DNA from: Aerococcus sp. HMSC062A02 | Lineage (GTDB): Bacteria > Bacillota > Bacilli > Lactobacillales > Aerococcaceae | NCBI RefSeq assembly: GCF_001809535.1 | Contig: NZ_KV797925.1 | Span: forward strand, 1 to 64,000 | Direction of reading: 5' to 3' | Length of the DNA stretch: 64,000 bases | Part shown: positions 1 to 64,000 of the stretch, one piece after another | Position numbering within the stretch: the first letter of the stretch is position 1 | How the letters are laid out: each line of letters starts with the position of its first letter | Notes under the pieces: generated by a model | Database searches by the model: none | Seen by the model: only the letters and a program-made list of their open reading frames with translations | Told to the model about the DNA's origin: nothing | Position numbers and translations under genes: made by a program

Positions 1-56
1 CTTCTTTGTTCAGTTTTCAAAGGTCTATCTCGTCGCCTCGTCGAAGCGACTTAATT
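1..56 (-). other. Leader of an rRNA operon running out of the left edge
   Basis: Read on the minus strand, this stretch contains a boxA-like TTTGAAAACTGAACAAAG element, typical of rRNA leaders and spacers in Firmicutes, just downstream of a strong promoter. A GC-rich hairpin (GTCGC...GCGAC) lies between them. No rRNA body is inside the window, so the assignment rests on the leader motif and the promoter cluster. Confidence 0.6.
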
Positions 57-86
57 AGTATATCATCTTATCCGAAAACTTGTCAA
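57..86 (-). promoter_or_regulatory. rrn promoter, proximal (P3)
   Basis: Minus strand: TTGACA (81-86), an 18-nt spacer, then TATACT (57-62). It is the closest of three tandem promoters to the rRNA leader. Confidence 0.75.
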
Positions 87-143
87 GAACTTTTTAAAAA
101 AATCGGAAGTTTTTTGAAGATGACCGTTCGCTTCGCCGACGCT

Positions 144-158
144 ATGTAAGCGCTAACT
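144..158. promoter_or_regulatory. cre (CcpA) site between rrn promoters
   Basis: ATGTAAGCGCTAACT fits the catabolite response element consensus WTGWAARCGYTWWCW at every position. It lies just after the middle rrn promoter and ahead of the proximal one. Whether CcpA uses it here is inference. Confidence 0.5.
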
Positions 159-171
159 TAACGACTCATTT

Positions 172-200
172 AGTATATCGAAGTCTTTTGGACTTGTCAA
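172..200 (-). promoter_or_regulatory. rrn promoter, middle (P2)
   Basis: Minus strand: TTGACA (195-200), a 17-nt spacer, TATACT (172-177). This is a near-consensus vegetative promoter in tandem with its neighbours. Confidence 0.75.
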
Positions 201-257
201 CACATTTTTTGAAAATGTTTTTAACTTTTTTCTCACCGCTCTCTCAAGCGGATCTCA

Positions 258-286
258 AGTATATCTCATTTCAGTTTAAAGGTCAA
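258..286 (-). promoter_or_regulatory. rrn promoter, distal (P1)
   Basis: Minus strand: TTGACC (281-286), a 17-nt spacer, TATACT (258-263). It is the most upstream of the three promoters that fire towards the left edge. Confidence 0.7.
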
Positions 287-341
287 GCCTTTTTACTAAA
301 ATAATTAAGTTGCCTTTAGACTGTGCGCCGACAAGCAACTT

Positions 342-350
342 TGATATAAT
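342..350 (+). promoter_or_regulatory. Extended -10 promoter of the thioesterase gene
   Basis: TGATATAAT is an extended -10 element (TGn plus TATAAT at 345-350), about 45 nt before the start codon at 395. No good -35 is visible. Confidence 0.5.
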
Positions 351-394
351 AACAAGAGAAGTGTTATATTGTCAAGTCTATCAGGGAGGATTTT

Positions 395-751
395 ATGAAA
401 AAAGTTTTTACAGTGCGTCCAGAGCAAAGTGCCAAACAGGTTGGCTCAGGGGAATTAGAGGTTCTTGCTAGCCCTGTCCTCTTGGCTTATATGGAAAATG
501 TTGCTTCTGAAATTTGTTTGAGTCATTGCCAAGGCAGCGAAACGACCGTTGGCATTGAGGTTGACTTCAAACACTTAGCCCCCTCTGCTGTCGGCAGTGA
601 AATTACCATTGATGCTGATATCAAAAAAATTAAAAAGAATGTTATCAGTTTAGTCATTCAAGCAAGTGACCAAAATGGCCAAACAGTCGGGGAAGCTAAG
701 CACAAACGAGCCATTGTTAACACAGAAAAATTTATGGCCAAATTAAAATAG
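395..751 (+). CDS. Hotdog-fold thioesterase, FlK-like
   Basis: A 118-residue single-domain protein resembling the thioesterase family named after fluoroacetyl-CoA thioesterase FlK. These enzymes hydrolyse acyl-CoA thioesters in the cytoplasm; most Firmicute members have no known substrate. Visible family features are the N-terminal strand leading to a long helix (residues about 25-48, ending in a Cys/His-containing stretch), a TTVGIEVDFKHLAPS segment, and a final strand with EAKHKRAIV. The length is normal for the family. GGGAGG sits 7 nt before the ATG. The gene is a single unit with its own extended -10 promoter and a terminator right after the stop. There is no metabolic context to point to a substrate, and defence against fluoroacetate should not be assumed. 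Confidence 0.75.
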   Translation: MKKVFTVRPEQSAKQVGSGELEVLASPVLLAYMENVASEICLSHCQGSETTVGIEVDFKHLAPSAVGSEITIDADIKKIKKNVISLVIQASDQNGQTVGEAKHKRAIVNTEKFMAKLK

Positions 752-767
752 CAAACTTATCGATAGA

Positions 768-803
768 AAAGGCGCTGATCTCTTCAATAGATCAGCGCCT
801 TTT
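768..803. terminator. Bidirectional terminator between convergent genes
   Basis: Twelve-base-pair stem (AAGGCGCTGATC / GATCAGCGCCTT) with a 9-nt loop and A/T runs on both flanks. It serves the thioesterase gene on the plus strand and the methyltransferase gene on the minus strand. Confidence 0.85.
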
Positions 804-805
804 GA

Positions 806-1510
806 TTAGCCTTCCTTCATATAATTAAAGTGGTCCGTATCTTGGAGCTTCTGCACCATGAGGACCCCATCGCCTAGGGGGAGCAGCGAGGTTTTTAATT
901 CAGGGCGCCCCAGACAGGCTTCTAAGAGACGGTTCAACTTAGCATTCATTCCTCGATTTCGCCGGGGCACTTCTTTGGGGTCCTTAAAGATCGTTCCTCC
1001 TTGGAAAATATCGTCAATCATGAGGACACCACCTAGCTTGAGCCGGTCTAAGCAGTAGGGAAAGAATTCATAGTACTTGGACTTGGCAGAATCCATAAAG
1101 ATAAAGTCATAGTTTTTGGTTAATTGAGGCAAGATCTCCGCAGCTTCTCCCTGGAGAATTTGGATCTGGTTTTCTAGGCCAAGTTTGCCAATATTCTGCT
1201 GGGCTTCCTGGATCATCAGATCGTAGCGGTCAATCGTATCTACATGACGGTCGGGATAGCCGTAAGTCATAAGAGAAGCGGAGAAGGCAATAGCTGTACC
1301 GATCTCTAAGATTTCTTTTGCCTGGGTCACGCTAAGGAAGAAGTCAAGAAAGACGGCTGTTTCATGGGGGATGATAGGGACCCGGCGTTCATGGGCATCC
1401 TCTTCAATGGCCTTGAGCGGAGCCGGAAATTCCGTTTGCCCCTGGCGCATAAAGTCAAGTACCTCTTCCTTGACGATTGCTCGGTCCATCATTTCATTTA
1501 ACTTGTGCAT
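806..1510 (-). CDS. trmR: O-methyltransferase, probably tRNA 5-hydroxyuridine methyltransferase TrmR
   Basis: A 234-residue class I SAM-dependent methyltransferase of the COMT-like family. The SAM-binding motif I is ILEIGTAIAFSA (residues about 68-80), followed by the acidic strand end VDTIDR and the metal-coordinating FIFMDSAKSKY and VLMIDDIFQGG motifs. The general layout and the short length match Bacillus YrrM/TrmR, which makes 5-methoxyuridine at position 34 of some tRNAs; other small O-methyltransferases look alike, so the substrate is an inference. GAGGAAGG precedes the ATG. The gene follows the CorC-like transporter gene on the same strand, with a terminator-like hairpin between them. 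Confidence 0.7.
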   Translation of the reverse strand: MHKLNEMMDRAIVKEEVLDFMRQGQTEFPAPLKAIEEDAHERRVPIIPHETAVFLDFFLSVTQAKEILEIGTAIAFSASLMTYGYPDRHVDTIDRYDLMIQEAQQNIGKLGLENQIQILQGEAAEILPQLTKNYDFIFMDSAKSKYYEFFPYCLDRLKLGGVLMIDDIFQGGTIFKDPKEVPRRNRGMNAKLNRLLEACLGRPELKTSLLPLGDGVLMVQKLQDTDHFNYMKEG

Positions 1511-1527
1511 TCCAATCTTCCTTCCTC

Positions 1528-1569
1528 AAAAAAAGAGAGTGGGCAAGGCCTGGACACTCAACCTGCCCG
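1528..1569 (-). terminator. Terminator after the CNNM/CorC transporter gene
   Basis: On the minus strand an imperfect GC-rich stem (GGGCAGG / CCTTGCCC) is followed by ACTCTC and a run of seven T. It lies between two same-strand genes and probably limits read-through. Confidence 0.5.
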
Positions 1570-1586
1570 CTTGTCCACCTTCTTTA

Positions 1587-2933
1587 TTAGTCATCTTCTT
1601 TGTTTTCATCGTCTTGGCTAGCGTCTTCTGCTAGGCGGGTCACTCGGATGCCGCGGATCCGCCCCTCCTCAACAAGTGTAGTTAACAGTTCATAGTTTTC
1701 AATTTGTAAATGTTCAGCTGCCCCGTCTTCAGGAAAGTGGCCTAGTTGTTCGATCATATAACCGGCTATGGTATCCGATTCATCCGATTGAATATCCGTT
1801 TGGAAAATCTGATTGAACTTGTAAATAGGTAACATGCCGTCGATCGCATAGTTTGACTCATCCAACTGGCGGTATTCACTATTGGCTTCATCATATTCGT
1901 CTTCAATTTCACCAACGATTTCTTCCAACAGGTCTTCTAAGGTAACAATCCCTACCACCCCACCGTACTCATCCTTTAAGATCGCCATATGTTGGTGGTC
2001 CTTCTTAAATTGCAGCATCAGATCATCGATAAAAATCGTTTCTGGTGCAAAATAGGCCGGTTTGATCACATCTTTAATGCGGACTTGGTCGAAGCCCTTC
2101 TTGTGGGCCTGGCGCAAGATATCTTTCACATGGACGATGCCTAGGATATCATCCTTATCATCTGCAAAAACAGGAACACGTGAATATTGGGAACTCAGTG
2201 TCTCTTGAACATTAAAAGAATCGGGATCATCAATATCTAACATAAAAGTATCTGTCCGCGGTACCATCACTTCACGAGCCAGCTTGCTATCCAAGGAGAG
2301 AACCCCTTGCATCATGCGGAATTCCGTCATATCGATAGCCCCGTCTGTCTGACTGTTCTCAATCAAAGCGCGCATCTCTTCGCGGGTCAAGTGCTCATCC
2401 TTCTTAGTGAAGTCAATAGGCACAAGCCGTTTCAATAAATTCGTCGAGGCCGTAAGTAACCAGACAAAAGGTGTAAAGAGGCGCTTCAAGAAAACAATTG
2501 CTCCCGAAGCCATCATGCTATATTTCTCGGGGAATTGGATGGCAACTTGTTTAGGAAAAAGTTCACCAAAAACCAAGGAAATATAAGAAAGGACCAGGGT
2601 CACCAAGGCTGAAGCTAGAATATCTGCACCTGGCAATTGGCCCAGATAAGGGCGGATATAGCCCACAAAAGTTGTGGCTGCCTGAGCAGAAGAGAAGAAG
2701 CCTGCAAAAGTTATTCCCACCTGGATGGTTGATAGAAAGGCATCCGAATCATCAAGCAAGGCTTGAACTCTCTTAGCGGCCTTATTTCCTTGATCAGCTA
2801 AACGACCAATCTTTTGGTGGTTGACTGATACAAAAGCCATTTCAGCACCTGCTAAAAAAGCGTTGATCAGCGTCAAAACTAAGATAATTAACAGTTGACT
2901 AACAATTGCCGTCTCGGCACCGGGACCTTCCAT
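1587..2933 (-). CDS. CNNM/CorC-family (hemolysin-like) transporter
   Basis: A 448-residue membrane protein with the three-part layout of the family: an N-terminal DUF21 domain with four hydrophobic segments (residues about 5-190), a CBS-domain pair (about 215-335, including REVMVPRTD and the DEYGGVVGIVTLEDLLEE stretch), and a C-terminal CorC_HlyC domain (about 350-430). Family members act in Mg2+ or other divalent cation export or homeostasis; 'hemolysin' is a historical label. The ATG is preceded by an AAAGGAG-type site in the AACAAAGGAGTAAT context. It stands alone upstream of the trmR-like gene. The acidic C-terminal tail after residue 435 is a common, low-information extension. Confidence 0.85.
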   Translation of the reverse strand: MEGPGAETAIVSQLLIILVLTLINAFLAGAEMAFVSVNHQKIGRLADQGNKAAKRVQALLDDSDAFLSTIQVGITFAGFFSSAQAATTFVGYIRPYLGQLPGADILASALVTLVLSYISLVFGELFPKQVAIQFPEKYSMMASGAIVFLKRLFTPFVWLLTASTNLLKRLVPIDFTKKDEHLTREEMRALIENSQTDGAIDMTEFRMMQGVLSLDSKLAREVMVPRTDTFMLDIDDPDSFNVQETLSSQYSRVPVFADDKDDILGIVHVKDILRQAHKKGFDQVRIKDVIKPAYFAPETIFIDDLMLQFKKDHQHMAILKDEYGGVVGIVTLEDLLEEIVGEIEDEYDEANSEYRQLDESNYAIDGMLPIYKFNQIFQTDIQSDESDTIAGYMIEQLGHFPEDGAAEHLQIENYELLTTLVEEGRIRGIRVTRLAEDASQDDENKEDD

Positions 2934-3056
2934 TTATGACATTACTCCTTTGTTCCATATCTTTAATTTCATTAATGAGAAAATACTCACTATTACTTTC
3001 AAGTATAGCTTTTGCCTCCATAAATTGCAAGCACCAGGGCTAAGTTAGGCAGAGCT

Positions 3057-3084
3057 AAAAAAGAGGAAGCTAATAAGCTCCCTC
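3057..3084 (-). terminator. Terminator of the GH3 gene
   Basis: Minus strand: GAGGGAGCT...AGCTTCCTC stem with a 4-nt loop, followed by six T. It lies 30 nt after the stop codon of the glycoside hydrolase gene. Confidence 0.8.
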
Positions 3085-3113
3085 TCTTTATGCATCGATT
3101 TATTGCGCAGGAT

Positions 3114-4949
3114 CTATGCTTTTGTTTTAGCTGGGTTGATACGGTTTTCGTAAACCTCTTTAACATTATAGTAAGTGTCTTCTTTACCACAGAATGAATC
3201 CACTGGGTCAACACCCTTGAAGGCTTCTGGCCCTTCTTGTAATTTGTCCATCAAGATTTCTAAGTTGAATGGCTTATCATCGTAAGCATTGATGTAAGTT
3301 TGTACTTGAGGCACATCAACAAGGTGGAATGGGTGGTTAACAGATACCATAATGGTTGGAATTTCATTCACATAGAATGGGCTATCTGGTGTCCCCTTAG
3401 AAGCTGGCCACGCTACACGTTGAACAGTACCAGCCGCAATCTTAGCTAAGTTAATTACTAAGTCATACTTATCAGTAAGCTTAGCGATTGGTTGTTTTTG
3501 AGCGTAAACGTTAGCAACAGCAGCTGAACGTTCTTCCTTAGGTAACTTCATAATTTTATCTTCAGTTGATTCCCAAACTTCAACATTGAAGCCACGTTTT
3601 TCCATGATTTCCTTCATGATATCAGCTGGGGATTCTTTTGAAGCGATCAATTGACCGAAGCCGCCCTTAACGCCTTCATTCATTACAAGGAGAACATTCT
3701 TGTAACGTTCAGGTGTTACAGGGAAGATATCTTCTTGGTTGTTCTTCACTAAGGTAATGGCTTTATCAGCTACTTCGCGAGCCATTGCTTGGTTTTCTTC
3801 AGTGTTGATATGAGCCAAGGCTTCTTCCTTAGGTGCTAATAAGCTCTTAGGATCTTTTTCGTGAAGACCAATTGAAGCTTTCAAGCCAAGGGTACGACGA
3901 AGGGCATCTTCTAAACGTTCATCAGTAATTGTTCCGTTTTCATAACCTTCCTTCATCCATTGGAAGTCTTCGTCTGGATCATTAAAGAATAAGAAGAGGT
4001 CACAACCAGAAGCAATGGCTGTTGGTAAGATGTCGCGACGTGATAAAGCACCAGTCATCGCTACCATGTGGGAAGCATCTGTGATAACTGCCCCGTTGAA
4101 GCCCATCTTGTCTTTGAGTAAGCCAAGGAGGATTTCACGAGAAAGGGTAGCTGGTAACATCGCTTCTGATTCTGAGATGTCAGGGTTAATGGTTTTAGCA
4201 TAAGATGGTAAGCCAATGTGTCCTGCCATGATAGCGGGTAGACCTGCATCAAAGAGTGAAGAATAAATCTTACCATATGAATTATCCCATTCTTCAGTTG
4301 AACAATGGTTGGTTGCGAATGATAAGTGGTGGTCACGTTCGTCATTCCCGTCCCCAGGGAAGTGTTTAGCAGTTGCGATGATGCCTTTTTCAGAGATTCC
4401 CTTGAGATAGTTTAGAGAGAAATCAATGACTTTTTGAACATCACTTGACCAGGTACGAACAGAGATAATGGGGTTACGCCAGTTGCTTTGTAAGTCAACG
4501 ATTGGTGCAAAAGACATGTTACAGCCGATAGCTGCAGCTTCGTCCCCTGCAATCCGTCCCATTTCATAACCATATTTAGGATCGTTAGTAGCGGCTAACT
4601 TCACTTCATGTCCAACATAGGTCCCGTCAGTACAAGCACCATCCCCACCTGCTTCTGTATTCGCTGCGATTAAAACAGGAATCTTAGAGTTTTCTTGGAG
4701 AATCTTGTTTTGATTGTAGACGGTATCCGCATCAGATTTATTGTAGCGAACCCCTGCGATATGATAAGTATCAAGAACGCTCTTTAAGTAATCTTCTTCT
4801 GCGCTAGCCCCCATATTAAAGAATAATTGGCCAATTTTTTCATCAATTGACATGTTTTTGATGGTGTCTTCAACCCATTGAACACCTTTTTCATCTAAAT
4901 TATAGGGTGCTTTTGTTAAATCGACTTTCTGCATTTTTACTTCTGCCAT
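3114..4949 (-). CDS. Glycoside hydrolase family 3 (beta-N-acetylhexosaminidase-like)
   Basis: A cytoplasmic (no signal peptide) GH3 enzyme of about 611 residues, NagZ-like in its N-terminal TIM barrel. The KHFPGDGNDERDHH loop carries the Asp-His type acid/base used by GH3 N-acetylglucosaminidases, and the Asp of AVITDASHM is the expected nucleophile. A C-terminal domain of some 230 residues follows, as in longer Firmicute members. Likely substrates are N-acetylglucosamine-containing saccharides such as cell-wall fragments; this is inference. The start is placed at the ATG of MAEVKMQ because AAAGGAG is 11 nt upstream; the frame is open further upstream. The usual KHFPGHG motif reads KHFPGDG here. 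The gene is monocistronic, with an extended -10 promoter and a terminator. Confidence 0.8.
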   Translation of the reverse strand: MAEVKMQKVDLTKAPYNLDEKGVQWVEDTIKNMSIDEKIGQLFFNMGASAEEDYLKSVLDTYHIAGVRYNKSDADTVYNQNKILQENSKIPVLIAANTEAGGDGACTDGTYVGHEVKLAATNDPKYGYEMGRIAGDEAAAIGCNMSFAPIVDLQSNWRNPIISVRTWSSDVQKVIDFSLNYLKGISEKGIIATAKHFPGDGNDERDHHLSFATNHCSTEEWDNSYGKIYSSLFDAGLPAIMAGHIGLPSYAKTINPDISESEAMLPATLSREILLGLLKDKMGFNGAVITDASHMVAMTGALSRRDILPTAIASGCDLFLFFNDPDEDFQWMKEGYENGTITDERLEDALRRTLGLKASIGLHEKDPKSLLAPKEEALAHINTEENQAMAREVADKAITLVKNNQEDIFPVTPERYKNVLLVMNEGVKGGFGQLIASKESPADIMKEIMEKRGFNVEVWESTEDKIMKLPKEERSAAVANVYAQKQPIAKLTDKYDLVINLAKIAAGTVQRVAWPASKGTPDSPFYVNEIPTIMVSVNHPFHLVDVPQVQTYINAYDDKPFNLEILMDKLQEGPEAFKGVDPVDSFCGKEDTYYNVKEVYENRINPAKTKA

Positions 4950-5011
4950 CGATTGCATCTCTCCTTTCATTAAGTCCACATGATATTATAAAGGCTTATG
5001 ACCTTTATTTT

Positions 5012-5039
5012 ATTATAGCAAAGTTCTTAGAAAATGTAA
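5012..5039 (-). promoter_or_regulatory. Promoter of the GH3 gene
   Basis: Minus strand: TTACAT (5034-5039), 16-nt spacer, TATAAT (5012-5017) with an extended TGC in front of the -10. Confidence 0.6.
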
Positions 5040-5181
5040 GGGGTTAACACTTGGATCAGGGGTCTAAGTCTTAAAAAGCCTTTTTAAAGTCTGTTTTGTG
5101 GTACATTTTTGGTTTTTCAATAAGAAAAAGGAGGCTTTAGATTAAATTTTTCTATTCTTAGCTCCAATAAAACTTAAATCC

Positions 5182-5211
5182 TTCTCATTATCTGAGGGGG
5201 TGTGTTATACT
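5182..5211 (+). promoter_or_regulatory. Promoter of the CBS/ACT gene
   Basis: TTCTCA, then an extended -10 TGTTATACT (5203-5211). The GTG at 5202 lies inside this promoter, which argues that translation starts at the ATG at 5247. Confidence 0.55.
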
Positions 5212-5246
5212 TGTATACGGTCAACAGAAAGGATGGTATCCTAGCA

Positions 5247-5912
5247 ATGAATATCTCATCTTTTACCATTCAAAAGAAAGATGTGGTTTATGTTACGGCA
5301 TCTACAACGATGCGTGATGCCTTGATTATTTTAGAAGATCACCAATTCCGCTGCATTCCCATCCTAGATGACAATGAGAAGATTTTTAGAGGTAATATCT
5401 ACCGCTCACATCTCTATCAAAGGCTAGCGGAGGGCCAATCACTCGACGAACCGGTCACCCTCCTGCTCAAGAACGCCACCAAATATGTGAGTGTGGACAG
5501 TTCCTTCTACCGTGTGCTCTTTAATATCCGTGACTTGCCTTATATCGCAGTTCTCGACCAGGACAACCGCTTTTTCGGCTTGCTCACCCACCATCAATTC
5601 GAGCGCATGCTCAGTCATTCTTGGAAGTTAAATGACAGCAGCTATATCTTAACCGTTACGGTTCCTCAAGAATCAAGGGGGACCATGTCCAAGGTGACGA
5701 AGATTATTAGCCGGGTCTGCTCGATCAATAGCATGATTACTTTGACCGATCTCGAAGACCCCAGCCTCTGCCACCTGACATTCTTCCTTTCCGATACTTG
5801 TTCTTATCCTGAACTTCAAAAAATTGTTGCCCGGCTCAAACGTCGCGGCTTAAGAAATATTGGCCTTGAAGAACCAGATAAACTTTTCGAGTATAAAATG
5901 GGAAGCCTATAA
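5247..5912 (+). CDS. cbpA: CBS and ACT domain protein, CbpA-like c-di-AMP binder
   Basis: A protein of 221 residues with a CBS-domain pair (residues about 5-120) and a C-terminal ACT-like domain (about 130-205). The CBS part shows the usual MRDALIILEDHQFRCIPILD pattern. The arrangement matches the cyclic di-AMP binding protein CbpA found in Listeria and other Firmicutes, a cytoplasmic regulator that reads the nucleotide second messenger; the partner is unknown. Identity as CbpA is by architecture only, and AcuB-like proteins are the main alternative. The start is the ATG after AAAGGATGG, because the longer frame begins inside the promoter. It is a single gene between two terminator-flanked units. 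Confidence 0.65.
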   Translation: MNISSFTIQKKDVVYVTASTTMRDALIILEDHQFRCIPILDDNEKIFRGNIYRSHLYQRLAEGQSLDEPVTLLLKNATKYVSVDSSFYRVLFNIRDLPYIAVLDQDNRFFGLLTHHQFERMLSHSWKLNDSSYILTVTVPQESRGTMSKVTKIISRVCSINSMITLTDLEDPSLCHLTFFLSDTCSYPELQKIVARLKRRGLRNIGLEEPDKLFEYKMGSL

Positions 5913-5960
5913 GAGGTCTGGCGCCTGCGACAACAGTCGATACTGGCCGCCAGCCAATCC

Positions 5961-6003
5961 ATCAAAAATCCCGCCAGCTTGCTAGCTAGCGGGATTTTTG
6001 ATT
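5961..6003. terminator. Bidirectional terminator
   Basis: ATCAAAAATCCCGC pairs with GCGGGATTTTTGAT around a loop of about 13 nt. Both strands end in T runs, serving the CBS/ACT gene and the convergent ABC importer operon. Confidence 0.85.
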
Positions 6004-6009
6004 TGTATT

Positions 6010-6918
6010 TTATTTTTTAGCGTAGTTAAAGGCATCATAGTAAGCTTTGAGGTCATCGGCTTCAAGGACAATCTGCTTAGGATCAACATCCTTGCCATAA
6101 ACGGGCAGGCAGGTCTTGTCATAAGCCTTGGTGAAGAAGTGGTCTTGACCTAAACGCACAATCAAGTCATCCAAGTAATCTTTTAATTCCTGATTTCCTT
6201 TTTGAACAGCTGGGGCAATGGTATCTTCTTGCCCAAGGGATTCAATGCCTACTTTGAAGCCAGGATTTTCATTGGCCCAGGCCAGGACTTCTGTGTTATC
6301 CGTGGAGAAGGCGTCACCCCGGCCATCTCTTAGGGCATCATAAGCTTCTTGGTAGGCGTCATACTTGTCGATATTTTTGATATCAGGAGCTTCTTTTTGG
6401 AAGTAGTTCTCTGCTGTTGTGCCCTTCACCAGAATTAACTTTTTATCCTTGAGCTGGTTGATATCGGTGACTAGGCCCTTCTCTGGTGAAACGACCCCGA
6501 TAGCTACCTTCATGTAAGGGAGGGCGAAGTCCACTTGCTCGCGGCGCTCGTCGGTCACTGTGAAGTTGGCCAGGGTGATATCAACTTTCCCGGACTTCAA
6601 GAATTCAGCCCGGCTAGCTGCATCCATGGGGACAAACTCTACCTTGTCGGCACTCCCTAAGAGATCTTCCCCAATTTTCTTAGCGAGTTCGATATCATAA
6701 CCCTGGGGCTGGCCTTTATCATCAACATAGCCAAAGGGCATCTTGTCTGCAAAGACACCGATGCGGATTTTGCCTGAGTCTTTAATCTCCGCGAGACTGC
6801 GGGCTGCTGCCTGCTTACCGGCCGTCGCTTCAGGATCTTTGTCTGTTTGCTGGCCAGATTGACAAGCGGTAAGGAATAAAGCTACTAGTGCTAAGAGCGC
6901 GAATATTTTTTTCTTCAT
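6010..6918 (-). CDS. Polar amino-acid ABC importer, binding lipoprotein
   Basis: A 302-residue lipoprotein of the SBP_bac_3 family. The signal peptide ends in the lipobox LTAC (Cys19), so the mature protein is anchored on the outer face of the membrane. The binding-domain signatures include IRIGVFADKMPFGY, GYDIELAKKIGEDL and VDITLANFTVTDERREQVDF, where the Arg is the usual alpha-carboxylate ligand. It is closest in pattern to PEB1-type aspartate/glutamate or cysteine binders; ligand choice cannot be read from the sequence. It is the last gene of a four-gene operon after two permeases and the ATPase, and is followed by a strong terminator. Confidence 0.85.
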   Translation of the reverse strand: MKKKIFALLALVALFLTACQSGQQTDKDPEATAGKQAAARSLAEIKDSGKIRIGVFADKMPFGYVDDKGQPQGYDIELAKKIGEDLLGSADKVEFVPMDAASRAEFLKSGKVDITLANFTVTDERREQVDFALPYMKVAIGVVSPEKGLVTDINQLKDKKLILVKGTTAENYFQKEAPDIKNIDKYDAYQEAYDALRDGRGDAFSTDNTEVLAWANENPGFKVGIESLGQEDTIAPAVQKGNQELKDYLDDLIVRLGQDHFFTKAYDKTCLPVYGKDVDPKQIVLEADDLKAYYDAFNYAKK

Positions 6919-6932
6919 TTTCTTTTCTCCTT

Positions 6933-7682
6933 TTATCGGTCAAATGTTAAACGGTCTAAAAATTGCTGGGCACGCCGGGTCGTGGGTGCCTGGAAGAAGG
7001 CTTGGGGGTCGTGACTGCTCTCGACAATCTCTCCCCCATCGAAGAAGAGCAATTGGTCAGCCACTGCTTGGGCAAAGGCCATTTCATGGGTCACAATCAC
7101 CATCGTCAGGCCCTCTTTGGCGAGCTCTAAAACGACATCTAAGACCTCTCGGACCAACTCAGGGTCCAGGGCAGCAGTTATTTCATCCAACAAAAGCGCT
7201 TTTGGATGCATCATCAAAGCCCGGACAATCGCTACCCGCTGCTTCTGTCCGCCAGAAAGCTGGCGGGGATAGGCTGCTGCCTTGTCTTCCAGTCCAACCT
7301 TGGCTAAGAGCTCACGGGCCTCCGCTTCAGCCTCTAGCCGGTCACGCTGCTGGACCTTGCAGGGAGCCAGGATCAGATTATCAATAACGGATAGATGGGG
7401 GAAGAGGTCATAGGATTGAAAGACCATCCCCACCTGTTCTCTCAGCGCCCGGATCTCACTTTCCGACTGGCCCATGGACTGGCCATTAAAGCGGATCTCA
7501 CCGGCATCGATCACTTCGAGGGCATTGAGACAGCGCAGGAAGGTCGATTTGCCACAGCCTGAAGGGCCAATGATGACCGTTACCTCTCCCCGCTCAACAG
7601 CTAAGGAGATGCCCTTGAGCACCTCAGTCTGTCCATCATAGGATTTGTGTAAATTATCAACTTCAATCAATAAGTCTGCCAT
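6933..7682 (-). CDS. Polar amino-acid ABC importer, ATP-binding subunit
   Basis: A 249-residue ATPase of the GlnQ/HisP family that powers the importer from the cytoplasmic face. Walker A is GPSGCGKST, the Q-loop is VFQSYDLFPH, the ABC signature is LSGGQKQR, Walker B is ALLLDEI and the H-loop is VTHEM. In place of the common DEPTSALDP, it reads DEITAALDP, so the residue after the catalytic Glu is Ile. The stop is 14 nt before the binding-protein gene, and the start touches the stop of the upstream permease gene, so translation is probably coupled. Confidence 0.9.
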   Translation of the reverse strand: MADLLIEVDNLHKSYDGQTEVLKGISLAVERGEVTVIIGPSGCGKSTFLRCLNALEVIDAGEIRFNGQSMGQSESEIRALREQVGMVFQSYDLFPHLSVIDNLILAPCKVQQRDRLEAEAEARELLAKVGLEDKAAAYPRQLSGGQKQRVAIVRALMMHPKALLLDEITAALDPELVREVLDVVLELAKEGLTMVIVTHEMAFAQAVADQLLFFDGGEIVESSHDPQAFFQAPTTRRAQQFLDRLTFDR

Positions 7683-8368
7683 TAGTGACCTCCTTCTTGC
7701 ATCTTATTTTCTAAATATTGACTGATCTTTGAGAAAGGATAGCAGGCCGCAAAATATAAGAAAAAGATTGCCCCATAGATCCAGATGGCTCCACCCGGAT
7801 AATCGAAGCGGTTCATATCAATAATCTGCTTGCCTACTGCAATCACTTCAACCACCCCAACAAGGACTACAATAGCTGTCGTCTTAATCATCCGGGTCAT
7901 CAGACTCGTGATGGAAGGAAGGAGGCGGCGGATGATCTGCGGCATAATAATATAGCGGTAGACTTGGCTACGACTCAAAGCCAGGGCCAAGCCGCTCTCC
8001 GTCTGTTGCCGGGGCAGGGCTTCGATCGCTGACCGCACCAGTTCTGCCAATTCCGCAGTTCCCCAGAAAGTAAAGGCGAGGACTGCCGCTCCCTCAGCAG
8101 AGAAATTCAAATTCAAATGCTTAGCTGCTCCGAAATAGACCAAGAAAACTAAGACCAATTGCGGCATCACGCGGACAAATTCGACATAAACCCGCAAGAT
8201 GGCTTTGATGACCCGGTAGCGGCTCGTCATCAGGACGCCTAAGAAGAGCCCCAGGGCTAAGGAGCAGCCCATGGAAACCAGGGCCAATTTGACCGTCACC
8301 CAAAGTCCTTCTAGTAAACGTAGGAAATTATTCCCTTCAAAGAGAATTTCTAGACCTGAATTAGCCAT
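7682..8368 (-). CDS. Polar amino-acid ABC importer, permease 2
   Basis: A 228-residue HisM/GlnP-type permease with about five hydrophobic segments. The coupling-helix EAA region reads GLALALSRSQVYRYIIMPQIIRRLLP, with the family's Q-x-x-R-x-x-x-P ending. Its start overlaps the end of the preceding permease gene by 8 nt and its stop overlaps the ATPase start, so it is the second of a heterodimeric pair. The gene has no regulatory features of its own. Confidence 0.88.
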   Translation of the reverse strand: MANSGLEILFEGNNFLRLLEGLWVTVKLALVSMGCSLALGLFLGVLMTSRYRVIKAILRVYVEFVRVMPQLVLVFLVYFGAAKHLNLNFSAEGAAVLAFTFWGTAELAELVRSAIEALPRQQTESGLALALSRSQVYRYIIMPQIIRRLLPSITSLMTRMIKTTAIVVLVGVVEVIAVGKQIIDMNRFDYPGGAIWIYGAIFFLYFAACYPFSKISQYLENKMQEGGH

Positions 8369-9008
8369 GCTGGAGCCTCCTTTCTAGGGCATGTCCCAGA
8401 AGCGAGAGCGGCAAGAGCAAGGCGGTGTAGGCCAGAACCAGGAGTAGGAGGGCCTCATCTGTCTTGTAATAGAGACCAATATGTTCCTTGGCCACATACA
8501 TAAGATCCGCCAGAGCCACAATACTGAACATGGAGGTTTCCTTAATCAGAAAGACCACATTCGTCATAAGGGCCGGTACCGAAGTCGCCAAGGCTTGGGG
8601 CAAAACGACATAGCGGAAGGTTTGCTGGCGAGTCAAGGCCAGGCTGTAGGCTCCTTCCAACTGACTCTCAGGAACCGCCTCGAGGCCTGAGCGAAAAGCT
8701 TCAGCCATGTAAGAAGATCCCAAGAAGGTTAAGCCGACAATTGCACAGACAGAAGATGGCCAGACCACACCGAGTTTGGGTAAGGCATAATACAAAAAGA
8801 ACAGCTGGATGACCAAGGGGGTATTCCGGGACAGTTCGATATAAATTTGGACGAGGTAGCTTAGGACAGGCAGGCGCCAATAGCGGACCAAAGCACAAGC
8901 TAGGCCACAAATCAGCGACAGGACAACACCCAGTCCACCCAGGGCAAAAGTAAGCCCTGCTGCTTTGAGGTATTCCGGTAAGACCGCCCCTATGAATTCC
9001 CAATCCAT
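8361..9008 (-). CDS. Polar amino-acid ABC importer, permease 1
   Basis: An integral membrane subunit of about 215 residues with the HisM/GlnP fold and an EAA motif ending in VVLPQALATSVP. It forms the channel with the downstream permease. The start is placed at the ATG of MDWEF (9008), because the GAAAGGAGTGAGGGA ribosome-binding site lies directly before it; the frame is open to a GTG at 9029, which would contain that site. It is the first gene of the operon and lies about 40 nt downstream of a consensus promoter. Confidence 0.85.
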   Translation of the reverse strand: MDWEFIGAVLPEYLKAAGLTFALGGLGVVLSLICGLACALVRYWRLPVLSYLVQIYIELSRNTPLVIQLFFLYYALPKLGVVWPSSVCAIVGLTFLGSSYMAEAFRSGLEAVPESQLEGAYSLALTRQQTFRYVVLPQALATSVPALMTNVVFLIKETSMFSIVALADLMYVAKEHIGLYYKTDEALLLLVLAYTALLLPLSLLGHALERRLQHG

Positions 9009-9047
9009 TCCCTCACTCCTTTCAATCACTTATTTTTTACAAGCTAA

Positions 9048-9077
9048 ATCATAGCCGGTCCCCCCAGCTCCTGTCAA
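9048..9077 (-). promoter_or_regulatory. Promoter of the amino-acid importer operon
   Basis: Minus strand: TTGACA (9072-9077), 18-nt spacer, TATGAT (9048-9053). Confidence 0.75.
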
Positions 9078-9241
9078 TTCCAAGTCAAAGACGGTCTGGC
9101 CTATTAGGCAAAGCAAAAATAGCCTAAAAGCTTACTATTCTTGCATTTTTTAGCTAGCTGATAGGAAGAGCCGATAACCAACGATATGGAAAAGATAAAA
9201 CTTAAGCCAAAAATATAAACAAATAAGAACAAAATAAATAC

Positions 9242-9291
9242 AAAAAAACTATCTCAGAACTACTTAAATTGACGAGTTCTGAGATAGTTTT
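9242..9291. terminator. Terminator of the glycan operon
   Basis: A perfect 16-bp stem (AAACTATCTCAGAACT and its complement) with a 13-nt loop, ending in T runs on both strands. It closes the long minus-strand operon that ends with the ATPase gene at 9319. Confidence 0.85.
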
Positions 9292-9318
9292 ACTCTAGAG
9301 AGATCTGTGCCCCTTTAG

Positions 9319-10365
9319 TTAAAGTAAGGCTTCCTTAGTCTGCGGATCGAAATAAGATAAGGCCCTCGGATCTTTAATCTGTAAGGAATAGGCTTGGCCA
9401 ACTTCCAATGGGGCTTGGCTGTCTGTCTTCACGCAAAGCCGACCCTCTTCCCCTTCCAGATAGAGATAGCGCTCGCTACCTAGGTTCTCGACCAAAGTCA
9501 AGCGATGACTTGCTCCCGCCACGACTTCAAGATTCTCAGGCCGGACGCCCAAAAGACAAGTCTCCTGGCTTAATTGGCCAGGTGTCGTATACGCCTGCCC
9601 CCATAAATTTAAGACCTGGTCATCCAAGACAGTCGGAAATATATTCATCTGTGGCGAGCCTAGGAATTCGGCGACAAAGCAATTGGCAGGAGCTTGGTAG
9701 AGCTCGTCCGGACGGCCCAACTGTTGGATGCGACCATCACGCATAACGACAATGCGGTCCCCCATGGTCATGGCTTCCGTCTGGTCGTGGGTCACATAAA
9801 GCATGGTCGCTCCCAGTTCCTGTTGGATGCGCGAAATCTCATAGCGCATCTGCACCCTCAGCTTAGCATCCAAGTTGGATAAGGGCTCATCCAGCAAGAA
9901 GACATTAGGTTCTCTCACAATCGCGCGTCCCAAGGCTACCCGCTGCCTTTGCCCACCCGACAACTGGCTGGGCTTGCGGTCCAGCAAGTCGGCCAAGTCC
10001 AATTTTTGGGCCACTTCTTCAACCCGGCGGTCAATTACTGCAGGCTTTTCCTTTCTTAATTTCAAAGAAAAGCCAAGGTTCTGACGCACATTGAGATGGG
10101 GGTAGAGGGCATAATTCTGGAAGACCATGGCCACATTCCGGTCTTTAGGGTCGATGTCGTTGACAACCTGCCCATCGATCAAGATCTCCCCTTCAGACAA
10201 GCTTTCTAACCCAGCTAAAAGCCGCATCAAAGTCGACTTGCCACAACCCGATGGCCCCACCAAAACGAGGAGTTCACCGTCATTAATCTTAAGGTTAAAG
10301 TCTCGGACGGCGGCTTGCCCTTCAGCATAGCGCTTAGTGACCCCTTTAAATTCAATACTTGCCAT
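9319..10365 (-). CDS. Carbohydrate ABC importer ATPase (MsmK/UgpC type)
   Basis: A 348-residue sugar-importer ATPase with Walker A (GPSGCGKST), Q-loop (VFQNYALYPH), signature LSGGQRQR, Walker B (VFLLDEP) and H-loop (VTHDQ), then a C-terminal regulatory OB-fold of about 110 residues with the GVRPENLEV stretch. It energises the permease pair encoded just upstream in the operon. Its start lies inside the end of the acyltransferase gene (14-nt overlap), so the two are probably translationally coupled. A second, independent gene of the same family lies at 59.6 kb, so this copy seems dedicated to its own operon. Confidence 0.9.
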   Translation of the reverse strand: MASIEFKGVTKRYAEGQAAVRDFNLKINDGELLVLVGPSGCGKSTLMRLLAGLESLSEGEILIDGQVVNDIDPKDRNVAMVFQNYALYPHLNVRQNLGFSLKLRKEKPAVIDRRVEEVAQKLDLADLLDRKPSQLSGGQRQRVALGRAIVREPNVFLLDEPLSNLDAKLRVQMRYEISRIQQELGATMLYVTHDQTEAMTMGDRIVVMRDGRIQQLGRPDELYQAPANCFVAEFLGSPQMNIFPTVLDDQVLNLWGQAYTTPGQLSQETCLLGVRPENLEVVAGASHRLTLVENLGSERYLYLEGEEGRLCVKTDSQAPLEVGQAYSLQIKDPRALSYFDPQTKEALL

Positions 10366-11221
10366 TTCTTTCCTCCTTAATCATGGGGCGGTAAGCAAGA
10401 CCTGCCCCTAAAATATCTGCTCCTGACCGAGCTAGCCCCTGCAAACGCGAGCCTTGGTAGACAGTGGGTGCTTGGTCTAAAATGCGAGCCCTTGCCATAT
10501 CCGGCCAATCCGTACTTGCCAGCAGGTGAAAGAAGGAAGCAAACTGGCGAATACGGCTTCCTTCACCGAGCACTTGCCATAAGCCTGGGTACAAGAGCCA
10601 GGAAAAACAACTAAAAGCTTGATAGGCTTCACCAGGGAAATGCTGGCTAAAAAAAGCTTCTGCCTGGTCAAAGGAGGCCTGGCAATTGGCCAAGCTGAGC
10701 TCACTCCCCTCCATGATATGAACCGCTAATAAGGGGGTTCCCTCTGGCCAAAAAGCCAAGTCCTCTTCTGGCAGGTGGTAGTAGTCTGGGGCATTCATCC
10801 AGTGAGTCCGCTCAAATTGCAAAGTCCCTAACTTGAAGATTTTTAAATCAAAAATGCGCAGCAACCACTGGCCATCATCTGCAGTCAACCCTAAAGTCCC
10901 ATGGGCTTCATAATAGAGGCGCTCACGCAAGTACAAATCGTCCAAACTAGCTTGTAAAATACCCAAGGGAAGCCCCTGGGACTTGTAGCGTTCAGCAGCT
11001 TGGGGAAGTAAGAGAAAGAGACTGGCTAAGCGCTGGCTCGGCTTTAAGCGCTGGATCATAGCTAGCCGCTGGTCACCAACTTCGGGCCAAGTATCTGCTA
11101 AAACATCCTGAGCCCTCTGCCAATCTTTTGCCCCTAGCTGACTCACTAGGTCCTTCCAAAGGCTAAAATGCGGCTGGCCTGCATCCAATAAGGCAAGAAT
11201 TTCTTCATCACTAGGCATCAT
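10352..11221 (-). CDS. Two-domain acyltransferase (NAT_N and GNAT_C type)
   Basis: A protein of about 289 residues matching the family with an N-terminal helical NAT_N domain and a C-terminal GNAT-like domain. Recognisable stretches are YYEAHGTLGLTADD, IFKLGTLQFE, LLAVHIMEGSELS and FFSQHFPGEAYQAFSCFSWL; the HFP...SWLL pattern is characteristic. The reaction is presumably acyl-CoA-dependent N- or O-acylation, but no substrate is known for the family. The start is set at the second in-frame ATG (11221), which has AAAGG at a sensible distance; the first overlaps that site. Its place between permease and ATPase genes of a glycan importer suggests that it modifies an intermediate of the imported sugar. 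Confidence 0.65.
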   Translation of the reverse strand: MMPSDEEILALLDAGQPHFSLWKDLVSQLGAKDWQRAQDVLADTWPEVGDQRLAMIQRLKPSQRLASLFLLLPQAAERYKSQGLPLGILQASLDDLYLRERLYYEAHGTLGLTADDGQWLLRIFDLKIFKLGTLQFERTHWMNAPDYYHLPEEDLAFWPEGTPLLAVHIMEGSELSLANCQASFDQAEAFFSQHFPGEAYQAFSCFSWLLYPGLWQVLGEGSRIRQFASFFHLLASTDWPDMARARILDQAPTVYQGSRLQGLARSGADILGAGLAYRPMIKEERNGKY

Positions 11222-11226
11222 TTCAC

Positions 11227-12072
11227 TCATCCTTTCACTGCTCCTGCCATTAAACCCGAAATTAAATGCCGTCTAAATACCAAAGCCAGGAGGGCAGGTG
11301 GCACAATCGCAAAGACACCTGCTGTTGCAACGAGACCATAATGAATGGAATCACGGGTCATAAACTCCGACATCACCAGCGTCATCAGCTTGGTCTCCTG
11401 GGAACTGGTTAAAATCATAGGAATTTGATACTGGCTCCAAGACATCAGGACCAGCATCAGAAAAGCTGTAATTAAAATAGGTTTAGCATTGGGCAATATC
11501 ACCTTAGTAAAGGCCTGCCATTCCGTACAACCATCCGTTCGAGCTGCTTCCCAGAGTTCTTTAGGGATAGCCCTAAAATAAGACTGGACCATCCAAGTCG
11601 TCACCGGCAAGAAGGCGGAAACATAGACAATGGCTACCCAAAAGCTCTGGTCCAACCAGCCCCTCTCCGCAAACATAGCATAGAGGGGGATAATCGTGGT
11701 AAAAACCGGAATCACAATGGTGAAGAGCAAGAAATACAGGACAAACTTCCGCCCTCTAAAGTCCTGGCGCACAAAAACATAGGCAGAAGCTACCGCTATC
11801 GGCAAGGCCAGAATAACAGTCACCAAGGCCATATTCAAAGAATTCCCCAAGCCCCGCATCACAGTTTCATGGGCTGAGCTATGGGGATCGAGAACTAGCT
11901 GGTAATTGCTGAAGTCAATCTGACTCGGCAACAAGTGGGGCGTCGCTGCTAGCACTTCCTTTTCCGGTGTCAGGGTCAAAATCACTGTCCAGAGCAGGGG
12001 GCCCAGGCTAAAGATCAAAAATATTCCTACCATGAGCCAATAGAGCATACGGCTCGACCGACGTTCTTTCAT
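11227..12072 (-). CDS. Carbohydrate ABC permease (MalG/LacG type)
   Basis: A 281-residue sugar-importer permease with six hydrophobic segments. The EAA loop, LWEAARTDGCTEWQAFTKVILPNAKP, identifies the MalG side of the pair. It works in the membrane with the MalF-type protein encoded 12 nt upstream. A TGA codon ends the gene, which shows that UGA is an ordinary stop in this genome. GGAGG is well placed before the ATG. Confidence 0.9.
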   Translation of the reverse strand: MKERRSSRMLYWLMVGIFLIFSLGPLLWTVILTLTPEKEVLAATPHLLPSQIDFSNYQLVLDPHSSAHETVMRGLGNSLNMALVTVILALPIAVASAYVFVRQDFRGRKFVLYFLLFTIVIPVFTTIIPLYAMFAERGWLDQSFWVAIVYVSAFLPVTTWMVQSYFRAIPKELWEAARTDGCTEWQAFTKVILPNAKPILITAFLMLVLMSWSQYQIPMILTSSQETKLMTLVMSEFMTRDSIHYGLVATAGVFAIVPPALLALVFRRHLISGLMAGAVKG

Positions 12073-12084
12073 TCCTACTACCTC

Positions 12085-12948
12085 CTATATCTTTTCTGCC
12101 ATTTTACGAATATAAACAAAGGCTAAGATGCCCGATAGAATCGTAATCACATAAGTAATCGCAGAGCCAAAACCAAAGTTCAAGAATGAAAAGGTGTTCA
12201 TGTAATTATAAACTAAGAGGGTTTGGGTCTCGTAGCGATAACCAGCTAGGGCTACAATTTCATCAAAGACGTTTAAGGCCGCCATGGTCATTTGGATCAA
12301 GGCCAGACCAATGGAGGGCCAAATAAGAGGCAGGGTGACCATGCGGAAATCCTGCCAGGCTGTGGACCCGTCCACTCGGGCTGCCTCATAGAGCTCGCGG
12401 GGGATAGTCTGCAAGTTAGCCAAGATAAGCAAGGCACAGAAAGGGATCACCCGCCAAGCCACAACCAAGGCAGCAATCATCATGAGCATCCAGCGATTGG
12501 CCGTCCAAGCAATGGGTTGGTCAATCAGTTGCAAGTTTATCAATAGCTTGTTTAAAAAACCGTAGCCTGGATAAAAGATAAAATTCCATATAATCCCATT
12601 AACAATTGGGGGTAGAGCCCAAGGGATAATCGCAATCGCCGTCAATACTGGCGTTATCACATGTCGGCGGTTGAGCATCAGGGCAATGGCTAAGCTCATG
12701 ATCAAACCAATAACCAGGACAAAAATTAAAACCAGCAAGGAATTGATGAGAGCCTGGTAAAAGTCCGAAGACTGTAAAACGGTCAGGTAATTCTCTAAGC
12801 CCACAAAACGCACATTACCGGGCTCAGTTAATTTTAAGCGGTAGAAACTATAGACCAAGGTCCGGCAAATGGGGTAGACCACAAAGACCAGCATGATCAC
12901 GAGCATGGGGCTCAGTAGCAACCAAGGTTTGAAGCGTTTAAACATCAT
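12085..12948 (-). CDS. Carbohydrate ABC permease (MalF/LacF type)
   Basis: A 287-residue permease with six hydrophobic segments and the EAA loop LYEAARVDGSTAWQDFRMVTLP. It is the partner of the MalG-type protein. Although the binding-protein gene precedes it on the same strand, the two are separated by 467 nt that hold a strong terminator and a repeat element, so this gene probably receives only part of the upstream transcription. Confidence 0.9.
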   Translation of the reverse strand: MMFKRFKPWLLLSPMLVIMLVFVVYPICRTLVYSFYRLKLTEPGNVRFVGLENYLTVLQSSDFYQALINSLLVLIFVLVIGLIMSLAIALMLNRRHVITPVLTAIAIIPWALPPIVNGIIWNFIFYPGYGFLNKLLINLQLIDQPIAWTANRWMLMMIAALVVAWRVIPFCALLILANLQTIPRELYEAARVDGSTAWQDFRMVTLPLIWPSIGLALIQMTMAALNVFDEIVALAGYRYETQTLLVYNYMNTFSFLNFGFGSAITYVITILSGILAFVYIRKMAEKI

Positions 12949-12967
12949 AGACCTCCTTCAAAGCTTA

Positions 12968-13000
12968 ACAAAAAAGAGGCTGGTTCGATTGTCCAGCCTC
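12968..13000 (-). terminator. Internal terminator between binding-protein and permease genes
   Basis: Minus strand: GAGGCTGG, 9-nt loop, CCAGCCTC, then six T. A full terminator within the operon should make the binding protein more abundant than the permeases. Confidence 0.8.
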
Positions 13001-13047
13001 CGACAAAGCAGATTCATTAGATTCTTTCCCAAATCGTATTGGCGAGC

Positions 13048-13300
13048 ATCCGTTTCGCTTTTGAATTTGGCCCTTGAAGAGCTATGGCATCGGTTCGGGC
13101 CAAGGCCCCTCACCTAGCGAGCTTCAAACGGCTAGTACGGCCCCAAAAGCAAGTCCTACTAGCCGTAATTCACATCTAGTCGGGTTCGGCCTAGCAGAAA
13201 TAGCTCCTCTTCACAAAGATCCACCGAAGACTTACAGTCTTCTCTTGCTCTTTGCTCCAGAGGTCTATTTCTCCCGCTAGTCCTCGCACCCTTGGCTTGC
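13048..13300. repeat. Dispersed intergenic repeat, copy 1
   Basis: This stretch shares its left half with 38229-38375 (AATTTGG, GGCTAGTA...CTACTAGC, GTAATTCAC, AGTCGGGT) and its right half with 52098-52200 on the opposite strand (GCTCCTCTTCACAAAG, CGAAGACTT...AGTCTTCTC, CTCCAGAG). Both halves fold: GGCTAGTA/TACTAGCC and GAAGACT/AGTCTTC. No convincing coding capacity was found. It occupies most of the 467-nt gap inside the operon. Confidence 0.65.
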
Positions 13301-13415
13301 TTTTTCATGACTAAGGGCCAACTTCAAAGCTCCACTCCTGCTCAAAACAAGCTGATATAAAAATGATTCTTTAATAAATCGCTAGTTACCAACACTAAAA
13401 GTAGAAAATTCCTAA

Positions 13416-14729
13416 TTAGGCATTTGTCTCGACGATGGCGTTTACTTTTTCTGTCATTTGGTCAGCGGCTTCTTCTGGTGTTAACTTCCCGTTAGCCATT
13501 TCGCTAATGGTATTGAAGATTTCTGTACTCATTTCTGTATAGTATTTAGGCACGCCGTTAGGGAAAGGTGAGCCGACCATATCAGCAAGCTGCAACATTT
13601 CCTCTGATTCACGGATTTGCCCGTCTGATACGACCGCTTGTAAGGCAGACTTGCGAGTAGGCAGGATTTCAACTTCTTTAAAGAGTTCTTTTTGGGTTTC
13701 CTCAGAAGTGTACCAGTCGACGAATTTTTTCGCAGCTTCAGGATTTTCGCTATATGGGGAGACACCAACTGCTTCAACAAAGGAAACGGTCCGGTTTGAT
13801 GGGCCATCCTTACCAGGAAGGGGCACTACCTCTACCTCTCCTTGGACAGCTGAGTCTTTCTCCGAATCCACGCGAATGGCATAGAAGGAAGGCGCAACCG
13901 CATAAGAGGCTTCCCCCTTCTTGATGAGGTCATACTTGCCTTCATTGGTCGTCCGATAGGCAGGGTCCACTAATTCTTTTTGGTTGAGCTCATCCATGAT
14001 CTTCAAGGTTTCCAAGGCATTATCCCGGTTGAGAGTATTGTCCTTATTGAAGACTTCGCCTGTCAGCGCATAATTAATAGTCAAGAAAGAAGTGGTTGTA
14101 TTCTCGTCTGCAGCCATGGGAAGAGCCACCGGATATTTAACCACTCCTTGGTCCTTAATCTGCTCAGCTGCTTGGACCACATCCTGCCAGGTCTGAGGCG
14201 CCTGGTCTAGGCCGGCTTGGTTAAATTGTTTCTGGTTCATGTAAGACATCCGGTACTCGTTGGAATAAGGGATGGCATAGTAGTCGGTCCCTACTTGGAA
14301 GGTCTTCAGTGAAGGGATATCTTTGACGGTCGCTTCATCAACTTCCAGGGGAGCCAACCAACCGGCTTCTTTGAATTCTCCTACCCAGGACCAGTCCACT
14401 TCGAAGACATCGGCTGCGGCCTTCTTCCCTACAGCAGCGGTTGAAATCTTATCGCGGATATCATCCCAAGAAGTTGGCATAACATTAACCTTAATGCCTG
14501 TCTCATTTTCAAAGTCTTTGAGCATCTCGTCACTCGGTTGGCCGTATTCTGGAATCATAAAAGAAATTTCTTGTTTTTCGCCGTTTCCAGCTGCTTCTTC
14601 GCTCTGGGGATCGGTATTATCCTGGGCACTCGACGATTCTTCCCCGATCCCCATGCCCGCATTGGAACAGCCAGCCAAGAAGGCCAGGAGTAGAGACGTT
14701 GAGGCTAAGTATTTAAAAGGTTTTTTCAT
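13416..14729 (-). CDS. Carbohydrate ABC importer, binding lipoprotein
   Basis: A 437-residue lipoprotein of the SBP_bac_1 (sugar-binding) family. The signal peptide ends in LAGC (Cys21); an acidic and Ser-rich linker to about residue 50 precedes the binding domain. Family marks are the early ISFMIPEYGQPSDEMLKDFENETG stretch split around the first strand, the DVFEVDWSW strand and the C-terminal AAKKFVDWYTSEETQ helix. It captures the substrate outside the cell for the two permeases downstream. The ligand is unknown; the neighbouring GH123-like enzyme suggests an aminosugar-containing glycan. GGAGG is 7 nt before the ATG. Confidence 0.88.
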   Translation of the reverse strand: MKKPFKYLASTSLLLAFLAGCSNAGMGIGEESSSAQDNTDPQSEEAAGNGEKQEISFMIPEYGQPSDEMLKDFENETGIKVNVMPTSWDDIRDKISTAAVGKKAAADVFEVDWSWVGEFKEAGWLAPLEVDEATVKDIPSLKTFQVGTDYYAIPYSNEYRMSYMNQKQFNQAGLDQAPQTWQDVVQAAEQIKDQGVVKYPVALPMAADENTTTSFLTINYALTGEVFNKDNTLNRDNALETLKIMDELNQKELVDPAYRTTNEGKYDLIKKGEASYAVAPSFYAIRVDSEKDSAVQGEVEVVPLPGKDGPSNRTVSFVEAVGVSPYSENPEAAKKFVDWYTSEETQKELFKEVEILPTRKSALQAVVSDGQIRESEEMLQLADMVGSPFPNGVPKYYTEMSTEIFNTISEMANGKLTPEEAADQMTEKVNAIVETNA

Positions 14730-14762
14730 GGTTTTTCCTCCATCTAATTATTAGGACTCGTT

Positions 14763-16457
14763 TTATTTCTTCTCTAACAAGGCGAGGCAGTCCCGCTTGA
14801 TCGTCTGTAATAAAGCAAAGTCATCTTGGTAATGTGTATCAATCGTATCCTTCTCTGAATCATAGGTCATTTGACGAATATCCCCCGTCAAGCGCTGGAC
14901 CTGGGCTTGTACCTGGTCTTCTCCGACCTCAGCCTCAATGGCCTTAAAGAAGCGATAATCTTGCAAGCCAAAAACCAGCTGTTTCCAACGCAAACTAAAT
15001 TCAGGCTTGCCGTTAGCGCCAGGATAAACAAAGAACATATCACCGGCTGCCCACTTGTAGGTCTTATAGCGGATATCGCGGTTGGGATTGGCAGTCCACA
15101 AGCAATAATTCCAACGCAAGAAACCCTTCACCCCGAAAGCATAGGTCAGATAGCCGACCAAACGTGATTCCATTAAGGGACTGCGGACAAAGACATTCAA
15201 ATTTTGAGGGAAGCAGCAGGAATACCAAGTCATCTCTGCCCGCTTCTGCCAAATTTGTGAATCTGGATCATCCAGCTTATCAATCAGAATTGAAGAGATG
15301 GCTGAGTTACTTTCAAAGTTTCCTTGGTAAGCCTCTAAGAAATCGCTATGTAGGCAGGCATGCTTGAAGCTGATGGCTTCCTTACTGGCTGAAGAGAGAA
15401 AGTCTTCAAATTTCGCAAAGCGGTCGGGATCATTAGGTTCGTCTGAAATCACCTTCACCCGGTCCCAGAGACCACGGTCTTGCATGTGGTCAAAGACGAG
15501 TCCCAGATAGGTTTTTAACTCGGCCTTGGTGCGCAGGTAGCTCACTGTCCCCTGGTCTTCGTCATAGACTTGGACACGGATTGGGTCCTCATAATCGACA
15601 AGGGGATTGCCGAAAGCATAGGCATCCCAATTCCCTAGGAGGCCAAAGAGGTTGATTTCTTCTGCCATCCCATAGCTCAAGCAGAGGTCCAGATAGCGGT
15701 CGAGCGCGGTGAAGTCAGCCACTAATTCCCCCTCACGGCGACTGAGGCCAACAATCTTATATTCAAAGAGGCTGCTAGGATTATCGCTCACCTGGTAGCA
15801 AGCCTGGCCAGCCCAGGCATAGTCAGAAATCACCAAGTCACAAACTTTCTGGCCCGCTTCCGCAAGTGGTTGGATATAGTTTTCAATCAGTTTAAAGTGG
15901 TCATCGGACCAGAGCGGCACTTCATAATAGCGAGCAAGGGCCGTCAAATGTTGCCAGAGATCAAGGAAGAAGGGCTGGTCTTCGGGATAGGCATAGTCAG
16001 CCACTTCAACGATGAGAGAGGTCTGACTCACCAAGTCTTCATCTTCGAAGCCCTTCCGATAATAAAGCTTGGCTTGAACTTCATGCTTGCCGGGACGTGT
16101 CCCCTTCAAGTCCACCCAGAGGCAGTGGGTCCCCCGGTCTAAGAAGGCCGCTTCCCGGTGGAGGATACGGTCCTTCTTGTATTGCTGGTCATCATCAAGG
16201 ACTGCCCCTTCAAAACTCAGCCGCCCTTCCAAGCCTTCCGGTAAAACCAAGGCTAGGCGGTAAGAGCCAGTTAAACCATTCCAAGGCAGGCTGGTATCCC
16301 TATTCAAATTGACCCAGGATTTCTGGTCCAGGTCGAGGGCTAACTGCGCCCCACCCTGCTCATCCTGGAGAAAAAAAAGATCCTCGAGCCTCTCTTCATC
16401 TGCCATCGATTGGTTGCCAAACTGGCGAATCGTCGGTTGCAAAAATTTTAAAGTCAT
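14763..16457 (-). CDS. DUF4091 / GH123-like glycoside hydrolase
   Basis: A cytoplasmic protein of about 564 residues resembling the DUF4091 and GH123 families. GH123 members are beta-N-acetylgalactosaminidases that use a substrate-assisted Asp-Glu pair; here the expected pair is in VKVISDEPNDPDRF. An N-terminal beta-sandwich (about residues 1-150) precedes the barrel. The sequence lacks a signal peptide, so it would act on imported oligosaccharide. The start is at the ATG of MTLKFL, 5 nt after GGAGG; the longer frame has no site. The HAD gene's stop overlaps this start, and the binding-protein gene follows. Function by family and context is moderately sure, the exact bond cleaved is not. Confidence 0.65.
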   Translation of the reverse strand: MTLKFLQPTIRQFGNQSMADEERLEDLFFLQDEQGGAQLALDLDQKSWVNLNRDTSLPWNGLTGSYRLALVLPEGLEGRLSFEGAVLDDDQQYKKDRILHREAAFLDRGTHCLWVDLKGTRPGKHEVQAKLYYRKGFEDEDLVSQTSLIVEVADYAYPEDQPFFLDLWQHLTALARYYEVPLWSDDHFKLIENYIQPLAEAGQKVCDLVISDYAWAGQACYQVSDNPSSLFEYKIVGLSRREGELVADFTALDRYLDLCLSYGMAEEINLFGLLGNWDAYAFGNPLVDYEDPIRVQVYDEDQGTVSYLRTKAELKTYLGLVFDHMQDRGLWDRVKVISDEPNDPDRFAKFEDFLSSASKEAISFKHACLHSDFLEAYQGNFESNSAISSILIDKLDDPDSQIWQKRAEMTWYSCCFPQNLNVFVRSPLMESRLVGYLTYAFGVKGFLRWNYCLWTANPNRDIRYKTYKWAAGDMFFVYPGANGKPEFSLRWKQLVFGLQDYRFFKAIEAEVGEDQVQAQVQRLTGDIRQMTYDSEKDTIDTHYQDDFALLQTIKRDCLALLEKK

Positions 16458-17122
16458 AAAGACCTCCATTCTTCATCCATCAAGTAAGGAATAACTTCAT
16501 CAATCTGATCCAAGCACAGGCAGGCCTGGTCTCTCATCTGGGGACTGGCCGGCAATAAATCGGGAATAAGCACCGTATCGAGGCCAGCTGCTCGGGCTGA
16601 CAGGAAGCCTGATTCAGAATCTTCAAAAACCAAAGCGGCTTCCCTAGCTATCCCTGCCCGCTTCAGAGCTTCTTCATAGACATCCGGATAGGGCTTAGAG
16701 CGCTCAATATCTTCCCCGCATACATAGGCTTCAAAATAGGGCTGGATACCTGTCGTTTCCGTCATCGTCAGCACATTATAGCGGGTCGAAGCGGAGGTGA
16801 TATAAGAGACATAGCCCTGATCTTTGGCGAAGGCTAGCAATTTTTCAACGCCAGGTTTTAGCTGCAAGCGTCCTGCCGCAACGCCCTCTCTGAAAGTTGC
16901 CAGAGCCTGGTCAAAAATTTCCTGCCCCTGGCTCGGGCCAGCTAAGTCTTGCAGGCGGCTCAGGGTATAGCGCCAGCCCCGGCCCGCATAAGCCGCATGG
17001 TCTTCCTTAGAATAAGGATAACCATGGGCTAGGAGAGCGGCCTGCCGAGTTTCAAAATATAGGGCCTCCGTATCAATCAAGAGCCCATCCATATCAAAGA
17101 ATAAGTGTGTCTTTTGCGTCAA
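16454..17122 (-). CDS. HAD-superfamily sugar phosphatase / beta-phosphoglucomutase-like
   Basis: A protein of about 222 residues with the HAD subfamily IA layout: motif I FFDMDGLLIDTE with the nucleophile Asp, a helical cap (about 20-85), motif II ITSAST, motif III Lys in RSKPYP and motif IV VFEDSESG. Members hydrolyse sugar phosphates or act as beta-phosphoglucomutases. The presence of a ROK sugar kinase gene just upstream suggests a phosphosugar substrate of the same pathway. The start is taken as the TTG of MTQKTHLF, because GGAAAG lies 6-7 nt upstream; the longer frame begins at another TTG ahead of the site. It overlaps the GH123-like gene by 4 nt. Confidence 0.75.
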   Translation of the reverse strand: MTQKTHLFFDMDGLLIDTEALYFETRQAALLAHGYPYSKEDHAAYAGRGWRYTLSRLQDLAGPSQGQEIFDQALATFREGVAAGRLQLKPGVEKLLAFAKDQGYVSYITSASTRYNVLTMTETTGIQPYFEAYVCGEDIERSKPYPDVYEEALKRAGIAREAALVFEDSESGFLSARAAGLDTVLIPDLLPASPQMRDQACLCLDQIDEVIPYLMDEEWRSL

Positions 17123-17138
17123 TAGCTTCTTTCCTTCC

Positions 17139-18029
17139 CTAGTCAATTAAAGCCGCCGCCCCCAAGAGGCCATTGTTTTCACCCAGCGAGCTGGCAGATA
17201 TATGGTCTAGCACATGGGCTTGGTCGGGGAAGAGCATAGGCTCTAAGGCTTCCTTACAAGCCTGCAAGTAGCCAGCCTGCTCTAAAATCACCGAGCCACC
17301 AAGAACAATTTCCGCTGGATCGAGCACACAGATAATCTGATAGAGGGACCATGCCAAGACTTCTGCCCCCTCCTGGATGACCTCCTGGGCTTGCCGGTCG
17401 CCGGCTTGGGCCAGGTTAAAGATGTCAACCGTGGCTAAGTCGGGACGATCTAGGAGCTGCCGTCCCCGGTCTTGAATGCCTGTTCCTGACGCCAGGTGCT
17501 GAACTAAACACTCCGGATTCCGGTAAGAGACGGGGACTAGCGCCGTTTCCCCTGCAAAGCCGGAGCCGCGTATCATCTGACCATGAACAAAGCTCTGTGA
17601 GGAAATCCCGGTGGACACGGTTACATAGCTAAAGGTCTCTTCTGGGTCGCGCTGGGCCAGCTGGTATTCTGCTAGAGCCGCGACTGCCACATCATTATCG
17701 ATACGAATGGGCAGGTCGAAAGATTCCTCTAAACGGTCCACAATCGGAAAATTTGCCCAAGGAATCATCATTTGATAGACCGCAATCCCACGGTCTCGGT
17801 CCACCTTACCGGGAATACCTAAACCAATCCCCCGTACGCTGGCCTTCCCTGCTTCCTGGAGAGCTCTTTGGATTAATTCCTTCACGAGGTCAAACAAGTC
17901 TTCCCTCCCGAGTCCAGAAATTTTGCGATAATACTTCTTAACAATTTCTAGTTGGTCATTAACGAGCGCAACAGAAAGCTTGCTGCCGCCAATATCGACA
18001 CCAATGCGATAAGCTCCTGCCTGCGTCAT
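17139..18029 (-). CDS. ROK-family sugar kinase lacking the zinc motif
   Basis: A 296-residue ROK protein. The phosphate-binding motif is IGVDIGGSKLSVALV near the N-terminus, the catalytic Asp sits in RIDNDVAVAALAE, and an ATP-binding ILVLGG-type strand appears as EIVLGGSVI. ROK kinases phosphorylate glucose, fructose or N-acetylated hexosamines in the cytoplasm. Most carry a CxCGxxGC zinc site after the sugar-binding Glu-His; here the matching place reads NPECLVQHLASG, so the cluster is lost while the trailing LE/ASG pattern remains. No HTH domain is present, so it is a kinase and not a repressor. GGAGGAG precedes the ATG. Confidence 0.8.
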   Translation of the reverse strand: MTQAGAYRIGVDIGGSKLSVALVNDQLEIVKKYYRKISGLGREDLFDLVKELIQRALQEAGKASVRGIGLGIPGKVDRDRGIAVYQMMIPWANFPIVDRLEESFDLPIRIDNDVAVAALAEYQLAQRDPEETFSYVTVSTGISSQSFVHGQMIRGSGFAGETALVPVSYRNPECLVQHLASGTGIQDRGRQLLDRPDLATVDIFNLAQAGDRQAQEVIQEGAEVLAWSLYQIICVLDPAEIVLGGSVILEQAGYLQACKEALEPMLFPDQAHVLDHISASSLGENNGLLGAAALID

Positions 18030-18047
18030 AGATAACTCCTCCTTTTT

Positions 18048-19097
18048 CTACTTACTAGTCACTTGCCCAAAACGACGGGCGGCATCCATATAGGCATGGA
18101 TATTCTCCAAGGGACTCTCCGCCGGGACATCACAGCCAGGAGCCAGCACAAAGCGCATGGGATCTGTCCCCATGCAGGCATAGGCCGCTTCTACCGCCTG
18201 GCTAATGCTTTGAGGATCACCCTGCCAGAGCAAATCAACGGGAGCGATATTCCCTTGAACTTGCAAGTGGTCAGCCAAAATTTCCTTAGCCTTGGCTAAA
18301 TCAACCACCTGGTCCACGCTGAAAGCATCGACCCCTGTCTCTACTACATCCGCTAAAATTTTTTCCGTTTGCCCACAAATATGTAAGGCCACAAAAGATT
18401 CTTTTTGGTGGATGTAGTTCACGAGTTCTTGGGTATAGCTTTGGGCAAATTGACGGTAGACCCGCGGACTAATCAAGCTACCCGAAGCCACAGGGTCAGA
18501 AAGAGAAATATAAGTCCCTTCGAGCTGACTAAACTGGTCCACTACATCCTTTAAAATCACCAAGACCCGGCTGAGCAGGGCGTTGAGTTCATCTTTTTGC
18601 TTGCGGGTGGCCCGAAGCAATTTCTCTGGGGCAATAAGCCCAGCAGCTGCTGTAAAGGGGGCCGGCATATGGATCCGGCAGTAGACCTGGCCATCCGTTT
18701 CTTCCTGGATGATTTTCACTGCTTGGAACACTTTTTGCTGGCCAAGATCGTTGTCAAAATGAACCGCATCATAGGGTAAACAGTCGAGATCAGCCAAATC
18801 ATCCAGAGCGTAGCGGCTAACTGAAGCCGGGGCATCCTCGGCCACTTTCACTTCCGTCCCCAAAAGCTTGGTGAAATTCTTAGTAGAGTAAATCAAAGAA
18901 ACCGCATCGTGACCAAAAGTTTGGTAAGAAGCCACGAGCTTCTTAGCCAAAGCCTCAGCAGAAGCTTCAGATTCTTGGTAGGTCATGCCTACTAATTTTG
19001 CAGCAATTAGGTTGTCATAAAGAATGACTGGAGCCCGGTCAACTGCCTGGCCATTCTTAAGAGCCCGATGTCTTTCAACTGCTGTCATTTGATCCAT
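18048..19097 (-). CDS. Uroporphyrinogen decarboxylase-like methyltransferase
   Basis: A 349-residue TIM-barrel protein of the UroD/MtaA superfamily. The pattern ALHICGQTEKILADVVETG and FVLAPGCDVP near the C-terminus is typical of the MtaA/CmuA branch, which transfers methyl groups from corrinoid proteins, and differs from true haem-pathway HemE. No corrinoid protein or haem gene is nearby. It is the first gene of the glycan operon and has its own promoter 25-50 nt upstream, so a role in demethylating a sugar or similar nutrient is possible but unproven. The family call is firmer than any function. Confidence 0.65.
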   Translation of the reverse strand: MDQMTAVERHRALKNGQAVDRAPVILYDNLIAAKLVGMTYQESEASAEALAKKLVASYQTFGHDAVSLIYSTKNFTKLLGTEVKVAEDAPASVSRYALDDLADLDCLPYDAVHFDNDLGQQKVFQAVKIIQEETDGQVYCRIHMPAPFTAAAGLIAPEKLLRATRKQKDELNALLSRVLVILKDVVDQFSQLEGTYISLSDPVASGSLISPRVYRQFAQSYTQELVNYIHQKESFVALHICGQTEKILADVVETGVDAFSVDQVVDLAKAKEILADHLQVQGNIAPVDLLWQGDPQSISQAVEAAYACMGTDPMRFVLAPGCDVPAESPLENIHAYMDAARRFGQVTSK

Positions 19098-19120
19098 AAT
19101 GAAACCGCCTACCTTTTGTT

Positions 19121-19150
19121 ATGATACCTTATCTTAGCATATTTTCACAA
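19121..19150 (-). promoter_or_regulatory. Promoter of the glycan operon
   Basis: Minus strand: TTGTGA (19145-19150), 18-nt spacer, TATCAT (19121-19126), 24 nt before the ATG of the UroD-like gene. Confidence 0.55.
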
Positions 19151-19184
19151 AGCTTAACATCAAAAAAGCCCTAGTTTACTCAAG

Positions 19185-20111
19185 TTATTCAAGACTTGGT
19201 GAATAGATACGCAAAGGGAGACTCGTGCCCTGAATCAATCTTTCTCTATAAGAAACTGCTGCTGCCGACCCTGATGGCCAGAGCTGATCAAAATCAGACA
19301 TAAATAAATCTAAATCGTAGGCCACCCTTAGCAATTCCACATATACGTGATTCATTTTTTTGGAATAAATAGCATCTGGATGGGCAACTTGCCCCAAACG
19401 GATAATTAGACCCGCCGGATCCCCAGCTAAAGTCCCCATACCTGCAGATCCATTATTGATAACTAAAGTTGCCTTGCCTTCATAAATAACTTGGGAACAA
19501 GTGTGGGTACAGGCAATGACATCGATTTGATAGCTCTCCATAAAAGCTTCAAGTTCCTGTTGCCGACCTGGCTCTTGTAGGGACTCTGCTGAACACCCCC
19601 AACCTGCTAAAAACTTTTCATCCCCATGCAAGACAAGGAGACGTAAGCCATAAACTGTAAAAACTTGGACTTTACCGAGATCTTGAAAAGAATCTACTGG
19701 TATTTGAGACTCCCTCACCATTTCCTTAAGCCTTTTATGAATGGCATTTGACCGACTTACCGCTGCATCTGAAGTTGACGACGGATAAGCACATCCACAG
19801 CCAATTTCTTGGTCGCCAGTTCTCAAGAGTTCAGCTTCTACATTGCCTAGCGACCGATAGTGGCAGTTAAGCCGCTCTTCCAAATCTTGGAAAAGGTCTG
19901 GGTCACAATCGAACCAGTGAGTATCCCCATTAAAACATAGAGATACCGGCTCAGGATCCCTGACTTGCATAGCCTCAATCTCATCCAAGGCATAGGGGTT
20001 TCCATAGAGGCCGCCAATAATATAAAGTCCTTTATCGTGATCTGGAAAATCTTTTTCATAGACCTTCTCTTCTATGGCGTAATCGCTTGGACAAAGTCTT
20101 CCTGGTCTCAT
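19185..20111 (-). CDS. Metallophosphoesterase-like protein with an altered first metal motif
   Basis: A 308-residue protein with the calcineurin-like phosphoesterase scaffold. Motif II (CFNGDTHWFDCD), motif III (SLGNVE), motif IV (LVLHGDE) and motif V (ACTHTCSQ) are visible. Motif I, normally SDxHGN with two metal ligands, reads IGGLYGN here, so both ligands are replaced. This should weaken or abolish one metal site and suggests either an altered reaction or a binding role. It starts 1 nt after the stop of the symporter gene and shares its ribosome-binding GGAG, so the two products probably work together. No specific substrate can be named. Confidence 0.6.
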   Translation of the reverse strand: MRPGRLCPSDYAIEEKVYEKDFPDHDKGLYIIGGLYGNPYALDEIEAMQVRDPEPVSLCFNGDTHWFDCDPDLFQDLEERLNCHYRSLGNVEAELLRTGDQEIGCGCAYPSSTSDAAVSRSNAIHKRLKEMVRESQIPVDSFQDLGKVQVFTVYGLRLLVLHGDEKFLAGWGCSAESLQEPGRQQELEAFMESYQIDVIACTHTCSQVIYEGKATLVINNGSAGMGTLAGDPAGLIIRLGQVAHPDAIYSKKMNHVYVELLRVAYDLDLFMSDFDQLWPSGSAAAVSYRERLIQGTSLPLRIYSPSLE

Positions 20112-20112
20112 A

Positions 20113-21498
20113 TTATTCGACTCCTTTACTTTGAAATTTTTCTAAGAGTCCTGGCAAAAGATAGCCTAAAGTGCAAAGGATCAAGCCGTAAACATTGGTC
20201 CCTAAAAGCAAGGCGCTATCTCCAGCCCCAATAGCAAAGATACTTGGGACAAGCCCAAAAGTATAAAGCAAACCAATTATGATACCTATCCAAAAGCTCA
20301 GTTGGAAGCTCCACTTATTTGTTGGCACAAAACCATGAAGGCAAAAAATAGGCGCAAAGCCCATAACCATGGTGCCACTGATGGTTGTTGCACTAAGGAT
20401 GCTTGTTCCAAAAAACATGGGTAAATTCCCCAAGATTGCAAAAAGCACCATAGTCAGCATCGCAATAAATCGTGTTTTTTTCTTAGTCAAGCGAATACCC
20501 AGCAAATGAGGCACGTCAATAGCAGATAATTTCGCAATACTTGAAAGCGCAGAATCAAGAGTCGACCCCGCTGAAGACACCATAATCCCTGCCATAATAA
20601 CAAGGGCGGCAGTTCCCAGTGACTGGGCAACAGCTACTGGAATATTATCCGTTAAAGCCATCCCCTCCATCTTGGCGTAGATGCCAACAAAAGAGAAAAG
20701 CACAATCGATACGAAACCCGCTAGGCCCGCTATGATAAAAGCCTTGAGCATCTTCTTCTCATCTGAGATAAAGCCCCGGTCAGTTAAAACTGGGTCATGG
20801 AAAGGATAGCTAAAAATTTGAACAGCAGATACTAAAAGCATGTCTACTCCCCCTAGCAAAGTCCAATTCCCTGACTGAACATAATCAGTCATCGGACGAT
20901 TAGGCAGCACCAATGCAAAAACAGCCACCATAAAAATAATAAAAATGATACTTTGAATCATATCAGTTACAATCGCACTCCGCAAACCACCACGGACAGA
21001 ATAAGCTAGGGTAATTACGGAAAATATCACAGAGGCAAGTATAAAGGGAGTAGATCCCGACGCCCCAAAATAACCACCTACTACTGAGGTATTCGACCAA
21101 ATTTCATTGAATAAACGTGTAAAAATTGCCAAAGTAAAGAAAATTCCCGCCCAAGGGCCATAATTATGATTGAGAAAAGGAATAATCCCTTTTGCTCCAA
21201 ATTTTTTACGTAAACGGTAGATAACAAAACCAGCTAAGGGAATACATAGCCAATAAGTTGCGTAGGCAAAGCCTCCCACAATCCCATACTGAGCCCCTAA
21301 ATTAGCTGCATTAGTTACTGATTTAGCAAAAATCCAACTAATAAAAATGGTTGCTGTTAGTAAGGGGAGCGAAGAATCCTTACCTTCCTTATTCGTTCCT
21401 CTAAAATACCCACTGAAATCAACAAACTTTGGCGATAATAAAAACATCAAAATAGCATAAATCGTAAGAAAGGCCCATATCACTTCATTACTCGTCAT
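20113..21498 (-). CDS. Sodium:solute symporter (SSS family)
   Basis: A 461-residue membrane protein with about 12-13 hydrophobic segments and the core of the sodium:solute symporter family. Helpful stretches are the early ISWIFAKSVTNAANLGAQYG helix, YSVRGGLRSAIVTDMIQ, and the SSAGSTLDSALSSIAKLSA segment, which carries the Ser/Thr sodium ligands of this fold. Substrates in the family include sugars, proline, pantothenate, nucleosides and carboxylates; none can be chosen here. The gene has AAAAGGAG before its ATG, is separated from the selenium operon by a terminator, and is tightly coupled to the phosphoesterase-like gene. Confidence 0.8.
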   Translation of the reverse strand: MTSNEVIWAFLTIYAILMFLLSPKFVDFSGYFRGTNKEGKDSSLPLLTATIFISWIFAKSVTNAANLGAQYGIVGGFAYATYWLCIPLAGFVIYRLRKKFGAKGIIPFLNHNYGPWAGIFFTLAIFTRLFNEIWSNTSVVGGYFGASGSTPFILASVIFSVITLAYSVRGGLRSAIVTDMIQSIIFIIFMVAVFALVLPNRPMTDYVQSGNWTLLGGVDMLLVSAVQIFSYPFHDPVLTDRGFISDEKKMLKAFIIAGLAGFVSIVLFSFVGIYAKMEGMALTDNIPVAVAQSLGTAALVIMAGIMVSSAGSTLDSALSSIAKLSAIDVPHLLGIRLTKKKTRFIAMLTMVLFAILGNLPMFFGTSILSATTISGTMVMGFAPIFCLHGFVPTNKWSFQLSFWIGIIIGLLYTFGLVPSIFAIGAGDSALLLGTNVYGLILCTLGYLLPGLLEKFQSKGVE

Positions 21499-21519
21499 AA
21501 ACTTCTCCTTTTTAATTCA

Positions 21520-21548
21520 ATAAAAGCCAGAGCAGACAAACTCTGGCT
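21520..21548 (-). terminator. Terminator of the sulfur/selenium operon
   Basis: Minus strand: AGCCAGAG, 8-nt loop, CTCTGGCT, then TTTATT. It lies 16 nt after the sulfurtransferase stop and marks the operon end. Confidence 0.75.
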
Positions 21549-21563
21549 TGACTAACATTATAC

Positions 21564-22445
21564 TTATACTTCCAAGGGCTTATCTGTCTGCGTGGCCCAT
21601 TCCATCAAGGAGCCGTCATACATGGCAACCTGGTCTTGACCAAGATAATTCAGAACAGCTCGGAGCCAGCAAGCCGCAATCCCAAAACCGCAATAGGTAA
21701 TGACGCGCTTATCAGGATCGAGCACAGCAAAGTCTGCAAAGACCTGCCGCAAATCTTTTTCAGGCAAGAGCGCGCCTGTCTCAGGATCAGATAAGGACCC
21801 GAAGAAGACATTAACTGCGGATGGAATGTGTCCCACTCGGTCGTCACCGAAGCCAGCAAATTCCCCCTCGTATTGGGCCTTAGGAAGACTATCTAAGATC
21901 ACAACGCTCGGATCTTCGACGGCTGCTTCCACTTCCGTCAGATCAGCAAGCAGGTCTTCTCGACGTTGCAAGCTTAGCTGGCCCTGCTTGCTTTCAGGTA
22001 TTTCTTCTGTTAGGGCCCGACCTTCACGCTCCCACTTATTCAAGCCCCCCTCAAGGATAGCAATTTGTTTTTCGGGAAAGCCCTCATAAGCCAGCTGCCA
22101 GGCCAAGCGTGCCGCCCACATATTCGCTGTAAAATCCGCGCCGACTTGGGCTCCACTGTCATAGATAACAACCTGGCTATCTTCAGCAATCCCCAAGTCT
22201 TCCATATTTTTCACGAAAGGCTCATGGGCAGTGACTTGGAAGGGAATCGGGTCATGACTTGCTGCTTCAGCCAGTTGGTCATAGAAGACAGCCCCTGGTA
22301 AATGTTTGGCCGCATACTGGTCCTTACCAGAGCGCAAGAACTCTCCTTCTGGATCATTAAAGAAAACGGTAGCATCCACCAAAACTAAGTTTGGATCGGC
22401 TAGCTGACTCGCTAATTCTTCAGTTGATACAATATTTTTCATCAA
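21564..22445 (-). CDS. 3-mercaptopyruvate/thiosulfate sulfurtransferase (tandem rhodanese)
   Basis: A 293-residue cytoplasmic protein with two rhodanese domains (about 5-135 and 155-290), like SseA/TST. The first keeps the fold only (VVIYDSGAQVGADF lacks the Cys); the second has the active Cys in ITYCGFGIAACW. Enzymes of this type move sulfane sulfur, and in some systems selenium, through a Cys persulfide or perselenide. The N-terminal EEL...DPNLVLVDATVFF start is normal. It is the last gene of the selenium-linked operon, 7 nt after the radical SAM gene, and is the third rhodanese protein in it. Confidence 0.85.
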   Translation of the reverse strand: MMKNIVSTEELASQLADPNLVLVDATVFFNDPEGEFLRSGKDQYAAKHLPGAVFYDQLAEAASHDPIPFQVTAHEPFVKNMEDLGIAEDSQVVIYDSGAQVGADFTANMWAARLAWQLAYEGFPEKQIAILEGGLNKWEREGRALTEEIPESKQGQLSLQRREDLLADLTEVEAAVEDPSVVILDSLPKAQYEGEFAGFGDDRVGHIPSAVNVFFGSLSDPETGALLPEKDLRQVFADFAVLDPDKRVITYCGFGIAACWLRAVLNYLGQDQVAMYDGSLMEWATQTDKPLEV

Positions 22446-22452
22446 AAACCTC

Positions 22453-23415
22453 CTACGCTTCAGCCAAGGCGACTTGGGCTGGACATTCTGTCGTCAATTC
22501 GCCTCCACAAGATGAACCAAAACCAGCTGTACAGCCATAACAATAATCGCGGAAGAGGATCTCCCGTCCAAGATCTTCTTTATCAATCACATCGGTAATT
22601 GTATCTCCCGTACTAATCGGCAGGTTAGACATTTGATGGAAGTCACAATCATAGAGTTGGCCGTCGTAACCCACTGACAGCTGGGACCGGCACATCAGAT
22701 TAGGTACCGTCACGGGATTAAAGGCATTGCGAAGGATATCCATATACTCGTCATAATAGTCCATATCATTTAGGAAATCTTCAAAGTAGCCCATAGGCAG
22801 GTTGGTAATGGTATATAGATTCGTAAATTCAATGCCATACTGACCTAAGTGGTTGCGATAGTCTACCGCCAAGGCGTTTTGCTCTGGGGGTAAAGTGGCC
22901 CCTAGCGGATTATGGACGAGGTTTAAAGGTCGGTCTTTATCAATGCCATAGCCATAAGAATTCAGTTCTTGGAGGACCTTGATTAACTTCTTAAAGACCC
23001 CGCTACCGCGTACGACATCCACATTGTCTTCAGTGTAACAAGGCATCGAAATAAAAATCGTCACAGGATATTTTTGATAGAACTCACGCATTCTTTTATT
23101 CAAAAAAGTCCCATTCGTTCGGACAATCACTTCGTCCACATAGGGAGCCCCTTTCTCTGCCAGATAGGTGAAGCCTGGGTGCATAGTAGGTTCTCCCCCT
23201 GTAATATCCAGGGTCGTCACTTCATCATGGGCCTTGAGAAATTCAATGCAGGCATCCATAATCTCGGGCGACATCATTTCATTCTTCGAGTCGCGCATCA
23301 CGTGACAGTGCCGGCAACGCAGGTTACATACCTTACCAATATTCACTTGCAGAGTAGTAATTGCTGAGGTTTTCCGGTATTCAGGTTCGATCCGGTCAAT
23401 AAAATCACTTGACAT
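22453..23415 (-). CDS. Radical SAM protein, ArsS-like (rSAM/selenodomain type)
   Basis: A 320-residue radical SAM enzyme. The [4Fe-4S] site is CNLRCRHC (CxxxCxxC, residues about 31-38), followed by the SAM-binding GGEPTMHP. The C-terminal domain carries DYCYGCTAGFGSSCGGE, the Cys-rich signature of the radical SAM/SeCys family (TIGR04167, which includes arsenosugar protein ArsS). Some relatives have selenocysteine in that motif; all positions are Cys here. ArsS joins the 5'-deoxyadenosyl group of SAM to dimethylarsenic. With selenoprotein, rhodanese and glycosyltransferase genes in the same operon, a chalcogen acceptor is equally plausible. No arsenite methyltransferase gene is in the window. 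Confidence 0.8.
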   Translation of the reverse strand: MSSDFIDRIEPEYRKTSAITTLQVNIGKVCNLRCRHCHVMRDSKNEMMSPEIMDACIEFLKAHDEVTTLDITGGEPTMHPGFTYLAEKGAPYVDEVIVRTNGTFLNKRMREFYQKYPVTIFISMPCYTEDNVDVVRGSGVFKKLIKVLQELNSYGYGIDKDRPLNLVHNPLGATLPPEQNALAVDYRNHLGQYGIEFTNLYTITNLPMGYFEDFLNDMDYYDEYMDILRNAFNPVTVPNLMCRSQLSVGYDGQLYDCDFHQMSNLPISTGDTITDVIDKEDLGREILFRDYCYGCTAGFGSSCGGELTTECPAQVALAEA

Positions 23416-23427
23416 TATTTTCTCCTT

Positions 23428-24330
23428 TCATTTTTGCTGATCATCGAGGGACAACCAAGTCTGGTAGAGATGATCTTTTAGTGCCTCTTTTTTAGTAATT
23501 CTAGGTGTCGTGACCAGCGTCTGCTGGTAAGGCTTAGTCACCACATACTGGGTCGGGTCCTGGCTCGGGCAGTGAAGGCGTCCTCGAGCTAGGCCTTCTA
23601 CACTCAGCCAATATCTCTCTTGGTCTAAAGAAAAGTATTCTGGATGAACGAGGCAGGCCGCTGCCAGGCTATCCCAGTTATAGAAGCCTTTGATGCCATA
23701 CTCTAAGTCATTATCGCGAAACCAAGGCGCTGAATATTTTTGAATCATTTGGACAATAGGGCCTTCCACTCGGTCGAAAGCTGCTTCATATTGCTCCTGG
23801 GTAAAGAGCAGGTCCAAGCAATGATTGCCTGTCATGACACGGACATTATGCCCCTTGGTTAAGACTTGATAGGCAGCTTGAGGATCACAGGAGAAATTCA
23901 ATTCCAACATTTCCTGCTTGGCGAAGTTCAGGGGCGCCGTAGTGCCTCCCATCAAGCTAAAACCAGCAACTTGATCAAAGAAATCTGGATTAAGAAGAGA
24001 AGCTCCCATAAGATTCGTCAGAGATCCTGTCGCCAAGACATACAAGTCTCCTGCATATTGGGCAGCCAAATCAGCCAGAAGACGACTAGCTGGATTGAGA
24101 TAATCGCCACAAGCCTGACCGCCCTTAGCATAGGGCAGATCAAGCTGAAGCGTCTCTAGGAGATGCTGGGTATCCCGGTCCACCAGGTCGATCCCCTTAT
24201 TCCCGAACGTCGATGTCACAGCGATCAGCTCCACTTCAGGACAGCCTAATAAATAAAGCAGCGCCATCCCATCATCCACATCACGATTAGCCGTAAAAAA
24301 AGTATTGTCAAAATCAATGGCTACTTTCAT
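23428..24330 (-). CDS. Atypical nucleoside hydrolase-like protein
   Basis: A 300-residue protein of the inosine-uridine nucleoside hydrolase fold. The usual N-terminal DxDxGxDD calcium motif is split: DFDNT at residues 6-10 and DVDDG at about 17-21, with a short insertion, so ligand geometry may differ. The core TGSLTNL strand, SLMGGT and the FNWDSLAA-like YNWDSLAAAC element near the C-terminus are present. If active, it would release a base from a nucleoside. In the radical SAM operon this would fit removal of adenine from a 5'-deoxyadenosyl product. It is distinct from the standard nucleoside hydrolase at 43.5 kb. It overlaps the upstream membrane-protein gene by 17 nt. Confidence 0.65.
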   Translation of the reverse strand: MKVAIDFDNTFFTANRDVDDGMALLYLLGCPEVELIAVTSTFGNKGIDLVDRDTQHLLETLQLDLPYAKGGQACGDYLNPASRLLADLAAQYAGDLYVLATGSLTNLMGASLLNPDFFDQVAGFSLMGGTTAPLNFAKQEMLELNFSCDPQAAYQVLTKGHNVRVMTGNHCLDLLFTQEQYEAAFDRVEGPIVQMIQKYSAPWFRDNDLEYGIKGFYNWDSLAAACLVHPEYFSLDQERYWLSVEGLARGRLHCPSQDPTQYVVTKPYQQTLVTTPRITKKEALKDHLYQTWLSLDDQQK

Positions 24331-24748
24331 CGGTTAAACCCTTTCTAGACCTAGCCTTTATCCCAGCAATGATCATTTGGAAGAGGCTTAGAGCAAGTAG
24401 AAGCAAATAGTAGAGATAGTAGGTTTCCAATTGGTCGAAAGTCCAGAATAAACTATAGAACGTAAAGGCTAAAGTCAAGACTAGCCCTCCATAGGCTGAT
24501 CGCCGTTTGTAACGAAGCAGAAGTATAACGGCCACTATAAGACACAAGCTAGGCAGTATCCAGGTCCAAAAATCATGATAAAGTTCAGCTTTCCTTGAAC
24601 GATAGAGTACTGACCGCATAAAATTCAAATGATTCGCGTAAAAACCACTAACTTGCGTCATTAAAAAGAGCGCGAGAACTTGTAAGCCACGCAAACTTGC
24701 GATCACTAGCTGGACAGGCCTTGACTTAATCAAGGATTTCCACATCAT
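24314..24748 (-). CDS. Small membrane protein of unknown function
   Basis: A 144-residue protein with four probable membrane segments (residues about 15-35, 62-80, 87-107 and 108-128) and positively charged ends. I do not recognise the family. It overlaps the rhodanese lipoprotein gene upstream by 23 nt and the nucleoside hydrolase-like gene downstream by 17 nt, so it is translated within the selenium-linked operon. The overlap makes an independent function unlikely; it may anchor or assist one of the neighbouring envelope proteins. The long overlap at its 5' end leaves the exact start uncertain. Confidence 0.6.
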   Translation of the reverse strand: MMWKSLIKSRPVQLVIASLRGLQVLALFLMTQVSGFYANHLNFMRSVLYRSRKAELYHDFWTWILPSLCLIVAVILLLRYKRRSAYGGLVLTLAFTFYSLFWTFDQLETYYLYYLLLLALSLFQMIIAGIKARSRKGLTDESSH

Positions 24749-25772
24749 TTCCGCGGGGATCTCCTACTTGTACCGGGTACTTGCTTGGATTTTTTTGATG
24801 GTTTAAATTCCATTCATACCAACCCCCATCTTGGACCGAAATATCATGCCAGCCTGCTTGTTTAGCAACAAAGAAGGCTGTAGTATTACGCCAGCCTGTT
24901 CCACAATAGAATGTTACCGGTTTATCTTGACTAATTCCCCATTCTTCCCAATCAGCAAATACTGCTTGTGGCTCACGAATTGTGCCATCTTCATTGGTTA
25001 GATAGTTGACGTCAGCTGCTGTTTCGCTGGCTTTGGCCCAGACTGCTCCTTTGATCTCGCCTGCCTTGTCAATGTAGTCATAACCTGATGTTTCACCAAT
25101 AAACTCAGGCCAAGAGCGAACGGAAGCAATCACCAAGTTTGGTTGGGACTCCTTAGCTGCTAGGAGGTCATCCGACGTCTTAATATAGGCTTCGGGCCGA
25201 CCTGGATAATCCCCGCCAAAATCTTTAGCTGCGGTAACTTGAGGACTTTCCTCAGTAAGTTCATAACCTGCCTTCTCCCAGGCTGCTTTACCACCGTCAA
25301 TAATGTGCACTTCATCTACACCCAGGTAGTAAGCGGCAAAGGCCACACGGGAAGCCGCATTGACATCCTCACCATAAACAAAAAGTGGTGTATCCTTGCT
25401 TACCCCCTTAGCGAGAAAGGCTTTGACCAAGTCATCATCTGTTAAGAGATTCCAATCACTCTCTTCTGTCTCAATCTCCATCGTATCCATGAGTTGAGCA
25501 CCTGGCAGGTGGCCTTTTTTGTAGGCTGCATCACCATAACCTGCCTCTAGAATCTTGGCTGTATCCTGCTGGTCAATCTGGTCTTTAGCCCAAGCGGCAT
25601 CCACAAAAATATCCTCTTTCTTGCTTTCGCCTGCTTTGACCAGATGGGTCTCCTCTTTTGAAGGAGGGGCTGGTTGCGTTGAGTCGCTAGCTGTTGAACT
25701 TTGCCCTTGGCAAGCCCCTAAAAGAAAACTAGCTAGTCCACATACTGCTAAAATTTTTTTAGTCCAATGCAT
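24726..25772 (-). CDS. Rhodanese lipoprotein, YnjE-like
   Basis: A 348-residue extracytoplasmic sulfurtransferase. The signal peptide ends in LGAC (Cys20), then a Ser/Thr-rich linker. Two rhodanese domains follow: the first (about 55-175) has no active Cys (VYGEDVNAA), the second (about 195-340) has YCGTGWRNT. The CGTGWR active loop resembles that of E. coli YnjE, which is encoded near TVP38-type genes and selD. The protein would transfer sulfur or selenium on the outer face of the membrane. It is followed by the small membrane protein gene in the same operon. Confidence 0.8.
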   Translation of the reverse strand: MHWTKKILAVCGLASFLLGACQGQSSTASDSTQPAPPSKEETHLVKAGESKKEDIFVDAAWAKDQIDQQDTAKILEAGYGDAAYKKGHLPGAQLMDTMEIETEESDWNLLTDDDLVKAFLAKGVSKDTPLFVYGEDVNAASRVAFAAYYLGVDEVHIIDGGKAAWEKAGYELTEESPQVTAAKDFGGDYPGRPEAYIKTSDDLLAAKESQPNLVIASVRSWPEFIGETSGYDYIDKAGEIKGAVWAKASETAADVNYLTNEDGTIREPQAVFADWEEWGISQDKPVTFYCGTGWRNTTAFFVAKQAGWHDISVQDGGWYEWNLNHQKNPSKYPVQVGDPRGNDVEILD

Positions 25773-25800
25773 CTAATCTTCCTCTCTTCTTCTCAATTAC

Positions 25801-26478
25801 TTATTTATCGCGGTAAAATTTTTGAATACTTTCAATCGACTTTCCCTGCCTGAATAGGGCTTGGGCTCTTTGCATCTTAAATAGGGTTCTCAGATAGCCC
25901 TTAGCTTCAAAGCGTCTCGCTGAGGTATAGATCTTCTGCTCTGCCACCCGGCAATAAACACCAGCCTCCTTGGCCCGAATCGAAAGATCATAGTCTTCCA
26001 TTAACGGGTAGGAACGAAAGCCTCCCAAAGCCTGGTAAAAATCGCGGCGCATATGCATGCCCTGGTCTCCAAAGGCAATATGGCGGTGACTTAGCCGCCA
26101 ATTGGATCCTGCTGCAATCAGACGCATCCGCCAATCCTCACTGGTAAAGCGCAAGGGAAAGGCAGCAAAGGGGACTTCCTGACCATTCTTTTGTACCTCC
26201 TTAAGAGGGCAAGTTTTAAAGAAAGAATCTGCATGCAGAAAGAATAAGATTTCACCCTGACTGGCAAGCACGCCTGTATGAAGCTGTTGCCCCCGCCCCG
26301 GCTGGGAGTTAACGACTGAGTAGCCTGCCGCCCTGATTAAATGGGCTGTACCGTCCCGGCTGCTCCCATCCACGAAGATCAGCTCATGCGGAATATCTGG
26401 GTTAAACACCTCTAAATGATCAAACAATTGATCCAGTTGGTTTCGCTCATTAAAAACAGGAATGATAATACTAATCAT
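25801..26478 (-). CDS. Family 2 glycosyltransferase, rSAM/selenodomain-associated type
   Basis: A 225-residue GT-A glycosyltransferase without membrane segments. The N-terminal SIIIPVFNERNQL, the VDGSSRDGT nucleotide-binding strand, PGRGQQLHTG and the FFLHADS metal-binding DxD-like motif match TIGR04283 ('transferase 2, rSAM/selenodomain-associated'). It would transfer a sugar in the cytoplasm; donor and acceptor are unknown. The gene starts 3 nt after the TVP38-like gene. A second, different associated glycosyltransferase is encoded at the head of the operon, so the pair is the same as in known rSAM/selenodomain neighbourhoods. Confidence 0.8.
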   Translation of the reverse strand: MISIIIPVFNERNQLDQLFDHLEVFNPDIPHELIFVDGSSRDGTAHLIRAAGYSVVNSQPGRGQQLHTGVLASQGEILFFLHADSFFKTCPLKEVQKNGQEVPFAAFPLRFTSEDWRMRLIAAGSNWRLSHRHIAFGDQGMHMRRDFYQALGGFRSYPLMEDYDLSIRAKEAGVYCRVAEQKIYTSARRFEAKGYLRTLFKMQRAQALFRQGKSIESIQKFYRDK

Positions 26479-26481
26479 CAG

Positions 26482-27195
26482 CTAGTTAAGGGATTCCTTT
26501 TTCTTCTTGCGGTCGGTATAGACCCGGCGCAGGAGGGCAACTAAGACGCTCAAAGCGAATAGGATCAACAGACCCGTCACAAGCTTCTGAGCGCCACCTG
26601 TCAACATACCACCTACATAAGAATAAATAATGGTCGCCGGTAATTGACCGATCCCTGTGGCAATAAAATAACCCCAAAAGCCCATCGATGTTAAGCCTGC
26701 TGCATAAGATACAATATCAAAGGACATAAAGGGCAGCAAGCGGGCCACTAGGATGGTCTGCATGCCATAGCGGTCAAAAAAGTTTTCGATGCTTTCTAAG
26801 CCCCGCTTAGTCGTAAAGCGAACAACCACATCACGCCCTAAGATGCGGGCAATGTAAAAGCATAGGGCAGCCCCCACCATCGCACTCGACCATGACAAGA
26901 TAGCTCCCTGCCACCAACCAAAGAGATTAGCATTGGTCACCGTAATCAAGAAAGCAGGGAGCGGGGCGATCACTGCCGTTAAAACCATTAGGAAAAATGA
27001 AATAAGTGCCGCATAGCCCCCGTATGAATCGATAAATTCGCGCACTTCATCAAAATTCCCCGTTGCAAACATCTTAAAGACCTGGTTGATCCATTCCCTA
27101 ACTGGGGGGATCAGAAAATAAATAGCCAGGCAAAGGCCCACAATACCTAGCAATAACCAGCGTCGCTTACTGGCTTCGTTAGTTTTCTTCGTCAT
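26482..27195 (-). CDS. TVP38/TMEM64 (DedA-like) membrane protein
   Basis: A 237-residue integral membrane protein with about six hydrophobic segments. The SNARE-associated/VTT domain is seen in LTAVIAPLPAFLITVTNANLFG, split around the re-entrant helix, and in GRDVVVRFTTKRGLE and ARLLPFMSFDIVSYAAGL. DedA-like proteins move lipids or anions, and E. coli relatives YdjX/YdjZ share a cluster with the rhodanese YnjE. Here too the gene is next to rhodanese lipoprotein genes. GGAGGAGAC precedes the ATG. A hairpin with T run separates it from the upstream rhodanese gene. Confidence 0.8.
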   Translation of the reverse strand: MTKKTNEASKRRWLLLGIVGLCLAIYFLIPPVREWINQVFKMFATGNFDEVREFIDSYGGYAALISFFLMVLTAVIAPLPAFLITVTNANLFGWWQGAILSWSSAMVGAALCFYIARILGRDVVVRFTTKRGLESIENFFDRYGMQTILVARLLPFMSFDIVSYAAGLTSMGFWGYFIATGIGQLPATIIYSYVGGMLTGGAQKLVTGLLILFALSVLVALLRRVYTDRKKKKESLN

Positions 27196-27214
27196 CTGTC
27201 TCCTCCATCTTCCA

Positions 27215-27252
27215 ATAAAAAGAGCGACCCAATCTAAGAAACTGGGCCGCCT
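27215..27252 (-). terminator. Internal terminator-like hairpin in the selenium operon
   Basis: Minus strand: AGGCGGCCCA, loop, TGGGTCGCT, then CTTTTTATT. It would allow partial read-through from the selenoprotein half to the radical SAM half. Confidence 0.6.
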
Positions 27253-27286
27253 AAAATTAACTACCCAACTAGATCAGAGACTTAAA

Positions 27287-28048
27287 TTATTTCTCTGACA
27301 AATCAAAGCCGTCCCATTCCTTAGTACCTTCTGTGGCATTGATGGTGTTGTAACCTTCATCTGTTAGGGCTTGAGCGATGGTATTTGATTTATTACCGGA
27401 GTAGCAGTAAGTCAAGATAGTTTTATCTTTAGGAATATCAGCTTTCTTCGCATCCAAGTCGTCAACTTCGATATTTACTGCCCCTTTAACGTGGCCCTTA
27501 TCGTAGTCCTTAGCCTTACGTGCATCGATGATGTAGTATTCGCCATCATTGTTGTCAACCATTTCTTGGAATTTGTCTCCTAGCACATAGCCAACTTGAG
27601 TCATTGTTGAATAGTCATGGTCTTTAACCCCGTCAGCATTGTAAACTTCTTCAAAGCCGTTTTTAGCCAAGATGTCTGCCCCTTCCTGGCTCTTGTTCCC
27701 AGTGTTGCAGATCGTTACTACATTTTCTTTCTTATAGTTGCTTAAACGATCGAGGTTATTTTCAAGTTCATCGACAGGGATATTGATAGCCCATTTCACA
27801 TGGCCTTCTTTGTATTCATCTTCTGGACGAACGTCGATGACGAGGTAGTCTTCTTTCTTCTTGTCATCAGCTAAAGCTTCGTCGAGCTCTTCGCCGGATA
27901 TAGTTTTAACTTCAGCCGCTTGGTCAGCTGTAGCTTCTGTTTGAGCATCATTTGAACCGCTAGAAGCAGAGTCTGTGTTATCTGCACAAGCAGCTAGTGA
28001 CAATGAAGTAAGAGCAGTTAAACTGAGTAATAATAATTTTTTTGACAT
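27287..28048 (-). CDS. Tandem rhodanese lipoprotein with two active cysteines
   Basis: A 253-residue lipoprotein with lipobox LAAC (Cys21) and a short Ser/Asp-rich linker. Two complete rhodanese domains follow: about 50-145 with VTICNTGNKS and about 155-250 with LTYCYSGNKS. Both keep the active Cys, unlike most tandem rhodaneses. The protein is outside the membrane and could pass sulfane sulfur or selenium between domains. The selenoprotein gene lies 21 nt upstream with the same orientation, which is the closest link between a rhodanese and the predicted UxxC protein. AAAGGAG precedes the ATG. Confidence 0.82.
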   Translation of the reverse strand: MSKKLLLLSLTALTSLSLAACADNTDSASSGSNDAQTEATADQAAEVKTISGEELDEALADDKKKEDYLVIDVRPEDEYKEGHVKWAINIPVDELENNLDRLSNYKKENVVTICNTGNKSQEGADILAKNGFEEVYNADGVKDHDYSTMTQVGYVLGDKFQEMVDNNDGEYYIIDARKAKDYDKGHVKGAVNIEVDDLDAKKADIPKDKTILTYCYSGNKSNTIAQALTDEGYNTINATEGTKEWDGFDLSEK

Positions 28049-28069
28049 AATTTTTTCTCCTTTAAATTT

Positions 28070-28855
28070 TTAAATTTCCCATTTCTTCAATTCTTCGGCA
28101 CCGCCATGAATGGCAAAATCGAGCAGAGCGGTGAGGCCCTGGCGTTCGGTTTCTAAGTCAAAAGCTTGCCCCGCAAAAGTATGGCCCAGGGCAAAGGGGG
28201 TCTCAAGCATGCGAGGTGGGCGGGCTTTTTCCGCCACATTAGGCAGGTGCATCATGGAAGCCGTGCGTATGCCCCGGCTTTCAATTTCGCGCTGAATCAG
28301 CCCCACGGACTGGTGGCAAATATATCAGCCAGGAGACAGCAAGGCAATATCGACCTGGTCCTCCTGCAATTGGTCAGCGATAGCAGGTGCCGTCTTATTC
28401 ATGAGCTTCTTAACCTGGGGGATGTAGCCCATCAAACCGAAGTGGTGAGGAGCTACTTCTCCAATCTTACCCTCCCTAGCGAATTGCCGGAGGATATCCA
28501 GGGGGAAGACCAAGTTAATATCTTCGAGGGCATCTCGAATATCATAGTGTTCGTGGTTTACCGTAAGGTCCTCATAGTCCACATCTCCGGGAATAATACG
28601 GAAAGTTGGATCTCCCTTCTTCGTCTCAAAAGGCGGATCCGTCTTCAAGCGGACCCCCGCCGTGGTAATGAAAGCAACTCGGGCTTCATCTAGTGCCTTA
28701 TCCATATGCGCAATTTTGGGTGCCGAATTGATGGTCACGACCATGTGCTGGGCGACACGACTAATAACAACTTCTTTTAAACTTCGGCGATTTTTTTTAA
28801 CGATAAAAATCCTCCTTTCTTTATCCAGGCAATCTTTTAGCGATATAGTCTTCAA
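28070..28855 (-). CDS. Selenoprotein of the GrdB/PrdB-like family, UGA read as Sec (paralogue 2)
   Basis: One reading frame interrupted by a single UGA at 28325-28327. Read through, it gives about 261 residues with the motif LLSPG-U-YICHQSVG, i.e. UxxC at residues 177-180 counted from the TTG at 28855. Cys-containing relatives of the 'selenoprotein B' family have CPVCHQ at this place, which supports Sec. The N-terminal part shows FITTAGVRLKTDPPFE, FRIIPGDVDYEDL and FPLDILRQFA; the part after UGA shows the family's REIESRGI and PPRMLETPFALGHTF. A SECIS-like hairpin follows the UGA. The start is unclear: AAAGGAGG at 28812-28819 has no ATG, GTG or TTG at a proper distance. Partner thiols and substrate are unknown; selenium-dependent redox or reductase chemistry is inferred. 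Confidence 0.75.
28298..28312 (-). promoter_or_regulatory. SECIS-like hairpin after the UGA
   Basis: Minus strand: CAGTCC, GTG loop, GGGCTG. The loop begins 19 nt after the UGA, exactly as in the paralogue at 50.6 kb. Small apical loop and position fit bacterial SECIS elements recognised by SelB. Confidence 0.65.
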
Positions 28856-30329
28856 TCATCTGGATAAAGTCAGTACTTAAAAAGCGTGAAATGACCTGGT
28901 AAGTTTCCTGGTTACGCGCCAATTTATCAGCTTTATTATATTGCACATAGGCCATGGCGCACCAAGTCAAGCCCCGCAGGCAAGTGAAGACCAAGTACTG
29001 GTCGAGCTTAGCCTGGTCAATCGCAATCGGAGAGTGGGCATCATAGGCCTGGATGAAGCTTTCTAAAGACTGGTCATCATAGAGGTAGTCAGTCTTCCAA
29101 AGCGTCGTTGTCGGCGCTAAGAAATGTCCCAAATCCTGTTCACGTTCCCCAATCAGCGGCTTCTCCCAGTCAATGACATAGGACTGGTCGCCTGGGTTGA
29201 TCAGGAAATTAGAGGCATTGAGTTCCGTATTAATGATACAAGGATTAACAAGCTGGGCGCTGTGGTCATAGACCTTTAAGCCATCTAAGAGCCGCTGAAT
29301 CCGCTGAGTCACTTCCTCCGACCGCCCCTCCCAGGACCGGTAGTGGGCAAACATGGTCTCAAACTCTTCATACATCACCACAAAGGGTTGGCCCACATAA
29401 ATGAGATGGTCTGCCTGCTTAGGATCTTGTTGGTGAATTTGCGCCAATAATTCCGCTGCAATCTGGCTATCCGTCTCATAGTCCAGCTGGCGACCAGGCA
29501 GGAAGGCTTCCACTAAATAACCCGCCCCAATCAAGGGGTGGTAGTCACAAAGCGCCAAGGGTTTGGGCGTTACGCCACTCGCTTCGAGCGCCTTCAAAGC
29601 CCCGTACTCATACTGGATCTGCTGGTCGAGATGCAATTGTGAGCCCAAAGCAATCCGCAACAATTTCCTGCCTTGGTCAAAGATAAAATTGGCATTATAT
29701 TCCCCTTGGGCTAGGAAAGTCGCCTCAGGGTCCCCCGTCAAGATAGCCGCAATATCTTCTTTATCATCAATATCACGGATGGCTGGCAGGAGTTCATAAC
29801 TGATCCCGGCTTGGTCAGCATGTGAAAGCGTCGCCGCCAAAACAGAGGTATGGCCATAACTTTCCAGGGCAAATAGGTCGGGATAATAGGCGGACATGCC
29901 GATCAGCCCATAGCCCCCATCCAAGCTAGGCGCCAAAACCAAGTCGCAGGAATCCAAATAAGTGAAGGCTTGGTCGACCTGGCTAGTAGATAAATCATAA
30001 AGATCTGACCCCATAAGAGCCACCTGGTCATAACCCCGGTTGAAACCATCTCGAATCGCCCGAGACATACGTTCACCTAGGCTATCGCCCTCCTGCCAAA
30101 ACACCGCTTCCTGGTCAAGGTTTAAAAAGTCACCCAAGTCATAGCCGGCTTGGTCAGCCGTTAGCCAGAAACAGAGGTCTGCTTGGCTCGCCTTAGCCCG
30201 CTGATAATTCATCTCTAAGAGATACTGGCTAAGCGCTTGGGTTTGATCGACCGTCAAGAAATCAGACAGACGACTCTTCGTCTCGCCTTTCAGTGGCAAG
30301 CGAGTCATTATAATTAATAGTTTTTTCAT
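28821..30329 (-). CDS. Fusion of rSAM/selenodomain-associated glycosyltransferase and phosphotransferase-like domain
   Basis: A protein of about 502 residues. Residues 1-200 match TIGR04282 ('transferase 1, rSAM/selenodomain-associated', CofC-like): LLIIMTRLPLKGETKSRL, GDSLGERMSRAI, LMGSDLYDL, DGGYGLIG. Residues about 205-500 resemble aminoglycoside/choline phosphotransferases; the Brenner HxD loop reads NTELNASN and the following DxD-type strand reads VIDWEKP, so the catalytic Asp position carries Glu. Activity of this domain is therefore uncertain. The start is the ATG of MKKLLIIM; the frame is open upstream across the structured leader and its terminator, which is not coding. It has no clear ribosome-binding site. 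It is the first gene of the selenium operon and overlaps the selenoprotein frame. Confidence 0.75.
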   Translation of the reverse strand: MKKLLIIMTRLPLKGETKSRLSDFLTVDQTQALSQYLLEMNYQRAKASQADLCFWLTADQAGYDLGDFLNLDQEAVFWQEGDSLGERMSRAIRDGFNRGYDQVALMGSDLYDLSTSQVDQAFTYLDSCDLVLAPSLDGGYGLIGMSAYYPDLFALESYGHTSVLAATLSHADQAGISYELLPAIRDIDDKEDIAAILTGDPEATFLAQGEYNANFIFDQGRKLLRIALGSQLHLDQQIQYEYGALKALEASGVTPKPLALCDYHPLIGAGYLVEAFLPGRQLDYETDSQIAAELLAQIHQQDPKQADHLIYVGQPFVVMYEEFETMFAHYRSWEGRSEEVTQRIQRLLDGLKVYDHSAQLVNPCIINTELNASNFLINPGDQSYVIDWEKPLIGEREQDLGHFLAPTTTLWKTDYLYDDQSLESFIQAYDAHSPIAIDQAKLDQYLVFTCLRGLTWCAMAYVQYNKADKLARNQETYQVISRFLSTDFIQMIEDYIAKRLPG

Positions 30330-30360
30330 AGCTTTTGTATGTAAAGGTTTCCATATAAAC

Positions 30361-30555
30361 AAAAAAGGTGCTGACAGCAAATGCCAACACCCCTTTGAAT
30401 TATGGATACCCGCCGGTAATTTGTTGAATGATGCGGCGACGAAACCTCTTCGCATACTAAATAAGCCACTAACTTTCTTATTTACTATGCCCCACAAGCA
30501 AGCTCATAATATCCCCATTAGAAAAGTGTATAGCATTTACCAGCTGTCTTCCTAG
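30361..30555 (-). promoter_or_regulatory. Structured leader with attenuator of the selenium operon
   Basis: Between the promoter and the first gene the transcript can form a 14-bp hairpin (GCATAGTAAATAAG / CTTATTTAGTATGC, 30452-30490), a CGCCG/CGGCG pairing, and a terminator (GGTGTTGGCA / TGTCAGCACC plus six T, 30361-30391). The terminator stands about 30 nt before the ATG, so expression needs read-through. I could not match it to a riboswitch class I know. Confidence 0.55.
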
Positions 30556-30561
30556 CATCTT

Positions 30562-30590
30562 TTTATAGACTCACTGTACATACATGATAA
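30562..30590 (-). promoter_or_regulatory. Promoter of the selenium operon
   Basis: Minus strand: TTATCA (30585-30590), 17-nt spacer, TATAAA (30562-30567). Transcription would start near 30555. Confidence 0.5.
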
Positions 30591-30689
30591 ATGCCCCCCT
30601 CTCTAATGTATTCACTCAAACGTTACCATAATCACAAGAAAAAGGCAACTATTGTTGCCCTTTATAGAAATTTTTTTATTACTTTAAAG

Positions 30690-30930
30690 ATAAGAAAAGC
30701 CCTCAATCGGATCGGTAATGGGGGGGATCCAATATGAGGGCCTGGCGCAGTCGCCAACTCTTTCAGTAAAGAACAACCTAACAAGTAGGAAGCGCAAGGA
30801 AATCGACTATCAAAGTTGGAGAAAAACTTTTATCTTCCTAAAACGGTCTTTTAATTTGTGATGGTAGTAATCAAGTACCTGTTAGCAAGGTTCTTTACTG
30901 AATGGAACTGGCGACCTCGGTCGGTTCAGT
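30690..30930 (-). ncRNA. Long interrupted hairpin RNA, class unknown
   Basis: Two arms pair over some 40 nt with small internal loops: 30751-30790 (TCGCCA, TTCAGTAAAGAAC, CTAACA, GTA) and 30873-30914. A terminator-like hairpin (GCCCTCA / TGAGGGC then TTTTCTT) lies at 30699-30741 on the minus strand, giving the orientation. The rod shape and length recall 6S RNA, but no sequence signature confirms that; a MITE-like inverted repeat is the alternative. There is no ORF in it. Confidence 0.45.
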
Positions 30931-31413
30931 CTAACGGAGACCCAGCGCAATCCGCGCATAACGCGTTAAACGGTCCGGGCTCCAAACAGGCTGCCAAACT
31001 AATTCCACTTTAACATCCTGAATAAGTTCAATCTCTCGGAGCCTGTCCATCAGGGTCTGGAAAATCACATCGGCTAAGGGACAGCCTGGCATAGTGAGGG
31101 TCATCCGCACCCACAAGTGCCCGTCTCCGTCATAGAGCAGGTCATAAATCAAGCCTAAATTATAAATATCAATTCCAAGCTCCGGATCGATCACTTCCTG
31201 GCAGGCGGCCAACACGTCTTCATAGAGCTCCGGATCCCGCAAGCTCAGTTCAGTGAACTCACTAGGATCTGCGAAGCGTTCCGAATTCGTTGCTGCCGCA
31301 TAGTTCTCGTTCCAATCCTGGTTTTCGGCCAATTGCTCTTCAATTTCTTCCTTAATCGAGAGGGGGAGGGCCTCTTCATTCCCCATTTCTAGTTTATCTT
31401 TATCGATGGTCAT
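30931..31413 (-). CDS. MIP18/DUF59-type Fe-S (metal-sulfur) assembly factor
   Basis: A protein of about 160 residues. The C-terminal 100 residues form a DUF59 (SufT/PaaD-like) domain: CQEVIDPELGIDIYNLGLIYDL and the reactive Cys in TMTLPMPGCPLAD-like TLTMPGCPLADV. Such proteins help insert Fe-S clusters. The N-terminal 55 residues are acidic and not conserved in look. The start is placed at the ATG of MTIDKDK because GGAGGC lies 7 nt upstream; a longer frame begins at a TTG overlapping that site. It sits between two candidate ncRNAs, upstream of the selenium operon. Confidence 0.8.
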   Translation of the reverse strand: MTIDKDKLEMGNEEALPLSIKEEIEEQLAENQDWNENYAAATNSERFADPSEFTELSLRDPELYEDVLAACQEVIDPELGIDIYNLGLIYDLLYDGDGHLWVRMTLTMPGCPLADVIFQTLMDRLREIELIQDVKVELVWQPVWSPDRLTRYARIALGLR

Positions 31414-31487
31414 AGGAATCGCCTCCAATTCTTATTCAGCTAAGTAGACAGTTTACGCGAGCTAGGTGCGATTTTCAAGTTAGATAG

Positions 31488-31715
31488 GAAAAAAGCGCCC
31501 GCAAACAAATGCGAGCGCTCGGTAGATACGAGTTAGTCTGGCTAAGAACTTGAGACGAGGTTAAAAATAGGCATAAAAAACCCAGCATCCTCAAGTTCTC
31601 GAACTAAAGCTCATTAAAAAGGCGCATTTACACGTGTTTGCTAAACTAGCGTCATTCAACTGTACTCATAGCCTAACCATGTAAATACCCCCACTCTTAT
31701 CTAGTGATACTATTA
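31488..31715 (-). ncRNA. Candidate small RNA or 5' leader with its own promoter and terminator
   Basis: A promoter at 31723-31751 and a terminator (AGCGCTCGCA / TGCGGGCGCT then six T, 31488-31519) enclose about 225 nt with no ORF. Inside, AGAACTTGAGG can pair with CCTCGTCTCAAGTTCT. It may be a free RNA (6S RNA is one possibility by size) or a terminated leader of the Fe-S gene that begins 75 nt later. Confidence 0.5.
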
Positions 31716-31722
31716 ACAATAT

Positions 31723-31751
31723 ACAATACTTTAATGGATTTAGCAAGTCAA
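31723..31751 (-). promoter_or_regulatory. Promoter of the candidate RNA
   Basis: Minus strand: TTGACT (31746-31751), 17-nt spacer, TATTGT (31723-31728). Confidence 0.6.
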
Positions 31752-31793
31752 AAATGCCCAGAAAGCAAGGAGGAGGACTGGTCAAAGCAATTT

Positions 31794-31802
31794 TGTTATA
31801 AT
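31794..31802 (+). promoter_or_regulatory. Extended -10 promoter of the esterase gene
   Basis: TGTTATAAT with the hexamer at 31797-31802. The in-frame ATG at 31801 overlaps it, so translation must start later, at 31834. Confidence 0.6.
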
Positions 31803-31833
31803 GGAGTCAAAGCAAACTAAAGGAGGAAAATAC

Positions 31834-32616
31834 ATGACCCGACTACACGCGACCTTCTATTCTGATACCCTACGCATGGATATGCACCTCAATATCCTTG
31901 TCCCTCAAAACTGTGAGCGCACCCCTGAAGCCATCCGGCAAAAGCGCCGTCCCCCCTACCGTGTCCTCTATCTCTTACACGGCCTGTCCAGTAATGAGGA
32001 CGGCTGGTTACGGTTCACCTCGCTTGAACGCTATGCCCGCGACCTCGACCTGGTGATCGTGATGCCGACTACCCACCGCGGCTTCTACATGAACACGGCT
32101 AAGTCCTATGCCTATAGCGACTTTATCAGCCTGGAACTGCCTGCCTATATCCAAAACCTACTGCCCGTTTCAAGCAAGCGGGAAGATACCTTCATCGCAG
32201 GGGCTTCCATGGGCGGTTACGGCGCTCTCAAGGCGGCCTTCACTTATCCTGAGCAATATGGCTATGTGGCCTCCTTATCTGGCGTCACCGACCTTTCCGC
32301 CCGCTACCAAGAAGGCCCTGATCCTAAGTCACCCTTTGAATTCGACCTCCTCTACGGCGGCCAAGATCCCAAGGGCACTGACAAAGACATCTACCAGCTG
32401 GTGGACCAGGCCATAGAAGCTGATATCGACCTGCCTAAAGTCTTCCTCACTTGCGGTCGCGAAGATGAACTTCTTGGACAAAACCATGATTTCAGAGATC
32501 GCTACCAAGACCAGCTCCAGCTCAGCTTCCAAGAAGCAGACGGCGGCCACGGTTGGGACTACTGGGACACCCACATCCAAGACGTCCTCGACTGGCTCCT
32601 CACCTTGTCCGATTAA
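31834..32616 (+). CDS. estA: Alpha/beta hydrolase esterase (EstA/FrmB-like)
   Basis: A cytoplasmic esterase of about 260 residues, similar to Lactococcus tributyrin esterase EstA and the S-formylglutathione hydrolase FrmB fold. The oxyanion strand is LYLLHGLSSNEDGW, the nucleophile Ser lies in GASMGGYGA, the acid in TCGREDELL and the His in GGHGWDYWD. Short-chain acyl esters are the likely substrates. The start is the ATG after AAAGGAGG. The leader upstream holds an extended -10, and the gene is alone on the plus strand between the candidate RNA and a convergent regulator gene. Confidence 0.82.
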   Translation: MTRLHATFYSDTLRMDMHLNILVPQNCERTPEAIRQKRRPPYRVLYLLHGLSSNEDGWLRFTSLERYARDLDLVIVMPTTHRGFYMNTAKSYAYSDFISLELPAYIQNLLPVSSKREDTFIAGASMGGYGALKAAFTYPEQYGYVASLSGVTDLSARYQEGPDPKSPFEFDLLYGGQDPKGTDKDIYQLVDQAIEADIDLPKVFLTCGREDELLGQNHDFRDRYQDQLQLSFQEADGGHGWDYWDTHIQDVLDWLLTLSD

Positions 32617-32709
32617 TCAAGCAGGCAAAAGCGCATGAATATAAGCAAGAGCTGCCACTCCTCAACCTAGAAGTAGCTGCTCTTGCTTTTTATCATTATT
32701 TTAGCCAAG

Positions 32710-33468
32710 CTATTCCTCTTCAGCCGGCACTTGAACCAAATCCACCCCTGCCTGGTCTAGGGCCTGGGTAATATTTTGGGGAATGCCGCTATCCGTATAG
32801 ACCCGGTCAACCTCCTCCAAGCGAAATTGTAGGATGCCTTGGCTATTGGTAAATTTAGAAGAATCCATCAGCACATTAATCTCTTGGGCAGACTCGGCCA
32901 GGGTCCGGGCCGCATCGATCCGTGCAACATCAACGCCTGTAAAACCCTTCTTTAAATCAAAGCCATCCATTCCCATAAAAAAATGTTGGACCTGGAAGTA
33001 GGAGGCAATTTCGCGCAGGAAGGGGCCCACGCAGACCTGGGAGTCCTTCTGGTATTCCCCACCTAGGAGAATGAGCTTCACGCTAGGAGACTTACGCACA
33101 AAGGAGGCAATAAAGGTCGAGTTGGTGATAATCGTGATGTCGCGGTTTTCAAAGGCGAGAATTTCTGCTAGAAGAGCGCAGGTGCCTCCCGATTCAATCA
33201 TCACAGTATCCCCATCGTGGATGGCTGCCGCTGCCCGCTTGGCGATCCGGTGCTTGAGGTCATAGTTCACTGCCAGACGGTAATTCATATCCGCGCTAGA
33301 GCTGACCACCGCATAGCCGTGCTGTCGGCTCAGGATCCCCCGCTCTTCCAAACGATCCAAGTCTTTTCGAATGGTTACCTTGGAGACTTGGAAGTGGTCT
33401 GCCAATTCATTCACAGATACCTTGCGTTTCTGGCTCACCCATTCCACAATCGCATCTTGTCTCTTCAT
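32710..33468 (-). CDS. DeoR-family transcriptional regulator
   Basis: A 252-residue repressor. The N-terminal winged HTH is VSVNELADHFQVSKVTIRKD (residues about 17-36), and the C-terminal DeoRC sensor domain binds a sugar phosphate: MIESGGTCALLAE, ITNSTFIAS and the IDAARTLAESAQEI segment. It is encoded divergently from manA, with 110 nt between the genes, so control of mannose-6-phosphate isomerase or a nearby sugar pathway is likely but not shown. It converges with the esterase gene. Confidence 0.85.
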   Translation of the reverse strand: MKRQDAIVEWVSQKRKVSVNELADHFQVSKVTIRKDLDRLEERGILSRQHGYAVVSSSADMNYRLAVNYDLKHRIAKRAAAAIHDGDTVMIESGGTCALLAEILAFENRDITIITNSTFIASFVRKSPSVKLILLGGEYQKDSQVCVGPFLREIASYFQVQHFFMGMDGFDLKKGFTGVDVARIDAARTLAESAQEINVLMDSSKFTNSQGILQFRLEEVDRVYTDSGIPQNITQALDQAGVDLVQVPAEEE

Positions 33469-33578
33469 TGCTTCTTCCTCCTTCTATCGCTTTTCCATTT
33501 TGCCAGCTTAGACACCCTTTCAATCCCTCCTTAAAGTACGTATAATAGGAGACACAAGCCTTTGAAAGGAGTCTTAGC

Positions 33579-34529
33579 ATGGACCTCATATTTCTCGACG
33601 CCTACCTCCAAGAAAAGATCTGGGGCGGGCAAAAATTAAAAGATATCTATCATTTCCAATTGCCTTCTGACCATACCGGAGAGGCTTGGATCATCTCCGG
33701 CCACCCCCACGGCCCGTCGCGTGTCCATTCACCCCAAGCCTATGCTGGTATGACCTTAGCTGAGCTCTACCAAGACCAGCCAGAACTCTTCGGCCAGCCT
33801 GAAGATACTAACTTCCCCCTCCTGGTAAAGATTCTTGACGCCAAGGAGGACCTCTCTGTTCAAGTCCATCCCGATGACACTTATGCCTGGACCCATGAAG
33901 GCGAACTTGGCAAAACCGAATGTTGGTATGTCATCGCTGCGGATGAAGGAACAGAGATTGTCTATGGCCACCGCGCCAAGAGCCGTGAAGAATTTCTACA
34001 AATGGCTGGCGAAGGCCAGTGGGATAAGCTCCTCAAACGCCTTCCGATTAAAGCAGGCGACTTCTTCCCTGTGCCAGCTGGAACCATCCATGCCATCGGG
34101 GGCGGGGCCCTTATTCTAGAGACCCAGCAGAGCTCCGACACTACCTACCGGGTTTATGATTATGACCGCAAAGATAAGGATGGGCAGAAACGGCAACTCC
34201 ACCTGGACCAAGCGGCCGATGTTACACATTTTCCTAGCCAAGATACCCTGGCCCAACCCCACACAGAAACCCAGGAAGGCGGGCAAATCACGGAGCTTTG
34301 GGCTAATCCCCACTTCACCGTCTACCGCTGGCAAGTCAAGGAGGAAATCCAGGTCGATACCTCTAGCCATCCTTACAGCTTGGTTAGCCTCATCCAGGGC
34401 CAGGCCCAAATCGAAGCTGATGGTAAGACCTACAACATCCTAGCCGGCCAGTCCTTCATCATCCCGCATGCTATCCAGAGCGTTAAACTCCGAGGTGAGG
34501 CAAGCCTGATCTGCTCGCATCCCAACTAG
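33579..34529 (+). CDS. manA: Mannose-6-phosphate isomerase, class I
   Basis: A 316-residue ManA of the short Firmicute type. It interconverts mannose-6-phosphate and fructose-6-phosphate. Zinc-binding residues are visible in LSVQVHPDD (Gln and His), in KTECWYV (Glu) and in PVPAGTIHAIG (His). The C-terminal cupin repeat ends at about residue 310. AAAGGAG is 7 nt before the ATG and TATAAT lies at 33539-33544. It feeds the product of the mannose PTS encoded at 35-38 kb into glycolysis. Confidence 0.9.
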   Translation: MDLIFLDAYLQEKIWGGQKLKDIYHFQLPSDHTGEAWIISGHPHGPSRVHSPQAYAGMTLAELYQDQPELFGQPEDTNFPLLVKILDAKEDLSVQVHPDDTYAWTHEGELGKTECWYVIAADEGTEIVYGHRAKSREEFLQMAGEGQWDKLLKRLPIKAGDFFPVPAGTIHAIGGGALILETQQSSDTTYRVYDYDRKDKDGQKRQLHLDQAADVTHFPSQDTLAQPHTETQEGGQITELWANPHFTVYRWQVKEEIQVDTSSHPYSLVSLIQGQAQIEADGKTYNILAGQSFIIPHAIQSVKLRGEASLICSHPN

Positions 34530-34670
34530 AACAGGGTGTGAGGCTTGGCGCTTAGACTCGGATGATTGGAGCAAGTCAGAATAAGAGCGAAGCATGCGCT
34601 CGTTTCTGACTTGCGAAATCACTCCGAGTCTGCCAAGTCGAACCCGACTAGAACAGGGGGTGAGGAGAAG
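34525..34670. repeat. Dispersed intergenic repeat, copy 2
   Basis: CCAACTAGAACAGGGTGTGAGG occurs here twice in slightly different form (about 34523 and 34640) around an imperfect inverted repeat (GCAAGTCAGAA...TTCTGACTTGC). The GTGTGAGGCTTGG and GATGATTGGA pieces recur at 52208-52230. No gene is seen in 34530-34782. Confidence 0.55.
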
Positions 34671-34782
34671 TTATTTCTGCAATTTTGAACCCAACTACAA
34701 ACTATAACTATTCGAAGGTCAGCTAGTTACAGATATCGTATGCTTGATCTGATTCAGGCCTAAGCGACTTTTTGTTACACTC

Positions 34783-35151
34783 TCATTTCTTCCCCCAGCC
34801 CAAAGCCTGCTTAACCACTTCAAAGAAAGAGAGTGAGCGGACAATCCGGTCGGCTGGTACATACTCGCGCACTTGGCGCAACAAAGCCTTGGCATCTTTA
34901 GCCGCAAAGCTGAAGCTGCCGGCTTTTTTTGTTTGGATGGCAAAGCGGGGAATCCAACGACCAGAGAAAAGGATGGAAACCACCACATAATCAATCTCCT
35001 CCCAGGGAATTTGAATAAAGTTGGCAGGATTGCGCTCGTCATAGAATTCAAAAGCTGCATTACCTAAGAGAATCTTACCATAATCTGTCATCCCTAAAAA
35101 CGATGTTGCCTTGGTCACATAGACGACCTCTTGGTTCAAAGACTGTACCAT
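34783..35151 (-). CDS. manO: DUF956 protein linked to the mannose PTS
   Basis: A 122-residue DUF956 protein, in Lactobacillales nearly always encoded behind the mannose-family PTS genes and called ManO in some species. The pattern TDYGKILLGNAAFEFYDE and IPWEEIDYVVVSI, split by the usual basic RFAIQTKKAG segment, is typical of this PH-like domain. Its role is thought to be regulatory or structural for the transporter. It ends the man operon; 138 nt separate it from the IID gene. AAAGGAG precedes the ATG. Confidence 0.8.
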   Translation of the reverse strand: MVQSLNQEVVYVTKATSFLGMTDYGKILLGNAAFEFYDERNPANFIQIPWEEIDYVVVSILFSGRWIPRFAIQTKKAGSFSFAAKDAKALLRQVREYVPADRIVRSLSFFEVVKQALGWGKK

Positions 35152-35289
35152 AGAAACTCCTTTCAGATACTCAACAGCAGGGGCAAAAATTAAGAAAGCC
35201 CTGGATCACCGAAACAAAGGAGGAGCCAGGCAAAGGCGTGCCCTCAGTTTGTAGCGTGGAGGCCAGGACTAACTGTTGAAAATTTTTAA

Positions 35290-36201
35290 TTACATGAGCC
35301 CAATGACATGGAGGATAACCCCCGCTGCGAAAAGACCCAGAATAATCACGATTGGTGAGACCTTCTTATTCAGTAACCACATACAGAAGAGGGTCAGTAA
35401 GAGCCCCGCCAAACCAGGAATCAAGCTATCCAAGTTATCTTGGAGGGTGGTTACCTTAGTTGGATCGAGCGATAGGCCTTGAGCCTGTTGTTCTAAAGCG
35501 ACCTTAATGCCTTCTGCACCGGCAGGGAGTTTATCCCATTCGATGTAAGCCCCCTTGTCTAGCGGAACCTCTGAAACAACCGGGGTGAAGGAGATGGCCA
35601 CCCAGCGGTTAACCAAAGAGCCGAGGATGAACATCCCTAGAATCGAAGCCCCCTTGGTAATGTCTTGAAGTAAACCGCCTGACAAGTCTTCAGTAATCTT
35701 AGATCCTGCCTTATAGCCGAATTCCTGGGTATACCACATGAAGCCCAAACGAATAGCATTCCAAACCACGAAATAAATGATTGGGCCGAGGATATTGCCC
35801 CCCATGGCCAGTGATGCGGCTAGGGCCCCAATAATTGGCTTCACAGTGAACCAAAAGACCGGGTCTCCGATCCCCGCTAAAGGACCCATCATCCCTACTT
35901 TAACCCCTTGGATAGCGACATCATCGACAGGTGCCCCATTAGCCCGTTCTTCTTCTAAGGCCAGAGTTACCCCAAGGATCGGTGAAGCCACATAAGGGTG
36001 GGTATTAAAGAATTCCAAGTGCCGCTGTAAGGCTTTTGCTTGTTCGTCTTTCGTCTTATAGAGTTTACGGATAGCTGGGATCATTGAGAAGACCCAGCCA
36101 CCATTCTGCATCCGTTCATAGTTCCAAGAACCTTGGAGATAGGTGGAACGTAGCCAGATGGAAATCCGGTCACGTTTCGATAGTTTAACGCCTTCTGCCA
36201 T
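35290..36201 (-). CDS. manN: Mannose-family PTS, IID component
   Basis: A 303-residue membrane subunit of the mannose PTS. The long N-terminal cytoplasmic part has WLRSTYLQGSWNYERMQ, a hallmark of IID proteins, followed by FNTHPYVASPILG and the GPLAGIGDPVFWF loop. Membrane segments follow to residue 300. It forms the sugar channel with the IIC subunit encoded 17 nt upstream. Confidence 0.92.
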   Translation of the reverse strand: MAEGVKLSKRDRISIWLRSTYLQGSWNYERMQNGGWVFSMIPAIRKLYKTKDEQAKALQRHLEFFNTHPYVASPILGVTLALEEERANGAPVDDVAIQGVKVGMMGPLAGIGDPVFWFTVKPIIGALAASLAMGGNILGPIIYFVVWNAIRLGFMWYTQEFGYKAGSKITEDLSGGLLQDITKGASILGMFILGSLVNRWVAISFTPVVSEVPLDKGAYIEWDKLPAGAEGIKVALEQQAQGLSLDPTKVTTLQDNLDSLIPGLAGLLLTLFCMWLLNKKVSPIVIILGLFAAGVILHVIGLM

Positions 36202-36218
36202 TACGAATTCTCCTTTCT

Positions 36219-37031
36219 TTAATAGTCATCAATCAAGTCGCCGACAGGGTCCCCGGTATGTTTAGGTCCAGATTGGCCGTTCGACGACCCGCCCATTTTA
36301 GAGAGTTGGAGGTAAAGTAAAGCGAGCGCGATACCAATCGCCCCAAGCCCAATCAAGGTCAGCTCCTGGATCGTAGCGAGAACGAAACCGATGGCAAAGA
36401 AAGGCCAAACTTCCCGGGTAGCCATCATATTGATCACCATAGCATAACCTACAGCAACCACCATGCCCCCGCCAATGGACAGACCATCTGTCAACCAGTC
36501 GGGCATAGCCAAGAGAAGCTCACGCACAGGACCTGCCCCGATAGCTAGGATCAGAGCAGCAGGGATGGCGATCCGCACCCCTTGCATGACAATCGCGATC
36601 ATATGCCAGATCTCTACTTTACGAACGTTCCCTTCAGCAGCGGCCCCGTCCATAATATGGACAATCCCAGTTGCTAGGGTCCGGCAGATAATGGTCAAAA
36701 GTAGACCCGCCACAGCTAGAGGGACGGCCAAGGCAATGGCTGAACCAATTCCAGCTTGACCCTGCCCCCCTAGGACCAAGATAATAGCTGATGCCACAGC
36801 GGCTAGGGCCGCATCCGGAGCAACCGCTGCCCCAATATTAGCCCAACCCAAGGCGATCATCTGTAAGGAACCACCTAGCATCAGACAGGGTCCTAGCTGG
36901 CCACTTACGAGACCAATCAAAGTGCAGGCAATCACAGGTTGGTGAAAATGCCAGGCATCCAAGATCCCCTCGGTACCAGCTAAGAAGGCAATAAAGATAA
37001 TTAAGATAATTTGGATAATATTTAAATCCAT
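36219..37031 (-). CDS. manM: Mannose-family PTS, IIC component
   Basis: A 270-residue IIC subunit with about eight hydrophobic segments and the typical GLVSGQLGPCLMLGGSLQMI stretch near residue 45, where ManY-type proteins contact sugar. The C-terminal tail is short and polar. It lies between the IIAB and IID genes, with ribosome-binding AAGGAGG before its ATG. Confidence 0.92.
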   Translation of the reverse strand: MDLNIIQIILIIFIAFLAGTEGILDAWHFHQPVIACTLIGLVSGQLGPCLMLGGSLQMIALGWANIGAAVAPDAALAAVASAIILVLGGQGQAGIGSAIALAVPLAVAGLLLTIICRTLATGIVHIMDGAAAEGNVRKVEIWHMIAIVMQGVRIAIPAALILAIGAGPVRELLLAMPDWLTDGLSIGGGMVVAVGYAMVINMMATREVWPFFAIGFVLATIQELTLIGLGAIGIALALLYLQLSKMGGSSNGQSGPKHTGDPVGDLIDDY

Positions 37032-37059
37032 AAGACTGCTTCCTCCTTAAGCGATAATT

Positions 37060-38052
37060 TTATGCGTTCTGCTTGTCGAGTTCTTTCTGAGCTTGCCGCA
37101 AGATACTGTCCATATTGTCGCCTTGATCTGCAGGCACCTTACGCACATCAAAGCGCAGGCCTTGATCTTTCAAAGCTTGGAAGGTGTCAATATCGTCTTG
37201 ACTGAAGGCCAAGACTTTATTGGGTTGGACCTTCCCCTTGCTGTGAGCCATAGAACCCACATTAATTTCTTCCAGTGGGACACCGCCTTCAACTACCCGC
37301 AAGACATCTTGGGGATTTTCAAAAAGCAAGAGCGCCCGTTCCTTACCGAAGTGTTCTTGGTCTTTACCGATCTTAATCATCTGGTCAATCGGAATCACGT
37401 GAGCCTTAATTCCAGATGGGGCCGCCTGCTTGATCAGTTGGGTTCGCAGCTCATCCTTAGCTACCGCATCCGATACCACAATAATCCGCGTGGGATGAGT
37501 AGCCCGGGTCCAACCTGTCGCGACCTGACCGTGCAAGAGCCGGGAATCGATCCGAGCCAGGACAAAATCCATCTGCCCAGGACTCCCCACCTGATCACTG
37601 CTGGCAGGAGTCTCTTCAGCCTGGACTTGCTCTGTCTCTTCTTCATCTTTCGCCAAGCCTTCCGGTAGGGGTTTGACCCCTTCCTTGGCTGTATCTAGGA
37701 TATGACCAGCAATCTCTTGGGCAGTGGTCATGGAGAAACGTGACGCATAAGCCTCGATCACCATGGGCAGGTTCATCCCGGACACAATGGCCCAGCTGTC
37801 TTCGTGGCCTTCAAAGAGATTGCTGGCCTGGTTGAAGGGCGTCCCTCCCCACAAATCAACTAAAAACAATACCTGGTCAGGATCAGAAAACGATGCGATA
37901 GCTTCTTCCATTTTGGCCCGCACATCGTCGGGGCCTTCAGAAGGAAGCAGGGTCACTGCCGCTACATCTTCTTGGTCGCCAAAAATCATGGCACCCGATT
38001 GCAAAATACCATTCGCAAACTCACCGTGACTGGCGAGGATAATTCCAACCAT
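37060..38052 (-). CDS. manL: Mannose-family PTS, IIAB component
   Basis: A 330-residue cytoplasmic fusion. The IIA domain (residues 1-130) has the phospho-His in ILASHGEFANG (His9), the IIB domain (about 165-325) in DSRLLHGQVATGW. A Gln/Glu-rich linker joins them. It passes phosphate from HPr to the sugar entering through IIC/IID, typically mannose, glucose or glucosamine. AAGGAGG lies just before the ATG, and a cre site is 43 nt upstream of the start. Confidence 0.92.
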   Translation of the reverse strand: MVGIILASHGEFANGILQSGAMIFGDQEDVAAVTLLPSEGPDDVRAKMEEAIASFSDPDQVLFLVDLWGGTPFNQASNLFEGHEDSWAIVSGMNLPMVIEAYASRFSMTTAQEIAGHILDTAKEGVKPLPEGLAKDEEETEQVQAEETPASSDQVGSPGQMDFVLARIDSRLLHGQVATGWTRATHPTRIIVVSDAVAKDELRTQLIKQAAPSGIKAHVIPIDQMIKIGKDQEHFGKERALLLFENPQDVLRVVEGGVPLEEINVGSMAHSKGKVQPNKVLAFSQDDIDTFQALKDQGLRFDVRKVPADQGDNMDSILRQAQKELDKQNA

Positions 38053-38094
38053 CTCAATACCTCCTTGGTCAATTAATATAAATATAATAAGTCA

Positions 38095-38109
38095 ATGAAA
38101 ACGATTACT
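38095..38109. promoter_or_regulatory. cre site upstream of the mannose PTS
   Basis: ATGAAAACGATTACT matches the CcpA consensus at all but one position (A for Y) and lies 43 nt before manL. Catabolite control of a mannose PTS is common in the order. Confidence 0.6.
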
Positions 38110-38228
38110 GATCTATTATACCTTTTTTAAACTTTCCTTTCAAGGCCAAATCCCTTTCGTTTACCACGATTTCGTAAGTCTATTGTCTTTCTAAAGAAAC
38201 AAGCCTTGATCAACACTGCAATTGAACA

Positions 38229-38375
38229 GCTCCTTCGCTATAAAATTTGGTCCTTAAAAAGCCATGCTAGCAGCTTGAGCCCAGCTCTCTCGCCCAGCAA
38301 AACGCAAAGGGCTAGTAGGGCTAAGATTTTAGCCTACTAGCTGTAATTCACTTCAGTCGGGTAAGGTGAAAAATC
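38229..38375. repeat. Dispersed intergenic repeat, copy 3
   Basis: Matches the left half of the 13.05-13.30 kb element in order: TTCGCT, AATTTGG, AGCTCTCTCGCCCAGC-like box, GGCTAGTA...CTACTAGC, GTAATTCAC, AGTCGGGT. The hairpin is stronger here (GGCTAGTAGGGCTAA / TTAGCCTACTAGCT). Confidence 0.6.
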
Positions 38376-38387
38376 CTAATCCAATGA

Positions 38388-38420
38388 CAAAAAAGGCTGT
38401 GCCTCTAATTGGCACAGCCA
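38388..38420 (-). terminator. Terminator of the transketolase gene
   Basis: Minus strand: GGCTGTGCC, 7-nt loop, GGCACAGCC, then six T, 15 nt after the stop. Confidence 0.85.
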
Positions 38421-38435
38421 CATCTTTTAATAGAT

Positions 38436-40442
38436 TTATTTTTGCTTGTCGATCACTTGGCGCATCTTATCTGCTACATTGTCAGCAGTGAAACCAAGTT
38501 TTTCTTGGATCAAGTCGCCTGGAGCAGAGAAGCCGAACTGGTCGATGGTCAAGCTAGTGCCTTGACTGCCAGTATAACGTTCCCAACCGAAGGAAGCGCT
38601 CATTTCAACAGCGAGTCGAGCGGTGACTTGACTTGGGAGAACACTTTCCTTGTAAGCCTCATCTTGGGCTTCAAAACGGTCCCAGCTTGGCATGGAGACA
38701 ACCGCTACATCCACCCCATCTTCAGCTAATTTAGCTTGAGCTTGGATAGCCAGGGCAACTTCTGAGCCAGTTGCTAAGAGGAGGCCGGCTGCTTGGTCGT
38801 GGGCTCCTTGAGCAGGTGACACCACATAGGCTCCCTTATCAATTGGTGCATGAACAGTCGCTTCTAGACTTGGAAGTCCTTGACGGCTGAGAACGAGAAC
38901 AGTTGGTTGATCTTGGGTTTCAATCGCTTGTTTCCAAGCCGCAACGGTTTCGTTGGCATCAGCTGGACGAATTACTTGCACATTAGGAATGCAGCGGATG
39001 CTGGCTAATTGTTCGATTGGCTCGTGGGTTGGACCATCTTCCCCAACCGCTACGGAGTCGTGGGTCATCACGAAGACTGGCGCCGTTCCTTGAATAGCAG
39101 CCAAGCGGAGGGCTGGGCGGAGATAGTCAACAAAGGAGAAGAAGGTCCCCCCGTAGACCTTGCTGCCGCCATGGAGCTGGATCCCATTCATCGCCGCTGC
39201 CATAGCGAACTCACGCACACCGAACCAGACATTGCGTCCAGCATAGTTATCAGCTGTGAAGTCTTCTTCGGCACTGACCATAGTCTTATTAGAAGACGCC
39301 AAGTCAGCTGCCCCACCCCAGAGATAAGGTAATTTTTCTGAGAGGACTTGGAGGACTTCATGGCTAGATTGGCGTGAAGCCAACTTGGAATCTGTACCAT
39401 AAACTGGCAGGTTTTCTGCCCAGTCGCTAGGTAATTCTTGGCTGAAGCCCAATTCAAAGTCGCTGGCTAAGTCTGGATAAGCTTGGCGGTAAGCCTCAAA
39501 GCTTGCTTCCCAATCTGCTTCAGCCTGAGCGCCAGCTTCTACCATTTCTTCCTGGAAGCGCGCCTTAACTTCTTCGGGAACGAAGAAATCATCATTCTCC
39601 CATTGGTAAATGGCCTTAGCTGCAAGGATTCCTTCCTTACCTAAAGGTGCTCCATGGACGGCTGAACTGCCGGCATTAGGTGCCCCATAACCAATCACTG
39701 TCTTCACTTCGATCAGAGTCGGTTGGTCCGTGTGGGTCTTGGCTTCTTTAATGGCTTGGTCAATGGCTTCCAGGTCATTCCCATCTTCTACCCGGAGATA
39801 GTGCCAATTATTCGCTTCAAAGCGTTGTTGGACATTTTCTGTGAAGGCCTTAGAGGTCGGACCATCTAGGGAAATATCGTTCGAATCGTAGAGCACCACT
39901 AACTTGCCGAGACCCAGATGACCAGCTAAGGAAGCAGCTTCTTGGGAGATCCCTTCCATCAGGTCCCCATCCCCGCAAAGGGCATAGGTATAGTGGTCCA
40001 CAATCTTGTGGTCGGCTTGGTTATAACGGGCTGCTAAGTGGGCTTCAGCCATGGCCATCCCAACAGCCATCGCAATCCCTTGGCCGAGTGGTCCAGTGGT
40101 CGCTTCAACCCCGTCTGTATGGTTCACTTCGGGGTGGCCTGGTGTCCGACTTTCCCATTGGCGGAACGCCTTGAGATCATCAATCGTCACGTCATAACCT
40201 GCCAAGTGCAAGAGCGAATAAAGCATCGCTGACCCATGACCAGCAGAAAGAATGAAACGATCACGGTCAACCCAGTTTGTTGACGTTTTAGGGTTCACTT
40301 TTAAGTGTTTGGTCCAGAGCACGTAAGCCATTGGAGCTGCACCCATGGGCAAGCCGGGGTGGCCAGAGTTAGCCTTCTCAATCATGTCCATGCTGAGGGT
40401 ACGAATCGTGTTTACGCCGAGCTCATCAACTTTATCGAACAA
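38436..40442 (-). CDS. tkt: Transketolase
   Basis: A 668-residue thiamine-diphosphate enzyme of the pentose phosphate pathway. The TPP/metal motif is [20 protein letters not shown] cut at the usual 'GDG...N' span (GDGDLMEG and [10 protein letters not shown]), the N-terminal substrate His lies in GHPGLPMG, and the transketolase signature is in the central [17 protein letters not shown] segment. Length and domain order (TPP, pyrimidine, C-terminal) are normal. The start codon is TTG (40442) with GAGGTG 6-8 nt upstream. It is a single gene with its own terminator. Confidence 0.95.
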
Positions 40443-40570
40443 TTACTTCACCTCTAAATTATTATTTCTAGGTCCTTGGACCCGGTTACAGTCTATCACT
40501 TCTATTATCCTAGAAGCGCCCAGGATATGCAATGTTTAAATTGAATTTTCATCCGATTTCCGGTAAGTGG

Positions 40571-40597
40571 AAAAAGGCTGGAAGATTTTTCCAGCCA
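40571..40597 (-). terminator. Terminator of the DUF5058 pair
   Basis: Minus strand: GGCTGGAA, 5-nt loop, TTCCAGCC, then five T, right after the stop at 40603. Confidence 0.8.
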
Positions 40598-40602
40598 ATT
40601 GT

Positions 40603-41304
40603 TTAATATTCACTCAAGTGCCCCTTCTTGTACATGAAGTAAGCGGTAGCTACCGAAATGATCATGCAAGAAATCAGGATATAGGACTGGTATTGGGCGA
40701 ATCCCTGGGGTCCTAGGATTAAGAAGATCCCGACCGCAAATAAGATAGGAGCTACGGATAGCTTCTTATGGTTGAGGATCTGAGGGACCGTAATGGCACC
40801 GTAGAGAGCCGGAATGATTTGGTCAAAACCTGGCTTCAGGAAGGGGTGGTTCAGGATAGGAACCAACCAGGAACCGATCAAGAAGGCCCCTAGAATCAAA
40901 ATAATTATAGTCACAATGGAAGAAATCCCTACACAGATAATGGCGATCACATTCCCCTTATCCGTACCTGGTTCGACACCAGCAATCTTTTGACCGGCAA
41001 CAGTTACCGGAATCTTCAAGTTTGTGATATTCCCGGTAATCGAACTGAGATACATAGCGCCTGCTCCGAGGATGGGATAGAAGGAAACATTCTCAACTAC
41101 CGCTGTGGGAAGGAAGATCGCGATCAGTCCTGAAGCAGCGACCAGGGCCTTGCCAAAATCGAGGCCTACACCTAACCAGTAAGCCGTTCCTAGAGGGACC
41201 ATGAACATCCCCATTAAGGCAATAACACTTGTGATCCGACCCAAGCGGTTAATCTCCCGGCTATATTGGGCATCGGATTCAATTTTTCTCTTATTCTCTG
41301 CCAT
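40603..41304 (-). CDS. Membrane protein, partner of DUF5058
   Basis: A 233-residue protein with about six membrane segments, beginning with a charged N-terminus (residues 1-20). I do not recognise a named family. It contains a Gly-rich turn ILGAGAMYLSSITGNITNL in the middle and LYGAITVPQ near residue 180. It is encoded 11 nt after the DUF5058 gene, and AGGAGGT lies before its ATG. The arrangement suggests a two-subunit transporter; with an M20 peptidase gene just upstream, peptides or N-acylated amino acids are possible cargo. Confidence 0.6.
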   Translation of the reverse strand: MAENKRKIESDAQYSREINRLGRITSVIALMGMFMVPLGTAYWLGVGLDFGKALVAASGLIAIFLPTAVVENVSFYPILGAGAMYLSSITGNITNLKIPVTVAGQKIAGVEPGTDKGNVIAIICVGISSIVTIIILILGAFLIGSWLVPILNHPFLKPGFDQIIPALYGAITVPQILNHKKLSVAPILFAVGIFLILGPQGFAQYQSYILISCMIISVATAYFMYKKGHLSEY

Positions 41305-41315
41305 ACAAGCACCTC

Positions 41316-42041
41316 CTAAAAGACATTAGCGTAGATAATGACGGCCAGCATGCCCACAATCATGGAAATGGGCATCGAGAAGTCACTCAAGAGTCGCTGG
41401 TCGTAACGTTTGGATAAGGCATTGAGAGCCAGGGTACACAAGCCCGCCGCCACAAAAGCTATGATCGACGAAATATTGGCTACATTAGCCACATAAGGCG
41501 TGGATAGAGTAATCAGCATAGCGGTAAAGAGGGCTGCAGAGAAGATTCCTACAAAGGCCTTACTCTTAGGATTTTCCCGCATCTTCTGAGACATCTTATC
41601 CAGCTGCCCCATGAAGAGGATGTTAAAAAGAATCCCCCAGATAATTCCAATCGTCATCACAAACATAATAATCACATAGATCTTTGGCGTTAGGCCCGGG
41701 TCGGAAATATCCGTTAGCCCCTGACTTTGGGCTGCAATATTAGCCGCTGACCCCTCGTAGACAGCAGAGCCGACAATGGACAAGCGCAACCAAGGGAAAT
41801 ATTTACCTAGGGGTACCGACAGGGCGAGCATCATAACAATAATGGGAAGAGAAGGCACAATGGATAGAAGCGCACTATTGGTCATAGCCCGTTTCAGTAC
41901 CTCTTTTTCCATGTCAAGTTCCAAGCCTCGCTTCCAAGCTTTACGAATAAAGAGCAGGGATTGGATGACAACAATTGCAATAACCAAGGCACAGAGGGCA
42001 AAGACCACTGGACTATTGGCTACTTTTAAATAGTCACTCAT
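41316..42041 (-). CDS. DUF5058 membrane protein
   Basis: A protein of about 241 residues with five to six membrane segments that matches the DUF5058 family by pattern (NSPVVFALCALVIAIVVIQS start, a basic loop at about 35-50, then PSLPIIVMMLALSVPLGKYFPW around the next helix). The family has no experimental function. The start is the ATG of MSDYLK, 9 nt after AAAGGAG; an earlier in-frame ATG touches the site. It forms a two-gene operon with the membrane protein downstream. Confidence 0.6.
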   Translation of the reverse strand: MSDYLKVANSPVVFALCALVIAIVVIQSLLFIRKAWKRGLELDMEKEVLKRAMTNSALLSIVPSLPIIVMMLALSVPLGKYFPWLRLSIVGSAVYEGSAANIAAQSQGLTDISDPGLTPKIYVIIMFVMTIGIIWGILFNILFMGQLDKMSQKMRENPKSKAFVGIFSAALFTAMLITLSTPYVANVANISSIIAFVAAGLCTLALNALSKRYDQRLLSDFSMPISMIVGMLAVIIYANVF

Positions 42042-42060
42042 TATTTTCATCTCCTTTGAT

Positions 42061-42096
42061 AAAAAAGGAGGCTAGGAGCTCATCCCAGTCCCCTCT
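42061..42096 (-). terminator. Terminator of the M20 peptidase gene
   Basis: Minus strand: GAGGGGACTGGGA pairs imperfectly with TCCTAGCCTCC, then six T. It separates the peptidase gene from the DUF5058 pair. Confidence 0.55.
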
Positions 42097-42197
42097 TCGT
42101 TATTTAAATTTTTTGTCTTGCTAGCTAATGATTAAGACATCGCTTAAGCAAGAGCACAACAGATCGCCAGCTATCATTCGATAGAGGCCCGTCATTT

Positions 42198-43346
42198 TTA
42201 GGCTAAGTAAGTTTTGGCTGTTTCGATATAGAGGTCAATAAATTTCAGGTAATCTGCTACTTCCACATACTCATCGAGCTTGTGGGCACGGGAGGTTTCC
42301 CCTGGGCCAAAGACTGCCAAGTCATAGTCATCACTGATCCGGCCGAAGTTGGAAGCGTCGGTTGCGCCGGCTAGAGTTTGCGTCCCCACTTCCCAGTCAG
42401 CTGAAGCTTGGATAGCCTTAACTAGGGCATTGTCTGGGCTAGATTCAGCGGCGGGGTTGTTTTGTAAGAGATTCAATTCCAGACGACCGTCATTCTGCTC
42501 GTTGAGTTCGTCCATGGTGTCTTGCATCATCTTAACCACTAAGTCATTGCCAGCTTCTGGCACCACCCGAGTATTAGCCTTCATGACTGCCTTGCTGGCG
42601 ACACTATTGATCTGGGCCCCTGCTTCAATCACGGTATTCACATTGAGCGAACGGCCCAGTTGGTCATTATAGGCTTCATCCGTATTAAAGGCTTGGTCGA
42701 ATTTGTCATTCATGATATTGATGTAGTCCACCAAGAGTTGGATGGCGTCGATCCCTTCTTCCGGCATGGAGCTGTGGGCACTCTCCCCATGGGCAATCAC
42801 TTCATACTGGATAGAGCCTTTGTGGGCATTGATAATAGCTTCATTTCCGCTTGGTTCAGCGATCAAGAAGGCGTCGGCATCATCGAGGTAACCTTCATCA
42901 ACCAATTGTTCGGAACCTAACATACCGATTTCTTCCCCAACCGTTAAGGCTAGGCGCAGGGTCCCCTTGAGGTCCGCATTAGCTTCTTTCAATTCAATGA
43001 GAGCAATCACGATAGCAGCTAGGCCAGACTTCATATCTGTCGTGCCGCGACCGTACATCTTACCGTCCACAATTTCAGCCCCAAAAGGATCGTGGCTCCA
43101 TTCCTCATGATCGCCAGCTGCAACCACATCCAAGTGGCCACTATAAACCAAGACCTTACCTTCTTCTTGGCCCTTGATTTCAGCCACTAAGCTGCTCCGT
43201 CCTGGGGCATACTCTACCAATTGACTGTCAATCCCATGTTCTTGCAAAAGATCAGCAATATACTTAGCCACTTCTTCTTCATGGTCATTTTCACTTGGAA
43301 TCTGAATAATGTCCTGTAAGACTTTGATACGTTCTTCTTTATTCAT
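42198..43346 (-). CDS. M20-family deacylase/peptidase (ArgE/DapE type)
   Basis: A 382-residue dizinc amidohydrolase. Metal ligands and catalytic residues are in YSGHLDVVAAGDH (His, Asp), YGRGTTDMKSG (bridging Asp), TVGEEIGMLG (catalytic Glu-Glu), AEPSGNE and RAHKLDEYV (final His). The dimerisation domain spans about 175-290. It removes acyl groups or a terminal residue from a small peptide or N-acyl amino acid in the cytoplasm. The upstream position next to the DUF5058 transporter-like pair suggests a linked uptake and hydrolysis function. Confidence 0.85.
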   Translation of the reverse strand: MNKEERIKVLQDIIQIPSENDHEEEVAKYIADLLQEHGIDSQLVEYAPGRSSLVAEIKGQEEGKVLVYSGHLDVVAAGDHEEWSHDPFGAEIVDGKMYGRGTTDMKSGLAAIVIALIELKEANADLKGTLRLALTVGEEIGMLGSEQLVDEGYLDDADAFLIAEPSGNEAIINAHKGSIQYEVIAHGESAHSSMPEEGIDAIQLLVDYINIMNDKFDQAFNTDEAYNDQLGRSLNVNTVIEAGAQINSVASKAVMKANTRVVPEAGNDLVVKMMQDTMDELNEQNDGRLELNLLQNNPAAESSPDNALVKAIQASADWEVGTQTLAGATDASNFGRISDDYDLAVFGPGETSRAHKLDEYVEVADYLKFIDLYIETAKTYLA

Positions 43347-43483
43347 CCTAATCTACCTTTCTTCTCAGTAAATGTCATATATTATGTCAAAAAAGATTAA
43401 AAGCTACTTATATTTTATCTGATTTTAGGCCTTTTTGCAATTATTAGTTCTTTTTGCGTTATTTAATGTAACATATGGTGTAA

Positions 43484-43514
43484 GAAAAAAAGATCCAGAC
43501 AAAGCTGGATCTTA
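43484..43514 (-). terminator. Terminator of the nucleoside hydrolase gene
   Basis: Minus strand: AAGATCCAG, 6-nt loop, CTGGATCTT, then six further T. Confidence 0.8.
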
Positions 43515-43525
43515 GTCACTTATAT

Positions 43526-44485
43526 TTAAGCTTCTTGGGCTAGCATGGCGCTAATCCGGGTCATGAATTCTTCGAGGAAGCGGTCCGTATCCACCTGAAT
43601 AGCAACTGACATGCTAGGGTCTGGATCATTCAAGCGCTCGTTATCGCCAATAGTCCGGCCCCGGCTGGCACCTTCTGTTTCCACCTTCATATTGAGGGGC
43701 AGGTAGTCCACCAGATCTTCTTGGACGGCTACTGCAACGGCCAGGGGATCGTGGAGGGCACAGCCCTTCAGATGGGGTGAGGTGATTTCATAAGCTTTGA
43801 TATAGTAGTCAACAATATCAGCCAAAACCCGGCCGGCCTCCGTCCCCAGGGCCCGCCACTTCGCGGTATCCTCATAGGTCAGAAGGGTGCGGAGAGTCAC
43901 ATCCAGGCCAACCATGGTCACATGGACATCACTTCTGAACAAGCGGTCAGCTGCCGCTGGATCTTGGTTGATGTTAGCTTCCGTATAAGGGGTCACATTG
44001 CCGCAGACCGTTAAGGCCCCACCCATGATGACAATCTTACCGGCCTTCTTGAGGGTCGCTTCATCTTGGGCCAAGGCCGCATCGAGGTTAGTCATGGGAC
44101 CCGTAGCCACAATGATTAAGTCCTCGCCATAGAGGTCGCAAGCCGACAGGATAAAGTCAACGGCGGATTCTTGGCTAGGCTGGCGGGCAGAATCTGCCAA
44201 GTCGACATTGCCAATCCCATCCTCACCATGGATGAGAGCTGAAACCTCTAAGACTTCAAAGTCAGACTTGTCGCTAGCATGGGCTAGGCCAGGAAAAACA
44301 GGCACCTGGTCCTGGCCAAAAAGATCCAAGAGCTTCAAGGCATTGCGAAGGCCATCCGCCATCAAGACATTCCCATAAGTTCCTGTAATGCCGATCAATT
44401 CAACTTCCTTTGAGGCAACAGCGTAGGCAATGGCCAGGGCATCATCGATCCCTGTATCCAAATCGAGAATAATTTTTTTCGTCAT
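43526..44485 (-). CDS. Inosine-uridine preferring nucleoside hydrolase
   Basis: A protein of about 319 residues with the standard calcium motif IILDLDTGIDDALAI at the N-terminus, the ATGPMTNLDAAL strand, IVIMGGAL and the HDPLAVAVAV motif with the catalytic His. It cleaves ribonucleosides to base and ribose for salvage. The start is the ATG of MTKKIIL because AAGGAG is 8 nt upstream; a longer frame reaches 44518. This is a normal member, useful for contrast with the atypical relative in the selenium operon. Confidence 0.9.
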   Translation of the reverse strand: MTKKIILDLDTGIDDALAIAYAVASKEVELIGITGTYGNVLMADGLRNALKLLDLFGQDQVPVFPGLAHASDKSDFEVLEVSALIHGEDGIGNVDLADSARQPSQESAVDFILSACDLYGEDLIIVATGPMTNLDAALAQDEATLKKAGKIVIMGGALTVCGNVTPYTEANINQDPAAADRLFRSDVHVTMVGLDVTLRTLLTYEDTAKWRALGTEAGRVLADIVDYYIKAYEITSPHLKGCALHDPLAVAVAVQEDLVDYLPLNMKVETEGASRGRTIGDNERLNDPDPSMSVAIQVDTDRFLEEFMTRISAMLAQEA

Positions 44486-44549
44486 GGTTCTTACTCCTTG
44501 TTCACATGGTTCCGGCACGAGGGCCTTACTGGACGGTCAAATTTCTAAA

Positions 44550-45317
44550 CTAATCTTGGTCGTAGGCAACAACTTCTCCGGATTCGGCATCAATCTTCAC
44601 TTCACCCTTGCTTTGGCGACCATCGCGGAGGTCCACCTTCCAGTAGAACTTGCCATCGCTGTCGCGTTCAAGCTCCCATTGCGTTGCTTGGTCAGCACGC
44701 GCTTCCTTAAGGGCAATTTCAGTAGCCTCTTCTAAGCTAATCACTTGGTCTAATTGGAAGCGGTCTTTAGGGTCATTGGCACTGCCCACTTCTTCCTTCT
44801 TCTCAACAATGGCCAAGTCATCCGCCAAGGTCAGACTGTAATCCTTGTCGTCATCTTCCCCTTCGATTTCAAAGCGGGAATCGCCTTCCGCTTCCACCTC
44901 AATGCTGGTCAATTCAGCACTTGGGAATTGATCTTTGAAGCTAGCAACAGCTTCTTCTAAATCCTTAGTAATAGCTGCGACATCTGTCTCAGCCCCGCGG
45001 CGGTCAGACTGGGACCGGCTGGACTCTGACGAAGTCCGACGAGAGCTTTCTTCCCGATCATCTCGGTCGCCTTTATCCTCTTGGTCATCTCGGTCATCTT
45101 GACTATTTTGACTTGCTTCACTGCGGCTAGACTTCTTACTTTCCTTGGATGCGCTGGAAGACTGGTTCTCTTGAGCTTGGTCCTGGCTATCCTGGCTCGA
45201 TTCTTCTTGTGTTAAGGGATCCACCCGTTGTGCTTCCTCGCTCGGTTGAGCCTGGCAGGCCACCAAGAAAGTAGAAGCTAGCAAAATAGTTGAAGTCCGT
45301 TTAATCCATTTTTTCAT
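44550..45317 (-). CDS. PepSY-domain lipoprotein with a long charged linker
   Basis: A 255-residue lipoprotein with lipobox LVAC (Cys21). Residues 28-110 are a Ser, Asp, Glu, Arg and Gln-rich low-complexity linker (many DRDD and SSR units). The C-terminal part has a PepSY domain (ISLEEATEIALKEA...YWKVDL and VKIDAESGEVV). Such proteins are exported and may inhibit or guide peptidases; the actual role is unknown. It is a single gene upstream of the standard nucleoside hydrolase gene. Confidence 0.8.
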   Translation of the reverse strand: MKKWIKRTSTILLASTFLVACQAQPSEEAQRVDPLTQEESSQDSQDQAQENQSSSASKESKKSSRSEASQNSQDDRDDQEDKGDRDDREESSRRTSSESSRSQSDRRGAETDVAAITKDLEEAVASFKDQFPSAELTSIEVEAEGDSRFEIEGEDDDKDYSLTLADDLAIVEKKEEVGSANDPKDRFQLDQVISLEEATEIALKEARADQATQWELERDSDGKFYWKVDLRDGRQSKGEVKIDAESGEVVAYDQD

Positions 45318-45431
45318 TCGATATTCCTCCTTAAAAGCATATCACATGTCATAAATTTAGCTTAGCACATCTGCCTCTAAGAAGCACCCAAAAGCCCTTC
45401 AGGACAAGCTAAATAAGGAAATTTATGACGA

Positions 45432-46178
45432 TCAAATGGACAAGGAGGCCAGGAAATGACAGATATCTTGAACTAGACAGTTCTTGACGGAATCCCCCTC
45501 TAAGTAATGGTTAGCTTGAGGATAAATATGGAGGCTAGGCTTTCCTTTAGTCGACAAGAGCCGGCACAAACGCTCGGCGACTTGGACAGACACCACTTCA
45601 TCCGCTTGACCATGCCCTATAAAGACAGGCTGGTCAAGCGAAGCCAAGCGCTCAAAATTTTCATCCATCCATTGGTTCATCCCACTCAAAACCTGGTCAA
45701 ATTCTTCAAAGAGCTCCTGAGCCTGGTCACGGTCAGCTACGGTCGGCACACCTTCCAAAGACCGATAGTATTTTTGGCGCATAAAATAAGGAATCCGAGT
45801 CTGTCTCAAATCCGTCAGTATCGGACACGATAAACTAATGACAGCCTGCACTTGGTCTGTTTCACAAGCCAGAGCGAGGGCCAGGAAGGCACCTAGGGAT
45901 AAGCCTGCAGCGACCACATTCTGGTGACCTTCTTTCTTTAAAAAGCTCAGAGCCGAGCGGGCATCCTCTAAATAAGTAGACAATGGAGCTGTTAAAACCA
46001 TTTTTAAATCGCCTTCTTGGTGGCTGCGATAGTAAGGAAGGTATAGGGCATACCCCTCCTGTTGCAAGCTTTCAGCGAGCGACTCTACTTGATTGGGACT
46101 ATCCCCTAAAGAATGCATCAGTAAAATAGCCGGTTTATCAGCCTGGCCTGGCCAATAAGACGTCCTTTTACGCGTCAT
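45432..46178 (-). CDS. Alpha/beta hydrolase overlapping the E2 gene
   Basis: A protein of about 248 residues, Est30/carboxylesterase-like. The nucleophile Ser is in AGLSLGAFLAL, the acid in GHGQADEVVS and the His in QANHYLEGDS; the oxyanion strand is LLMHSLGDSPNQ. Its substrate is unknown. The start is the second ATG (46178), which has AAGGGG at a good distance, so it overlaps the end of the E2 gene by 11 nt and is the last gene of the pyruvate-dehydrogenase-like operon. That coupling suggests it acts together with the complex, for example on acyl thioesters; this is inference. Confidence 0.75.
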   Translation of the reverse strand: MTRKRTSYWPGQADKPAILLMHSLGDSPNQVESLAESLQQEGYALYLPYYRSHQEGDLKMVLTAPLSTYLEDARSALSFLKKEGHQNVVAAGLSLGAFLALALACETDQVQAVISLSCPILTDLRQTRIPYFMRQKYYRSLEGVPTVADRDQAQELFEEFDQVLSGMNQWMDENFERLASLDQPVFIGHGQADEVVSVQVAERLCRLLSTKGKPSLHIYPQANHYLEGDSVKNCLVQDICHFLASLSI

Positions 46179-47844
46179 TTGCATGGTCCCCTTCTAATAA
46201 TTCGGCTTCCATCTGAAAGAGGAGGCTAGGTTTCTCAATCATATCTTTAATAAAGTTAATAATACGAACGATCTTATCCCGGGTAACAATCCGCGCATCC
46301 ACAACTAGGGTCATCGCTTTCAAAGGACGAACCACCATCTCGCCTTCTCGAACGACCACTTCATCTTGACTAGCCGCCAAGCCTAAAATAGCAGCATCAG
46401 GGTAGTGAATGATCGGAACAAAACCATCTACAGGGCCATACCCCGACAGATCGGTCAGTGTAATGGTTGATTCTGAATTAGTTTCATAGTTAAAAATACG
46501 TTCTTTTTTGACTTCATATTCTAGCTCAGCCAAACGTTTTTCAATCTGAGCTAGCGACATGTCTTGGGCATCCTTGACTACCGGGGTAAATAAGCCTTGA
46601 ACGGTATTCATTTCAATCCCGACATTGACATAAGATTTAAAACGGAAGACAGAGACCACATCATCAATGCTGGCGTTCAGTTCGGGATAACGATGAGCCG
46701 CAATACATAGCGCTTTAATGAAATAAGGGAGGTAGTCTTGCTTACCTAGACGGTCACCCTTTTGGATTTTTAGATAGGTTCTCAGTTCAGTCATATCGAC
46801 TTTAACTTGAACAGAGAAAGGAGGAACTTTGTGATGGGTCATTTCGAAGCGAGAGGCATTATATTTACGAATATAAGTTTCTTCACGCCCCTGCTCTTCG
46901 TCAGGCCGATGAGTCCAATAGCCTGGGTCTAGTTCATTAATCCAACGATAGTTCCATTCCCGTTCGCCCACCGCATGGTCAAGGGCCATATCCACCATTT
47001 CCTTGGTCACAATCCCGTCCTCATTAACCGGCAAACGCGACAGGTCTAAATGATTAGCCACTGCATATTGGCGAACAGCCGGCGCAGCTTTAACGGTTTC
47101 GGCGCGTTTCTCTAATTCTTCCTTAGGCAGTTCATTAGCCACATGGACAGGAATGGGTTGGCTGCCATCTTCTGAATGCATAAAGTTAGTCTGCAAGGGC
47201 TCTAAATAGCGCTGCTTACGCTGGCTAGCTGCTTTTGGTTCCCCTTGTTGGGCCTGGCCTTGTTCAGCCATGAAGGTTTTATCAACCTGGGGTGCTTGAA
47301 CTTTTTCTTTAGGCTGCTGTCCATGGACGCGCTGGAAGATTTCAGCAGCTGATCCGGTTTCTTCAACGATCAAATAATCGCCATCATCAGCTGCTTCTGC
47401 TGGGCTCACTTCTTCTTGGTCTTCTTTTTCCGCTTGATCTGAAGGTATACCGCTTGTCTCTTCAGTCACTGCTTCATTTGACGCCAATTTTGCCTGGTCG
47501 TTTTCTGGGGCGGGAGCGAGTTTTTCATCTGCTGAAGCTTGAACAATCTGTCCGTCTTCTGCCACTCGACCCGCATCACCACCGGCTCCTGTTCTCAAGT
47601 CAGACTTGCCGTCGTCGATCAAAAGCACCTTTTCATTGCGGAAGATATAATCGCCTAATTCAATATAGAATTTTTCGATGACACCATCCACTGGAGAAGC
47701 TAGCGCTCCTGTTGCTTTGTCCGTTTCCATTTCAGCAATCACGTCACCTTCCTTGACGCGATCGCCCACTTGTTTATGAACGGCTACCATCTGAGCCTCG
47801 AAGATCCCCTCACCAAGAGGAGGTAGTTTTACTAAAAATGCCAT
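46168..47844 (-). CDS. pdhC: Pyruvate dehydrogenase-type E2 with a degenerate acyltransferase motif
   Basis: A 558-residue E2. One lipoyl domain (Lys43 in ETDKATGAL), a very long acidic Gln/Glu/Asp-rich linker (about 85-250), a peripheral subunit-binding domain (about 260-300, PAVRQYAVANHLDLSRL) and a CoA acyltransferase-like domain (about 330-550). In the last, the catalytic motif normally written DHRxxDG reads VDARIVTRDK: the His, the second Asp and the Gly are all replaced, although the flanking pattern is kept. Acyl transfer by the usual mechanism should therefore fail or be altered. E1 alpha and beta genes are upstream; no E3 gene follows. Confidence 0.85.
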   Translation of the reverse strand: MAFLVKLPPLGEGIFEAQMVAVHKQVGDRVKEGDVIAEMETDKATGALASPVDGVIEKFYIELGDYIFRNEKVLLIDDGKSDLRTGAGGDAGRVAEDGQIVQASADEKLAPAPENDQAKLASNEAVTEETSGIPSDQAEKEDQEEVSPAEAADDGDYLIVEETGSAAEIFQRVHGQQPKEKVQAPQVDKTFMAEQGQAQQGEPKAASQRKQRYLEPLQTNFMHSEDGSQPIPVHVANELPKEELEKRAETVKAAPAVRQYAVANHLDLSRLPVNEDGIVTKEMVDMALDHAVGEREWNYRWINELDPGYWTHRPDEEQGREETYIRKYNASRFEMTHHKVPPFSVQVKVDMTELRTYLKIQKGDRLGKQDYLPYFIKALCIAAHRYPELNASIDDVVSVFRFKSYVNVGIEMNTVQGLFTPVVKDAQDMSLAQIEKRLAELEYEVKKERIFNYETNSESTITLTDLSGYGPVDGFVPIIHYPDAAILGLAASQDEVVVREGEMVVRPLKAMTLVVDARIVTRDKIVRIINFIKDMIEKPSLLFQMEAELLEGDHANDA

Positions 47845-47860
47845 AGATTATTCCTTTCAT

Positions 47861-48862
47861 TTATCCATTAACTGTTTCCCTGATAGCTTGCAAGATATCC
47901 TCTGCACCTGGCAGCCAATCATCTTCGACCTGTTTGAAGGGGAAAGAAGTATTTGGAGCTGATAAAAAGCCAATCGGTCTTAATAAGTCATAAAATGCCC
48001 GACGAGCCATCTCTGATACAATCCGGTTACCAAGTCCAGCAATCCCCTGGGCCTCTTGAACCACTAGCAGGTGCTGGGTCTTTTGTACCGAACGCAGGAT
48101 GGTCTCATAATCTATCGGGTGGACAATTCTTAAATCAATCACTTCCACCTGGATGCCTTCCTCAGCAGCGCGCGCCGCAGCTTCTTTAGCATAGCGCACC
48201 ATCGCACCATAAGTCACCAGGGTCAAATCTTCCCCTTCGCTAAGAACTTTAGCTCGGTCGAGATCAATGCTATAGCTTTCTTCAGGCACCTTCTCACGGA
48301 ATGACCGGTACAAGAGCATATGCTCCAAGAAGATCACAGGCCCATCATCCCGGATAGCAGCCGTGAGCAAGCCCTTAGCATCGATTGCTGAAGACGGCAC
48401 GACGACTTTCAGACCTGGAAACTGGGCCAGCAAGCCTTCAAAGTTATCTGGGTGAAATTCTGGGGTCCCAACGCCCCCACCAAAGGGCGCTCTCACCACA
48501 ACGGACATAGCTAGGTGGCCACCAGTCCGATAAGAGGCCCGAGCCATTTGGTTGATACTATCCATAGTCTCAAAGATAAAGCCTAAGAATTGGATTTCGA
48601 TCACGGGACGGAAGCCTTGGTAGGCTAGACCAATTGCCATCCCCGATATACCGGACTCAGCTAAGGGCGTATCGAGGACGCGCTGCTTGCCAAATTTTTC
48701 TTGGAGGCCTTCTGTCGCGCGGAAGACGCCCCCATTCTTTCCAATATCTTGTCCAAAGAGAACCACTCGGTCATCCTGGGCCATTTCAAGCTCCAAGGCT
48801 TGATTGATAGCTCTCACCATGGTTAAATTATTGCCTGCTTCAGGATTTTTTCGATTATACAT
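47861..48862 (-). CDS. pdhB: Pyruvate dehydrogenase E1 beta
   Basis: A 333-residue E1 beta subunit with typical marks: RAINQALELEMAQDDRVVLFG near the start cut by the family's Glu, the AESGISGMAIGLA segment that carries the TPP-contacting Glu, and the C-terminal QEAQGIAGLGNRI handle. It forms a 2-oxo acid decarboxylase with the alpha subunit encoded 16 nt upstream and feeds the lipoyl group of E2. GAGAGGAG lies before the ATG. Confidence 0.92.
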   Translation of the reverse strand: MYNRKNPEAGNNLTMVRAINQALELEMAQDDRVVLFGQDIGKNGGVFRATEGLQEKFGKQRVLDTPLAESGISGMAIGLAYQGFRPVIEIQFLGFIFETMDSINQMARASYRTGGHLAMSVVVRAPFGGGVGTPEFHPDNFEGLLAQFPGLKVVVPSSAIDAKGLLTAAIRDDGPVIFLEHMLLYRSFREKVPEESYSIDLDRAKVLSEGEDLTLVTYGAMVRYAKEAAARAAEEGIQVEVIDLRIVHPIDYETILRSVQKTQHLLVVQEAQGIAGLGNRIVSEMARRAFYDLLRPIGFLSAPNTSFPFKQVEDDWLPGAEDILQAIRETVNG

Positions 48863-48878
48863 AAGTCGCTCCTCTCCC

Positions 48879-49967
48879 TTACTCTGAATCGCTGACTGAA
48901 TCAGGATACTGCCATGCCAAGGTCTCCTCCAAGGTCATTGGGACTTCGCCTTCGCTTTCAGCCATGCCTTGTTTTATGCTTTCGACCGCTTCTTCATAGA
49001 AACTGACTTCTGTTTCTTCTGAATACAAGCCCTTGGCCGTTAAATACTTGCCATAACGCAAGAGCGGGTCTCTGGCCTCCCAATAATCGATTGAGGCTTG
49101 GTCACGATAGCGCATGGGGTCATCGCCCATAGTCGAATGTGGCTCCATGCGGTTGGTGACTAATTCAACCACTACCGGCCCCTTGCCCGAAGCAGCATGC
49201 GTCCTAGCTTCTTTAGCCACACAGTAGCTTGCGAGCGGGTCATTGCCATCAACACGGACACCTGGAATTCCTGCAGCTACTGCTTTTTGAGCCAGGGTCT
49301 GCGCCTGGCTCTGTTGGCTGAGCGGAGTCGAAATCGCATAGCCATTGTTTTGAATAAAAATAACTAGTGGGCTCTGATAAACCCCAGCGAAGTTCATCGC
49401 TTCATAAGTATCCCCTTGTGAGGTGCCCCCATCCCCAATATAGGTGAAAGTCACTTGCGGAGACCCTTTGAGCTTTTGTCCTAAGGCATTGCCCTGGGCC
49501 TGGACTAACTGGGCCCCAATAATGATTTGTGGTAGGGCTGCATGGATACCCTTCTCATAAATAAAGCTCGACCCCTTCACATGCCCCTTAGACCAATTGT
49601 AAACATCAGCAACTGAAGCCCCATGCATTAGCAATTGGGGGATGTCGCGGTAGGAACCAAAGAGAAAGTCCTCCTTTTCAAAGGCGTAATGGCTGGCGAT
49701 CATCGCCGCTTCCTGTCCTTTAGAAGGCGCATAGAAGCCCATCCGCCCTTGCTGGGAATAGGAATTGGTTTGTTCATCAAAAGCTCGTGCAAAGACCATA
49801 CGTCGCATTAATTCAACCAGTTCATTATCTGTTAAATCCGTTAGCAAGTCTGCATTGACGACTTCGCCATTCTTATCAATTGCCTGTAATAACGGGAATT
49901 GTTCAGCAATAACCTGTGACTGTTCCAAATTTAAAATCGTATTTTTTTCTACGTCGCCTTGACTCAT
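48879..49967 (-). CDS. pdhA: Pyruvate dehydrogenase E1 alpha
   Basis: A protein of about 362 residues with the TPP-binding motif TYIGDGGTSQGDTYEAMNFA...NNGYAIS (long motif, key residues GDGG and NNGYA), and the phosphorylation-loop like RMEPHSTMGDDPMRY. It decarboxylates pyruvate or a similar 2-oxo acid. The start is at the ATG of MSQGDVEKN, preceded by AAGGGTGG; the longer frame to 50012 has no ribosome-binding site. It opens the operon and is divergent from a selenoprotein gene. Confidence 0.92.
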   Translation of the reverse strand: MSQGDVEKNTILNLEQSQVIAEQFPLLQAIDKNGEVVNADLLTDLTDNELVELMRRMVFARAFDEQTNSYSQQGRMGFYAPSKGQEAAMIASHYAFEKEDFLFGSYRDIPQLLMHGASVADVYNWSKGHVKGSSFIYEKGIHAALPQIIIGAQLVQAQGNALGQKLKGSPQVTFTYIGDGGTSQGDTYEAMNFAGVYQSPLVIFIQNNGYAISTPLSQQSQAQTLAQKAVAAGIPGVRVDGNDPLASYCVAKEARTHAASGKGPVVVELVTNRMEPHSTMGDDPMRYRDQASIDYWEARDPLLRYGKYLTAKGLYSEETEVSFYEEAVESIKQGMAESEGEVPMTLEETLAWQYPDSVSDSE

Positions 49968-50027
49968 ATTAATGCCACCCTTTTCTATTGAAATAAGACT
50001 TGTGTCATTCATTCACAATTATAGCAA

Positions 50028-50033
50028 ATATTC
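50028..50033 (-). promoter_or_regulatory. -10 element of the pdh operon
   Basis: Minus strand TGCTATAAT, an extended -10, about 60 nt before the pdhA start. The -35 (TAGGCA at a 17-nt spacing) is weak. Confidence 0.45.
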
Positions 50034-50065
50034 ATTTCTTTGCCTAATTCAGTCCCAAGCTTTAA

Positions 50066-50094
50066 TTGACTCTGACCAAGCATTCGACTATACT
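50066..50094 (+). promoter_or_regulatory. Promoter of selenoprotein gene 1
   Basis: TTGACT (50066-50071), 17-nt spacer, TATACT (50089-50094), 45 nt before the ATG. Confidence 0.75.
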
Positions 50095-50139
50095 AGCACT
50101 AGTTGTGAAAGCATGGCTTATTATTAAGGAGGTGATCGC

Positions 50140-50982
50140 ATGAAACATGTTGATTCAACGATGCCCACCAATCATGATCGTCAAACGATTGAAGCGCAAA
50201 CCGCAAAGTCTCATAATCTGGAGGCAATGACCCTCACTTGGAGACAAGCACCACAAATCGCACCGGTGATTGATAAACCCTTATCCGATCTCCGTGTCGC
50301 CATTGCCGCTTCTACCGGTGTCCACCTTAGAACGGATAAACCTTTTATTCTTACAGGAGATGCCTCTTACCGTATTATCCCAGGAGACGCTGATTACCGA
50401 GATCTGACCATCAGTCACGTCCGTTATCCGAATCAGGCTGCCCACCGCGATCTTGATGTTGTCTATCCTTTGAAAACTCTTCGCTATATGGCTGAAAAAA
50501 ATATCATCGGCGAAGTTTCACCAGTCAATATTTCCTGGATGGGACACGTCCCACGCGTTGATGTGCTGATTGAAGTAACAGCTAAACAAATTGCTGAAAC
50601 TTTAGAAGAAAACCAAGTGGACTTGGTGCTCCTCTCGCCTGGCTGATTTATGTGTCACCAGTCCGTGGGATTGGTCGCTCGAGAAATCGAAAGCCGTGGG
50701 ATAAGAACTGTTCTTGTCGGACATTTCCCTCATATTGCTGAAAGGATCCGTCCACCGCGCATGTATATTGTCGATGCCCCACTTGGAGAAACTTTCTCAA
50801 GTGCCTATGACTACCACATGCATGAAGTGATTGTCCACGAAGCTCTCGAATTTGCTCGCACTGGTGGGAGTGAATTAATTTACTACCCACCTTATGTCTG
50901 GAAAGATTATACCGGTCTGGTTCTTCCTGAAGGTGTTGAAGATCCACAACCGATTATTATCAAGAACCCTAGAGCACTATAA
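50140..50982 (+). CDS. Selenoprotein of the GrdB/PrdB-like family, UGA read as Sec (paralogue 1)
   Basis: A single frame of 280 residues if UGA at 50644-50646 is read as selenocysteine: LLSPG-U-FMCHQSVG, i.e. UxxC at residues 169-172. Before the UGA the protein has the family's GVHLRTDKPFIL, YRIIPGDADYRDL, VYPLKTLRYMA and GEVSPVNISWMGH; after it, REIESRGIRTV, ERIRPPRM and APLGETF. This matches Cys versions with CPVCHQ and, more distantly, the catalytic region of glycine reductase GrdB (UxxC). AAGGAGG is 7 nt before the ATG, and a consensus promoter and a terminator make it a single-gene unit. It is divergent from the pdh operon. A function in thiol or selenol redox chemistry is likely; the substrate is unknown. 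Confidence 0.8.
50657..50675 (+). promoter_or_regulatory. SECIS-like hairpin after the UGA
   Basis: ACCAGTCC, GTG loop, GGATTGGT: 8 bp with one G-U pair. The loop begins 19 nt after the UGA. The paralogue at 28.3 kb has the same loop, with a lower stem kept by a U-A to U-G and a G-U to G-C change. Confidence 0.7.
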
Positions 50983-50990
50983 ATTAAATA

Positions 50991-51046
50991 CTAAAAAGGC
51001 TTTGGAATCCCTTCTTTCTTAGTTAGAAGGGGCCAAAGCCTTTTTT
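50991..51046. terminator. Bidirectional terminator after the selenoprotein gene
   Basis: AAAAAGGCTTTGG...CCAAAGCCTTTTTT with an inner CCCTTCT/AGAAGGG stem. It also serves the convergent TDT transporter gene. Confidence 0.85.
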
Positions 51047-51066
51047 GTTAGTCATTCAGCGGTCGC

Positions 51067-51981
51067 CTATTCTGACTTAAAGATCAAGCGCATATAGCCA
51101 TAGAGAACATAGGCAACAATAGCTATAGCGACTACGGTCTCCAGCAATACAAGCAGACTCGTCAGCGCATTATTCCATCCCAAAACGGGCAGGGCTAATT
51201 TCAAAGAGAGAGCCGAAATGACGAGGGGGAAGGTTAAAGCTGCTGAGGTAGGAAAGAAACCTAGACGAATCAATCGAGGAAGTTGGACCAAGATGCTGAA
51301 GTAAAGCAGCTGAGAGAAGACTAGGAGAATAGTCAAGAGCAAGTGAGAAGGTTCTTGGAAACTATTCACATAACCAGCTACTAAGAGGGAGAAAGGCGCA
51401 CATAAGATCGCCGTTGTGAGCTGGGCAGGTTGAGGCAAGTCGCGTAAGCCATAAACCCGGTAGAGCATAAAAGGCATCACGGCAATCCCTCCAATTAAAC
51501 CAAACCAGAACAAAATCTGTCCCAAGAAAAAGTTATCGTAAACAGGGGCCGTCACACTAGCCACCACAAAACCAACAAAAACAACCCCCCAAGAAGGAAA
51601 GACGACATTCATTTTGCGTTGGGGAAGATAGCGTGCGAGATAACGAATCACTAAAACTAAATTAAAGATTAAACCTACATACCAAATCACTTCAGCTAGC
51701 GTGATTGGTAGCTTCAATAAAGGCGTTAAATAAGTTGATAATAACATGATCGACATGGGATAAGTCGGAAAGACAGAAGCTGGTAGGGGGGCACTCATCT
51801 CTTCTTTAAAGGCTGAATAATTCACAAATAAATTCAAGGTATAAGCCATAAAAAGAAGCAAAGCAAGGCCACCCAAAACCAGGCGAATCCCCGCCCCGTA
51901 AGACTGAAGTAAGTTACCCAAAGTCGCTAGCGCCAAAATTAAGCCAGACATAGCGAAAGGCTGTCTCTTCAAATAATTCAT
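51067..51981 (-). CDS. TDT-family transporter (TehA/SLAC1-like)
   Basis: A membrane protein of about 304 residues with ten hydrophobic segments, matching the TDT family that includes TehA (tellurite), Ssu1 (sulfite) and SLAC1 (anion channel). The N-terminal FAMSGLILALATLGNLLQ and the central FPTYPMSIMLLSTYL strand of the pore are characteristic. It would move small anions or weak acids. The start is at the ATG of MNYLKRQ, 7 nt after AGGAGG. It is convergent with the selenoprotein gene; a role for sulfite or selenite is only suggested by that position. Confidence 0.75.
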   Translation of the reverse strand: MNYLKRQPFAMSGLILALATLGNLLQSYGAGIRLVLGGLALLLFMAYTLNLFVNYSAFKEEMSAPLPASVFPTYPMSIMLLSTYLTPLLKLPITLAEVIWYVGLIFNLVLVIRYLARYLPQRKMNVVFPSWGVVFVGFVVASVTAPVYDNFFLGQILFWFGLIGGIAVMPFMLYRVYGLRDLPQPAQLTTAILCAPFSLLVAGYVNSFQEPSHLLLTILLVFSQLLYFSILVQLPRLIRLGFFPTSAALTFPLVISALSLKLALPVLGWNNALTSLLVLLETVVAIAIVAYVLYGYMRLIFKSE

Positions 51982-52079
51982 AAGATTTCCTCCTAAAAAA
52001 GATATACTAATCACTCGAATTATAGCAATAAATGAAGCCAATCACAAATCAGACTTTCCGTTCAAAACATATGGGAATA

Positions 52080-52230
52080 TTGAATCAGGGTGTGAGGGCG
52101 CGCGGGTAGGAGTGGATCTCTGGAGAAAAGCAACCGAGAAGACTAAAAGTCTTCGACAGTGCTTTGTGAAGAGGAGCCACTTCCGCGCGACCAAACCCAA
52201 CTATCAAGGTGTGAGGCTTGGATGATTGGA
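52080..52230. repeat. Dispersed intergenic repeat, copy 4
   Basis: On the minus strand this matches the right half of the 13.05-13.30 kb copy (GCTCCTCTTCACAAAG, CGAAGACTT, AGTCTTCTC, CTCCAGAG) and joins pieces also found at 34.5 kb (CCAAGCCTCACACC, CCAATCATCC). The hairpin GAAGACT/AGTCTTC is kept while the loop differs. An in-frame reading similar to copy 1 (VGFGxAE, APLHK) exists but is probably a by-product. Confidence 0.6.
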
Positions 52231-52253
52231 CCAAGACACCCAAGCAAGTCAAA

Positions 52254-52341
52254 TAAAAAAGCGCCAACACGACTGCCTTACTCCTAAAAGCTTAGCTGAA
52301 GGATCCAAGCTTTGGGAGCTACAATAGTGTCTGGCGCTTAT
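52254..52341 (-). terminator. Long terminator hairpin of the copper operon
   Basis: Minus strand: AAGCGCCAGACAC ... GTGTTGGCGCTT then a T run, with an inner AAAGCTT/AAGCTTT stem. The stop of the copZ-like gene is 14 nt away. Confidence 0.7.
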
Positions 52342-52354
52342 TCTTTTAATAGCA

Positions 52355-52552
52355 CTAGTCTTCCAACTGGTAATTAGTCCCAGCTAGAGCTTGTTTTAAG
52401 TCTTCGACTTCGTAGTCACCACTTACTGTGACTTGTTTTTGGTCGAGGTCGACTTCGGCACTTTCTACGCCGAAGACTTGACTTAAAGCTTCTTCAACAT
52501 TTTCTTTACATCCCTGGCACTTGAGGCCGGATACTTGATAAGTCTGAATCAT
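52355..52552 (-). CDS. copZ: Copper chaperone CopZ-like
   Basis: A 65-residue single heavy-metal-associated domain with the metal-binding motif [11 protein letters not shown] (residues about 9-19). It binds Cu(I) and hands it to CopA. It overlaps the copA stop by 4 nt and so is translated with it. Its length and fold pattern (beta-alpha-beta-beta-alpha-beta) are normal. The binding loop has GLKCQGC instead of the more usual GMxCxxC. Confidence 0.88.
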
Positions 52553-55017
52553 GCTTTCACCTCCTGATTCGATGGTTTAAATCTTTTCAAACGAAGGGCA
52601 TTCAGTAGAACAGAGATGGAACTGAAACTCATTGCTGCCCCTGCAATCATTGGATTGAGGAGTGGTCCCCCGAAGATGTGGAGGAGGCCCATAGCAACTG
52701 GAATCCCCAGCACATTATAAGCAAAGGCCCAGAAAAGATTTTCCTTGATATTCTTAATGGTAGCCCGGCTGAGTTCGATACTTGTCGGAACATCTAGCAA
52801 GCTAGAACGCATCAGCACAATATCCGCTGATTCAATAGCAACATCTGTACCAGAACCAATGGCGATACCAACATCAGCTTGCGCTAGAGCGGGGGCATCG
52901 TTAATACCATCCCCGACCATGGCAACTTTATGGTCCTGGCCTTGTAGCTTAGCTACTTCACGTGTCTTATCTTCCGGTAAGACCTCAGAAATGACTTGGT
53001 CGATACCGACCTGACGGCCAATCGCCTCTGCGGTTCGACGGTTGTCTCCGGTCAGCATGACTACCTTCAACCCCATCTCATGAAGAGCATCGATAGCTGC
53101 TTGACTATCTGACTTCACAGTATCTGCCACTGCAACTAAGCCTAATAATTCTTGGTCACGACCTAGTAGCATCGGTGTTTTCCCTTCGGCTGCTAAACGG
53201 TCCATTTGTGCTTGGGCTTCGCCAATAGCAATGCCTTGATCTGCCATTAATTTAGCATTACCAAGGAAAATATCATGCTCAGCCAAACGAACGTGGATAC
53301 CACGTCCACTTAGGGCTTCAAAGTTTTCGGTATCTTCTAAAACAAGATTAGCCTCTTGGGCGCCTTCAATAATCGCTTGACCGAGTGGGTGTTCTGACCC
53401 TTGCTCAGCAGACGCACTTAATCTGAGAACTTCCTCTTGGCTCAAATCGCTATATGTTTCTAAGTCGGTTAAAACCGGCTTACCTTCTGTGATTGTCCCT
53501 GTCTTATCAAAGACAATAGTTGTGACTTCTTGAGCGGTTTCGAGGGCATCCCCACTCTTAAAGAGAACACCATTCTCCGCTCCCTTACCAGTACCCACCA
53601 TAATAGCAGTTGGAGTCGCTAAGCCGAGGGCACAAGGACAAGCAATAATCAGTACGGAAACAAGAATAGTAATCGCGAAGTTCCAAGATTCGCCACCAAT
53701 TAACCACCAAGCCAGAGCAGAGAGGATGGCTAAGACAATAACGATTGGTACAAAAACACCCGATACCTTATCTGCCATACGTGCGATTGGTGCTTTAGAA
53801 CCTTGGGCTTCTTCCACTAAGCGAACAATTTGCGCTAGACTGGTGTCTTCGCCGACCTTGCTAGCTTTCATTTGGAAGCTCCCATTACTATTAATAGAGG
53901 CTCCAACGACTGAGTCGCCAACTTTTTTATCTACAGGCATACTTTCCCCTGTAATCATCGATTCATCAACGGCTGATTGCCCTTTAATGATTTCACCATC
54001 GACTGGAATTTTTTCACCAGGACGTACTTGTAAAATATCACCTGGTTGTAATTCATCTACGCCTACTTCAACGACTTGACCATCCTCACGAACCAGACGG
54101 GCCGTATCTGGTGCCAGGTCCATTAATTTCTGGATAGCTTCACAAGTTTTACCTTTAGACACATTCTCGAAATAACGACCAAGGGTGATTAAAGTAAGGA
54201 TAACCCCTGCTGATTCATAGTAGAGACGCATAGCGTAAGAAGCATCGCCTTGGCTAATCTTCCACGTCAAGAACAAGCTATAAAGGACTGCTGCACTTGT
54301 CCCTAAGGCAACCAAGGAGTCCATATTAGGATGGCCTTTAAAGAGTGCCTTAAAACCTGTCGTAAAGAATTCATGATTTAAGACAATTACTGGAAGAACC
54401 AAGACTAACTGTGTCAAGGCAAAGGCCAAAGGATGGGCCATGGGATCAAGGGCACTAGGTACTGGTAATCCAACCATGTCCCCCATCGCTAAGTAAAGTA
54501 GAGGGACCGCAAAGATGGCTGACCCAACAAAACGGCGCCATAGATGCTTAATCTGTGCATCTTTACGTTCTTTCTTATCTTCTCGCTTAACCGTTGACTT
54601 GGTCTGAGCCTGGTAGCCCGCAGCTTCGACGGCTTGAACAATGTCATGGGAGGTCAGATGATCACTATCATAAGCTACCTGCATCTCTTCTGTTGCTAAA
54701 TTAACATTTGCTGTTTCTACGCCGTCCAAATCAGATACAGCTTTTTCAATTGTTTGGGCACAAGAGGCGCAGGACATGCCCGTAATAGCAAAGGTCTCCT
54801 TCTCTTCTGCCAATTCTAATTGATAACCAGCATCGGCAACCTCCGCTGCAATATCTTTGGGACTTAAGCGTTTATCATCATAACTTACGGTTAATTTTTC
54901 TGTTGCTAGGTTGACATTAGCTTCATCAACGGCATCCATCCCGCTGACCGCGCGTTCAATCGTTTGGGCACAGGAAGCGCAGGACATGCCAATAATGGGA
55001 TAGCTTGCTTTTGTCAT
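52549..55017 (-). CDS. copA: Copper-exporting P-type ATPase CopA
   Basis: An 822-residue P1B ATPase with two N-terminal HMA domains (GMSCASC twice, residues 9-15 and about 80-86), eight membrane helices, the CPC site in [13 protein letters not shown], the phosphorylated Asp in [11 protein letters not shown], the HP motif in SEHPLGQAI and the hinge [18 protein letters not shown]. It exports Cu(I) at the expense of ATP. The two near-identical HMA domains look like an internal duplication. The operator-promoter directly upstream points to CopY control. Confidence 0.95.
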
Positions 55018-55045
55018 CTAATCCTGCTCCTTTCTTTTTATAGTC

Positions 55046-55098
55046 TACATTTGTAAACTTTACAACTAAAGTGTAAAGGGTTGGTCTACACTTGTCAA
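55046..55098 (-). promoter_or_regulatory. copA promoter with two cop boxes
   Basis: Minus-strand promoter TTGACA (55093-55098), 17-nt spacer, TACACT (55070-55075). TACATTTGTA (55046-55055) is a perfect CopY operator (TACAnnTGTA); TACACTTGTC (55087-55096) is a one-mismatch copy over the -35. No copY gene is in the window. Confidence 0.8.
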
Positions 55099-55128
55099 CC
55101 CTTTACGCTCGATTTCTTATGATTTAGC

Positions 55129-55902
55129 TTAGCGGATGAGCCAGCCCCCGTCAACGGGGATCACGGCGCCTTGGATATAATCAGCCCCATCACTGGCTAA
55201 GAACAGGGTCAAGGAGGCAATTTCTTCTGGATCGGCCCAACGCTTGACAGGCGTTTGGTCTGCTACCCACTGGGCCAGCTCAGCGTCATCTTGGAAGTCC
55301 TTGGCATTCATTGGTGTGGCCACCGCACCTGGTGCAATAGCATTGGCGCGAAGACCACCAGCCCCGTAATCATAGGCAAGTTGCTTGGTAAAACCAACAA
55401 TAGCGTGTTTGGCTACCGTATAAGCAATCCCTCCACCTCCCGCAGTCAGTCCTGCAATAGAAGCCATATTAATCACGCGTGAGCTAGGAGCTTCCAGAAG
55501 ATAGGGCAGAGCCGATTGAGTAACATAGAAGAGACTATCTACATTACTACGAAAAATGTTCTGCCAAAGTGATAGACTTGTCTCAGCAAGCGGAAGATAG
55601 TCGTCTAAGATACCCGCCGTATTGCAGAGGACATCCAGAGCCCCCCAGTCCGCCAAAAGTTCAGCGATAACTGTCTGGGCCGTAGCCTGGCTTAAGTCCA
55701 GCTGGCAGGTTCTCACTTGGTCTTGCCCTTCTGCCCAATCCATCGGTGCTCGGTCGACAGCTAGGACCTGGTGGCCAGATTCAAGAAAGGCCTGGGCTTG
55801 GGCCTGGCCAATTCCAGAAGCAGCCCCCGTTACCAGAACCTTAAGCGGCTGTCTGAGTGACTTTCTTTGGCTAAAGGCTTGAAAAGATTTCATCTTAGTC
55901 AA
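55129..55902 (-). CDS. Short-chain dehydrogenase/reductase
   Basis: A 257-residue classical SDR. The NAD(P)-binding motif is VTGAASGIGQAQAQA, the strand end NTAGIL gives the NNAG-like site, the catalytic Ser is in INMASIAG and YxxxK is in YTVAKHAI. The sequence is FabG-like, but the glycine pattern and the C-terminal SDGADYIQGAVIPVDGGW piece are common to many sugar and polyol dehydrogenases, so the substrate is open. It overlaps the DUF2829 gene by 8 nt. Confidence 0.85.
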   Translation of the reverse strand: MTKMKSFQAFSQRKSLRQPLKVLVTGAASGIGQAQAQAFLESGHQVLAVDRAPMDWAEGQDQVRTCQLDLSQATAQTVIAELLADWGALDVLCNTAGILDDYLPLAETSLSLWQNIFRSNVDSLFYVTQSALPYLLEAPSSRVINMASIAGLTAGGGGIAYTVAKHAIVGFTKQLAYDYGAGGLRANAIAPGAVATPMNAKDFQDDAELAQWVADQTPVKRWADPEEIASLTLFLASDGADYIQGAVIPVDGGWLIR

Positions 55903-56116
55903 CCAAACGCCAGTCTTCAGCTAAAAGATCGCAAACAGTCGGTTGAAAGACACTAAAACCTTCTCCCGCCACCGCAATCAAGAAATAAGGGGTCACTGGA
56001 CGGCCATCATATTCCTGACCGGCAACATAACACACATACTCTTCGGCCCCCGGCCAGCCCTCACGGATAATGCGGGCGCCGTCTTTTAATTGGGGTAAAA
56101 TTGCTTCAAAAGTCAT
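55895..56116 (-). CDS. DUF2829 (Tad2-like) protein
   Basis: A 73-residue protein of the DUF2829 family. The family marks are MTFEAILPQLKDGARI, the REGWPG turn and the C-terminal LLAEDWRLVD. Phage members named Tad2 bind the signalling nucleotide of Thoeris defence systems; chromosomal members are often uncharacterised. Here it lies between a lipoprotein gene and an SDR gene, with no phage genes around, so an anti-defence role is doubtful. Its own start is close after the lipoprotein stop. Confidence 0.75.
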   Translation of the reverse strand: MTFEAILPQLKDGARIIREGWPGAEEYVCYVAGQEYDGRPVTPYFLIAVAGEGFSVFQPTVCDLLAEDWRLVD

Positions 56117-56126
56117 TCAACATCTC

Positions 56127-56819
56127 CTAATTCAAATATTCTTGCATGGTATCGGCTTGGTCAGCAGTCGTGTTCCCAGCAAAGTTAGGGGCTGCTAAGG
56201 AAATACCACCTTGTTCATTATAATAGAGATACCATTCTTTAGGGAAGTCCGCTTGGTCATTATCCACTTCAACAACCGTATTTACCTTGATGTCGCGGAT
56301 TTGACCAGGCAATTGGGCAGAGAAGACTTGGATGGTCTTGGTTGGAACCTGCTTGATCTGCATGGCAAAATTTCCTTGGCCTGGAATATTCACATAGCCT
56401 TCATTATTATCCAAGTTAATATTCTGTGGCGCATTGGCTACGGTATGGGGAATCACAAAACTTATAGCGCCGACATTTTCAGCAGAGACGCCATAAGGAT
56501 AATCATCCCCCTGGGCAGAGCCTTGGACAGTTACATCTGTGCCGTCTGCAGATTCTTGGTCAGAAGACTCGCTGGACTGGTCGCTCGCCCCATCCTCAGC
56601 ATCTTTGGAGCTCGCTGATGAAGCATCATCTTTGCCGTCTTGGCTTTTGGCTGCATCGGCTTGGCTATCGGCTGCTGTCTCCCCTGCTTGACTAGTCGTA
56701 TCGGCCTGGCTAATGCTTCCCGCTTCATTATTCTGTGCACTGTCCTGGCTACAAGCGGCCAAGAGGAACACACTGGAAGCCAAGAGTAACTTGCTAGCAA
56801 ACTTTGTCATTTTCATCAT
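56127..56819 (-). CDS. Lipoprotein of unknown function with a Ser/Asp-rich linker
   Basis: A 230-residue lipoprotein with lipobox LAAC (Cys23). Residues about 30-110 are Ser, Ala, Asp, Gln-rich low-complexity. The C-terminal 120 residues form a folded domain (VGAISFVIPHTVAN, then IQVFSAQLPGQIRDIKV) that I do not recognise. It is the first gene of a three-gene unit with DUF2829 and SDR genes, and is preceded by a promoter with a cre-like element just downstream of the -10. Confidence 0.7.
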   Translation of the reverse strand: MMKMTKFASKLLLASSVFLLAACSQDSAQNNEAGSISQADTTSQAGETAADSQADAAKSQDGKDDASSASSKDAEDGASDQSSESSDQESADGTDVTVQGSAQGDDYPYGVSAENVGAISFVIPHTVANAPQNINLDNNEGYVNIPGQGNFAMQIKQVPTKTIQVFSAQLPGQIRDIKVNTVVEVDNDQADFPKEWYLYYNEQGGISLAAPNFAGNTTADQADTMQEYLN

Positions 56820-56842
56820 GATCTCTCCTATTCTAACAAATA

Positions 56843-56857
56843 CTATAGCGCTTACTT
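56843..56857. promoter_or_regulatory. cre-like site
   Basis: Minus strand AAGTAAGCGCTATAG matches the core of the CcpA consensus but is weak at the edges. It lies 9 nt after the -10 of the lipoprotein gene, a position that would repress. Confidence 0.35.
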
Positions 56858-56865
56858 ATACCTTC

Positions 56866-56893
56866 ATTATAGCAAGCCCCCGACAAAAGTTAA
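56866..56893 (-). promoter_or_regulatory. Promoter of the lipoprotein gene
   Basis: Minus strand TTAACT (56888-56893), 16-nt spacer, TATAAT (56866-56871) with extended TGC. Confidence 0.6.
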
Positions 56894-56921
56894 AATAAAG
56901 GCCCTTATCTCCCATCAAAAA

Positions 56922-57250
56922 ACAAAAAAAGTCGACTAGGCGCTCGACTTTTTCGCATAAGTCAGAACATAGCCTTCCTTACTAGCTGCCAGTCCTCCAT
57001 TAGACTGACGCTTAACTTTAAAAGAAAATCTAAAAGGAACTAAGGAAGCTGATGAATATCGTTTGTACTGAGAAAAGGTATCATTATCCTTGTATGCACT
57101 TGCCCCCTAAACCTCGTTCAAGTCTCCCCTAGTTTAGGCCTAAAGTTCTGAGAAAAAAAGTTCAAAACTTTCTCGGCTCCAGTAGTTTTTGCTGACAAGT
57201 TAGACAGTTTATCTTAAGATAGAACTGGAAAAGAAGACTAGATACTTAAT
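56922..57250 (-). other. Intergenic region ending in a terminator
   Basis: Between divergent genes, a perfect terminator hairpin (AAAAAGTCGA / TCGACTTTTT, 56926-56953) lies where no gene ends. Upstream on the minus strand is a CCTAAAC...GTTTAGG hairpin (about 57100-57145) and no ORF. A small RNA on the minus strand is possible; no promoter could be fixed, so this is uncertain. Confidence 0.35.
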
Positions 57251-57295
57251 AAAAATATCACTTTATCACACTCTCTTCAGAAAGGATAGGATTCG

Positions 57296-58159
57296 ATGAT
57301 AAAATTGATTGCTTCTGATATTGACGGCACCCTGCTCACAGACCAAGGCATTATGAGCCCCCAAACCCACCGGGCCATCCACCAAGCCATCGCAGAGGGG
57401 ATCGAATTCTTGCCGGTGACAGGGCGAGGCTATGCGGCGGCCCAGAATATTATCGGCATGCAGGGGCTCCAGCTCCCTATGATTAACCTCAACGGGGCCC
57501 TGGTCTCCTCCGCCCAAGGCCAAGCCTTAAGCCAATTGCCCCTGCCCCAAAACCAGGTCCTCGCCATGCGTGACTTCCTCGACCAGGCAGACGTTCGCTA
57601 TTCCCTGGTCAGCCAGGATTGCTATTACACCACCGATCCCGACCGCTATCAAGCAGGCATCATCCGCTTTCTCAAAGATCAAACTGCCAGCCACCAACAA
57701 GCAGGTATCCCAACACCTTCTATTGAACTTGACCAAGCCAAGGCCTTCATCCAAGACATAGGCAGACTTAAGGATCTGCCCCAGCAGGACTTCCTCAAGC
57801 TAATCTTCTTCACAGACCAGGAAGACCTCCGCCAAAGCTTCCGCGAGTATTTTGCTGGGAACGAACTTCTCACCCTGTCATCTTCAGGCCGCCACAATGT
57901 CGAAATCACCCAGGCCAAGGCGAGCAAGGGACAGGCTTTGACCAAGTACCTAGAGGAAGCCGGTTACCAAAAAGATGAGGTCCTGAGCATCGGTGACTCC
58001 TACAATGACTTGTCTATGTTCGCCGTCACGGGACATAGCTATGCCATGGGCAATGCTGAGCCCGCTGTCCAAGCCCAGGCCAATGCCCTAGCCCCTAGCA
58101 ACCAAGAGGACGGCGCAGCTTGGATGATCCAAGAAGTCTTAGCTGGTCGGATTGGCTAA
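57296..58159 (+). CDS. Cof-type HAD phosphatase
   Basis: A 287-residue HAD-IIB (Cof/YidA-like) phosphatase. Motif I is IASDIDGTLLTDQG with the nucleophile Asp, motif II is LNGALVSS, motif III/IV are KGQALTKYL and SIGDSYNDLSMF. Members dephosphorylate sugar phosphates or small cofactors. GAAAGGATAGG precedes the ATG. It converges on the M18 aminopeptidase gene with 2 nt between the stops. Its coding sequence is rich in GCC/CTC-type codons but otherwise like its neighbours. Confidence 0.85.
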   Translation: MIKLIASDIDGTLLTDQGIMSPQTHRAIHQAIAEGIEFLPVTGRGYAAAQNIIGMQGLQLPMINLNGALVSSAQGQALSQLPLPQNQVLAMRDFLDQADVRYSLVSQDCYYTTDPDRYQAGIIRFLKDQTASHQQAGIPTPSIELDQAKAFIQDIGRLKDLPQQDFLKLIFFTDQEDLRQSFREYFAGNELLTLSSSGRHNVEITQAKASKGQALTKYLEEAGYQKDEVLSIGDSYNDLSMFAVTGHSYAMGNAEPAVQAQANALAPSNQEDGAAWMIQEVLAGRIG

Positions 58160-58161
58160 GT

Positions 58162-59487
58162 CTACTTGCAGTCAAGTTTAAAGCCAGATTGACCATCTTG
58201 GCGGAGGCGGTAGTGGTAGAAGGCGGCGATGAGATCCCGCATGTAAGCTGGATCATCGGCTCCGGCGCTTTCATAGCTCGAATGCATGGCAAGCTGGGCC
58301 AGACCAATATCCACCGCATTCACCGAAACCTGCTGCATGGCCAGGTTACCTAAAGTAGATCCGCCAGCCTAGTCCGAACGGTTAGCAAAGAATTGAAGGG
58401 GGACCCCGGCCTCTTTAGCAATGACTTTGATAAGGGCCCGGCTGACCCCATCCGAGGTATATTTCTGACCAGCATGGGTCTTCACCACTACTCCAGCATT
58501 CAACTCCGGATAATTGCTTTCATCCATCACTTCAGGGTGGTTAGGATGGATGGCATGGGCATTGTCCGCGCTGATGAGGAAGCTCGAAGCCAAGCGCTGG
58601 TAGTAAGAAGCCTCATCGCCTCCTAGACTAAAGTGGATCCGGCGCAGGACATCTTTAAGGAAGGTCGACAAGGCCCCTTGCTTGGTCCCGCTCCCCACCT
58701 CTTCATTATCAAAGCAGGCGTAGACACTGGTTGTTTGGGGATGGTGAGCTTCCGCCTCGAGAAAACCAGCCAAAGTGGTAAAGGCAGAAGCCAAGTTATC
58801 CAATTGGGGAGCCGAGAAGAATTCCTTGTGGGCACCCCAAATCCGCCCAGGCATCCGGTGGTAGAGACTCAACTCCATATCCAGGATGGCATCAGCTGGC
58901 AGGTCCAATTCCTCAGCCACCAGAGCTTTGAGCTCCCCCTTCTGCGCCTTCTTACCAGCGAGGAGGGGGATCATATCCACTTGCGGATTCAAGGCCACCC
59001 CCTGGTTCATCTTCCGATTCATGTGGATAGCCAAGTTCGGAATAAGGACTAGGTCGCGGTCAAAGGCCAAGAGCCGGCTGCTGATCCCTCCCTCTTCCTC
59101 GACCAAGACACGGCCCGCCAAAGACAGGGGACGGTCAAGCCAGGACTGGGCGATCATCCCTCCATAAGGCTCCGTATTTAAGCGCAAATACTTATCATCC
59201 TTCAACTCTGCCCGCTCCTTCAAGCGGTAGTGGGGCGAATCCGAGTGCGAAGCCACCAGGTTAAAGGCATAGTCCTGGGTATCTTCAGCCACTTTAAAGG
59301 CAATCAGACTGGACTGGTTGCGGGTCGTAAAGTAAGTCTGACCAGGTGCCAAGTGCCAATCTTCTGCCTCCGTCAGCTCCTGGAAACCTTGGTCCAAAAG
59401 CCGGCGCCGGATCTCCGCCACCGCATGAAAAGCCGTCGGAGACTTCTCAATAAAATCAATCAACTCTTCCGTCAGATCTAGGGACAT
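58162..59487 (-). pseudogene. M18 aspartyl aminopeptidase with an in-frame amber codon
   Basis: The frame runs 372 codons from the ATG of MSLDL, then TAG (58369-58371), then 68 intact codons to a second stop. Before the stop are the usual metal-site pieces (ASHSDSPHYRL, ACFDNEEVGSGTKQG, GGDEASYYQRLAS); after it is the conserved GGSTLGN and the last metal ligand His in AMHSSYES. Together they make a complete M18 enzyme of about 440 residues. The TAG replaces one residue between NRSD and AGGST. The gene is either recently inactivated, read through, or carries a sequencing error. AAGGAGAG lies before the start. Confidence 0.8.
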
Positions 59488-59551
59488 AACCATCTCTCCT
59501 TCATTTCAAAACTTGATTATTACTAGCATGCCCCATCCGAGTCAACAAAAA

Positions 59552-59597
59552 CAATGAAAAAGGACGACCAATAAGCTGGAGCATCCTTTTTCATTTT
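59552..59597 (-). terminator. Terminator of the second sugar ABC operon
   Basis: Minus strand: TGAAAAAGGA, long loop, TCCTTTTTCA then ATTG and further T. It follows the ATPase stop directly. Confidence 0.6.
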
Positions 59598-60640
59598 TAG
59601 ATTTCAACAGCCAAAGCCGTCTCCTGGCTAAAGGCCCTCACCTTCTGCCAATCATCAACAGCAAGGTCATAAGTTTTCCCCTCTTCCACAGCTTCCTTAG
59701 CTGGAATTTCAATAATTAAATGCTGGTCGGGGAATTGCTGATGATCCAGGTAGACATAGAGGCTACCACCGAGGTTTTCAATCAGAGACACCCGGTAACG
59801 ACTGCCATCTTTTAAACTCAGGTTTTCAGGTCGAATACCAAAATCAATACCTGTCTGATTAACTAAAGGCGCAGGAATATCGACCAAGCTCTGGGCTAAT
59901 TCCTGGGCCGGGATAAAGTTCATCTTTGGGGTTCCCAAGAATTCTGCCACAAAGCGGTTGGCTGGGTCTTCATAAATTTCTGTCGGTGAAGCGATCTGTT
60001 GGACTTCACCTTGGTCCATGACCACAATCCGGTCCCCCATGGTCATCGCCTCCGTCTGGTCGTGGGTCACATAGACCATGGTAGTTTGTAGGCGACGATG
60101 GAGCTTGGAGATCTCATAGCGCATCTGGGACCTTAACTTAGCATCCAAGTTGGACAAGGGCTCATCCATCAAGAAGGCTTGGGGCTGTCTCACAATGGCT
60201 CGTCCTAAAGCGACACGCTGCTTTTGACCCCCGGACAATTCCTTAGGGCGGCGGTCAAGATAGGCTTCAATCCCCAGTAAGCGGGCGGCCTCTTGGATCT
60301 TTTGGTCAATCTCATCTTTAGGCAGCTTCTCCATCTTAAGGGGATAGGCCATATTCTTATAGACCGTCATGTGGGGGTAGAGGGCATAATCCTGGAAAAC
60401 CATGGCCAAGTTCCGATCCTTAGGCGCCTTATCGTTGACCTTTTCGCCGGCGATCAGGAGCTCTCCTGAAGTAATGGCTTCGAGCCCCGCAATCATCCGC
60501 AGGGTGGTCGACTTCCCGCAACCGGAAGGCCCCACCAGGACAATGAACTCCCCTTCTTCAATCTTGAGCTTTAAATTTTTAACGGAATAAGTCTTCCCAT
60601 CGTAGGATTTACTGATATTTCTTAATTCAATTTCACTCAT
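59597..60640 (-). CDS. Sugar ABC importer ATPase (MsmK/UgpC type)
   Basis: A 347-residue ATPase with Walker A GPSGCGKST, Q-loop VFQDYALYPH, signature LSGGQKQR, Walker B FLMDEP, H-loop VTHDQ and a C-terminal OB-fold domain with FGIRPENLSL. It is a paralogue of the 9.3 kb protein. Last gene of the operon; a shared ATPase for several importers is known in related bacteria, but each operon here has its own. Confidence 0.9.
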   Translation of the reverse strand: MSEIELRNISKSYDGKTYSVKNLKLKIEEGEFIVLVGPSGCGKSTTLRMIAGLEAITSGELLIAGEKVNDKAPKDRNLAMVFQDYALYPHMTVYKNMAYPLKMEKLPKDEIDQKIQEAARLLGIEAYLDRRPKELSGGQKQRVALGRAIVRQPQAFLMDEPLSNLDAKLRSQMRYEISKLHRRLQTTMVYVTHDQTEAMTMGDRIVVMDQGEVQQIASPTEIYEDPANRFVAEFLGTPKMNFIPAQELAQSLVDIPAPLVNQTGIDFGIRPENLSLKDGSRYRVSLIENLGGSLYVYLDHQQFPDQHLIIEIPAKEAVEEGKTYDLAVDDWQKVRAFSQETALAVEI

Positions 60641-60652
60641 CTTTGGTCTCCT

Positions 60653-61474
60653 TTAACTCTTCAATCCCTGTTGACTCATCCCCCGCACCAAGTGTTTCTG
60701 GATCACTAGGAAGATCAAGAAAGGTGGTAGGGTCGTGACGACAGAGGCCGCCATCTGAGTCTCCCAGGTTGTCTTGTAAAGATCACGGAAGTCAGTCAAA
60801 GCCAGGGGCAGGGTCCGCAATTCAGGGGCAATGACCATTGTCTTAGCATAGACCAGGTCTCCCCAGGCGGTGATAAAGGCAAAGAGAGCTGCCGTTACAA
60901 TCCCCGGCAAGCACATGGGCAGGAGGATATGCCAAATCGCCTGCCAACGAGTGCTGCCGTCCATCCAAGCCGCTTCTTCATAGGTAATCGCTAGCTGAGA
61001 AAAATATGAATACAAAAGGAAAACAGTGAGGGGCAGAGCCATCGCCGTATTGGCCACCACCAAGGCAAAGAGACTATCCAAAAGTCCCAAGCGTCTGAAA
61101 ATCACATACATGGCATTGACCAAGATAACGGAAGAAAACATCTGCGTTGCAACCACCATTAAAAGAAAACCTGTCTTCCCCACGAAACGGTAGCGGGTCA
61201 GGGCATAGGCTGCTAAAATCCCCACCAGTAAACACACGACCATGGTGCAGGAAGCCACAATCAAACTATTGATAAAGGCCGGTATAATAGATTTTTCCCC
61301 ACCAAGGACCTGGGCGTAGTTGCCAAACTGTAGGTTCTCAAACCAAGAAGGGGGCCAAGCAATAATCTGCTCATAGGTCTGCAAAGAGCTATTGATGAGG
61401 ACTAAAACAGGAAAGAGCGACAAGCATACAAAGATCAAAAGTAGAAAAGTACGAAAGATTTTTCCCTTAGTCAC
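60653..61474 (-). CDS. Sugar ABC permease (MalG type)
   Basis: A 273-residue permease with six hydrophobic segments and the EAA loop YEEAAWMDGSTRWQAIWHILLPMCLP. It overlaps the MalF-type gene by 8 nt and pairs with its product in the membrane. The binding protein and ATPase are in the same operon. The substrate is unknown. Confidence 0.9.
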   Translation of the reverse strand: MTKGKIFRTFLLLIFVCLSLFPVLVLINSSLQTYEQIIAWPPSWFENLQFGNYAQVLGGEKSIIPAFINSLIVASCTMVVCLLVGILAAYALTRYRFVGKTGFLLMVVATQMFSSVILVNAMYVIFRRLGLLDSLFALVVANTAMALPLTVFLLYSYFSQLAITYEEAAWMDGSTRWQAIWHILLPMCLPGIVTAALFAFITAWGDLVYAKTMVIAPELRTLPLALTDFRDLYKTTWETQMAASVVTTLPPFLIFLVIQKHLVRGMSQQGLKS

Positions 61475-62333
61475 GTGACCGCCCTCCCATCAAGTAGATT
61501 GCCGTTAGAATCGTTAGGATAATCACCGCTATGACGGTTAAGGCTGAACTGGCTCCCAAGTCAAAACGACTAAAGGCCTCTTGGTAGATCCGAATGATTA
61601 AGGTCTCTGTCGACCGCATCGGGCCACCCTGGGTCAGCACATAGATGACATTGAAGGAGTTGAAGGTCCAAATCGTCACTAAAACCAAGGTTGTCAAAAA
61701 GACCCCCCGGATCCCTGGCAAAGTCACATCAAAGAATTGTCGGATCTTGCCTGCACCATCCATAGCAGCCGCTTCATAGAGATTACGGGGCACTGCTTCA
61801 AGTGCAGCTAGAAAAATCATCGCCAACATGGGGATGCCCATCCAAGTATCTACGACGCTGGCACTGTAGAATGCCGTTGTCGGACGGGACAGGAAGGGAA
61901 TCGGCTCGGATAGAACCTGCCACTCCATCAAATAATAGTTGATATAACCATATTGATGGTCTAGCAACCACTGCCAGATGGTCCCAGCAGCGACTTGGGG
62001 GATAGCCCAAGGAATCAATACTAAGAAGGTAAATATTTTCTTGAAGTAAATCTCCGAATGCAGGAGATAACCGACACCAAAGCCAAAAACCATCTTCAAC
62101 AAGACAGTCACTACCGTGTACTTAAAGGTAATCGCCATTGTATCGCTAAAATTAGCGTCCGTCATCACTTCCTTAAAGTTCCCGAGGCCGACAAATTCGG
62201 ATACATTGGTGAAGACATTAACCTCATTAAAAGATTGCCATACGGTTAAGGCAATCGGATAACCGTATAGCAATACTAAAAGTAAAGCACAAGGCAGAAT
62301 CAGCAAGTAAGGCGTCATCCGCGCTTGTCTCAT
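61467..62333 (-). CDS. Sugar ABC permease (MalF type)
   Basis: A 288-residue permease with six hydrophobic segments and EAA loop LYEAAAMDGAGKIRQFFDVTLP. Its start overlaps the stop of the binding-protein gene (TAATG), so translation is coupled. It forms the importer with the MalG-type subunit. Confidence 0.9.
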   Translation of the reverse strand: MRQARMTPYLLILPCALLLVLLYGYPIALTVWQSFNEVNVFTNVSEFVGLGNFKEVMTDANFSDTMAITFKYTVVTVLLKMVFGFGVGYLLHSEIYFKKIFTFLVLIPWAIPQVAAGTIWQWLLDHQYGYINYYLMEWQVLSEPIPFLSRPTTAFYSASVVDTWMGIPMLAMIFLAALEAVPRNLYEAAAMDGAGKIRQFFDVTLPGIRGVFLTTLVLVTIWTFNSFNVIYVLTQGGPMRSTETLIIRIYQEAFSRFDLGASSALTVIAVIILTILTAIYLMGGRSRD

Positions 62334-63589
62334 TACTTGCTAGCCTCCTCTTGTGCCTGGTCTAAAGCTTCTTGAGGGGTCTTTTGACCGGTTAAAATTT
62401 CTTGGAAGGCAATGGTGAAGGCCTTATTGAAGGTATCCCAGTTAGAAACTTGAGGTTCAGGAACACCTGCATCTAAGATGCTAAGGAAGGGTTGCATGAA
62501 GTCGGTCTTGAAGCGTTCATCGTCCAATTCTTGCTTAAGCACAGGCAACCAGTTGTAGGCTTCACTGATAGGACGTTGTTGGTCTTCATGACCTAAGAAT
62601 TCAATAAACTTGTAAGCTTCATCTTTATGTTCAGAAATTGAAGACATGGCATAAGAGTCGGTTACCAAGGTTACAGCCCGTTCTGGTCCTTCTGGAATTT
62701 CAGCAACCGCATAAGGGGTCTTGTCTTGTCCCTTATCCATTTCTTCTTTCTCCCAGCCACCAGAGATAAACATAGCCAGGTCACCGTTCTTGAACATTTC
62801 AACTTGGTCATTCCGACCTGTACTTACAGCATCAGGAATCACATCTGCGAATTGTTTGAGGTAGTCACCAGTTTTAACGTTTTCTTCGCTGTTAATTACG
62901 AATTGGCCTTTATCGTCAATAATCCGGCCGCCACCTTGGTAGATGAAGTTTAGGATTTCATCGGTCCCGTGGGTAACATCTGTTGGAATCGCAAAGCCGT
63001 ACATGTCATGCTCATCGTGAACTTGTTTAGCTGTTGCCAAGAGTTCATCCCAGTTTTCTGGGGCCTTGTCGATCAGATCTGAGCGATAAAAGAGGGCACG
63101 CGAGCTCAAAGCCAGTGGAATCCCGTATTGTTTACCATCTACTTTGGCAGTGTCCATCACATTCTCAATCCGCGTTTCTTTGAATTCATCGGTCATATAA
63201 GGGGTCAGGTCTTCTAAGACGCCTTCTTCCACGAATTGACGGATAGAACGTGAACCCATCATTAAGATATCAGGCGAATCTCCAGCTTGGTAAAGTTGAA
63301 CAATTTTTGAGTTCAATTCATCCCAGCCAGCTGGTACCACTTGAATCTTAATCTCAGGATTTTGTTCTTCGTACTTAGCAATGGCTGAATCCAACTCATC
63401 CTTAAGATAGCCAGAATCATAACCTGGAACGAGCATCTTCAGAGTGGTCTGTCCATCTGCAGCCTGGCTCGTCTCAGCCTCGCTGCTGGCATTATCTGCC
63501 TCTCCTTGACTAGACTCTTGGTTGCCGCAGCCTGTCAGTACAAGAAGCAAAGCAGCCAAGCTCACTAGCCATTTCACTAATTTCTTCAT
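62333..63589 (-). CDS. Sugar ABC importer, binding lipoprotein
   Basis: A protein of about 418 residues of the SBP_bac_1 family with lipobox LTGC (Cys21) and an acidic linker to about residue 45. The binding-domain pattern includes LKMLVPGYDSGYLKDELDSA, split by the first strand, DILMMGSRSIRQFVE, and the C-terminal DEAYKFIEFLGHEDQ. The start is the ATG of MKKLVKW, which has GGAGG 7 nt upstream; a longer frame begins 24 nt earlier without a site. It is the first gene of the operon and has a consensus promoter about 180 nt upstream. Confidence 0.88.
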   Translation of the reverse strand: MKKLVKWLVSLAALLLVLTGCGNQESSQGEADNASSEAETSQAADGQTTLKMLVPGYDSGYLKDELDSAIAKYEEQNPEIKIQVVPAGWDELNSKIVQLYQAGDSPDILMMGSRSIRQFVEEGVLEDLTPYMTDEFKETRIENVMDTAKVDGKQYGIPLALSSRALFYRSDLIDKAPENWDELLATAKQVHDEHDMYGFAIPTDVTHGTDEILNFIYQGGGRIIDDKGQFVINSEENVKTGDYLKQFADVIPDAVSTGRNDQVEMFKNGDLAMFISGGWEKEEMDKGQDKTPYAVAEIPEGPERAVTLVTDSYAMSSISEHKDEAYKFIEFLGHEDQQRPISEAYNWLPVLKQELDDERFKTDFMQPFLSILDAGVPEPQVSNWDTFNKAFTIAFQEILTGQKTPQEALDQAQEEASK

Positions 63590-63766
63590 TATTTTCCTCC
63601 ATTTCTCTAACACATAGTACTATCCAAAAGGGGGCCAGCAAAGATAAGAGCGAGGACAAAGCCTCCCACGTCTATAATTGATCTTAACATCTTAATTAAA
63701 GCCTTAAACCAGGAATCTCTGCTTCAAACTTTTCTTAACCCCCTTTCGCCCTCATGTGATAAATTT

Positions 63767-63795
63767 ATCATAACAAAAAGGCGGGTTTAACGCAA
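63767..63795 (-). promoter_or_regulatory. Promoter of the second sugar ABC operon
   Basis: Minus strand: TTGCGT (63790-63795), 17-nt spacer, TATGAT (63767-63772). The 5' leader of about 170 nt to the start codon has no obvious structure or ORF. Confidence 0.6.
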
Positions 63796-63815
63796 TTTTG
63801 ACGGATTATTTCACA

Positions 63816-63850
63816 TAAAAAAGGGAGGTTCACAAAGAACCCCCTCCGGA
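63816..63850 (-). terminator. Terminator of the gene entering from the right edge
   Basis: Minus strand: GGAGGGGGTTC, 4-nt loop, GAACCTCCC, then six T. It is placed after the partial gene's stop at 63915. Confidence 0.8.
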
Positions 63851-63875
63851 TAAATGTCGTCAAGTCAACAAAGCA

Positions 63876-63890
63876 CTGAAAGCGCTAACT
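63876..63890. promoter_or_regulatory. cre-like site near the right edge
   Basis: CTGAAAGCGCTAACT matches the CcpA consensus except its first base. It lies between the stop of the partial gene and its terminator, an unusual place, so function for the downstream ABC operon is uncertain. Confidence 0.4.
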
Positions 63891-63914
63891 TATTAAAAAT
63901 TAATCACTTATACA

Positions 63915-64000
63915 CTATTTGTCTTTCTTAATCCCGTAAGAGTCAACCAGTTCAACCGTCCGTTCTTCCCCTTCGTGGAGGTTACCGTCCATTTGGTAGA
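63915..64000 (-). CDS. C-terminal end of a gene cut by the right edge
   Basis: A frame open to the window edge ends in TAG (63915-63917) and gives only 27 residues, ending VELVDSYGIKKDK. Terminator position supports a real gene. I cannot name the family from so short a piece. Confidence 0.5.
   Translation of the reverse strand, partial: YQMDGNLHEGEERTVELVDSYGIKKDK

Follow-up and report, generated by a model that had tools for sequence, protein, structure and literature searches.

The radical SAM enzyme ArsS has been characterised (Cheng et al. 2021, cited in PMC12159101), and our literature search found no account of the arsenosugar steps downstream of it. In other phyla ArsM is clustered with ArsS; the arsM-arsS clusters of cyanobacteria and proteobacteria include ArsS and TVP38 proteins (the latter also found in the cyanobacterial cluster), often together with TIGR04282 and TIGR04283 proteins, while ArsM lies in the cluster or elsewhere in the genome. 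For instance, a single 7-kb run in Cupriavidus sp. KK10 encodes ArsM-like, ArsS, FAD enzyme, TVP38, TIGR04283-like, TIGR04282-like and MtnP proteins, and Acinetobacter portensis carries ArsM, ArsS, TVP38, both transferases and mtnP. ArsS was found near MTA phosphorylase (MtnP) on plasmids of three other genera, and mtnP is 6-7 kb away on the ArsS plasmids of B. glumae; a per-record p-value for the ArsS-mtnP linkage is disregarded here, since most of its weight comes from near-identical B. glumae plasmids. We came upon the MtnP linkage after the activation reading given below had taken shape.

The operon described here lies in a stretch of 64,000 nt from Aerococcus sp. HMSC062A02 (contig NZ_KV797925.1, positions 1 to 64,000; hereafter the window). 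It shares ArsS, TVP38, TIGR04282 and TIGR04283 proteins with the known clusters, but its ArsM is unlinked and it contains no mtnP; to the arsM-arsS type it adds a PrdB-like selenoprotein, a nucleoside hydrolase, a fused kinase and three rhodaneses. In our judgement the chances are about even that the product or substrate of the operon is a sugar bearing arsenic, in a variant of arsenosugar synthesis; the selenium sits in an enzyme.

Layout and gene content of the operon

The operon extends from window position 30329 to 21564 on the minus strand, which carries all features below, and consists of ten co-directional, tightly spaced genes. The gene types listed in the original prediction are all present on this strand and closely packed. 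Such a gene set is far beyond chance, as other Bacillota have these neighbours next to ArsS as well, and eight further genomes of the family share them. Coding starts near 30329, not 30590; the likely start of the first gene is the ATG at 30329, and the longest ORF extends to 30497. An intrinsic-terminator-like hairpin (30362..30396) is located 33 nt upstream of this gene, and the Atopobacter leader carries a similar hairpin. A riboswitch shared by the two leaders was rejected (z -4.3 in the window versus -0.65 in Atopobacter, with no sequence similarity between them), and an Rfam search of the leader gave nothing over threshold, only weak matches with E above 0.1. At the other end, a sodium/solute symporter-like gene (20113..21498, profile score below the cut-off) is possibly co-transcribed; it was not found at the other eight core loci.

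The first gene (28824..30329) encodes a fusion that, according to profile matches and structure comparison, joins an N-terminal TIGR04282/DUF2064 domain to a C-terminal APH/choline-kinase-like domain. The N-terminal domain scored 160.4 bits (cut-off 134), which upholds its predicted family. Its predicted role as a glycosyltransferase does not stand, as the fold is that of a CofC-type nucleotidyltransferase, with Z scores of 26.4 to the DUF2064 protein 3cgx, 21.1 to 3-phosphoglycerate guanylyltransferase 7p97 and 18.3 to Rv2983. The CofC and guanylyltransferase folds are thus matched at Z 18-21, the difference being the fusion to an APH-type kinase domain. Both fold and Pfam score identify this kinase domain, which resembles small-molecule kinases (N-acetylhexosamine 1-kinase among them) at Z 18-21; in its HxDxxxxN loop Glu replaces the APH catalytic Asp in all nine sequences (NTELNxxN). 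The kinase fusion was missed by the original prediction, as was the gene for a small membrane protein with weak MauE similarity (24314..24748; E 7e-4, below the Pfam cut-off).

The TIGR04283 family-2 glycosyltransferase (25801..26478) was identified by profile matches at 226.3 bits (cut-off 182). The TVP38/DedA (VTT) membrane protein (26482..27195) is 56% identical to E. coli YdjZ. Profile matches revealed three rhodanese proteins, namely Rhod1 (27287..28048), a secreted double-rhodanese protein with a lipobox, Rhod2 (24726..25772), a lipoprotein double rhodanese 42% identical to E. coli YnjE, and an MST-type double rhodanese (21564..22445); the lipoprotein-type signals on two of the three were read from sequence. 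The VTT protein, all three rhodaneses and the nucleoside hydrolase (IU_nuc_hydro) exceeded their Pfam thresholds.

The nucleoside hydrolase (23428..24330) matched PF01156 at 120 bits and is atypical. In comparison with a canonical hydrolase of the window (43529-44518), it has a seven-residue insertion in the first (DxDxxxDD) Asp motif and Trp-Asp instead of His-Asp, with all Asp residues kept. It is a candidate for the adenine-removing enzyme at the locus. Neither the window nor the Bacillota stretches examined around ArsS contain mtnP, and the hydrolase is missing from the Atopobacter operon.

The selenoprotein and the shared core

The second gene (28071..28801) encodes a PrdB-like protein in which an in-frame TGA (28325..28327, the last codon of ORF 28325-28855) is read as Sec, giving the readthrough sequence '...LLSPGUYICHQSVGLIQREIE...' with the Sec-x-x-Cys (UxxC) site UYIC. 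The prediction of a selenoprotein was borne out, as the TGA is kept in nine of nine close orthologues and the genome encodes the Sec-decoding SelA, SelB and SelD. The SECIS-like stem downstream of the TGA is weak; its 5-bp stem is kept in 10/10 sequences, with covariation no better than in shuffles. With PrdB, the selenoprotein of D-proline reductase, the protein has the sequence family (PrdB/GRDB) and the Sec-x-x-Cys site in common; however, it scored 153.7 bits against TIGR04483 (PrdB), under the cut-off of 300, and no PrdA adjoins it. The close orthologues are separate from other PrdB-like matches, and a contig scan with narrow selenoprotein peptide patterns matched only Atopobacter sp. AH10. 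No PDB relative was found by sequence, and the best fold comparison (Z 8.6) was not convincing.

Nine of the 76 family genomes share a core made up of the fusion, TIGR04283 protein, selenoprotein, VTT protein and rhodanese. Lack of co-conservation in relatives, which the original prediction had named as a refuting outcome, therefore applies by half: the core is conserved, but ArsS was found in only three of the nine, so that the core is separable from ArsS. The three ArsS of core loci do not form one clade, and each has a different position in its locus.

ArsS and arsenite methylation

ArsS (22453..23415; TIGR04167, DUF3641) was assigned by profile matches, scoring 361.7 bits against a TIGR04167 cut-off of 300. 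The CxxxCxxC cluster motif (C30, C34 and C37) and the C-terminal C242, C257, C292, C295 and C303 are conserved, and the enzyme has Cys at a position where the Atopobacter orthologue has Sec. A PDB search with ArsS gave no match beyond the radical SAM core.

The absence of an arsenite methyltransferase, on which the original preference for a chalcogen (Se or S) as the incorporated element rested, is true of the operon but not of the genome. A full-length ArsM is encoded on a different contig (G000:C5:86760-87821), matching the solved arsenite methyltransferase 5evj at 5e-100 with the motif cysteines kept, and the argument from absence is ruled out. In the two genomes checked (this one and G032), ArsM and the operon are not linked. 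The full-length type is present in 3 of 76 family genomes, all with the operon core; counting every ArsM type, six of the nine core genomes have one versus 1/67 others (Fisher 2.6e-6, uncorrected for kinship or Sec use), leaving three core genomes without any. One Bacillota genome (G403) encodes a 676-aa ArsM-ArsS fusion. The counts did not support ArsM as a usual companion of ArsS across Bacillota (any-type ArsM 4/12 versus 69/386, p 0.16, among 398 Bacillota).

A candidate pathway and its alternatives

In the arsenosugar reading, arsenite would be methylated by the ArsM encoded outside the operon, and ArsS would put a 5'-deoxyadenosyl group on dimethylarsenic. From adenine removal onward we infer the steps, as well as the substrates at this locus. 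The nucleoside hydrolase, in place of the MTA phosphorylase of other bacteria, would remove adenine to give free 5-arseno-ribose, whose C1 might be phosphorylated by the APH-type domain. The fused TIGR04282 domain, presumed to act as a nucleotidyltransferase and not a glycosyltransferase, would then form an NDP-activated arsenosugar, which the TIGR04283 protein may move onto an acceptor. Membrane passage of the product, or of a carrier, may fall to the VTT protein, and the selenoprotein and rhodaneses probably perform reducing or thiol/selenol chemistry for arsenic. The predicted logic of ArsS action, adenine loss and sugar transfer is supported. Against this reading stand the six ArsS-less and three ArsM-less core genomes, the unlinked ArsM, the Glu for Asp in the kinase, and a hydrolase that lacks the usual His and is gone from the Atopobacter operon. 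As well, it has to accommodate the missing Bacillota-wide ArsM-ArsS association, the lack of mtnP near Bacillota ArsS and the scatter of ArsS in position and clade.

The core (kinase-fused TIGR04282, TIGR04283, selenoprotein, VTT, rhodaneses, hydrolase and YnjBCD) may instead be a separate system for uptake and activation of a 5'-modified nucleoside or sugar, with ArsS an optional supplier of one substrate, which we regard as possible but rather unlikely. The ArsS-less cores and the three positions of ArsS speak for it, and a YnjBCD-type ABC importer adjoins the ArsS-less cores in five cases out of six, and the loci of the window and of Atopobacter have none. Moreover, there is homology to E. 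coli ydjXYZ-ynjABCDE, for which our literature search found no role: related operons likewise encode YdjX, YdjY and YnjBCD, whereas the E. coli operon is without the ArsS, TIGR04282/04283, selenoprotein and hydrolase of the window operon. However, G462 carries both ArsS and YnjBCD, ArsM is enriched among core genomes, and TIGR04282, TIGR04283 and VTT proteins go with ArsS in other phyla too. Under the arsenosugar reading, as the core occurs without ArsS, the 5'-modified nucleoside of those relatives would come from elsewhere (e.g., YnjBCD-type import), or the compound would be a different one.

A selenosugar or thiosugar pathway, in which the rhodaneses and selenoprotein would give Se or S to be joined to a sugar, appears improbable. 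The three rhodaneses, the selenoprotein at all nine core loci and the ArsS-less cores are compatible with it, and in G007 and G011 the core directly follows selD-yedF-selB-selA, and in G463 it precedes selD/selB. This location could point to selenium, but a Sec-requiring selenoprotein explains it too, and Sec in an enzyme is no proof of Se in the product. Moreover, the ArsM/ArsS context is strong, and only the selenium theme is common to the operon and the SenABC selenosugar/selenoneine pathway, as the operon's Pfam matches include no GT-B (SenB-like) or SenA-like protein. Finally, arsenic or metalloid detoxification by methylation, thiolation and export, with the 'transferases' serving unrelated envelope glycans, is the least probable, since the recurrence of rhodaneses, VTT, AhpD-like and FAD proteins around ArsS would suit it but the presence of ArsS, MtnP or hydrolase, and activation enzymes in one operon would be left unexplained.

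A broader proposal, held only tentatively, is that a selenoprotein-dependent pathway makes an NDP-sugar from 5-modified ribose through the hydrolase, anomeric kinase, CofC-like nucleotidyltransferase and GT2, with ArsS as one of several suppliers and E. coli ydjXYZ-ynjABCDE as a reduced relative. No description of NDP activation of 5-modified ribose with a selenoprotein was found in the literature search. If true, this pathway would fill the missing arsenosugar steps and offer an initial clue to the function of the E. coli operon. Arsenosugars would arise via NDP-activated arsenoribose if TIGR04282 is a nucleotidyltransferase that receives its substrate from MtnP or from the hydrolase and kinase together, a route testable with purified proteins. 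A PrdB-type selenoprotein would also be added to arsenic biology, and the E. coli ydj-ynj operon tied to the same gene family.

Operon layout and leader region

The operon is real. Between 30329 and 21564 on the minus strand, the ORFs form a single run with gaps of no more than about 90 nt and several overlaps, encoding in order a TIGR04282 protein fused to an APH-type kinase, a PrdB-like selenoprotein, the rhodanese Rhod1, a VTT protein, a TIGR04283 protein, a second rhodanese (Rhod2), a MauE-like protein, a nucleoside hydrolase, the radical SAM enzyme ArsS and an MST-type rhodanese, after which a solute symporter possibly belongs to the run. ArsS (361.7 vs. a curated cut-off of 300), the TIGR04283 protein (226.3 vs. 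182) and the TIGR04282 protein (160.4 vs. 134) were assigned by family score, and the rhodanese, VTT, APH and IU_nuc_hydro domains were borne out by Pfam. The best reading of the operon is an arsenosugar-type pathway that includes an extra selenoprotein and activates the sugar by an alternative route; we computed the family assignments and the gene linkage, and infer all reactions after ArsS.

The leader (30330-30620, minus strand), which matched no Rfam family, has an unusually stable predicted fold (z -4.3), and at its end, immediately ahead of the first gene, is a hairpin resembling an intrinsic terminator. Attenuation control is possible. Atopobacter carries a terminator in the same place, while its leader fold is not unusual. 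A perfect 13-nt inverted repeat (TTCAGTAAAGAAC) is also present in the upstream intergenic region, at 30762-30774 and 30890-30902, 115 nt apart.

Proposed adenine release and sugar activation

Compared with the canonical hydrolase at 43529-44518 in the window, the operon hydrolase has a seven-residue insertion at the first Asp motif, and Trp-Asp replaces His-Asp. A Trp likewise precedes the metal-binding Asp in IAG-type purine-preferring hydrolases; by this analogy, the Trp-Asp would fit the release of adenine. IAG hydrolases do appear among the profile matches, more weakly than other types.

In the AlphaFold model of the TIGR04282-kinase fusion, the nominal 'glycosyltransferase 1' (mean pLDDT 89), the first domain matches the DUF2064 structure 3cgx (Z 26.4), a 3-phosphoglycerate guanylyltransferase (21.1), MM2497 (19.8) and Rv2983 (18.3), and the second resembles small-molecule kinases (Z 18-21), including choline kinases and N-acetylhexosamine 1-kinase, although such a fold match does not prove function. 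Glu replaces the catalytic Asp of the kinase domain in all nine fusions. Sugar-salvage pairs such as AmgK-MurU combine a kinase with a nucleotidyltransferase, and the two domains joined here resemble them. The operon hydrolase and kinase, and elsewhere the MTA phosphorylase MtnP, would lead to the same TIGR04282 substrate, the two routes converging because MtnP directly yields a ribose-1-phosphate.

Arsenic versus chalcogen

The original prediction favored a chalcogen on account of a missing METHYLTRANSFERASE, no arsenite methyltransferase (ArsM) having been seen, an argument that falls since ArsM is present on another contig of the genome. This ArsM has 354 aa and is full-length. It matches 5evj, an arsenite methyltransferase of known structure, at 5e-100, and carries a CCC tail as well as the motif cysteines. 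In a set of 60 genomes that includes the own one, its type occurs elsewhere only in Atopobacter sp. AH10 (G032), which is also the only other genome with ArsS over the cut-off; in the 76-genome family set, it occurs in G000 (own), G032 and G461. G030, G462, G464 and G015 of that set carry a short ArsM-like gene that contains an in-frame TGA, and in G030 (L087:8515-9141, minus strand) the TGA/Sec occupies a catalytic Cys position (MYGTUVAGA). Some ArsM is found in six of the nine core-bearing genomes versus one of the 67 others (Fisher 2.6e-6, or 1.9e-5 with the own genome left out), values which overstate the strength, since kinship is ignored and the Sec-type ArsM needs the Sec decoding common to core genomes. 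Across 398 Bacillota, general ArsM showed no association with ArsS. A 676-aa ArsM-ArsS fusion is encoded in another Bacillota genome, G403 (L046:5008-7038, minus strand), with ABC transporter and further radical SAM-like genes next to it.

ArsS is present in 51 of 72,556 plasmid records, 46 of them Burkholderia. The A. portensis cluster comprises ArsS, a TVP38/FAD fusion, DUF547, TIGR04283, TIGR04282, a phosphate transporter and mtnP, as well as a methyltransferase with 48% identity to the ArsM of the window genome. Cupriavidus KK10 has one co-directional run of ArsM-like, ArsS, FAD enzyme, TVP38, TIGR04283-like, TIGR04282-like and MtnP genes. The order in Pseudanabaena is TVP38, arsM, TVP38, arsS. 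In B. glumae, ArsS and mtnP are 6-7 kb apart; mtnP was not found within the ArsS stretches shown for Hymenobacter and Thiodictyon. On plasmids, mtnP is near ArsS in three of the six ArsS-bearing genera, which is notable because mtnP is rare there (69 records); the per-record p-value was set aside, as near-identical B. glumae plasmids dominate.

The selenoprotein and the separable core

Continuing through the TGA that closes the 28325-28855 ORF, the selenoprotein frame enters a UxxC site of the GrdB/PrdB type, and this TGA is kept in all nine close orthologues. A short stem 3' of the TGA is present in 10 of 10 aligned sequences, with covariation not above shuffles. At 28796-28820 (minus strand), a strong AGGAGG is followed by ATC-GTT-AAA with no ATG or GTG right behind, so the gene may have a non-standard start or the sequence an error. 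In the own genome, the gene for SelD, which also contains a TGA, and those for SelB and SelA adjoin Grd-type reductase genes; the latter are paired and flank selD-selB-selA in stretch L021, where gene names were assigned by reading the sequence. A second PrdB/GRDB-like selenoprotein with an in-frame TGA (50140-50979, plus strand) scores 210 bits against the profile of the operon selenoprotein and lies near genes of the pyruvate-dehydrogenase type and near a SLAC1-like channel.

All nine core-bearing family genomes combine the fusion with the selenoprotein, Rhod1, VTT and TIGR04283 genes, accompanied by a YnjE/MST-type rhodanese in eight and the hydrolase in eight of the stretches, YnjBCD in six, and CcdA, TlpA and YdjY in five, those of genus g17. 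In two same-genus genomes (G007 and G011; L118 and L119), the core directly follows selD-yedF-DUF3343-selB-selA. ArsS is present in only three of the nine, at three positions and not as one clade, the window and G462 copies being sisters. Most membrane, transport and rhodanese components are common to the core and the E. coli operon ydjXYZ-ynjABCDE (L127:4402-11775), which lies 6 kb from selD and for which no established function was found (VTT vs. YdjZ, 52-60% identity; YdjY vs. E. coli YdjY, 48-53%; Rhod2 vs. YnjE, about 42%). Arsenosugar synthesis can thus be the role of the ArsS-bearing versions, but not the sole role of the core.

Follow-up and report, generated by a model that had tools for sequence, protein, structure and literature searches.

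A 2026 review counts 119 selenoprotein families or subfamilies, including GrdB, PrdB, ArsS-type radical SAM proteins, rhodanese forms and ArsM (PMC13188914). PrdB (TIGR04483), a protein of D-proline reductase, is about 240 amino acids long, carries a UxxCH active site encoded by a selenocysteine (Sec) UGA with a downstream SECIS hairpin, and has the pyruvoyl subunit PrdA as its partner. GrdB, which shares the family PF07355 with GrdF and GrdH, is larger (about 430 amino acids) and bears its Sec in the C-terminal part. In arsenic metabolism, the early steps of arsenosugar synthesis involve SsArsS together with SsArsM (PMC8552651), and ArsM acts on trivalent arsenic (PMC12159101). Here, we analyse a 64,000-nt stretch of Aerococcus sp. 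HMSC062A02 (positions 1–64,000 of contig NZ_KV797925.1; hereafter the window) and find that one of its genes, which we denote gene 1, is, judging from sequence comparisons, very probably a functional selenoprotein gene, belonging to a solo PrdB-like subfamily that stands apart from PrdB itself. No solo PrdB-like group stands among the 119 families of the review (PMC13188914), and the gene 1 protein passes no model of NCBIfam release 20 (2026). Gene 1 would add a selenoprotein subfamily that has no curated model and would extend the GrdB/PrdB type beyond the amino-acid reductases known so far.

Two open frames on the minus strand (28325–28855 and 28070–28306) lie in one reading frame, separated by a single TGA (28327–28325). 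An earlier note on this DNA had joined them across the UGA as LLSPG-U-YICHQSVG, and our translation gives the same read-through, continuing to a TAA stop at 28072–28070. Gene 1 thus defined (28073–28804, minus strand) encodes 244 amino acids, with the UGA (28325–28327, minus strand) at residue 160 in a UxxC motif and a predicted Sec-spanning peptide LLSPG-Sec-YICHQSVGLIQR. The junction proposed by the earlier note stands, but the upstream end of the gene is probably not TTG 28855. The start is more likely ATC 28804–28802, because a Shine–Dalgarno sequence (AGGAGG, 28811–28816, minus strand) lies 6 nt ahead of it and the homologues have an ATG or GTG start codon in the corresponding position. 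Gene 1 would then require an unusual start codon, ATC, with no ATG, GTG or TTG at the expected position (28802–28804).

The window holds a second copy that the earlier note, which had rightly taken gene 1 for a selenoprotein gene, had overlooked. Gene 2 (50140–50982, plus strand; 280 amino acids) is a paralogue of gene 1, 44% identical overall and 22 kb away, and has the same layout: a 168-codon ORF, a TGA (50644–50646, plus strand; residue 169, motif UxxC) and a 110-codon ORF, reading LLSPG-U-FMCHQSVG across the junction. A GRDB-family search of the whole genome gave four loci, of which two are true GrdB genes located on contig 8 and the other two are the genes in the window, so that the subfamily occurs twice in one genome. 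An orthologue of gene 2 lies near selA in another genome (G092, locus L068), where its flanking neighbour corresponds to 51067–52041 of the window. Automatic annotation would break both gene 1 and gene 2 in two at the UGA.

Comparison of gene 1 with five homologues showed more change at third codon positions than at first (1.4–2.3-fold) or second positions (1.9–4.7-fold), and an amino-acid identity that is similar on the two sides of the UGA (48–71% before and 47–67% after; 71% and 67%, respectively, for the homologue L030). These two features argue that the reading frame 3′ of the UGA is conserved and under purifying selection. At the Sec column itself, all 12 sampled members of the Lactobacillales clade, which span several genera, have UGA and none has Cys; six further solo relatives have UGA as well. 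The earlier note had pointed to random stops in close relatives as the pattern to look for at this column, and the 12 close family members show none. It had also mentioned Cys forms with CPVCHQ; we saw none, and the sole Cys relative is a true PrdB. This gene (L083), in one genome of the phylum, has TGT at the Sec column and is the only Cys form that we met.

A predicted SECIS hairpin follows the UGA in both genes. That of gene 1 (28298–28312, minus strand; CAGUCC-GUG-GGGCUG) has a 6-bp stem, and that of gene 2 (50657–50675, plus strand) an 8-bp stem and a GUG loop, the loop lying 18 nt past the UGA in each. Over 48 nt the folding energies are −9.0 kcal/mol for gene 1 and −16.4 kcal/mol for gene 2, whose hairpin is the stronger. 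Both fall within the limits published for bacterial SECIS elements (loop of 3–9 nt with a G in the first two, stem of 4–16 bp, spacing of 16–37 nt and minimum free energy of at most −7.5; PMC13188914); some relatives' hairpins are weaker than −7.5 in the 48-nt fold. This general rule discriminates weakly, since 745 of the 2,402 TGAs on the two strands of the window have a stem of at least 5 bp somewhere in the allowed range. Discrimination comes instead from the exact geometry that the two hairpins share: a stem of at least 6 bp at exactly the 18-nt geometry follows three of the 2,402 TGAs, two of which are those of gene 1 and gene 2, whereas the frame around the third is open for three codons on each side. 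Only gene 1 and gene 2 pair this hairpin with long frames on both sides.

An equivalent hairpin with a GUN or GGU loop occurs in the 12 close and six more distant solo relatives. In the alignment of these 18 sequences, 88.9% of hairpin cells are paired, compared with 13–50% when the pairing is slid by 1–3 columns, and one pair occurs as G–C, A–U and G–U; 8 of 500 shuffles reach the observed score. Covariation is modest, with changes on both sides at that one pair only. Across the hairpin, suppression of synonymous change is evident at the serine codon TCC and weak as a five-codon window in genes of the gene 1 type (type 1), so the case for a SECIS element rests on pairing and geometry. Separately, the SECIS of true PrdB genes is strikingly frozen, as 11 Lactobacillales PrdB genes (L040–L058) have no synonymous change at codons +5 to +12 past the UGA.

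These observations bear on the simplest alternative, that the UGA of gene 1 is a mutation or a sequencing error in a dying gene. The missing ATG, GTG or TTG at the expected start would fit such a gene. Decay is refuted by the UGA column, which is the same in 12 of 12 members of the family, drawn from several genera, and recurs in the paralogue, and purifying selection on the codons past the UGA together with the conserved hairpin beside it adds to the case; we consider this explanation exceedingly improbable.

The genome encodes the machinery that Sec decoding would need. Its selA and selB score 589.9 and 367.5 bits (cut-offs 267.9 and 242), and selD, which has a TGA of its own, is likewise above its curated cut-off; the three genes adjoin each other on contig 8, and a tRNA-Sec with anticodon UCA lies on contig 44. 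The set of selA, selB, selC and selD for which the earlier note proposed a genome search is therefore complete. On the basis of this anatomy and its conservation, SelA and SelD would charge tRNA-Sec, and SelB would bind the hairpin just 3′ of the UGA and insert selenocysteine at residue 160; from sequence, Sec decoding at the gene 1 UGA appears near certain. A general reassignment of UGA as an amino-acid codon has a probability close to nil. Nothing beyond gene 1 and gene 2 speaks for a changed code, which is refuted by the dedicated machinery and by the use of TGA as a normal stop in the window, where it ends 6 of the 53 ORFs of at least 200 amino acids, in line with the earlier note's view of UGA as an ordinary stop here.

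The contig 8 region also contains grdX, two copies each of grdE and grdB, and yedF, grdA, grdC and grdD (names assigned by sequence). The Rfam element SECIS_4 lies 3′ of both grdB genes, and grdA reads CFVU. With at least six candidate selenoproteins, Aerococcus sp. HMSC062A02 is clearly an organism that makes use of selenocysteine. The region (L018/L019) is a complete glycine reductase locus in a Lactobacillales genome, with two grdE–grdB sets and the sel genes, and stands beside hydantoinase- and isochorismatase-like genes.

Across 395 Lactobacillales genomes, the gene 1 protein follows the Sec machinery. We counted as hosts the 34 genomes in which the protein has a match at 1e-10; selA is present in all 34 and in 7 of the 361 non-hosts, and the best match carries a TGA in 34 of 34 hosts. 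The sampled order is identified as Lactobacillales from a same-order locus that matches Enterococcus raffinosus DNA at 92%. Within the genus, the gene is present only in the three members that have selA, and a family-wide search found no further members with the gene beyond these three. With selA in 41 of the 395 genomes, selenoproteins are not as rare in Lactobacillales as the earlier note had supposed.

The closest curated families place the gene 1 protein near, and outside, PrdB and GrdB. It matches Pfam GRDB (PF07355) at 42.9 bits and gene 2 does so at 24.4 bits (cut-off 22), in both cases over the C-terminal part of the profile only (positions 216–344 or 266–344 of 347). The match ends just before the UxxC motif, and the two proteins, at 244 and 280 amino acids, lack the N-terminal part of the GrdB/GrdF/GrdH proteins. 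The best NCBIfam model is PrdB (TIGR04483), whose cut-off of 300 bits lies above the 153.7 and 145.5 bits that the two proteins score. The gene 1 protein resembles PrdB in length, in its UxxCH site, in the Sec UGA and in the downstream SECIS, with 32–38% identity; it differs in the hairpin sequence and in the residues around Sec, which read SPGUYICHQSVG or SPGUFMCHQSVG in the gene 1 clade and TAGUGTCHRTA or TAGUGTCHRSA in PrdB. In the tree, the 12 sequences from Lactobacillales fall into one clade (support 98/98), and 19 solo sequences, the 18 above and a long-branched SAR202 relative, split from PrdB with support 99/99; PrdB itself is poorly resolved.

Could gene 1 nevertheless encode a true PrdB, or a GrdB, engaged in amino-acid (Stickland) reduction? 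Its top curated match is PrdB, at the 153.7 bits given above, and the genome carries a full glycine reductase locus. That score is, however, only about half the PrdB cut-off, and the branch is separate. None of the 11 hosts of the clade has a PrdA match over the cut-off, only matches at the level of GrdE, whereas two PrdB genomes score 983 and 960 bits. The match to GRDB covers its C-terminal part only, true GrdB genes lie elsewhere in the genome, and there is no GrdE in the neighbourhood of gene 1. We regard this assignment as highly unlikely. The gene 1 group is a sister group working without PrdA, and the gene 1 protein, as its sequence indicates, stands alone while being related both to PrdB and to the Sec-bearing C-terminal part of GrdB. 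The label GrdB/PrdB-like of the earlier note therefore holds at the superfamily level, given the Pfam match, but the protein is neither GrdB nor PrdB proper.

Solo PrdB-like selenoproteins also occur in other Firmicutes (L070, L074, L076, L090, L092 and L093), with the motifs UPICNQSVG, UPLCNQSVG or UPICQQSGG and the same hairpin, in varied neighbourhoods; because these wider relatives lie in other neighbourhoods, the solo family as a whole has no tie to the gene cluster described below. A pattern search of genome contigs with a two-sequence alignment, the patterns of which were too specific, returned one distant relative only, from SAR202. This gene, on a Chloroflexota metagenome contig (L028, 4019–4540), is PrdB-like, has an in-frame UGA (IPIUPGCTN) and sits on a very long branch.

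An AlphaFold model of the gene 1 protein built with 29 sequences (pLDDT 93.5, pTM 0.92) places Sec160 between a strand (residues 153–157) and a helix (residues 163–175) that begins with the Cys of the UxxC motif. U160 and C163 are thus predicted to lie at the turn before the helix, where redox pairs are usually found. A sequence comparison with solved structures found none similar to the gene 1 protein, and Foldseek and VIA-align searches with the model gave no convincing match (best E value 7e-3; best Z score 9.0, to microcystinase), so the fold comparison points to no substrate.

Gene 1 lies in a run of genes on the same strand. Upstream is a fusion of a TIGR04282-type transferase with an APH-type kinase (28821–30497; PF09837 and PF01636; 160.4 bits, cut-off 134), for which the coordinates are ORF bounds and the true start is probably inside. 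Gene 1 is followed by a twin-rhodanese lipoprotein (27287–28048), a VTT/TVP38-type membrane protein (26482–27195; PF09335), a TIGR04283 glycosyltransferase (25801–26478; 226.3 bits, cut-off 182) and a rhodanese lipoprotein with weak similarity to ExtH/SseA (24726–25772). Four more genes complete the run: a small membrane protein with a weak MauE-like match (24314–24748), a nucleoside hydrolase (23428–24330; PF01156), the radical SAM protein ArsS in a Cys form (22453–23415; TIGR04167, 361.7 bits, cut-off 300) and a rhodanese-type sulfurtransferase (21564–22445), all on the minus strand. The name TIGR04282/TIGR04283/ArsS/rhodanese cluster suits this run better than the sulfur/selenium operon of the earlier note.

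We compared this neighbourhood in the ten genomes with type 1, within the fetched regions. TIGR04283 and the VTT protein are present in all ten, the TIGR04282–APH fusion lies one or two genes from the selenoprotein in nine (in the tenth, G182, it is on another contig), and the twin-rhodanese gene, the nucleoside hydrolase and ArsS are present in nine, seven and four, respectively. TIGR04282 occurs in 18 of the 395 Lactobacillales genomes, all 18 with selA, and the ten in which the TIGR04282 frame is long and APH-fused coincide exactly with the ten type 1 genomes of the sample. In two relatives of the same genus, the cluster directly adjoins selA–selB–selD. In relatives, the clusters further encode a YnjB-family transporter (NF008633), a protein with a YdjY domain and ResA/DsbD-type thiol proteins, and also carry TIGR04169, ‘arsenosugar biosynthesis-associated peroxidase-like’. 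Because the selenoprotein is so regularly associated with one defined set of genes, its function would become testable in an uncharted pathway. A DNA search of plasmids with the operon gave no match, and literature searches on TIGR04282/TIGR04283 and ‘selenodomain’ found nothing on the gene 1 system.

The cluster resembles what NCBI names the arsenosugar suite: ArsS, TIGR04282 and TIGR04283 are all over their cut-offs in the same-strand run of the window, and relatives carry TIGR04169 and ArsM. It differs in having an APH-type kinase fused to TIGR04282 and, as a constant member, a PrdB-like selenoprotein; the 2026 review describes neither feature, nor does any NCBIfam model that these proteins pass. 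ArsM-like proteins (176–275 bits) occur in seven of the ten type 1 genomes, and none of nine comparison genomes has an ArsM-like match above 70 bits. Three of the ten lack a good ArsM match, one of these assemblies being 85% complete. In Aerococcus sp. HMSC062A02 itself, the ArsM-like protein (354 amino acids; 189.5 bits, cut-off 263) is encoded on another contig.

Without PrdA, the gene 1 protein could not cleave proline in the way known for PrdB. It may instead be a selenol/thiol reductase serving the pathway encoded around it, which would comprise the TIGR04282–kinase fusion, TIGR04283, the rhodanese lipoproteins, often a nucleoside hydrolase and ArsS, and an ArsM-like protein encoded elsewhere in the genome; we judge the chances of such a reductase role to be about even. 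Selenol/thiol pairs are by nature suited to reducing pentavalent methylated arsenic. Because of this chemistry, of the roles of SsArsS and SsArsM in arsenosugar synthesis and of the action of ArsM on trivalent arsenic, we rank first a function in which the gene 1 protein would most likely keep an organometalloid intermediate reduced, with arsenic as the first candidate. Arsenic as the substrate is a tentative and rather doubtful proposal, unevenly supported because ArsS is present in four of ten type 1 clusters and three of ten genomes lack a good ArsM match. We hold just as tentatively the fuller proposal that a stand-alone PrdB-like selenoenzyme has been recruited in Lactobacillales to serve as reductase in an arsenosugar-type pathway for organoarsenicals, some relatives having a Sec-containing ArsM. 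If true, two steps of one metalloid pathway would depend on selenocysteine, linking selenium use to possible arsenic-sugar chemistry in bacteria in which neither was expected.

The main rival is that the gene 1 protein acts on selenium or sulfane sulphur rather than arsenic, as a selenol reductase or carrier that, for example, passes selenide to SelD or takes part in selenite or tellurite reduction. It draws its standing from the prominence of rhodaneses in the cluster and the absence of ArsS from six of ten clusters, and we give it an appreciable chance, though one well below even. Three of the cluster proteins are of rhodanese type, two of them weakly matching ExtH of selenite/tellurite operons; the transporter, the YdjY-domain protein and the DsbD/ResA-type thiol proteins of relatives' clusters, and the placement of the cluster next to selA–selB–selD in the two same-genus relatives, would fit as well. 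However, 24 of the 34 host genomes are without type 1, which is accordingly not needed for Sec synthesis, and ArsS, the nucleoside hydrolase and the glycosyltransferases seem ill-suited to a plain supply of selenide.

A Sec-containing ArsM is itself a known selenoprotein family (PMC13188914). Four type 1 genomes encode an ArsM with an in-frame TGA of its own, which reads MYGTUVAGAI or HATUVAGAI where it could be read, and the ArsM genes of G325 and G130 lie close to sel genes. Such ArsM loci with an in-frame TGA, which in two genomes lie near selD, were located at 12391–13170 of L112, 9401–10153 of L110 and 6587–7285 of L111.

Follow-up and report, generated by a model that had tools for sequence, protein, structure and literature searches.

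The gene at 50140-50982 of the window (the whole 64,000-nucleotide stretch of Aerococcus sp. HMSC062A02 DNA analysed here) almost certainly encodes a genuine selenoprotein in which the UGA at codon 169 is decoded as selenocysteine, and by its position in the tree this copy represents the second of two subfamilies of PrdB-like proteins that diverged long ago. The frame runs from an ATG at 50140 to a TAA ending at 50982 with the TGA of codon 169 as its single interruption, exactly where a sequence-only reading had placed the gene; the UGA is at 50644-50646. That reading saw it as another selenoprotein gene from one family, interrupted at the same motif as a paralogue in the window, and in this it was right: the two UGAs share one alignment column (LLSPG-U-FMCHQSVG here, LLSPGUYICHQSVG in the paralogue, 28073-28798, minus strand), and the tree, an orthologue in a second genome, a SECIS-like hairpin and complete Sec machinery all agree (Table 1).

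The genome carries selA, selB and selD (selD itself with a UGA) and a tRNA-Sec of 67.8 bits, above the cut-off and also found by ARAGORN with anticodon tca, which completes the SelA, SelB, SelD and tRNA-Sec set expected for a bacterial selenoprotein. Coding homology extends on both sides of the in-frame UGA: the 111 residues past it, taken alone, match the family profile at 8e-25 (search space 1e5), this gene having been left out when the profile was made. The orthologue in G156, a genome from another family of the same order (55% protein identity), keeps the UGA, and nucleotide identity to it at codon positions 1, 2 and 3 is 0.646, 0.727 and 0.323 after the UGA and 0.637, 0.750 and 0.321 before it, the third positions being near saturation (32% identical) with the same pattern on both sides. 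Because the pattern after the UGA matches that before, the segment beyond it is, on this measure, under purifying selection, i.e. read through, and with the profile match this bears out the earlier view that chance decay explains the interruption poorly. Seeds that excluded the Sec column, run against 84,980 species genomes, found 45 relatives, of which 44 (all the close ones) have TGA followed by YICHQSVG and none of these Cys; the 45th, a more distant acidobacterial sequence, lacks both Sec and Cys at the site (PGDCLSHQ). Among the matches of PrdB or GrdB type listed across 395 genomes of the order, each has one TGA. The default meaning of UGA is stop, from which a pseudogene or an ordinary stop yielding the 168-residue part alone would follow, but selection past the UGA equals that before it and every close relative keeps the codon, which leaves this explanation hardly credible. 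Sequencing error was ruled out because the 44 relatives and G156 have the same TGA, and a genetic code with UGA as tryptophan was ruled out in view of the Sec machinery and of the place of the UGA at a conserved redox position.

Just after the UGA the RNA can form a SECIS-like hairpin with an 8-bp stem, G as the first loop base and 18 nt from UGA to loop. In a gap-free alignment of 42 sequences, 60 bases from the UGA, the stem joins columns 14-21 with 25-32 around a three-base loop that starts with GU, and 93% of the stem cells are paired, against at most 57% for any slide of the stem. Columns 18 and 28 form A-U, G-C or G-U in 42 of 42 sequences with zero mismatches, columns 15 and 31 show a compensatory U-A to C-G change in the 50140 gene and in Salisediminibacterium, and all eight pairs form in the 50140 gene. 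RNAalifold alone returned only a 4-bp stem, the 8-bp stem being tested afterwards as named, and a search of the window against Rfam at the gathering threshold gave no match. The covariation is good support for Sec decoding and not independent proof, because the protein code also constrains these columns.

The expression signals claimed in the sequence-only reading fared unevenly. The ribosome-binding site AAGGAGGTGATC (50126-50137) is indeed perfect, fully complementing the anti-SD at the 16S 3' end, and has a single occurrence in the window (0.01 expected); similarly, the terminator at 50990-51052 is a strong hairpin followed by a T run (-29.1 kcal/mol, z -5.1), which the consensus scan missed because its loop exceeds 8. 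The consensus promoter stood in part: TTGACT-17-TATACT matches the consensus at 10 of 12 positions, but comparable sites are frequent in shuffled sequence and the scan is noisy (6 sites against 2.8 +/- 1.6 in shuffles, about twofold), so the assignment is only suggestive.

Table 1. Features of the selenoprotein locus and its paralogue, in window coordinates
Feature	Position	Strand	Basis or remark
PrdB-like selenoprotein gene, subfamily 2	50140..50982	+	280 aa with one Sec; translated with TGA = U; PF07355 above cut-off; orthologue L117 in G156, 55% identity
In-frame UGA read as selenocysteine U169, U-x-x-C-H motif	50644..50646	+	TGA in 44/44 close relatives and G156
SECIS-like hairpin, 8-bp stem, GUG loop	50657..50675	+	93% of cells paired, 42 sequences
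Shine-Dalgarno AAGGAGGTGATC, full anti-SD complement	50126..50137	+	Sole match in window
Sigma-70-like promoter TTGACT-17-TATACT	50066..50094	+	Consensus match only
Divergent promoter-like site TAGGCA-17-TATAAT with TG before -10, dehydrogenase-like operon	50018..50046	-	Consensus match only
Intrinsic terminator	50990..51052	+	-29.1 kcal/mol, z -5.1, then T run
E1alpha of second PDH-like complex	48879..50012	-	TPP motif GDGGTSQGD...NNG intact
E1beta of second PDH-like complex	47861..48862	-	
E2-like lipoyl protein	46168..47844	-	Lipoyl TDKA retained, HxxxDG lost (DARIVTRD)
Alpha/beta hydrolase	45432..46184	-	GLSLG nucleophile motif; linked to E2-like gene in both genomes
SLAC1/TDT-family transporter	51067..52041	-	Adjoins selenoprotein in both genomes
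Paralogue, PrdB-like selenoprotein, subfamily 1, arsenosugar-type operon	28073..28798	-	UGA at same alignment column; tree placement
In-frame UGA of paralogue	28325..28327	-	Alignment column shared with 50140 gene

By profile, the protein belongs to the GRDB superfamily (PF07355, 24.4 bits against a gathering cut-off of 22), with the match confined to profile positions 266-344 in the C-terminal part; the equivalogs for protein B of glycine, sarcosine and betaine reductase gave about 30-35 bits against cut-offs of 600-800. The nearest curated model is PrdB (TIGR04483, E 1.8e-42), and the U-x-x-C-H motif is as in the true PrdB of the order, both of which would fit a selenoprotein subunit of D-proline reductase. 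That identity is already largely refuted and very improbable: the score of 145.5 bits falls well short of the cut-off of 300 (best E for the whole clade 1.9e-59), the tree sets true PrdB apart as a clade of its own with a branch of 2.95, and D97, N106, F109 and P149, which true PrdB keeps, are all changed here. Nor does the genome have a PrdA, the best match (56 bits, cut-off 700) being a GrdE-like gene. The GrdE-like genes, two in number, lie on contig C8 and might offer a pyruvoyl partner encoded elsewhere, acting with the protein on another amine substrate; each, however, already stands beside its own GrdB, none lies in the window, and the Asp of the HGGYD motif common to GrdB and PrdB is Pro in this copy, so we regard such a partnership as distinctly improbable. 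The lack of PrdA and of a spare GrdE likewise argues against Schiff-base chemistry on amines with a dedicated pyruvoyl partner; such chemistry would depend on borrowing a pyruvoyl subunit, because the gene has none of its own. The selenium region of C8 (240001-259500, L093) contains two GrdB and GrdE pairs, selD with its UGA, a YedF-like gene, selB and selA, and by eye also N-carbamoylsarcosine-amidase-like and hydantoinase-like genes, a possible creatinine-to-sarcosine route.

Comparing both proteins in related genomes, the check suggested with the sequence-only reading, returned the TGA in all 44 close relatives and G156 and, in addition, two separate subfamilies. In the maximum-likelihood tree the 50140 copy and its G156 orthologue form their own clade (100/100, stem 1.01 changes per column), and the operon copy clusters with genes from Atopobacter and Aerococcus MAGs; a first tree, without G156, had left the 50140 gene as a lone branch of length 2.23, which was resolved once G156 was added. 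Both members of subfamily 2 are changed at sites fixed or nearly fixed in subfamily 1 (H95R, D97P, N106D, F109Y, Y136H, Y170F, I171M, F213A and G220S) and carry N- and C-terminal extensions, with the redox residues U169, C172 and H173 retained. Subfamily 2 was detected in one of 76 genomes of the family and in one more among 395 of the order. The earlier suggestion that the two copies have different jobs is thereby supported, from separate clades, different conserved neighbours and diagnostic substitutions. A spare copy doing the same job under separate expression would account for the shared family and active-site motif and for the gene having its own promoter and terminator, but it sits poorly with the depth of the clade, with the changes at residues 95, 97, 136, 170 and 171 in both members, with the differing neighbours and with G156, which has subfamily 2 and no subfamily-1 match; we consider it decidedly unlikely. 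The structure model of the protein (mean pLDDT 91) was uninformative on function: VIA-align gave a best Z of 9.1 to Rossmann-like enzymes of many kinds, Foldseek gave none at E <= 0.001 and a sequence search found no solved relatives at E up to 1. A phage or plasmid origin was rejected: there was no phage match, and among the matches listed the plasmid ones were true PrdB or unannotated proteins at 34-37% identity. No defence or phage family was matched.

The paralogue lies in an arsenosugar-type operon (22453-30350, minus strand) with ArsS, TIGR04282 and TIGR04283 glycosyltransferases (the former fused to a kinase-like domain), a TVP38-type protein, two rhodanese proteins and a nucleoside hydrolase-like gene; no arsM was recognised among its annotated genes. 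No ATG, GTG or TTG stands at a proper distance from its AAAGGAGG, where the codon is ATC (AAAGGAGG-ATTTTT-ATC-GTT), and the gene would either use a rare AUC/AUU start or have lost its start codon. Parts of the arsenosugar-type set are retained beside subfamily-1 relatives in Facklamia, Atopobacter, Tissierella creatinophila and Aerococcus; T. creatinophila (L032), named for creatinine use, has its PrdB-like selenoprotein beside TVP38, TIGR04282 and TIGR04283 genes. In Neobacillus and its kin the gene adjoins a TVP38 protein, a flippase-like protein, a YnjB-type ABC importer and a CDP-alcohol phosphatidyltransferase. Three subfamily-1 loci (L062 7742-15428, L069 3302-10690 and L042 9926-18302) hold TVP38, the YnjB-type importer, the CDP-alcohol phosphatidyltransferase and rhodaneses, a gene content that we take to resemble E. 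coli ydjXYZ-ynjABCDEF, and another relative (L048) has a CMD-family gene.

The surroundings of the 50140 gene are of another kind. The sequence-only reading had set one copy in an operon against one alone; the gene stands alone only in the sense of its transcription unit: it is paired divergently with an E1alpha-E1beta-E2-hydrolase operon (127 bp between start codons), a SLAC1-family transporter gene stands 3' of it, and E2, hydrolase and transporter are kept beside it in the distant genome. There the order is selD-yedF-selB-selA-E2-hydrolase, then desulfurase, selenoprotein and transporter, and the E2-like, hydrolase, selenoprotein and transporter genes span 6 kb, as against about 7 kb in the window. 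The window E2-like protein matches that of G156 at 251 bits and housekeeping E2s at about 100; both E2-like proteins keep the lipoyl site TDKA and have lost the catalytic HxxxDG of classical 2-oxoacid dehydrogenase complexes (DARIVTRD in the window, DYRVVDRK in G156), which four of four comparison E2s keep, and the G-x-S-x-G nucleophile motif of the hydrolase is present in both genomes. No E3 was found among the annotated genes around the window cluster, the housekeeping PDH lies on another contig (C33) with all four parts and its own E3, and none of the genus's 14 other genomes has the second E1alpha, the housekeeping type being as close to it as any copy they hold. The reading of the operon as an ordinary PDH that happens to lie next door was dropped, since G156 has the same E2-like protein and hydrolase. 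From this linkage we lean slightly towards the selenoprotein being the functional partner of a module formed by the operon and the transporter, a neighbourhood argument with n = 2, because only two genomes carry subfamily 2. As a counterpoint, the G156 E2-like protein would have to borrow an E1 pair, because there is none in the 35 kb around that locus.

The best overall explanation, to which we attach about an even chance, is that the selenoprotein may act as the reductase of this small module and be fed by lipoyl arms. SelA, SelB, SelD and tRNA-Sec, with the downstream hairpin, decode UGA169, and the product is a GrdB/PrdB-type protein whose redox site is U-x-x-C-H. In the module, E1 would decarboxylate pyruvate or a similar 2-oxo acid and load the product on the lipoyl arm of the E2-like protein. 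With its catalytic motif lost, that protein is probably unable to transfer the acyl group to CoA. The alpha/beta hydrolase would then free the acid, the remaining dihydrolipoyl arm would reduce the Se-S bond of the selenoprotein in place of E3 and NAD+, and the selenolate would in turn reduce a small substrate. D-proline reductase (EC 1.21.4.1) accepts dithiols, e.g. dihydrolipoate, as electron donor. Direct electron transfer from lipoyl to selenium with release of the acid by the hydrolase is a tentative proposal and rather unlikely as it stands, and the full scheme, a 2-oxoacid dehydrogenase free of CoA and E3 in which the arm of a transferase-dead E2 reduces a Sec reductase and the hydrolase frees the acid, is a shade less likely again; the complex could also draw on an E3 encoded at another locus. 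If true, it would give a 2-oxoacid dehydrogenase a selenium-dependent electron outlet. The protein might instead handle selenium (delivery, storage or reduction of selenium compounds): the G156 copy adjoins a cysteine desulfurase and is itself 4 kb from selA, a homologue of that desulfurase sits in the selD-selB-selA region of the window genome, and relatives in other species adjoin rhodaneses and TVP38 proteins. We think this unlikely, since the window-genome copy lies away from the selenium genes and near the dehydrogenase operon, the GrdB/PrdB relatives studied so far are substrate reductases, and a PrdB/GrdB-type match occurs in 38 of 395 genomes of the order but subfamily 2 in just two, so this subfamily is not general Sec machinery.

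PrdB-type proteins are, by family count, among the most widespread bacterial selenoproteins (PMC9312934, PMC2398784), surface-ocean metagenomes have yielded large counts of 'PrdB' selenoproteins since 2005 (42 and 235; PMC1088965, PMC2398784), and a 2026 inventory of 119 selenoprotein families includes PrdB and GrdB (PMC13188914); in the portions of this literature available to us, that inventory among them, we found no description of the present clade or its two context types. D-proline reductase explains only PrdB-type proteins with PrdA. The present clade separates the PrdB fold from proline fermentation, because it has Sec in every close relative found, no pyruvoyl partner of its own and scores below the curated PrdB model, and the link to an E2-like protein without the transferase motif supplies a concrete candidate electron donor. 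The host is a relative of the lactic acid bacteria with a sizeable selenoprotein set (SelD, two GrdB and two PrdB-like).

Among known systems, D-proline reductase PrdB (TIGR04483) shares with the clade a short (about 240 aa) GrdB/PrdB-type protein with Sec in U-x-x-C-H, whereas the clade scores 145 bits against the cut-off of 300, lacks a PrdA partner, forms its own clade in the tree and reads LSPGU(Y/F)(I/M)CHQSVG in place of LTAGUGTCHRTAV, and the 50140 protein has extra N- and C-terminal segments. The ocean 'PrdB' proteins are likewise PrdB-family Sec proteins; as reported in the parts of those surveys seen, they were assigned by family only and Cys forms exist (110) (PMC1088965, PMC2398784), and none was found in the present clade. 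GrdB, GrdF and GrdH (PF07355), also found in the same genome, share a homologous C-terminal half and the UxxC site, but GrdB, at about 430 aa, carries UxxCxxC and pairs with GrdE, and the match of the 50140 protein is limited as given above. Similarly, the housekeeping pyruvate dehydrogenase shares with the neighbouring operon a lipoyl domain and E1alpha and E1beta that are 54-60% identical, whereas in the window complex there is no E3, HxxxDG is missing from E2 and the genes are followed by one for a hydrolase.
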